Source of the DNA: a virus
Direction: 5' to 3' (one strand)
DNA length: 21,677 nt
IMG/VR virus record: IMGVR_UViG_3300035701_000338
Coordinates: 1 to 21,677 of that record
In this document: in pieces, positions 1 through 21,677 of the stretch
Layout: every line of letters starts with the position of its first letter
Position numbering within the stretch: position 1 is the first letter of the stretch
Notes under the pieces: model-generated
What the model saw: only the letters and a program-made list of their open reading frames with translations
The model's database searches: none
Told to the model about the DNA's origin: nothing
Program-made: the position numbers and the translations under genes

Positions 1-2
1 AT

Positions 3-125
3 GCCGAATCGGAATTACTTCGTGCCAGAGGATGGCTCAAAAGCATTGAAGCCGAAGCCCAGCGGGGTAAGACAAAGAAGGTCTCTGAGGGATCTATCGA
101 TACCCGCACTCTCCTGAATGGCTAA
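3..125 (+). CDS. C-terminal end of an unidentified protein (5' truncated)
   Basis: An open frame enters from the left edge and stops at TAA 123-125, giving about 40 residues rich in charged amino acids with a helical look. Its stop overlaps the first possible ATG of the tusA-like gene by 8 bases, the tight packing seen elsewhere in this block, which is the main reason to believe it is coding. A different frame opens with ATG at base 1 but gives an Arg-rich peptide of low quality. Too little remains to assign a function. Confidence 0.5.
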   Translation, partial: AESELLRARGWLKSIEAEAQRGKTKKVSEGSIDTRTLLNG

Positions 126-363
126 TATGGCGAACAAAGCACTTCCGGTGGTGGATTGTAGAGGACTCATATGTCCCATGCCAATCATCCAAGTTCGCCT
201 CAGGTTGAACGTAATGAAGAAAGACGATGAATTGCTCATCTATGCCGATGACCCCACATTTGAGTCTGAATTTGGTCGTTTCTGCCAACTTGCCGATATT
301 TCGCTCATTTCTAAGCAAGAAGGTGGTGGATTTCAAAGCTACCACATCAGGGTTCTTGTATAA
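118..363 (+). CDS. tusA: TusA-family sulfur carrier protein
   Basis: This 81-residue protein matches the TusA/SirA/YeeD family in length and in its signature: an aspartate-centred strand (VDCRGL) followed by C19-P20-x-P22 at the start of the first helix. Cys19 is the persulfide-carrying residue in the family. Cellular TusA takes sulfur from a cysteine desulfurase and passes it on to 2-thiouridine synthesis in tRNA (Lys, Glu, Gln) or to other sulfur pathways. Whether the phage protein feeds tRNA thiolation or something else cannot be seen, as no TusBCDE or MnmA partner lies in the window. The start may be ATG 118 or ATG 127; neither has a clear Shine-Dalgarno (SD) sequence. It is followed by a promoter and the HD hydrolase gene. 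Confidence 0.87.
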   Translation: MANMANKALPVVDCRGLICPMPIIQVRLRLNVMKKDDELLIYADDPTFESEFGRFCQLADISLISKQEGGGFQSYHIRVLV

Positions 364-392
364 CCCAACAAAAACAACAACTTATATACCCC

Positions 393-421
393 TTGACTTC
401 TCAGATAGTTTGCGGTATACT
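393..421 (+). promoter_or_regulatory. sigma70-type promoter for the HD hydrolase gene
   Basis: TTGACT at 393-398 and TATACT at 416-421 are separated by 17 bases. The initiation point would fall near 428, followed by an AAGGAG ribosome site at 436-441 and the ATG at 448. The layout resembles the promoter at 2610-2638, including a shared CCTTGAC start and GGTATA before the -10 end. Confidence 0.78.
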
Positions 422-447
422 CATATTGTGAGAACAAGGAGAATACC

Positions 448-957
448 ATGAGAATCACCGAGAAAGCCAGAGTCTTCGCCACTGCCGCCCATGCTGCGGT
501 TGGGCAATTTCGAAAATATACTGGAGAGGCCTATATCCATCACCCAGCGATGGTCGCTGATATTGTCGCCAACGTGGGTGGAACAGATGAGATGATTGCT
601 GCCGCATTTCTCCATGACGTGCTGGAGGATACGAAGGTCACCGTTGATGTACTCCGCACTGAGTTTGGGGATGAGGTTGCCAATTTGGTTCTTTGGCTCA
701 CAAAAGTGGGAGAAGAGCATCACGGAAATCGAGCCGCTCGTAAGGCCCTGGATTGTGAGTATTTGGCGCTGGCTCCAGCCGAGGTTCACACGATCAAATT
801 GGCGGACTTGATTGCAAATACACCCAGCATCGTGGAGCATGATCCTAAGTTTGCGAAGGTCTATGTACCAGAGAAATTGGCTCTCTTGGAAGTTTTGACC
901 AAGGGGAATGTTGATTTGCGAAATCGTGCGTATGAACTTTGTTGGGAGGCATTATGA
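448..957 (+). CDS. MESH1-like small alarmone hydrolase (RelA/SpoT HD domain)
   Basis: The 169 residues are a stand-alone HD hydrolase of the RelA/SpoT type with no synthetase, TGS or ACT domain, the size of human MESH1. The manganese and catalytic residues are recognisable: H31/H32, H56-D57, E60-D61, and D120 with N124 in a KLADLIxNT motif. They sit close to the MESH1 positions. The expected activity is removal of the 3' pyrophosphate from (p)ppGpp, possibly also from (p)ppApp or NADPH. The gene has its own promoter and a good AAGGAG site, so it is probably well expressed early. A plausible role is to lower host alarmone or to neutralise toxic alarmone synthetases; that is inference. Its stop overlaps the next start as ATGA. 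Confidence 0.9.
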   Translation: MRITEKARVFATAAHAAVGQFRKYTGEAYIHHPAMVADIVANVGGTDEMIAAAFLHDVLEDTKVTVDVLRTEFGDEVANLVLWLTKVGEEHHGNRAARKALDCEYLALAPAEVHTIKLADLIANTPSIVEHDPKFAKVYVPEKLALLEVLTKGNVDLRNRAYELCWEAL

Positions 958-1196
958 TATATGTACTCTACTATTTCGTAGGGTGTCTGGCTCTCCTTGC
1001 CGCCTACATGTTTGGGGTTTGGGAAGAGCGCAAGTATGGGTCTGCTGCCGCACAAAAAGAACTTGACAAACAGGTGTCAGAGTATTATACTGAGAAAGAA
1101 GCCTGGGATGCAGTTGAATCTGCTGCGTTGGTCCTGGATCATGAACCGGCCAGCAAACGAATCAAGAATTATGGCCATTTGCGATTGGTGAAATAA
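954..1196 (+). CDS. small single-pass membrane protein, unknown
   Basis: From ATG 954 this gives 80 residues. An in-frame ATG at 939 exists, but 954 has GGGAGG just upstream and makes an ATGA overlap with the hydrolase stop. Residues 2-22 form one hydrophobic helix, followed by a charged, Glu/Lys-rich cytosolic-looking part (a possible coiled coil at about 28-60). No family recognised. The coding sequence contains a promoter-like pair at 1063-1091. Coupling to the HD hydrolase suggests co-expression, not necessarily related function. Confidence 0.72.
   Translation: MIYVLYYFVGCLALLAAYMFGVWEERKYGSAAAQKELDKQVSEYYTEKEAWDAVESAALVLDHEPASKRIKNYGHLRLVK
1063..1091 (+). promoter_or_regulatory. internal sigma70-type promoter
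   Basis: TTGACA at 1063-1068 and TATACT at 1086-1091 are spaced by 17 bases inside the preceding small membrane-protein gene. Initiation would fall near 1098 and serve the small genes from 1243 on. The perfect -35 box and ideal spacing make chance less likely, but the bases are also under coding constraint. Confidence 0.5.
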
Positions 1197-1242
1197 TGAA
1201 AAGCAGATACCAGACGAAGTGCACAGATTGGAGAAAATAAGT

Positions 1243-1398
1243 ATGCCAACATTTCAAGTGACCACCGCCACCGTGTTTCAGTTTGAAGCCCAGAATGCTG
1301 AACAGGCAAAGTGGTTAGTCCAAAATGGTGAGATGCCTTCAAATCACACCATGGAAGACGCCTATATCATTGCTGTGGAGAATGTGACCAGTGAATAA
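1243..1398 (+). CDS. 51-residue protein, unknown
   Basis: ATG 1243 follows a GGAG at about 10 bases and opens 51 codons to TAA 1396-1398. The product begins MPTFQVTTATVFQFEAQNAE and looks like a small beta-alpha fold; the segment around EAQNAEQAKWLV resembles small phage proteins that take a position-specific helix after two strands. No family assigned. The stop overlaps the GTG start of the next gene by 8 bases. Confidence 0.65.
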   Translation: MPTFQVTTATVFQFEAQNAEQAKWLVQNGEMPSNHTMEDAYIIAVENVTSE

Positions 1399-1651
1399 GT
1401 ATAAAACCATGGAAGACCACATTAAAGCAATCCGAGCGATGGCAAAAAAGAAAGGAGTGTCCGTTACCGTGGCTGCACAGAAGAGACCCAAGCCGACGCG
1501 GGGGCACCCCAGGCACGATGAACACCTGGAAGAAATTCCTCTGTTGGAACAGGGTGAGGATTTGGATAAGATCTACGTGAAATTTGCCGTGAATGATGCG
1601 GATGATATTGCGGACATTACCAGTGGCCGTATTGGAGTGGAGGAGGCTTAA
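1391..1651 (+). CDS. 86-residue basic/acidic small protein, unknown
   Basis: The GTG at 1391 is the likely start because a GGAG lies about 10 bases upstream; the alternative ATG 1409 has no ribosome site. The N-terminal half is strongly basic (Lys/Arg-rich through residue 45) and the C-terminal half acidic, a charge split seen in small nucleic-acid-binding phage proteins. The 12-mer ACCATGGAAGAC occurs at 1348 in the preceding gene and again at 1406 here. Function unknown. Confidence 0.65.
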   Translation: MNKYKTMEDHIKAIRAMAKKKGVSVTVAAQKRPKPTRGHPRHDEHLEEIPLLEQGEDLDKIYVKFAVNDADDIADITSGRIGVEEA

Positions 1652-1653
1652 TT

Positions 1654-2013
1654 ATGGAATACCTCATTAAAGTTGATGATGGAAACACTTTTTGCGGTAA
1701 TCTCATTCATTGGGGGGATTGTTTCTTCAGCTTCTCGGATGATGAGACCGATGAAGAAAAAATTGACGAAATAACACACTGGTGTGCAGCGCACTCGTAC
1801 AAACTCGAAATCAATGATAAGTTAGTGGTCTCCAGTATCGGGGTTGGGGATTGGGTTCGCGTATCAGGAGTTGGAATCGGTGAAATTGTGGCTGTGGATC
1901 TGACTCGTAGAGAAGACTATTATGAGATTTGCATGGTAGATCTAGACGGTGGGATGTGGACCGATTGGTATCCTGAGACATTTATTCGTGAAGTGCGGAA
2001 GTCGAATAAGTAG
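1654..2013 (+). CDS. 119-residue protein with a possible SH3/KOW-like C-terminal half
   Basis: A GGAGGAGG tract upstream supports the ATG at 1654. The N-terminal half (1-60) is acidic; residues 64-115 run as GVGDWVRVSGVGIGEIVAVD and continue with beta-strand character, the pattern of small SH3-like barrels in which a GDxVRV turn is followed by a GxGxIVxVD strand. This is a fold suggestion only. It is separated from the previous stop by two bases, so it is probably translated with it. Confidence 0.7.
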   Translation: MEYLIKVDDGNTFCGNLIHWGDCFFSFSDDETDEEKIDEITHWCAAHSYKLEINDKLVVSSIGVGDWVRVSGVGIGEIVAVDLTRREDYYEICMVDLDGGMWTDWYPETFIREVRKSNK

Positions 2014-2044
2014 TTAATGTGCTCAACGTGAAAGGAGTTATATT

Positions 2045-2242
2045 ATGGCATCGCAGATAGGAACGAAGGCGGTATTGGGATCGTGGCTGTCAACGAAGAA
2101 GGGGATGACTTACACCAAGTATTCCCATTTGCCGACCGATCAGAAGGTGGCAATTCAGAAGGAATACGCAGGACGAGGGAGGAAGGTCAATGAGCCTGGA
2201 CCAAGCGGTGTTGCACAAGAAGGAGCATCGACAACCGTTTAG
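2045..2242 (+). CDS. 65-residue basic protein, unknown
   Basis: A clean AAAGGAG site precedes ATG 2045. The product is short and basic with no recognisable domain, and its last third is low complexity (Gly, Pro, Ser). Its end overlaps the start of the Cys/His-rich gene at 2190 in a different frame. Confidence 0.55.
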   Translation: MASQIGTKAVLGSWLSTKKGMTYTKYSHLPTDQKVAIQKEYAGRGRKVNEPGPSGVAQEGASTTV

Positions 2243-2375
2243 GAAGTCGAAGAGCTTTGATCCAAGTTGCCGCAATCACGGGCGTTGCTCGTGGTGCGTG
2301 GGCAATAGAACTTATCATGACCAGAAGGCAGAATCATCTGCCGATGAACGAGAGGAACAGCATGACATCGAATAA
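2190..2375 (+). CDS. small Cys/His-rich protein (probable zinc knuckle)
   Basis: ATG 2190 follows GAGGAAGGT. The 61-residue product has a central C-x2-H-x2-C-x2-C cluster (CRNHGRCSWCVGNR) in a basic, hydrophilic background, consistent with binding one zinc. Small proteins with a C-NHG-C-WC-NR pattern are familiar from tailed phages, as far as I can recall, without a known function. It overlaps genes on both sides (2045-2242 and 2362-2607), which is unusual, but the motif makes it more credible than its neighbours' alternate frames. Confidence 0.6.
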   Translation: MSLDQAVLHKKEHRQPFRKSKSFDPSCRNHGRCSWCVGNRTYHDQKAESSADEREEQHDIE

Positions 2376-2607
2376 GGAACTGTTGGCCCCAAAGGAAATG
2401 ACTACGGGTGAAATAAAGAGTTTGGTTGATGAGTGGTTGGAGAAGGGTGGGAAAGTCACCCAGTGTGCTCCGAATGTGGCGCTGAATTTTCGGTCTCAGG
2501 GTGATGTGATACATCCACCCCGCCCACATCGGTTAGCGGTGGCCAAAGCCAAGTCAGCCAAAGCCGCTGAAGCGAAGGAAAAAAAGAAAAAGAAAAAGAA
2601 GAAGTAG
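2362..2607 (+). CDS. 81-residue protein with polylysine tail
   Basis: The frame is open from 2257, but the ATG at 2362 has AGAGGAA just upstream and starts the conserved-looking part. Residues 13-38 (EIKSLVDEWLEKGGKVTQCA and following) resemble a small helical domain seen in phage proteins of unknown role. The C-terminus is Ala/Lys-rich and ends in eight consecutive lysines. The tract is written with alternating AAA and AAG codons and contains A AAA AAG at 2580-2586, a dnaX-type slippery heptamer in the correct phase. Nucleic-acid binding through the tail is likely but not shown. Confidence 0.65.
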   Translation: MTSNKELLAPKEMTTGEIKSLVDEWLEKGGKVTQCAPNVALNFRSQGDVIHPPRPHRLAVAKAKSAKAAEAKEKKKKKKKK

Positions 2608-2609
2608 CC

Positions 2610-2638
2610 TTGACAAAGGTGCTGATTTGTGGTATAAT
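2610..2638 (+). promoter_or_regulatory. perfect consensus sigma70 promoter
   Basis: TTGACA at 2610-2615 and TATAAT at 2633-2638 with exactly 17 bases between them, overlapping nothing but the last bases after the preceding stop (2607). Initiation near 2645 gives a leader of about 17 bases with GAGGAGAG before the ATG at 2662. This is the strongest host-type promoter in the window. Confidence 0.9.
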
Positions 2639-2661
2639 CTTTGAAATCATGAGGAGAGTCT

Positions 2662-2973
2662 ATGCGCGGAAAGAATAAGAATCCCACCCAGGCAGAAAAA
2701 GTATTATTGGTGCTCCTGGATGGACGCCAAGTGTCCGCAGCCGAAATTAGCGGGACGCTTGGTACTGAAATCGAACTCTATAGACTGTCTTCATATTTGT
2801 GGCAGTTGGAACAGATTGGAGCAAAGATCGCACGTATCAAGGTGCATCGTAATATTGCTGCCTACCAATTGTTGAATGCTGAGGAAATGACTAAATATGC
2901 CAGGGCCCGTGGATTGCTGCCGCCCGATGCGATTGTTCTAAGTGCCAGTGATTTTGCTGTCTCGGCTGGATAA
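2662..2973 (+). CDS. winged-helix DNA-binding protein
   Basis: The 103-residue product has the helix-turn-helix then wing pattern: a first helix around TQAEKVLLVLLDG, a turn QVSAAEISGTLGT, a recognition-type helix YRLSSYLWQLEQIG, and a basic two-strand wing (AKIARIKVHRNIAAYQLL). It resembles small phage or MarR-like wHTH regulators rather than a T4 protein that I can name. It is the first gene behind the consensus promoter, so it is probably an early regulator. A 234-base noncoding stretch follows. Confidence 0.72.
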   Translation: MRGKNKNPTQAEKVLLVLLDGRQVSAAEISGTLGTEIELYRLSSYLWQLEQIGAKIARIKVHRNIAAYQLLNAEEMTKYARARGLLPPDAIVLSASDFAVSAG

Positions 2974-2986
2974 TGGTCCGAAAGAG

Positions 2987-3068
2987 TTTGATAGCAACCA
3001 AGCATAGTGCCGCTAACGCTACGGCGGAAGCGTTTCGGGGCAGTGCCGATTTTGGCACATCTATCAAA
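2987..3068 (+). ncRNA. candidate structured RNA element 1
   Basis: TTTGATAG at 2987-2994 pairs perfectly with CTATCAAA at 3061-3068, closing a region that holds two hairpins: AACGCT (3015-3020) with AGCGTT (3029-3034), loop of 8; and GTGCC (3043-3047) with GGCAC (3054-3058), loop of 6. GTGCC also occurs at 3007-3011, so an alternative pairing with 3054-3058 is possible. It has an 82-base cloverleaf-like outline but no TTCRA arm or other tRNA sequence features. Function unknown. Confidence 0.45.
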
Positions 3069-3087
3069 TAGTCGTCGGCCAGGTGGA

Positions 3088-3192
3088 GTCTTGTGGGGAA
3101 GTCATATTATAGTAGATTTATATGGTAATAGAATAGATAGTCAGTAATTTATCTCGGTAGATTTTGTTGTTTACTGACTTCACCCACAAGAC
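3088..3192 (+). promoter_or_regulatory. candidate leader RNA switch ahead of the WGR gene
   Basis: The 17 bases at 3088-3104 pair with 3175-3192 with a single bulged A (3182). Inside, AGTCAGTAA (3139-3147) pairs perfectly with TTACTGACT (3171-3179). Both helices claim bases 3175-3179, so they compete or meet by branch migration. The element ends about 15 bases before the first WGR-gene start codon, which itself has no strong ribosome site. It could be an attenuator, a translation control element or an independent RNA; I do not recognise a known riboswitch class. Confidence 0.45.
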
Positions 3193-3207
3193 CGTCCATC
3201 TTTATGA

Positions 3208-3558
3208 ATGGGAACGAATATGAGCACACTAAGCGAAACTCTTGAGCGGTGCCTGAGACAAATACAAAAGCCCACAGGGACTGCAAAGGTCACTGCAAAG
3301 GTCACTGCATGTCAGCCTTTGATGGTTCAATCCAAATCCCTATACTTCAAAGAGGGAACGTCCGATAAGGAATATCATATTCAAATCACCCAGGTGCATC
3401 CAGCACTGTCTGAATATCTCGTGAATTTTCAATATGGTCGGCGCGGGAATACACTCAAGAGCGGATCAAAAACAGAAGCACCTGTGACTCTGGCAGAGGC
3501 TGAGGACATTTACGATCTCGTTGTGCGCGAGAAAATAGCAAAAGGATATCGGGGGTAA
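3208..3558 (+). CDS. single-domain WGR protein
   Basis: Residues about 35-116 form a complete WGR domain: LYFKEG-SDKEYHIQI, then YLVNFQYGRRGNTLKSGSKT with YGRRG in place of WGR, and a closing helix EAEDIYDLVVREKIAKGY. In cellular proteins the domain binds nucleic acids and occurs in PARPs and MolR-like proteins; here it stands alone. The first 30 residues contain a tandem 12-base duplication (3280-3303) coding for a repeated TAKV. Start at ATG 3208 or ATG 3220; the SD is weak (GGGAAC before 3220). It lies 2 bases before the phosphoesterase gene. Confidence 0.85.
   Translation: MGTNMSTLSETLERCLRQIQKPTGTAKVTAKVTACQPLMVQSKSLYFKEGTSDKEYHIQITQVHPALSEYLVNFQYGRRGNTLKSGSKTEAPVTLAEAEDIYDLVVREKIAKGYRG
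3280..3303 (+). repeat. tandem 12-base duplication within the WGR gene
   Basis: ACTGCAAAGGTC occurs twice head to tail (3280-3291, 3292-3303), followed by a partial third copy ACTGCA. In frame it repeats Thr-Ala-Lys-Val in the linker before the WGR domain, suggesting a recent slippage event in an unconstrained segment. Confidence 0.85.
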
Positions 3559-3560
3559 TC

Positions 3561-4214
3561 GTGCGTATAGTAGCGTTTTCAGACACACATGGCTATCACA
3601 AGAAATTGACGATTCCCGATGGGGATATGTTGATCTGTGCTGGCGATTTCAGTATGCGAGCGAAGATGCACAACGTGACTGAATTTGCAAGATGGTTCAA
3701 GGCACAGCCACACCAATATAAGATTATCGTTCCTGGGAATCATGATATGTTCTGTGAAGGAAACATCTCCTGGTGTCGGACAGAGTTTGAGCCTGCTGTA
3801 TTGCTGAATCACGAAGAAAAGGAAGTGGCTGGGTATCGTGTCTTTGGTTCGCCCTATTCCAGTGCCATTCACGATCCTTCCGATTGGTCCTTTGACTATC
3901 CTCCAGGTGGCCGTAAGTCAAAAGAATTGTGGGACTTCATTCCCAGTGGTATTGACATTTTGATTACTCATGGACCCCCAAAAGGCATCCTCGATCTTGT
4001 GAGATTTCCAGCATACGGTGAAGATCCTCATGTTGGTGATGCGAATCTCTTGGAGAACGTGAAGCGAGTCCTACCACGAATCCATCTGTTTGGACATATC
4101 CATGAGGGATCTGGATCGTACACAGCCGATACCTGGACCACGAAGTTTTACAATACTTGCATTTGTGACGTGCGATACGATCCCACAAATCCAGTGACCG
4201 TGATTGATTTTTAA
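3561..4214 (+). CDS. calcineurin-like metallophosphoesterase
   Basis: The GTG at 3561, with GGGGG just upstream, starts a 217-residue protein with the full metallophosphoesterase metal set: D8 and H10 (DTH), D29 (GDF), N60-H61-D62 (GNHD), H137 (THGPP) and H179/H181 (GHIHE). The THGPP and GHIHE spacing is like the MPPED/UPF0046 branch, whose members are nucleotide or cyclic-nucleotide phosphodiesterases, not the lambda-type protein phosphatase. The substrate cannot be read from the sequence. Close packing behind the WGR gene suggests a shared transcript. A role in degrading nucleotide signals or processing DNA ends is possible but unproven. Confidence 0.9.
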   Translation: MRIVAFSDTHGYHKKLTIPDGDMLICAGDFSMRAKMHNVTEFARWFKAQPHQYKIIVPGNHDMFCEGNISWCRTEFEPAVLLNHEEKEVAGYRVFGSPYSSAIHDPSDWSFDYPPGGRKSKELWDFIPSGIDILITHGPPKGILDLVRFPAYGEDPHVGDANLLENVKRVLPRIHLFGHIHEGSGSYTADTWTTKFYNTCICDVRYDPTNPVTVIDF

Positions 4215-4226
4215 TAAAGGAGACTT

Positions 4227-4373
4227 ATGCCCCAATACCTCGTACAGAATTCAGAAACAAAGGTCGTGAGTGAATTACCTCTCATGACGTGGAATGATTT
4301 TCAGAAGTTTCTCAGTGAGAATCCTACGTATACCCCAGCACTGACCAAACCTGCATATGTGAAAGTCAACTAA
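4227..4373 (+). CDS. 48-residue FmdB-like small protein (short paralogue)
   Basis: ATG 4227 follows AAGGAGA and opens 48 codons. The product begins MPQYLVQNSETK and continues with a helix around WNDFQKFLSENPTY. Its layout matches the N-terminal half of the next gene (MPxY..., T-x-E, L-x-x-L/F-L-x-x-NP/DPxY), so the two look like tandem paralogues. It lacks the second half (the GDPVxLG segment) and the zinc cysteines of true FmdB proteins. Function unknown. Confidence 0.65.
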   Translation: MPQYLVQNSETKVVSELPLMTWNDFQKFLSENPTYTPALTKPAYVKVN

Positions 4374-4375
4374 CC

Positions 4376-4636
4376 ATGCCAAACTACGATATCAAGTATA
4401 AACCAACGGGCGAAATCACCGAACGCACCTTGACAATTGCCGCTTTGGAAGAATTACTCAAAGATCCTAATTATGAGGTGGCCTTTCTTACTATGAATAT
4501 TGGAGATCCTGTAGTCCTGGGGTTTCATCGTCCTCCCAGTGACTTCGACAACTACGTTTTGGCTCCTATTGAAAAAAGATATAACGATGGCAAAAGGCGC
4601 GAAACGAGATTCGGGCGAAAAAGCCAAAATGTTTGA
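4376..4636 (+). CDS. FmdB-like small phage protein
   Basis: This 86-residue protein follows the previous stop by two bases. It has the outline of a small protein family widespread in T4-like phages: MPNYDIKYKPTGE, a helix ALEELLKDPNYEV, then IGDPVVLGFHRPPSDFDNYV. These phage proteins resemble the FmdB zinc-ribbon N-terminus without its cysteines, and their role is not established as far as I know. Its last 50 bases overlap the start of the nuclease gene in another frame. The start has no strong SD, so it is probably translated by coupling with the upstream paralogue. Confidence 0.7.
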   Translation: MPNYDIKYKPTGEITERTLTIAALEELLKDPNYEVAFLTMNIGDPVVLGFHRPPSDFDNYVLAPIEKRYNDGKRRETRFGRKSQNV

Positions 4637-5300
4637 ACACGTCACTATCCCAGGGCTGAAATTCGAACTGCCAGCCTTCACCACTTCAGATGGACGGTGG
4701 TACAAGACACCGGAAGGAAAACGATACCCATCCGCCTCGACGATTTCAGGCCTCTTGAACCGAGACGTAATTGCCAAGTGGCGAGCGAGAGTGGGGGCTG
4801 AGGAAGCAGACCGAAAGACCAAGCGTGGGGCAGATCGCGGCACGTATATCCACTTACTGTGTGAAAAATACCTCCTCAACACTATGACATTGCGAGAGAA
4901 TTTGGGCATGATGCCCACCATGAAGGAACTCTACCTTCAACTCAAAAAAGAATTTGACAAACACATCACGAAGGTGTATGCTGTAGAACAGGCTCTATAT
5001 TCAGACCGACTGCGGATTGCAGGGCGCACGGATGCGGTGGTTGTGTGGGATGGTGAGATCGTCATCCTCGATGTGAAGACTTCGGGCTATATTAAGCCGG
5101 TGGAGTGGATCACCAACTACTTTGTCCAGACCGCCTCGTATGCAGAAATGTTCGAAGAACGCACCGGCATTCCCATCAAGAAGGTAGTGATTGCGACTGC
5201 GGTAGAAGATACGGGATTTCCATCGGTTCATGTGAGGGACAAAGAGGAATATCTACCGATCCTCGATAAGTGTCTTGCGGAATACTACAAGGAGGCATAA
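4587..5300 (+). CDS. RecB/Cas4-type PD-(D/E)XK nuclease
   Basis: The frame is open from 4539, but the first 16 residues are unlike the family and ATG 4587 is the likely start (237 residues). The core is clear: YPSASTISG near the N-terminus, RGTYIHLLCEKYL with H89, AGRTDAVVVWDG with D149, ILDVKTS with D162 and K164, and Q181-x3-Y185. These are the ordered motifs of RecB-family exonucleases. T4-like marine and jumbo phages often carry this gene as an exonuclease; a role in recombination or DNA degradation is expected. The stop TAA shares a base with the next ATG (TAATG). Confidence 0.85.
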   Translation: MAKGAKRDSGEKAKMFEHVTIPGLKFELPAFTTSDGRWYKTPEGKRYPSASTISGLLNRDVIAKWRARVGAEEADRKTKRGADRGTYIHLLCEKYLLNTMTLRENLGMMPTMKELYLQLKKEFDKHITKVYAVEQALYSDRLRIAGRTDAVVVWDGEIVILDVKTSGYIKPVEWITNYFVQTASYAEMFEERTGIPIKKVVIATAVEDTGFPSVHVRDKEEYLPILDKCLAEYYKEA

Positions 5301-5839
5301 TGAACAGGTTTATTTTCATTGGCATTCTCTGTATCGTGAGTTTTCTCGCATTTCCACTCTCAGATGAACGTACCGAATTGGTAGATCTATCACGAACGGA
5401 ACTCGTTGAACGCAATTTCAATGTAGTCAAAACTATTCGTGAAGAAAAATGTTTGACTCAAGCGATTTACTACGAAGCGGGAAACCAGGGTGAACTGGGT
5501 AAAGAAGCCGTGGCGCTGGTCGTCATGAATCGAGTGGGACAAAAACACAGACCCAATACCGTGTGTGGTGTGATAACCCAGGCTTTGGTAGTTAATGATC
5601 GAAAGATTTGCCAATTCTCATTCTGGTGTGAGAACAAATACAAGCCCAACAAAGAAAAGTGGAACGAATCGCAACAAATCGCACATAGGGTATTGCAATC
5701 TTACTGGAAAGGTGCTATAATGTCACAATATAGCACTGCCGTTTACTATCACGCGGATTATGTGAAGCCGAAGTGGCGAAAGCAGAAGGTCTTCCTTGGA
5801 AAGATCGATAACCATTTATTCTATGGGGAGAAGCCGTGA
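5300..5839 (+). CDS. SleB-type cell wall hydrolase, probable endolysin with signal/anchor sequence
   Basis: ATG 5300, behind AAGGAGG, gives 179 residues. Residues 1-20 are an exportable hydrophobic segment (MNRFIFIGILCIVSFLAFPL). Residues 50-178 are a Hydrolase_2/SleB domain: CLTQAIYYEAGNQG with the likely catalytic E59, then EAVALVVMNRV, TVCGVI and the CQFSFWC segment. The family consists of spore-cortex and cell-wall lytic enzymes. Here it is most likely the phage endolysin, using Sec export (cleaved signal or signal-anchor-release) rather than needing a large-hole holin. A short membrane protein follows with a GTGA overlap. Confidence 0.85.
   Translation: MNRFIFIGILCIVSFLAFPLSDERTELVDLSRTELVERNFNVVKTIREEKCLTQAIYYEAGNQGELGKEAVALVVMNRVGQKHRPNTVCGVITQALVVNDRKICQFSFWCENKYKPNKEKWNESQQIAHRVLQSYWKGAIMSQYSTAVYYHADYVKPKWRKQKVFLGKIDNHLFYGEKP
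5693..5721 (+). promoter_or_regulatory. sigma70-type promoter inside the endolysin gene
   Basis: TTGCAA at 5693-5698 and TATAAT at 5716-5721 are 17 bases apart, with TG one base before the -10 box (extended -10). It would start transcripts near 5728, serving the possible holin and the dsbA-33-59-32 cluster. Coding constraint on the same bases tempers the call. Confidence 0.5.
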
Positions 5840-5955
5840 ACCATGATACGTTCATGAATTGTGTCTACTATGTGATTGTGGCAGTGATGGTGAGTATTAC
5901 GTTTTATTCGGTGTCGAAGTTGGTGCATTTTTTCTTTCAACATTATTCATATTAA
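5836..5955 (+). CDS. 39-residue one-helix membrane protein, possible holin
   Basis: The GTG at 5836 overlaps the endolysin stop (GTGA) and has GGGGAG at a good distance. The product has a single hydrophobic stretch (VYYVIVAVMVSITFYSVSKL) with a short hydrophilic N-terminus and an aromatic C-terminal end. Size, topology and position immediately after the hydrolase suggest a small holin or pinholin, but no sequence family is recognised. A shorter start at ATG 5854 is possible. Confidence 0.6.
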   Translation: MNHDTFMNCVYYVIVAVMVSITFYSVSKLVHFFFQHYSY

Positions 5956-5967
5956 AGGAGTGATATT

Positions 5968-6237
5968 ATGGCCAAGACAGTAGTATTGGTGGAGAATTTG
6001 ACAGAGGAAGAACGGACACGGTTGGTTAAGGCACTGAAGGACACTTCAGACAGCCGCACCCGCGTTGAGGCTGAGGGCGAATACTCACGCGAAGTGGTGA
6101 AGAAGATCGCGGAGGATTTGAAGCTCACGAAGAAGCTGGTGAACAAGATGGCCAAGGTCTACCACAAGCAGAACTTCGAAGAAGAAGTGGCCGAGCATGA
6201 GCAGTTTGAGCAATTGTACAAGATTGCGGTGAAGTGA
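5968..6237 (+). CDS. dsbA: DsbA-like double-stranded DNA-binding protein
   Basis: The product is 89 residues, the same length as T4 DsbA, and its C-terminal half aligns by eye with it: a helix ending in KxxNKMAKVYHKQNFEEEV and a final helix ending EQLYKIAVK, against the T4 LYHKDN and ELYDTV segments. T4 DsbA binds DNA at late promoters and stimulates late transcription. The gene sits two genes upstream of gp33 and in the same order as T4 (dsbA-33-59-32), which strengthens the call. SD AAAGGAG precedes ATG 5968. Confidence 0.82.
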   Translation: MAKTVVLVENLTEEERTRLVKALKDTSDSRTRVEAEGEYSREVVKKIAEDLKLTKKLVNKMAKVYHKQNFEEEVAEHEQFEQLYKIAVK

Positions 6238-6545
6238 TGCCCAAGTCTGAGATTGAACTGGATGATTATGAAGCCGTAAATCTCCTCTCGGTGCTTCGTG
6301 CATCAGGGATCAGTGATTGTTATATGGGAGAACAAATGCCCCAACCCAATCCACTGGAAGTTCTCAATTCTGGCGATTGGATTGGACAGATTATTCGGAA
6401 ATTGGAGAAGCGCCTGGATATGCTTCCCGATCAATCCGTGTCCACATTCCATTCGAAGCACTTTGGAATCATGTGGCCCAATAAATCACCACAGGAATAT
6501 GTGGTGAGTGCATTAGCAAAGGTCCCCCATGCCAACAAAGGATGA
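6237..6545 (+). CDS. unknown protein between dsbA and gene 33
   Basis: ATG 6237 overlaps the dsbA stop by one base (TGATG); a GTG at 6234 is also in frame. The 102-residue product has an acidic N-terminal helix and a middle segment with SGDWIGQIIRKLEKRLDM. I recognise no family. T4 has no gene between dsbA and 33, so this is an insertion in an otherwise conserved order. Its C-terminus overlaps the gp33 start by 17 bases. Confidence 0.7.
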   Translation: MPKSEIELDDYEAVNLLSVLRASGISDCYMGEQMPQPNPLEVLNSGDWIGQIIRKLEKRLDMLPDQSVSTFHSKHFGIMWPNKSPQEYVVSALAKVPHANKG

Positions 6546-6762
6546 GATGCGAATATGGTGCTTATCCTTGCGGGAGTATTGTGCTCACAAAAAGGTTGGG
6601 TTGTGGGAAGGACTTCAATTGTATTGCGAGCAGCTTGGAGTGGAACATGAATCGGCAGCATCCCTGCTTACGGCTGATATCCTTGCTGATCTTGAAATAG
6701 AAGTAGCAGATTTGAATCTCTTGAAAAAGCGGGGTGCGAAATCGGGTCGCTTGCCGATCTAG
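6529..6762 (+). CDS. 33: late transcription coactivator gp33
   Basis: The 77-residue product resembles the conserved C-terminal two thirds of T4 gp33: GLWEGLQLYCEQLGVEHESAA, a second helix, then EVADLNLLKKR, matching the T4 YLEATTAFLEEN segment and its ENLLR end that contacts the RNA polymerase beta-flap. It lacks the T4 N-terminal extension. gp33 links RNA polymerase to the sliding clamp and the gp55 sigma factor for late transcription. Its neighbours dsbA and gene 59 are those of T4, and TATAAATA boxes occur later in the window. Confidence 0.8.
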   Translation: MPTKDEMRIWCLSLREYCAHKKVGLWEGLQLYCEQLGVEHESAASLLTADILADLEIEVADLNLLKKRGAKSGRLPI

Positions 6763-6769
6763 GAGTGAT

Positions 6770-7369
6770 ATGACTGGTTATGATGCGTGTTGTCTCTTTC
6801 GGGCGATGAAGTTGCACTTTGCTCCTGGGAAATATGATTTTTTTAAGTACCAAGGCAAGGCGAGGTGTATTACCTCAGAGGCATTTGAACACCACAGAGA
6901 TAGATGGTCCTTCCGTAAGCTTGCTAAACTCTATCCTACTGATGATGGGTTGAAGTTTTTTCTTGCGGCAAACTTCTTTGAATGTGATGTGAACTGGGTG
7001 AGGGATCTTCTCTCAGAAGAATCAAACCGAGTCTATCTTGAGAAAAGGCGCATTCAAGAATCACTGGAGTATATTGTAACCAGTGATATCGGATATCTCT
7101 TTGAACACGACTTCAAGAGTCTCTTCAAAGTTGTGAATGGTGAGTATCCCCAGGTATTGACTATGACACTCCAGAAGGCTATCCATAAGGAAACTCTGAT
7201 TGTCCTGAATAGCGTGATGGGGTTCTTTCCGGTGTGGGAACGAAAGGTTGCCGATACGATCATTTTTCCAACATTCAAACACAAGTGCATCCGCTACGCT
7301 CCGTTCCTGAATATCGATGTCAAAAAGTTTCGAGAGGCCTTGCTATTGAAGTTGTCCTCAACTAAATAG
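6770..7369 (+). CDS. 59: gp59 helicase loader
   Basis: ATG 6770 follows AGGAGTG; an upstream in-frame ATG at 6734 would overlap gene 33 and is less likely. The 199-residue protein carries the gp59 N-terminal pattern: LFRAMKLHFAPGKYDFFKYQGK, then RDRWSFRKLAKLY and a helix with FFLAANFF, close in spacing to T4 gp59 (217 residues). gp59 loads the gp41 replicative helicase onto gp32-coated forked DNA. Placement directly before gene 32 is as in T4. Confidence 0.82.
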   Translation: MTGYDACCLFRAMKLHFAPGKYDFFKYQGKARCITSEAFEHHRDRWSFRKLAKLYPTDDGLKFFLAANFFECDVNWVRDLLSEESNRVYLEKRRIQESLEYIVTSDIGYLFEHDFKSLFKVVNGEYPQVLTMTLQKAIHKETLIVLNSVMGFFPVWERKVADTIIFPTFKHKCIRYAPFLNIDVKKFREALLLKLSSTK

Positions 7370-7378
7370 TAGTGCCAG

Positions 7379-7426
7379 ATACGCGGTTCCATACGAGGTT
7401 TTATACAATCACATATATTAGGAGGT
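7379..7426 (+). repeat. 12-base periodic segment in the gene 32 leader
   Basis: Four consecutive 12-base units start with ATA: ATACGCGGTTCC, ATACGAGGTTTT, ATACAATCACAT and ATATTAGGAGGT, the last holding the ribosome site. The first two match at 9 of 12 positions. T4 gp32 represses its own mRNA by binding the leader, so a repeated unstructured leader would suit such control, but similarity fades after two units and may be accidental. Confidence 0.3.
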
Positions 7427-7429
7427 TTT

Positions 7430-8344
7430 ATGTCCACTACCCCCATGAGTTTTTCTGCGTTGAAACGGTCTCGCGGCTCCATCGAGCAACTGACCAAAGC
7501 CATCCAATCCGCCTCAGAATCTAGGAAAGATGATGAGCGGTTCTGGCAACCCACGGTCGATAATGCTGGAAATGGTCACGCGGCCATTCGTTTTCTCCCT
7601 GCCCCACCACAAGATGGTGAAGAAGGATTGCCCTGGGTGAGAACATTCTCACATGGGTTCAAGGGTCCAGGTGGTTGGCTGATCGATTTGTGCCCCACCA
7701 CCTTACAGGGAAAGTGTCCAGTCTGTGAAGCGAACAGCAAGCTGTGGGAGACTGGTATCAAGGCGAATAAAGATATCGCCAGTAGCAGAAAGAGAAAGCT
7801 CTACTACACGGCGAATATCTACATCGTCACAGATCCTGCCAATCCTGAGAACAATGGCAAGGTGCGCTTATACAGGTTCGGAAAGAAAATCTTCGATAAG
7901 ATTTATGCGAAGATGCACCCAGAAGAGGGGTTTGGTGAGAAGGCCTATATCCCATTCGATTTGTGGGAAGGTGCCACGTTCCGATTGAGAGCCCGTAAAG
8001 TGAGTGGTCAGAGAAATTATGATGATAGTGATTTCGCCGCGCCCAGTCCCATTTCAACAGATGAGGCGAAGATCGAAGAGATTTGGAAGTCTGAATATGG
8101 ACTCAAGGAATTCTTGAATCCTGAGAATTTCAAGAGCTATGAACAGATCAAGAGTCGATTTGCTTTGGTTGTTGGAAGTGCGGCAGCGGTTTCTACCGCC
8201 GATCAAGCTGGTTCACAGGGATTCTCAGATGCTGATGTTGGGATGACCCCACCGGCAAAGAGTGCAGCAGCAACAGTGTTGCTTCCTGGTGAAGATGACG
8301 CCGATGCGGATTATGACCACTTTAAGAGTCTAGTAGACAGCTAA
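7430..8344 (+). CDS. 32: gp32 single-stranded DNA-binding protein
   Basis: The 304 residues are close to T4 gp32 (301) in length and layout. The N-terminus has a LAST-like basic motif (ALKRSRGS, residues 10-17) for cooperative binding. The zinc subdomain is intact with H75, C88, C96 and C99. The C-terminus ends in the acidic tail (about 285-304, EDDADADYDHF) that recruits replication proteins such as gp59. AGGAGG precedes the start. The gene ends just before a strong bidirectional hairpin. Confidence 0.95.
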   Translation: MSTTPMSFSALKRSRGSIEQLTKAIQSASESRKDDERFWQPTVDNAGNGHAAIRFLPAPPQDGEEGLPWVRTFSHGFKGPGGWLIDLCPTTLQGKCPVCEANSKLWETGIKANKDIASSRKRKLYYTANIYIVTDPANPENNGKVRLYRFGKKIFDKIYAKMHPEEGFGEKAYIPFDLWEGATFRLRARKVSGQRNYDDSDFAAPSPISTDEAKIEEIWKSEYGLKEFLNPENFKSYEQIKSRFALVVGSAAAVSTADQAGSQGFSDADVGMTPPAKSAAATVLLPGEDDADADYDHFKSLVDS

Positions 8345-8364
8345 TCATTCGCTGTCAAGCTACT

Positions 8365-8400
8365 ATAATGCTGTGGAGTCTTCGGGCTTCACAGCATTAT
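8365..8400 (+). terminator. UUCG-capped 16-bp hairpin terminator between convergent genes
   Basis: The 16 bases at 8365-8380 pair with 8385-8400 (two G-T wobbles) around a TTCG tetraloop closed by C-G, an exceptionally stable fold. It is followed on the plus strand by TAGTTTT, a modest U-tract, so it best terminates the gene 32 transcript. The tape-measure gene converges from the right (stop at 8406-8408) and no U-tract is seen in that direction. Confidence 0.85.
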
Positions 8401-8405
8401 TAGTT

Positions 8406-10499
8406 TTAGGATGTAGCAAGGGAGCGATTGACTTGACGAATCCAACTCGTCTCATCTTTGTGTGCGGGAGCCATGCTCTGGTGAATAGTGCTTTGGTTTG
8501 TGGTGATATTTTTTACATTATTATTTACCACATTCGCATTAGTAGCAGGAGCGGCCCCTGTCCCAACTTCTGCATTGCGCTTTCTCTCATTCGCATTCGT
8601 AAGTTGCTCCCCCGTGATTGGCTGTCCAAGTGTCTGATTTTCCTGTGGACTCAACTCCGTGGGTGCTGATGGGAGCCCAACATTAGCCAAATCCGCTGCC
8701 TTATTCGTTATATCCTTCTGCAAGGCATCCATGTTAGGTTCTGGTGGGGTAGTGTCTTGAGCAAGAGTAACGGGAGTGGGAGCCGTATCTTCTTTTTTCG
8801 TTTCACCTGACAACATATCTTTGACGCCCTGTGTGACCATTGGGACCAGGTTCGCCATATGGCTGAATCTGTCTGGATCATTTTCTGGGGTCACCTTTTC
8901 TTCACCCTCTTTCGAATAAATCTCTGAATACACATCACGAATCACGCTGGCCACAAGGAATGGAAGACCAGCAATGGGGACACCACCAAGACCCTCCAAA
9001 ACTGCGCCTGTCATATCACCCTGGGCAAGTTTTTGACTAGCAAAAATTAATCCTGCGGCTACGGATGCGAGACCAAGAGTACCAGTACCAGCAATTTGTG
9101 CAGCGCCCTTCGTGACGATTTTTGGAATCGATTTCTTGAGGATGGCCTTTATGGCACCCTCTGTCAATTCGGGTGCAGCTTTTTTCGCTATTGCTGTGGC
9201 ACCATGTGCTACGGCACCTTTGGCACCATGCTCCATTGCGCCTTTTATAGACTCCAATCCTTCTCCAACCTTCACACCAGTCTCAAGCGCCTTCGCCGCA
9301 TGTGCACCGGTCTTTATGGCTTCTTTGCCACCTGCTTTGGCGAGTTTGGTAGCATCTTCCCCCACTTCAACAGCTTTACCTGCTATTTTTCCACCCAACC
9401 CAAGTGCTTTTAATCCTAGTGGTCCCAACATTTTGAGTCCATCGAGGATCAGTAGAGAGAGTTTGGCTATCGCTGCGCCGATTAATTTGAGTGGGTCTAG
9501 CAATTTTCCCAAGAGTCCACCAAACTTCGCCGCCGCAATACCCAATAGACCAAACCACCCCATGATGGTCTCCATCCAGCTTTTGGTGGGTTTGCCTGTC
9601 ACATCTTTCGTGACTTGGGTGGGCATGTCTCGCTTATGAAACTTATGCTTTTCCAGTTCGGCTTCATCGTGTAAAAATTCAAGATGATCGGCCTGCTTTT
9701 GTGCAAGATCCACCCCCTTTTGCTCAAATCCTTCTATTGTAGTAAGTCGCTTGAGGATCATGCCTAGCGTGGACGCCATTTGCTCCAGGAGACCCGATTG
9801 TCCACCACCCGATGCGGGAGATGGTCCGCCAGTTTCCCCTCCATAGGGAGTGGGCATTCCTTCGGTGGATTCTTCCATGCCTGGGGGAATACCGCCCTGA
9901 AGTCCAGCAGCACCACGGATTGCCTTTTGAGACCGACCCATAAGTCGTCCTGCCAACACGGTGGCTAACTTTGATCCTCCAGTCATTCGATGGACGATGT
10001 TGAGGGGATCGAACTTACGTTTTATCGCACTCTTGATTTGACGAGTCTTAAATCCAATCGCGGCACCGGCAGCACCACCAAGACCACCTCCACCAGCAAG
10101 ATGTTCAGCGGCTACATCGGCCATGGTGTTTTCATGGTGTTGAGTGACGGTGATCTGACTTCTAATATTTTTTAGTGCAGTGAGGATGTCCTTGCGTGTT
10201 TCTTTTCCCAGTTCAACTTTGGGCCCAGCCATTGGAGCCCTGTCTCGTCGCCCAGATTCCTTTGTTGAGGTCTTTCGTTCTTTGGTATTGTCCTTGGTGG
10301 CTTTGGTCTGCTCGTCGCTCGCGTTCTTAATTTTCTTCAACTGATCTTTCATAGAACCGAAATCATTCTGCGTTTCTTTTATGTAGTCCCTAAGATCATC
10401 CTTAGCGGGAGGCCCAGACATTTTTTGCATAGATTTACGCATATCGGCAAACTGGTCGCCCATTTCTTTGACTGTCTTGCTGAGATTATCGTCGGACAT
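8406..10499 (-). CDS. tail tape measure protein (gp29-like position)
   Basis: The 697-residue protein starts with a charged, helical, Lys/Gln-rich region (1-130), continues with Gly/Ala-rich parts and two long hydrophobic stretches (about 305-380 and 463-523), and ends in an Asn-rich tail; this composition is typical of tape measures. It lies directly after the gp26/gp51-like chaperone pair, the place of the tape measure in most tailed phages. At about 0.15 nm per residue it would set a tail near 105 nm, T4-like. I see no sequence match to T4 gp29, so the role is inferred from layout. AAAGG precedes the start, which overlaps the end of the frameshift extension. Confidence 0.72.
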   Translation of the reverse strand: MSDDNLSKTVKEMGDQFADMRKSMQKMSGPPAKDDLRDYIKETQNDFGSMKDQLKKIKNASDEQTKATKDNTKERKTSTKESGRRDRAPMAGPKVELGKETRKDILTALKNIRSQITVTQHHENTMADVAAEHLAGGGGLGGAAGAAIGFKTRQIKSAIKRKFDPLNIVHRMTGGSKLATVLAGRLMGRSQKAIRGAAGLQGGIPPGMEESTEGMPTPYGGETGGPSPASGGGQSGLLEQMASTLGMILKRLTTIEGFEQKGVDLAQKQADHLEFLHDEAELEKHKFHKRDMPTQVTKDVTGKPTKSWMETIMGWFGLLGIAAAKFGGLLGKLLDPLKLIGAAIAKLSLLILDGLKMLGPLGLKALGLGGKIAGKAVEVGEDATKLAKAGGKEAIKTGAHAAKALETGVKVGEGLESIKGAMEHGAKGAVAHGATAIAKKAAPELTEGAIKAILKKSIPKIVTKGAAQIAGTGTLGLASVAAGLIFASQKLAQGDMTGAVLEGLGGVPIAGLPFLVASVIRDVYSEIYSKEGEEKVTPENDPDRFSHMANLVPMVTQGVKDMLSGETKKEDTAPTPVTLAQDTTPPEPNMDALQKDITNKAADLANVGLPSAPTELSPQENQTLGQPITGEQLTNANERKRNAEVGTGAAPATNANVVNNNVKNITTNQSTIHQSMAPAHKDETSWIRQVNRSLATS

Positions 10500-10713
10500 G
10501 TTGGTTCCTTTGTGATGCTATTTCTGCGTTGCGTGTCTTTATACGTTCATTCTCTCGTTCGACTCTCTGTTGCACCAGGGTCAGAAACACCAATCGCTCC
10601 CAAGGCATCATGTTTTCAAGTTCTGAGATCGAGAACTTATGATCCTGGACCAAAGCGAATGTTGTGGTATAGTAGTTCGCTAGGTTATCATGGGCCAGGA
10701 TTAGACGAAAAAA
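10486..10713 (-). CDS. 51: gp51-like tail assembly extension, made by -1 frameshifting from gp26
   Basis: This minus-strand frame opens right after a TAG at 10716-10714 and runs to TAA 10488-10486, overlapping the tape-measure start. From the slip point it adds 73 residues. The segment NYYTTTFALVQDHKFSISEL and the following MMPWERLVFLTLV plus a charged helix are typical of gp51-like or tail-chaperone small proteins next to gp26. The coding character begins 30 residues before the first ATG in frame, so separate initiation would remove part of it. A T TTT TTC heptamer at the junction offers a way in. The fused product would be 319 residues. Confidence 0.75.
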   Translation of the reverse strand, partial: FFRLILAHDNLANYYTTTFALVQDHKFSISELENMMPWERLVFLTLVQQRVERENERIKTRNAEIASQRNQHVRR

Positions 10714-11444
10714 CTATCGAGTCCCTTCACCAGAATGTCTTCCTGCCGATCACACTTCGGGCACTTGAAATGTAATGTGAATTCCACTTTGGGCATGGTA
10801 TCAAAAAAGGCATCCATTTTTGCGACCTGCTCGTGGGTCAGATCATTCACAAAGTCGTTGACTTCAGACACCGGCACGTCCTTTGTCAACACCACTTCAT
10901 TTTTATCATTAATCGACTCAATGCAGTCTACCAGGAAGGCAAAGGCTTCATCAGATGGAAGGTCCTTGCGAGAGATATTACGGAACGCCTTGAAGGTGGG
11001 ATAGCGCAGGGTGATTCCCACATTCTCGGTCAATTGAATATATTTGCTGTGCTCTGGTGCGAACTGTGGTTTAATCTCAAGCAAGTTCACTTGATAGTCA
11101 GAGATCACGTTGCAGGATGCAGTCTCCCCACTTTCAACATTTGCTACGGGATTATTACACTTATAGCGCAGCGTCACTTCTTCTCCGATGCTACGGGCTC
11201 TGAGATTCAAGAATAGAAATTCAATATCAAAGAGTGGCAATTTGTCGATATCAATGCCAGAGATTTCTCCCACACAATTCTCAAGAATTTGTCGTGAGGT
11301 GTTAAGGACCGTGGTGGCATCCTCGGATTGCATCGCCATCATGAGAAGCTTCTCTTCTTTCACGAGAAAGGGTCGGAAGGAGACTTTTAATCCAGAGGGA
11401 CAGACAATATCATAAAGAGGAATCGCAAGTTTCGGAAGTGCCAT
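10701..11444 (-). CDS. 26: gp26 baseplate hub / tail assembly protein
   Basis: The 247-residue protein begins MALPKLAIPLYDIVCPSGLK and continues RPFLVKEEKLLMMAMQS, then DIDKLPLFDIEFLFLNLRA, the hallmark of the T4 gp26 family (Pfam T4_baseplate). In T4, gp26 acts in hub assembly before the tape measure and tube polymerise. Two cysteine pairs, one around residues 130-145 and a CPKC near the end, may bind zinc. An AAGGTG site lies before the ATG. The last codons hold the slippery heptamer, so two products sharing the N-terminus are expected. Confidence 0.88.
   Translation of the reverse strand: MALPKLAIPLYDIVCPSGLKVSFRPFLVKEEKLLMMAMQSEDATTVLNTSRQILENCVGEISGIDIDKLPLFDIEFLFLNLRARSIGEEVTLRYKCNNPVANVESGETASCNVISDYQVNLLEIKPQFAPEHSKYIQLTENVGITLRYPTFKAFRNISRKDLPSDEAFAFLVDCIESINDKNEVVLTKDVPVSEVNDFVNDLTHEQVAKMDAFFDTMPKVEFTLHFKCPKCDRQEDILVKGLDSFFV
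10707..10713 (-). promoter_or_regulatory. candidate -1 ribosomal frameshift site (T TTT TTC)
   Basis: In the gp26 frame the codons read AGT TTT TTC GTC TAA, so the heptamer has the X XXY YYZ phase needed for two-tRNA slippage and the stop follows one codon later. An SD-like AAGGGA lies 8 bases upstream (10727-10722), comparable to the stimulator of dnaX. A 6-bp hairpin (AGCGAA/TTCGCT, 10681-10676 with 10659-10654) lies about 25 bases downstream, farther than usual. P2 uses the related TTTTTTG at its E/E' site. Confidence 0.75.
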
Positions 11445-11459
11445 AATTATTCACCTTTC

Positions 11460-12155
11460 TTAAAATGGATTAATGCCCCTAAGTGCTTTAGCTGCTTTAC
11501 CGAGAATATCTGGTCCAGTCGCGGCCACTGGTGGCTTGGGTGACGCCGAGGTGGAAATGGGTTCCACAGGTTTCGTTGGTTGGGAGATACGATAATATTC
11601 AAATGCCATGGTCACACTCACGCGATGGAAGCCATCTTCTGACCAGGCCAGTGGCATTTGATTGACCGCAGTGGGGAACGCCTGAACGAGATTCCATATT
11701 GCTATAACATCGAGAGTGGCGTCTGTACCAAATCCACCGTTTTCTTTGTCTACGTCCTTTGTTGAGAACATGTCATATTGCACCAACTGCACATCGGTGC
11801 GATAGTAAGAGGGATAATTCAGGAGATTCGTTCTCGATTCAAAAATAGAATCCATCCAGGATTCAAAAAATTGACGAATGAAGAGTTCACGGGTTTCTAG
11901 GAACGTAAGTGTGGTTTCCTGATAACTGGATTCGTAGGGAGTTTTATAAGTCGGCCCATACACCTTCGAATCATTGCTCACCAATTGTCGTCCAGGGAGT
12001 TCAGCCGCTTCGCAGCGTAGGGCCATGGCTCGGTCATGCCCACCAAAAGTTGTAGAAAGCCCTGGCAACAGCGGAATGGCCAATTGGAAATGGCTGGTTT
12101 TGGAGACTCCCCCTCGTCGAAGGCCTGATAGGAATTGTTGATATATGCCACCCAT
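11460..12155 (-). CDS. tail-tube-fold protein, gp54-like tube initiator or gp19-like tube
   Basis: The 231-residue product shows the tube-protein pattern: LRCEAAELPGRQLVSNDSKV near the N-terminus, a strand/helix segment TLTFLETRELFIRQFFESWM, then a strand with IWNLVQAFPTAV and the closing LAWSEDGFHRVSVTMAFEYY. T4 gp54 and gp19 share this fold and the last segment resembles the T4 gp54 end. Position in the gp26/hub cluster favours gp54 (baseplate tube initiator) over the main tube protein, which is normally next to the sheath gene. GGAG precedes the ATG. Confidence 0.7.
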   Translation of the reverse strand: MGGIYQQFLSGLRRGGVSKTSHFQLAIPLLPGLSTTFGGHDRAMALRCEAAELPGRQLVSNDSKVYGPTYKTPYESSYQETTLTFLETRELFIRQFFESWMDSIFESRTNLLNYPSYYRTDVQLVQYDMFSTKDVDKENGGFGTDATLDVIAIWNLVQAFPTAVNQMPLAWSEDGFHRVSVTMAFEYYRISQPTKPVEPISTSASPKPPVAATGPDILGKAAKALRGINPF

Positions 12156-12185
12156 TAGTATTTCTCCTGATGTGCTGATCTGTGA

Positions 12186-12788
12186 TTATTTACCATATTT
12201 GTCCATGGACTGTTTCCAGATTTGTGTCTCTGAAGTTCCAGTTTTGCTAGTCCAGTTCGCAAATGGGAGTGCTGCTGCTACTTCCCATTCAATTGATGGG
12301 ACTTCAATAAATCGTGACTGTACATGTTTTGAGAGATATCGCTTAATACAGGGTGTGCCATAGTGCACCCCCGCGAGTGCCTTGAGAAGCGGATAGCTCA
12401 ATTGCAGTCGCATTCGTTCATCCTGGCGAGACCCCGCAGCAAACATCATCAGTTGTCGCATGAATATGAGCCGATGTTTGGGAGCGATATAGTGCAGGTT
12501 GAGCCCCAGGAATCCATCGGGATACTCTTCTATTGGTACGACCAATGGGAATTTGTCCCAGTATTTTAATTTTTCTTTCGTCTTGGCATCATAGGCGAAG
12601 AAATAGAGTCTACCCAAGACGCTCTGGCTCCGTTGCCTTTCACGATTTTTCAAAATCTCCATTCGGTCATAAGGAGTCGGAATCAACTGATCCATTTTTT
12701 GCAATAGCCAATTTTGACCAAACGCGGTGGTTGGATCGATGTCCTTTTTGGCTAATTGGTTATACTGGCGGGTAATTGTATTATCCAT
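12186..12788 (-). CDS. conserved T4-like virion or assembly protein, unknown role
   Basis: The frame is open to 12854, but the ATG at 12788 follows CATAAATAGGAAC and gives a 200-residue protein beginning MDNTITRQYNQLAK. The middle carries KYWDKFPLVVPIEEYPDGFL with GLNLHYIAPKHR, a strikingly conserved-looking block that I associate with T4-like marine and jumbo phage structural clusters, and later KRYLSKHVQSRFIEV. I cannot tie it to a T4 gene number with confidence; a gp2/gp3-type completion role would fit the position beside gp4. Confidence 0.72.
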   Translation of the reverse strand: MDNTITRQYNQLAKKDIDPTTAFGQNWLLQKMDQLIPTPYDRMEILKNRERQRSQSVLGRLYFFAYDAKTKEKLKYWDKFPLVVPIEEYPDGFLGLNLHYIAPKHRLIFMRQLMMFAAGSRQDERMRLQLSYPLLKALAGVHYGTPCIKRYLSKHVQSRFIEVPSIEWEVAAALPFANWTSKTGTSETQIWKQSMDKYGK

Positions 12789-12793
12789 GTTCC

Positions 12794-12801
12794 TATTTAT
12801 G
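12794..12801 (-). promoter_or_regulatory. possible T4-type late promoter (CATAAATA)
   Basis: Read on the minus strand, CATAAATA lies 5 bases before the ATG at 12788. The one-base difference from TATAAATA is at the first position. The following bases (GGAAC, ATG) are identical to those after the TATAAATA ahead of gene 25. If it acts as a promoter, transcription would start at or next to the start codon. Confidence 0.4.
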
Positions 12802-12808
12802 TGACATC

Positions 12809-13639
12809 TCAGACGAAGTTGAAGGTCTTTTCGGTCACTACCTGGAAGGTCCACCCCTGATCCTTGCAGAATTCCTCAGCCGCTTGCCACTTTGCTTGAT
12901 TTGTTGCGATATCCGCCACTTCCTGAAGATATTGGCGCGATTTTCGTTTTGGGGCTGGACGAAGATTGGTTTGATAGTCTGGTTTGATTTCTATTATGTG
13001 TGTTTTTATTTCGCCTGTGCGCGTTTTGACTCTGATAAGAAAGTCTGGGAAATACCTCCTCACTCGATTCCTAACTGGATCGTAATATTTTATCACTAAT
13101 TCTTCACTTGCCCAAGATAGGACGCCTGGGGATTCATCTAGTTGCAACATAAATTGACGTTCCCAATTACTTCTATATACGATGTTTGTCACCATTCCTA
13201 CATATTTTTCTGGGTATTTTGGCGTGAAAATTCCCTTGTAACTCATTCTACCTCTACTCATCCTCAGCCCCCGTTCTCCTATGGTTTGGGTAAAAGTTCT
13301 AAATCTTCTAGTATACATGGTTTCTAATTGTTCTGTGGGAGTGTTTTTGTAATATTTACCTAGAGTTTTTTGGTAGAGTGACGTTCTTTGGTCTGGCGTT
13401 AATTGATTGTCACACTTCTTTTTCCTTTCAATTACAGTCATTTGTGCGTATTGATCTGTCAGAGTTTTTCCTATCTTCTCACTAATCGCAGTAAGTTTTC
13501 CAGATTTGTGCCTCTCTTCCCATATTCGTTTCATGTTTGCCCGAACCAGTTCTCCGAATTGCCCAGCACGAATGGGGTCATTTTTCAATGCAGCCCTATG
13601 CAACTTAGCCGCGTATGATCTGGAATTGGTGGTTTTCAT
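12809..13639 (-). CDS. 4: gp4-like head completion nuclease with N-terminal extension
   Basis: Residues 132-276 match the T4 gp4 head completion family (TnsA-like PD-(D/E)XK fold): MSYKGIFTPKYPEKY, then IVYRSNWERQFMLQLDESPG with E160, SWASEELVIKYY, RRYFPDFLIRV with D199, and HIIEIKP with E217 and K219. These residues form the expected nuclease core. T4 gp4 has about 150 residues; this protein has 276 because of a 130-residue basic helical region at the N-terminus, which resembles nucleic-acid-binding helical repeats only loosely. The start is supported by AAGGAG. It is the first gene of the minus-strand block and faces the gp48 gene. Confidence 0.85.
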   Translation of the reverse strand: MKTTNSRSYAAKLHRAALKNDPIRAGQFGELVRANMKRIWEERHKSGKLTAISEKIGKTLTDQYAQMTVIERKKKCDNQLTPDQRTSLYQKTLGKYYKNTPTEQLETMYTRRFRTFTQTIGERGLRMSRGRMSYKGIFTPKYPEKYVGMVTNIVYRSNWERQFMLQLDESPGVLSWASEELVIKYYDPVRNRVRRYFPDFLIRVKTRTGEIKTHIIEIKPDYQTNLRPAPKRKSRQYLQEVADIATNQAKWQAAEEFCKDQGWTFQVVTEKTFNFV

Positions 13640-13655
13640 GGTCTCCTTGAGGTAA

Positions 13656-13663
13656 TATAAATA
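13656..13663 (+). promoter_or_regulatory. T4-type late promoter TATAAATA before gene 48
   Basis: An exact TATAAATA, the T4 gp55-dependent -10 element. Initiation would fall near 13669, giving a short leader with CGGAGG before the ATG at 13691. It drives the plus-strand baseplate block. T4 late promoters need no -35 box, and none is seen. Confidence 0.8.
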
Positions 13664-13685
13664 GAGAGAGTCACGTCACGGAGGA

Positions 13686-13693
13686 TATTTATG
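13686..13693 (-). promoter_or_regulatory. possible late promoter (CATAAATA) for the minus-strand block
   Basis: CATAAATA on the minus strand would start transcription near 13680, about 40 bases before the gp4-like start at 13639. It overlaps the gene 48 start codon on the other strand. It would pair with the plus-strand box at 13656 as overlapping, divergent late promoters. Confidence 0.4.
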
Positions 13694-14749
13694 GCAGGTC
13701 CAATAGATACATTTCTCGGAGCATCGAAGAAAGCGTTAAACAGTCTTAGTGTGTTCACGAGCGCCGAGAATAAAAAGATTGGGGAGAGTAAGAGCGCCGA
13801 GCAGAAGAAGTTCGTGTATGATAATACACTGACCTTCCCCGCTGATCTTGGGCCTGGTTTGAGAAACCCCTATTACATCACATTCTTCGTCAATCAACAA
13901 AATTCATCGAAATACAAGACAACAAATAATACTGCTGTAGGCAAGGATGGTCAACCGATCCAATCAAACATACAGATCAACCAAGGTGGTATTCGCACTC
14001 TTGGGAAGAACCTTGGTGGTACCGATTTGGGATTTGGACGAAAAACTTCACGCACCACTGCGGCCATTCGATTATTTATGCCCGATAGTTTGAGTTGGGG
14101 ATATCAAAACGCTTTCCAAAATGTTAGTTTGTCAGGACTCCCATACACTAAATTACTATCCGCTGGAGTCGCTCTGGGTGAATCCGCAGTTGAAAGCTTC
14201 AAAAAAGGCACCATTATGGATGTGCTGTCATCCTTGGCAAAAAAAAGAAACGATAGAAACGTCACCGGTCCTGTGGCTGAACTTGTAGGGACCGCTCTTC
14301 TGGGTAGTGGGGGTGATGCCATCGCAGCTTCTGCTTTGGGTGTTACGGTCAATCCCCAGATTGATGTCATTTACGAATCTCCTAAATTGCGTGATTTTAC
14401 ATTTGACTTTCTGTTTGCTCCTCGAAACCACTCTGAAGCCGTTACGGTCGAGAAGATTGTTCAAAAATTCAAGTTTCACGCTGCACCAGAACTGTATGGT
14501 CAGGGGTCTGGCATAGGTCGATATTTTGTTCCCCCTTCGGAATTTGATATAGAATTTTCTGTCCCCACGATGGGACGAGTTTCAACATGTGTACTCGTCA
14601 ATATTACACTTGATTACGCCTCATCCGGTGCGGCATTCTATGCTGATGATTACCCAGTATATACTCGCATGACTCTCCAGTTCATGGAACTTGAGTTCAT
14701 GACGAAGGAACTTATTGAGACGGAGCAAAATGGCGGGAAGGGATATTAA
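13691..14749 (+). CDS. 48: gp48 baseplate tail tube cap
   Basis: The 352 residues show the gp48 pattern: LTFPADLGPGLRNPYYITFF near the N-terminus, IRLFMPDSLSWGYQNAFQNV, then FTFDFLFAPRNHSEAVTVEK, KFKFHAAPELYG, a PSEFDIEF motif, STCVLVNITLDYASSG and TRMTLQFMELEFMTKE close to the C-terminus. gp48 caps the hub and, with gp54, seeds tube polymerisation. GGAGG lies before the ATG, behind a perfect late promoter. The following gene starts 2 bases after the stop. Confidence 0.9.
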   Translation: MAGPIDTFLGASKKALNSLSVFTSAENKKIGESKSAEQKKFVYDNTLTFPADLGPGLRNPYYITFFVNQQNSSKYKTTNNTAVGKDGQPIQSNIQINQGGIRTLGKNLGGTDLGFGRKTSRTTAAIRLFMPDSLSWGYQNAFQNVSLSGLPYTKLLSAGVALGESAVESFKKGTIMDVLSSLAKKRNDRNVTGPVAELVGTALLGSGGDAIAASALGVTVNPQIDVIYESPKLRDFTFDFLFAPRNHSEAVTVEKIVQKFKFHAAPELYGQGSGIGRYFVPPSEFDIEFSVPTMGRVSTCVLVNITLDYASSGAAFYADDYPVYTRMTLQFMELEFMTKELIETEQNGGKGY

Positions 14750-14751
14750 AC

Positions 14752-15375
14752 ATGTCGTCTGCCTACTTTACTAATTTCCCTCTCGTGGGATACGCATTGC
14801 ATAAAACTGGGCAACCTGGGGAATTCCAGTGGGTCACGAATATTTTTCTTCGTTCGGCTCCGGTTGCCGATCTGTTGAAACATAATCAAATATTCTATCC
14901 ATATGTAATCCCCGAAGGTTATACGCCCGAAGTTCTTGCGGATAATTATTATGGCTCGGTGAACTATCATTGGGTGATTACCCTTTTGAATAATATTACC
15001 GATCCAGTATTGGATTGGCCAAAGGGCTATTCGAACTTGGTGAGGTATATTGTCAATAAATATGGATCAGTGGCCAGCGCCAGTGGATCGATTCATCATT
15101 ACACCATGACTGAGGTGAAAACAGATTCGTTGGGTAACTCAAATACCGCCACCTATATCATTGACCAAACAAAGTACAACACTCTCACATCACCAACTCC
15201 CGTGGTTTATACGTTTCGTGATGGGAACACCGTTACCGTGACAACCTCCCGATCCACAGTAGATAATTATACCTATGAAGTGGCTCTCAATGAAGCCAAG
15301 AGAAATATCGTGTTGTTGCAGGCTCAATATCTCCCCCAGATACTAAGTGAGTTTGAAACATTAATGAGTAAATGA
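14752..15375 (+). CDS. 53: gp53 baseplate wedge protein
   Basis: The 207-residue protein has the gp53 signature: AYFTNFPLVGYAL at the N-terminus, a DIF-like segment TNIFLRSAPVADLLKHNQIF, YVIPEGYTPEVLADNYYGSV followed by NYHWVITLLNNITDP, DWPKGYSNLVRYIVNKYGS, and an IHHY motif. gp53 is the last wedge component needed before wedges join the hub. A GGAAGG site precedes ATG 14752. Its stop overlaps the next start (ATGATG). Confidence 0.9.
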   Translation: MSSAYFTNFPLVGYALHKTGQPGEFQWVTNIFLRSAPVADLLKHNQIFYPYVIPEGYTPEVLADNYYGSVNYHWVITLLNNITDPVLDWPKGYSNLVRYIVNKYGSVASASGSIHHYTMTEVKTDSLGNSNTATYIIDQTKYNTLTSPTPVVYTFRDGNTVTVTTSRSTVDNYTYEVALNEAKRNIVLLQAQYLPQILSEFETLMSK

Positions 15376-16688
15376 TGATACCCACAGACGGAATTCAATA
15401 CGCCTCACAATTTCAATTGGATGACCTCACCCTTATTGCGGTCAATGGTACATCGGTGGACCTTAGGGAAGTCATGCGCGAAATGAACATCTTCGAAGAT
15501 ATGTTTACGAATACGATGTCCGGTGACCTGTTTATCAGCGATTCACAAAATCTTATTAATCTCCTTCCAATTATTGGTGGGGAGTATTTGAAAGTCACTC
15601 TAAGTAAACCTTCATTCCCCTGGAAACTCGATAAAGTATTCCAGATTTACAAGATCACGGATCGCCGCAAAGCTACAGCATTTGCAGAGAATTATATCCT
15701 ACACTTCTGTTCGGTGGAGCAGGTCTTGAGCGATTCTACCAGGATTTCAAAGTCTTACAGGGGTATGAGTATTTCAAAAATTGTGGAGGATATTACGACG
15801 AATTATCTCCATATCAATTCTAAGAAGTTTCCTTCTAGCGCCATCGATTCCACAACGGGCAATTTCGATATCGTGATACCATTTTGGACTCCCTTCTATG
15901 CCATCAATTGGCTCTCTCGTATGGCTCGATCTGCCGCTACACCAGGATGCTCCTATGTATTCTTTGAGGATAGCGTGGGGTATCACTTCACGTCTATAGA
16001 ATCCCTGTCACAGCAGGAGCCTCTTCAGCCCATCAACCTTATGCCCATGAATCTTGCTGGTGAGACTGGAGAACAGAGCCCAGTATCAGACACGCAGCAG
16101 CGCCTGGAATCGGCAGAAGAGTATGAGATGGTGGGATCTCCAGATCTACTTCGGTTCATTTCAACTGGTGTGTATGGTGGGAAACTCCTTACCGTCAATC
16201 CTATCGATCAGCGAATCAAATCCATCACCATGAATGCGGCGGTGCTTTTCGATGCAACCGATCACACGAATCCAAATATGTTTTTGCAATTGGGATCAGA
16301 TAGGACGAAGAAACCACAAACCGAACACCATGATTCATTCTTTCGAATTGCAGCGGATAATCTAAAGGTGGATACCTGGTTGCTCCAACGTAACGCCTAC
16401 ATATCTGCATTTCATGGGTTTCAGGTGAAGGTCTCTGTACCAGGAAATCTCTTGTTGCGGGTGGGGCAGATTGTACAACTCAACCTTCCAGCAGCAACAC
16501 TTGGGTCAAAGGCAGAGAAACCCATCGATGAAATGTTTTCTGGAAATTATATGATTAGTGCTATTCGACACAAGATAGATCGCGTGAGATACGTTTGTAT
16601 TCTTGAATTGTCAAAAGATTCACTTGTGCCGCAACTACCCCCTTCCTTGGAAAGTAGTTCTGCGATGAATAGAATACGGGAGTCATAA
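15372..16688 (+). CDS. 27: gp27-like baseplate hub protein
   Basis: The 438-residue protein sits between gp53 and gp5 and has the gp27/gpD hub outline: a first barrel with FEDMFTNTMSGDLFISDSQN and LINLLPIIGGEYLKVTLSKP, a middle domain with PFWTPFYAINWLSRMARSA, and a C-terminal barrel with VSVPGNLLLRVGQIVQLNLP and MFSGNYMISAIRHKIDR. T4 gp27 is a trimeric ring joining the spike (gp5) to the tube. It is somewhat longer than T4 gp27 (391 residues). The start may be ATG 15372 or 15375. The stop overlaps gp5 (TAATG). Confidence 0.85.
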   Translation: MMIPTDGIQYASQFQLDDLTLIAVNGTSVDLREVMREMNIFEDMFTNTMSGDLFISDSQNLINLLPIIGGEYLKVTLSKPSFPWKLDKVFQIYKITDRRKATAFAENYILHFCSVEQVLSDSTRISKSYRGMSISKIVEDITTNYLHINSKKFPSSAIDSTTGNFDIVIPFWTPFYAINWLSRMARSAATPGCSYVFFEDSVGYHFTSIESLSQQEPLQPINLMPMNLAGETGEQSPVSDTQQRLESAEEYEMVGSPDLLRFISTGVYGGKLLTVNPIDQRIKSITMNAAVLFDATDHTNPNMFLQLGSDRTKKPQTEHHDSFFRIAADNLKVDTWLLQRNAYISAFHGFQVKVSVPGNLLLRVGQIVQLNLPAATLGSKAEKPIDEMFSGNYMISAIRHKIDRVRYVCILELSKDSLVPQLPPSLESSSAMNRIRES

Positions 16689-17692
16689 TGCAACACGATT
16701 TAGGCAATCAAATGGTTTGGTGGACCGGTGTGGTTGAAAGCCGACAAGATCCACTTAAAGTTGGACGGTGCCAGGTGCGTATTGCTGGTGCTCACGATGA
16801 AAATAAGTCCACATTTCCAACTGACCATCTTCCCTGGGCACAACCACTCATACCCCTCAACGACAGTGCCTCATTACAGATTAAAGAGGGTGATTATGTT
16901 GTGGGGTTTTATTTTGATGGACACGATTCCCAGGTACCTATCATTATTGGCATCCTTCCAGGAATCCCCAAAGAATTGGGGCCCAGTTCTGTGGGATTCT
17001 CAGATCCCCGAACGAACATAGAATTGCAGAGCGCACCCAAGGCACCAGAGTCCCTCGTTTCAAGCATTGGACCAGTGACCATCATAGAAGGAGTGGCCAC
17101 ACGGAACCCCTCACGGCTGAATGAGCCCACTTTTTCTCGGTTGGCACGTAATGAGAAGATTAGTGACACACCCATTGGGGGTAAGAAAAACAGCATCTCT
17201 GTGGCGGTGCCAACAGCAGGACCTGGTACATGGAGTGAACCGGCGACACCCTACGCCGCAGTTTACCCCTATAATCGAGTCATGGAAACCGAATCGGGGC
17301 ACATTTTGGAGTTTGATGATACCCCAGGCGCTGAACGAATCCATATCTATCATCGCTCAGGTACATCTGAAGAAACCCACCCCGATGGTACAAAAGTCAT
17401 ACGAGTAAATGCCAATGCCTATGAAATTGTCCTGTCGGACAAGAATGTGTATGTCAAGGGCGACCTCAACTTTACCGCTGTGGGTGATATCAATATCAAA
17501 GCGGGAATGAGTGTCAACATCGAAGCAGGATTGGATATCGTATTGAATGCGCTGGGATCGGTGATAACTCAGGCCGCAGTATCTGAGTCGCACACCACGG
17601 AAGGTCCGATGTCTTTGACTGGCATCCCAATGAATTTGAATGGACCACCTGGCGCAATTCTGCCCCCACCAATACCAGTAACGGGAGTATAA
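16688..17692 (+). CDS. 5: gp5-like central spike protein without lysozyme domain
   Basis: The 334 residues begin with an OB-fold (WWTGVVESRQDPLKVGRCQV and LPWAQPLIPLNDS up to about residue 100), continue with a low-complexity linker, then a VgrG-like region ESGHILEFDDTPGAERIHIY with HRSGTSEETHPDG, and end in a triple-stranded beta-helix stretch (DKNVYVKGDLNFTAVGDINI and following). No lysozyme motif is present between OB and helix, where T4 gp5 carries one. The spike thus punctures but does not cut peptidoglycan by itself. The PAAR gene follows by 2 bases. Confidence 0.88.
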   Translation: MQHDLGNQMVWWTGVVESRQDPLKVGRCQVRIAGAHDENKSTFPTDHLPWAQPLIPLNDSASLQIKEGDYVVGFYFDGHDSQVPIIIGILPGIPKELGPSSVGFSDPRTNIELQSAPKAPESLVSSIGPVTIIEGVATRNPSRLNEPTFSRLARNEKISDTPIGGKKNSISVAVPTAGPGTWSEPATPYAAVYPYNRVMETESGHILEFDDTPGAERIHIYHRSGTSEETHPDGTKVIRVNANAYEIVLSDKNVYVKGDLNFTAVGDINIKAGMSVNIEAGLDIVLNALGSVITQAAVSESHTTEGPMSLTGIPMNLNGPPGAILPPPIPVTGV

Positions 17693-17694
17693 CT

Positions 17695-18006
17695 GTGGGA
17701 TTAGCATTGCCAGTTGTACGAATGGGAGTTGATGTATGCAGCGGACACCCCGCAGGACCAACATTTTTCCCCCCGCGCCCAACGCTCACAGGATCGGCAG
17801 ATGTATATGTGGATGGTATCCCAGTGGTTCGAATGGGTATTGATGTCTGGGCCCCACACACGAATATCATCAGTGTACATCCAGGCACGGGAGTGGGGGG
17901 TTCTCCAACGGTATTTTGCAACGGAGCACCCGTGATGCGTATAGGAGACCCCATTGATTGTGGCTCCGTGGCCATGATGGGTTCGGGCACAGTCTTTTGT
18001 GGATAA
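17695..18006 (+). CDS. PAAR-domain spike tip protein
   Basis: GTG 17695 opens a 103-residue PAAR protein with the two-repeat cone fold: VVRMGVDVCSGHPAGPTFF, GSADVYVDGIPVVRMGID, H55/H62, GGSPTVFCNGAPVMRIGD and C89. These provide the His/Cys ligands for the metal at the tip. PAAR proteins cap gp5/VgrG spikes; T4 uses gp5.4 for this. The order gp5-PAAR supports the role fully. Confidence 0.92.
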   Translation: MGLALPVVRMGVDVCSGHPAGPTFFPPRPTLTGSADVYVDGIPVVRMGIDVWAPHTNIISVHPGTGVGGSPTVFCNGAPVMRIGDPIDCGSVAMMGSGTVFCG

Positions 18007-18015
18007 GGAGTTACA

Positions 18016-18804
18016 ATGGCTTTCAACTTAGACTTCTCTCACATTCCGTCTGGGCTGGCACTTCCAGTTCTTCCAGTAAGTATTCCAACGGGCGCAAGTG
18101 ATATCACCAAAACACTAGTGGACAAGATGACTTCAGATCCTGGAGTATTGATGTCAAACCCAATGATAAATTCTGTGAACTTTCTGGGTGACAGTGTGAC
18201 ACGATTGGAAACGAGTATGACCAACATCTCATCGGGAGCGACCACCAACTTAGGTATTTCCCAAAGTCAGGCACAAAACTATCTGTCCACTGATCCATTA
18301 CAGGATGTTCGCACATCGATGGGAAATTTCATGATGCACACGGATAGGCTTTCTGGATTACTCAAAAGTCAGGGCATCCAAGCCCCAGGACTTCAACAGA
18401 TTCTTTCGATTGGGACACAAATGCAAAACATGATGACTCTTTTGGAAGCGGGGGCGGGATGCCTTCCCGTAATTGGCGGTGCTACGGGTCTTTTCTCTCA
18501 GGAGACCTTTAACGGGTTTACCAGAGACGTAGAGGGCCTTCTTTCGAGACTTGAGCGCGGTGCAGCCACTGTCGCAGACATCACAAGCACCATTGTGGGG
18601 GTGTCGAATCTAATACGAGGTATTGCCGACAAAGACAGCCAATTTCTACAAAATTGCATTAATCAATTACAATCGGCCTCAGTGGGTCTCGTCATGGAAG
18701 CGATCAATACTAATCCCTGTGGGCACTTCCTATTTGATACCATATCGAACAAAAACCCAGGTGGATTGCTCAATGTGTTGAGTAAGCCCATCGTCAAGCA
18801 ATAG
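18016..18804 (+). CDS. unknown baseplate-cluster protein
   Basis: AGGAG supports ATG 18016. The 262-residue product is rich in Ser, Thr, Leu, Asn and Gln, mostly helical in appearance, with moderately hydrophobic parts (for example LLEAGAGCLPVIGGATGLFS). It has no Trp and only three Cys. I recognise no family. Position between the PAAR tip and gp25 suggests a hub or spike accessory. It might be carried in the tail, but this cannot be shown here. Confidence 0.75.
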   Translation: MAFNLDFSHIPSGLALPVLPVSIPTGASDITKTLVDKMTSDPGVLMSNPMINSVNFLGDSVTRLETSMTNISSGATTNLGISQSQAQNYLSTDPLQDVRTSMGNFMMHTDRLSGLLKSQGIQAPGLQQILSIGTQMQNMMTLLEAGAGCLPVIGGATGLFSQETFNGFTRDVEGLLSRLERGAATVADITSTIVGVSNLIRGIADKDSQFLQNCINQLQSASVGLVMEAINTNPCGHFLFDTISNKNPGGLLNVLSKPIVKQ

Positions 18805-18806
18805 TG

Positions 18807-18814
18807 TATAAATA
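18807..18814 (+). promoter_or_regulatory. T4-type late promoter TATAAATA before gene 25
   Basis: An exact TATAAATA directly behind the preceding stop, with only GGAAC before the ATG at 18820. By T4 geometry the start point falls on or beside the A of the ATG, so the mRNA would be leaderless or nearly so; read-through from upstream could instead use AGGA as a very close ribosome site. The 15 bases ATAAATAGGAACATG recur before the gene at 12788 on the minus strand. Confidence 0.7.
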
Positions 18815-18819
18815 GGAAC

Positions 18820-19209
18820 ATGGCCATAACCACGGTATATCAAGACTTTACTTTAGATTTTATTATCCACCCAGTCCGCAAGGATCTGGTACTAAGGACC
18901 AATGCAGACTCCGTGATTGCGGCTATTGTAAATTTGCTCATGACGAACCACTATGATGTTCCGTTCCACCCTGAGATCGGATGTAATATCCGAAAGCTTC
19001 TCTTTGAAAATGTGTCGGACTTCACGGCCAGAGACATATCACGATTTATCGAGGAAACTATCAATAACTTTGAACCAAGAGCAACGATCATATCCCTGGT
19101 AGTGACCCCAGACGAAGAGAACAATGCTTATAACGTGACGATCACGGTTTCAATTAACACTTCTCCTGATCCATTCGTAGTGAACCTGATACTGGAAAGG
19201 GTCCGTTAA
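18820..19209 (+). CDS. 25: gp25 baseplate wedge protein
   Basis: The 129 residues match the gp25 family (conserved from phages to type VI secretion TssE): YQDFTLDFIIHPVRKDLVLR, SVIAAIVNLLMTNHYDVPFH, HPEIGCNIRKLLFENVSDF, then IEETINNFEPRATI and a strand pair to the end. gp25 joins the gp6 dimers and connects to the first sheath ring. Its stop is followed immediately by the gp6 start. Confidence 0.93.
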   Translation: MAITTVYQDFTLDFIIHPVRKDLVLRTNADSVIAAIVNLLMTNHYDVPFHPEIGCNIRKLLFENVSDFTARDISRFIEETINNFEPRATIISLVVTPDEENNAYNVTITVSINTSPDPFVVNLILERVR

Positions 19210-21249
19210 ATGTCAGATCAACTTATTATCGCAGACTTAGAATTTGAGAATATTAAAAATAATCTCAAGCAATTTCTCAGCACACAAACAACATTTCTCG
19301 ATTACAATTTCGAGGGGTCGTCACTCGCTATTTTGATAAACCTGCTAGCGTACAATACCTATTATAACGGCTTCTATATGAACATGTTGGCAAATGAACT
19401 GTTTATTGATTCAGCGCAAGTTCGCAACTCACTCTTATCACACTCAAAATCATTGAACTATACCCCCGTATCACGCAGAGCCGCCACAGCAACCGTCAAT
19501 ATTTTAGTGACCCCTCCAGGAGGAAATACTCAGGCAGTGTTGACCTTGGATCGGTTTAGTGAATTTCAATCTCAGGCGATTGATGGAATTAACTATTCAT
19601 TCGTAACCATCGGTGCACAAACTGTCTATAAGGAAAATGGGGCATTTCCATTCTCTGCTGTCCAACTCAAAGAGGGCACCCCAGAGATTGCAACATTTAC
19701 TTACAATGCACTAAGCAACCCAGCGTCACGATTTGAACTTCCCAACGACGATATCGACACCAGTACCCTCCTAGTCACGGTGCAAGTTTCTGGCGGCAAT
19801 ACTTCATCGAAGGTTTTTGAATTGTCTACGGATATTACTACCTCAGATTCTAATACTGCGGTATATTATTTGAGCCCATCCAAGAGCAATAAGTATCAAC
19901 TTACTTTTGGAGATGGATCGATTTCAAAAGCACTATCTAATGGAAATATTGTGATTGCCAGTTACCTATCCACTACTGGACTGAATGCCAACAAGGCTAA
20001 TTCGTTTGCAACGGGTTCCATCGGAGGATTCTCAAACGTCATCATTACTCCGATCACATCTGCGGCTGGTGGAGGGGAACGAGAAACTGATGATTCGATT
20101 CGTGCGCTGGCGGCACTGAGTTACACTTCACAGGGTCGTGCCGTATCTGTCAAAGATTTTGAGGCGCTCTTAAAGTCATCATATTCAGACATTCAAAGTA
20201 TTTTTGTATGGGGAGGGGAAGATAATAAACCACCAGTCTATGGAAAGGTGTTTGTTTCCATTGCTCCAAAGGTTGGGGTGATTATCAATGATGCAGAAAA
20301 AGTTAGAATTGCTACGGACATTTTGGCACCCATTGGCATCCTCACTATTACACCAGTTTTGGTTGATCCTGATTATGTATATCTTAAATTTGAAACCACT
20401 GTGGAAGTGGATGGAAAATTGACACTCTTAACTGAGCCACAAATCGCCAGCACGGTGCGAACGGCGATAGTGAATTACACTGATGCAACCTTTAATCAAT
20501 TTGGGACTATTTTTACCATTTCAAAATTCAGTAGAGCCGTTGATGATTCGTTGAGTGCAATCGTTGGTTCGGATACTGTCGTGCGTCTGGAGAAGAGATT
20601 CGTTCCGACTCTTAATGTCCTATCCACCTATGTGGTGAATTTTTCATCAGAACTGCATCGCGCCCCTATTCAGAGTGCTCTCAAGTCCACAGCATTTATC
20701 GTGAACGATTCCAGGGGTGTTTCTCGCACTGCGTATCTAGAAGAAGTATTCAATTCTTCTACGGGAGTGGATTCCATCACGATCACAGATCCTGGATATA
20801 ACTACACCCAAGCACCAACCGTGACGATTACGGGCGATGGGGTGGGGGCAACGGCAGTGGCCACAATTGTCAATGGACGCATTGATACAATTACGGTGAT
20901 GAAACGGGGCACCTCTTATACCTCTGCGATTGTGACTATCACTGGCGGGGGTGGATTGGCGGGTGCAGCTTCGGCTGTTGTGCAATCGAAGTTTGGAACT
21001 TTACGACTATTTTACTATAATAGCAACTCAGAGAAAGTTGATATCAACCCAGAAATCGGTACGATTAACTATATTACTGGAGAGATATTTATTTCAAATT
21101 TGAAGGTGGTGAGTTCTTTGACTGATTCGGGCGACATCCGACTCAGCGTTGAACCAGAAGCCTCCATTATTCAAACACAACAGAACCAACTCCTCTTGAT
21201 GGATTCCAATGATGCGAGTGCAATCAACATTTCCGTTATCATGCGGTAA
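19210..21249 (+). CDS. 6: gp6 baseplate wedge protein with a beta-repeat insertion
   Basis: The 679-residue protein has the gp6 pattern: DLEFENIKNNLKQFL, a conserved N-terminal region DYNFEGSSLAILINLLAYNT with YYNGFYMNMLANELF, the core VNILVTPPGG, LTFGDGSISKALSNGNIVI and GGERETDDSIRALAALSY. gp6 forms the ring that ties wedges together and is a J-like baseplate protein. T4 gp6 has 660 residues. Residues about 519-592 hold an insert with two related units (PGYNYTQAPTVTITGDG and RGTSYTSAIVTITGGGG), absent from the T4 protein as far as I recall. SD AAGG lies ahead of the start. Confidence 0.9.
   Translation: MSDQLIIADLEFENIKNNLKQFLSTQTTFLDYNFEGSSLAILINLLAYNTYYNGFYMNMLANELFIDSAQVRNSLLSHSKSLNYTPVSRRAATATVNILVTPPGGNTQAVLTLDRFSEFQSQAIDGINYSFVTIGAQTVYKENGAFPFSAVQLKEGTPEIATFTYNALSNPASRFELPNDDIDTSTLLVTVQVSGGNTSSKVFELSTDITTSDSNTAVYYLSPSKSNKYQLTFGDGSISKALSNGNIVIASYLSTTGLNANKANSFATGSIGGFSNVIITPITSAAGGGERETDDSIRALAALSYTSQGRAVSVKDFEALLKSSYSDIQSIFVWGGEDNKPPVYGKVFVSIAPKVGVIINDAEKVRIATDILAPIGILTITPVLVDPDYVYLKFETTVEVDGKLTLLTEPQIASTVRTAIVNYTDATFNQFGTIFTISKFSRAVDDSLSAIVGSDTVVRLEKRFVPTLNVLSTYVVNFSSELHRAPIQSALKSTAFIVNDSRGVSRTAYLEEVFNSSTGVDSITITDPGYNYTQAPTVTITGDGVGATAVATIVNGRIDTITVMKRGTSYTSAIVTITGGGGLAGAASAVVQSKFGTLRLFYYNSNSEKVDINPEIGTINYITGEIFISNLKVVSSLTDSGDIRLSVEPEASIIQTQQNQLLLMDSNDASAINISVIMR
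20770..20985 (+). repeat. Y-T-x-AP-TVTI beta-repeat pair inside gp6
   Basis: Two related protein units of about 35 residues, each ending in a Gly-rich TITGxG turn (GYNYTQAPTVTITGDG and TSYTSAIVTITGGGG), lie between gp6 core segments. The same motif (GxGYTSAPTVTITGGGGS) is a recurrent module in phage tail and surface proteins. It probably makes an exposed beta-structure on the wedge. Confidence 0.65.
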
Positions 21250-21254
21250 CTTTT

Positions 21255-21677
21255 ATGGCTAATACACTTTCATTGTTGGTTAGACAGCAACTACCAGAAT
21301 TCATAAGATCGGATTACGATACCTTCGTGACGTTCATCGAGGCGTATTATGCGTGGATGGATCAAACCGGCAACACCATTGATCTCGCAAAGAATATGCC
21401 ATCTTATATCGACTTGGACACCACACTAACGGCTTTTGTCACCTATTTCATGAAGCAATTCCTTCCACTCTTTCCACCGGATCGATTGAGCAATCCCACA
21501 TTTTTCATCCAACACGCGAAAGAATTCTATCGTACAAAGGGTACCACAAAATCGATTCGACTTCTGTTTCGATTACTCTATGGCCAAGACATAGATATAT
21601 TTTATCCCAAGGATAGCGTACTACGAGCTTCAACGAGTGGGTGGATTAATATACCCTCATTGCGATTAGATCCCACC
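21255..21677 (+). CDS. gp7-like baseplate wedge/structural protein (3' truncated)
   Basis: ATG 21255 opens a frame that continues past the right edge (141 codons visible). It contains YDTFVTFIEAYYAWMDQTGN, a DLDTTLTAFVTYFMKQFLP segment, then FYRTKGTTKSIRLLFRLLYG and a YPKDSVLRASTSGW motif. This N-terminus (FIEAYYxWM, KGTxKSxxLLFRxLY, YPKxxxL-xS-GxW) is characteristic of a T4-like baseplate protein that follows gp6 in marine phages. By position it would be gp7, but I cannot align it with T4 gp7. No strong ribosome site; coupling to gp6 is likely. Confidence 0.75.
   Translation, partial: MANTLSLLVRQQLPEFIRSDYDTFVTFIEAYYAWMDQTGNTIDLAKNMPSYIDLDTTLTAFVTYFMKQFLPLFPPDRLSNPTFFIQHAKEFYRTKGTTKSIRLLFRLLYGQDIDIFYPKDSVLRASTSGWINIPSLRLDPT

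Follow-up and report, generated by a model that had tools for sequence, protein, structure and literature searches.

The window analysed here, a stretch of 21,677 nucleotides (positions 1 to 21,677 of IMG/VR record IMGVR_UViG_3300035701_000338), derives from an uncultivated T4-like phage. On its minus strand, a gp26-family gene, which probably encodes a tail assembly chaperone (TAC), sits between the tail tube gene and the probable tape measure gene. The features of this locus are as follows.

8406..10499, minus strand: probable tape measure protein, 697 aa, 3' of the TAC gene
10486..10713, minus strand: -1 frame extension of 75 codons plus stop, a gp51-like C-terminal segment (TAC-C) kept in relatives
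10642..10701, minus strand: candidate stimulatory stem beginning 5 nt 3' of the heptamer, from pairing and a fold z of -3.5 against synonymous resampling; outer arms 10701-10691 / 10652-10642, inner arms 10681-10676 / 10659-10654
10701..10703, minus strand: zero-frame stop TAA, one codon past the heptamer
10701..11444, minus strand: gp26-family ORF, 247 aa, short form (TAC-N); PF12322, E 2e-55; phrog_150, E 7e-62
10713..10707, minus strand: slippery heptamer T TTT TTC, in phase X_XXY_YYZ with gp26
10714..10716, minus strand: TAG of the -1 frame directly 5' of the heptamer, which excludes upstream initiation in that frame
10722..10727, minus strand: Shine-Dalgarno-like AAGGGA, 8 nt 5' of the heptamer, a possible stimulator judged by resampling z
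11460..12155, minus strand: tail tube protein; phrog_45, E 2.5e-30

The gp26 ORF contains a zinc-ribbon-like CxxC stretch. The 697-aa ORF downstream is probably the tape measure gene, as judged from its position, its length and the hydrophobic stretches of its product; it has no PHROG match, and a match to T4 gp29 was undetectable in KVP40, P-SSM2 and two relatives of the window phage. Elsewhere the window encodes, on the plus strand, a phage-borne TusA-like sulfurtransferase (118-363; PF01206, E 8e-16), an HD_4 domain protein that is possibly a small ppGpp hydrolase (448-957; PF13328, E 4e-18) and a small WGR-domain protein (3208-3558; PF05406, E 8e-5). A minus-strand gene (12809-13639) encodes a gp4-like head completion protein, in which a TnsA-like nuclease domain is accompanied by a long extra N-terminal region of about 130 aa.

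The 3' end of the gp26 ORF reads AGT TTT TTC GTC TAA, and its T TTT TTC is in the phase required for tandem -1 slippage. An earlier note on this DNA had described this ending and the in-phase heptamer; its coordinates are correct, with the gene on the minus strand. In the -1 frame, TAG directly precedes the heptamer, which is therefore the exact point at which this frame becomes open. It comprises 75 codons including the two Phe codons, and thus the 73 codons past the slip that the note had counted, and its stop at 10488-10486 lies inside the start of the next ORF (start 10499), with an overlap of 14 nt. The proposed gp51-like nature of the extension is confirmed by a match of residues 2-64 to phrog_634 'baseplate hub assembly catalyst' (gp51; E 4e-23). 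The extension also aligns to the C-terminal columns of phrog_150.

The production of gp51 as a separate small protein, by an internal start or by termination-reinitiation, would be an alternative to frameshifting. Some GenBank records omit the extension, others give it as a short 'gp51' with an internal start codon (for example in P-SSM2 and KVP40), and in the records of KVP40, RHph_I34, Cygsa01, Bhz51 and K475 the extension is annotated from a start that overlaps the gp26 stop. In the window, however, the first ATG of the -1 frame is residue 35, yet homology begins at residue 1-2, in agreement with the claim that the coding signal precedes the first ATG by about 30 residues. Before it, only a TTG at residue 21 could serve as a start, and no Shine-Dalgarno-like sequence accompanying it was found by eye. 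The place of the first ATG differs widely among relatives, with residue indices of 4 to 35, and in some no ATG precedes a conserved P-W-E-R motif. The conserved positions set in at the slip site (FFR..L.H..L..YY..NFA), upstream of the first ATG in most of the genomes. Conservation from the slip site onward, combined with a variable or absent first ATG, fits poorly with a conserved independent start. A separate start would also leave the codon choice at the two Phe residues (FF) unexplained, and it must be set against T4 gp51, which bears the same segment fused to a gp26 domain. We therefore regard a separately initiated gp51 as very improbable.

The earlier note had proposed aligning related phages for conservation of the heptamer and of the -1 frame, and both turned out to be widely conserved. 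The gp26 protein was used to scan IMG/VR, which yielded 80 loci with 31-100% identity, 79 of which carry an in-phase T TTT TTN at the gp26 end. The one exception, L024, has G TTT TTC (gp26 ORF end, about 3660-3690), which may reflect natural variation or an error in the sequence. All loci whose contigs are long enough carry the gp51-like extension in the -1 frame (the contig of L057 ends early). When GenBank phages and the results of further scans were added, the set grew to 102 loci, from which 46 representatives were taken at 85% identity. An in-phase T6 is present in 44 of these 46, mostly one codon 5' of the zero-frame stop; as a background, it occurs at 8 of the 10,152 remaining codon positions of the same genes. 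In all representatives but L024 (Cygsa01 set aside), the codon preceding FF ends in T, whichever amino acid it encodes; from codon usage, and uncorrected for shared ancestry, the probability of this pattern is about 1e-20. Among seven close relatives, differences at the first, second and third positions of -1-frame codons number 243, 144 and 576, a bias as expected of a translated -1 frame. A frame change caused by sequencing error was ruled out, because the same layout recurs in 79 of the 80 records.

The fusion might also arise at the level of transcription, if slippage on the T6 run added one extra U to some mRNAs. Runs of T8 or longer in some relatives (for example L020 and L030) would favor such a route. 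However, the run is no longer than T6 in the window and most relatives, its phase strictly follows X_XXY_YYZ, and candidate ribosomal stimulators are present, so that transcriptional slippage appears extremely improbable. For slippage by the ribosome, the first of these candidate stimulators lies upstream of the heptamer, where pairing with the anti-Shine-Dalgarno sequence exceeds that in synonymously resampled sequences (mean z -0.89, control +0.09; 45 representatives). The second is the downstream stem, which forms 10 of 11 outer pairs in the window; 8 to 11 of the 11 pairs are formed in five of seven sequences (the window and its close relatives). Compared with synonymous resampling, the downstream fold reaches z values of -3.5, -3.7, -3.2 and -3.0 (L001, L005, L007 and L008, respectively; control mean -0.5), and in the inner stem synonymous changes come in pairs (GCGAAC/GTTCGC and GCAAAC/GTTTGC). 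The same register as in the window occurs in L019, L038 and L041. A universal downstream stem was rejected, as the window's register is strong only in these three loci and in the window's close relatives; since most other relatives lack it, the stem is a clade feature. Neither the stem nor the Shine-Dalgarno-like sequence is universal across the family. In a number of loci (L020, L027, L029, L046 and others), a purine-rich GAGGG 5' of the slip site is complementary to CCCTC/CCCTT past the stop. The mean z of -0.89 and paired changes make a GAGGG/CCCTC pairing around the slip site suggestive.

One clade departs from the canonical site. Ackermannviridae (18 loci), Pseudomonas phage Cygsa01 and Vibrio phage K475 (together L115, L117, L118, L119-L133, L093 and L114) keep the -1 extension and lack the canonical heptamer; their sites read ATT TTC ATT TAA or similar, with exactly this sequence in 18 of 18 Ackermannviridae loci read. 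The complete genomes checked contain one gp26 gene each. In SPTD1 and Ea2809, homology begins at the Phe codon, and there is no ATG at this position. Phylogenetically, these phages form a supported clade, whose sister PhiW-14 has the canonical site. No further relatives of the Vibrio K475 gp26 were found in IMG/VR. The non-canonical site may point to a different, single-tRNA slip or to another route of joining the frames, a tentative reading that we consider somewhat less probable than even. If a slip is involved, our guess would be the re-pairing of a single tRNA-Phe from UUC to UUU.

For the window phage, -1 programmed frameshifting that yields TAC-N (gp26) and TAC-NC (gp26-51) from one gene is the best explanation, with a probability of about 0.95 on the strength of comparative sequence analysis. 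The joining of gp26 to a gp51-like extension by a -1 frameshift, the main proposal of the earlier note, is thus strongly supported. What the sequences show is the site, its conservation, a constraint on the -1 frame as coding sequence and a predicted chaperone-like fold of the N-terminal domain; the slippage itself, the slip rate and the roles of both products are inferred. The majority of ribosomes would terminate at TAA and release the 247-aa gp26, and a minority would slip one base back on T TTT TTC, by tandem tRNA-Phe re-pairing from UUU UUC to UUU UUU, and produce a 319-aa gp26-gp51 fusion. The fusion would thereby gain a helical extension, encoded just 5' of the tape measure gene. By analogy to gpG and gpGT of lambda, the short form may coat the tape measure protein, and the extension may recruit tail tube subunits.

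The predicted fold of gp26 agrees with a chaperone function. In the AlphaFold2 model (mean pLDDT 87), the N-terminal domain (about residues 1-96) has 3fgx (Z 7.5), 3klu (YqbN; 6.8) and 2ob9 (the HK97 tail assembly chaperone; 6.7) as its top structural matches, so that it is predicted to resemble the HK97/YqbN tail assembly chaperones. This agreement falls short of proof, because the Z scores are middling (below 8) and Foldseek alone gave no significant match (E above 0.4 for the HK97 TAC). A search of the gp26 profile against the sequences of solved structures returned no meaningful match. Full-length Foldseek matches to GTP cyclohydrolase were discarded owing to poor superposition (rmsd about 19).

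The analogy drawn earlier to lambda G/GT (chaperone, slip, extension, tape measure) holds for the layout and, tentatively, for the predicted fold. As in lambda G/GT and P2 E/E', a chaperone gene lies between the tail tube and tape measure genes, with a -1 slip near its 3' end and a C-terminal extension. In contrast to these systems, gp26 has no above-cut-off match to a Pfam TAC family (Phage_TAC_7, E 0.13), is longer, carries the CxxC stretch and uses another heptamer, that of lambda being G GGA AAG. A similar poly-T -1 slip at the TAC-N end is found in the Vandenendeviridae, in the TAC locus of the myovirus Adele (PMC12846349), which differs in its GTTTTT motif and belongs to another phage family.

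T4 itself has separate genes 26 and 51, as the earlier note stated; they lie on opposite strands, in a head-to-head arrangement that other members of the group share. T4 gp26 (208 aa) spans the entire PF12322 profile, and its C terminus falls close to the slip position; the FF codons are TTC TTT, and a slippery heptamer is absent from the end of gene 26. The view of T4 gp51 as a counterpart of the extension alone did not hold, since residues 1-201 of this 249-aa protein match PF12322 (E 4e-52). Its C-terminal part matches phrog_634, as does the extension in the window. PF12322 occurs in one copy in each checked genome with a -1 extension and in two copies in T4 and two T4 relatives, and gp51 sits on a long branch in the tree. 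By these profile matches, T4 gp51 is a full-length gp26 paralogue with an extension fused in frame, and T4 thus has one gene for the short form and another for the long form.

The link drawn in the earlier note from the assembly factors of T4 to tail chaperones in general is not new, having already been proposed in work from 2022. The abstract of that work is said to name genes 26 and 51 and to report frameshifting as conserved in several T4-like groups. An older account held that G-T frameshifting is widely conserved among phages with long tails, 'except T4' (Atkins et al., 2016; PMC5009743). As far as citing papers relate, T4-like chaperone genes were identified by Vladimirov, Gautam and Davidson (Virology 2022, 566:9-15; cited in PMC12846349 and PMC10885494), some T4-like phages have a short gene beside a longer fusion gene in place of frameshifting (PMC10885494), and poly-T slip signals occur in TAC-N genes of T4-like phages (cited in PMC12846349). 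The present finding is correct, and its mechanism is known in kind; the window adds one more well-supported case of a short/long tail chaperone pair in T4-like phages, not a new mechanism. Judged by these accounts, the gene family (gp26/gp51), the proposed short and long forms and the frameshifting in several groups are the same. What differs is that the phage is uncultivated; a clade-specific downstream stem and a clade that lacks the canonical heptamer are additions of the present survey, which the 2022 paper may already contain. The reading proposed here would correct the frequent annotation of 'gp51' as a free-standing stub, and it places T4 gp26 and gp51 in one protein family, with gp26 corresponding to the short and gp51 to the long form. 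T4 differs in that its two genes are separate and head-to-head and that gene 26 does not end in a slippery heptamer. Seen as the two-gene version of the frameshift pair, T4 genes 26 and 51 make the long-unclear role of gp51 testable.
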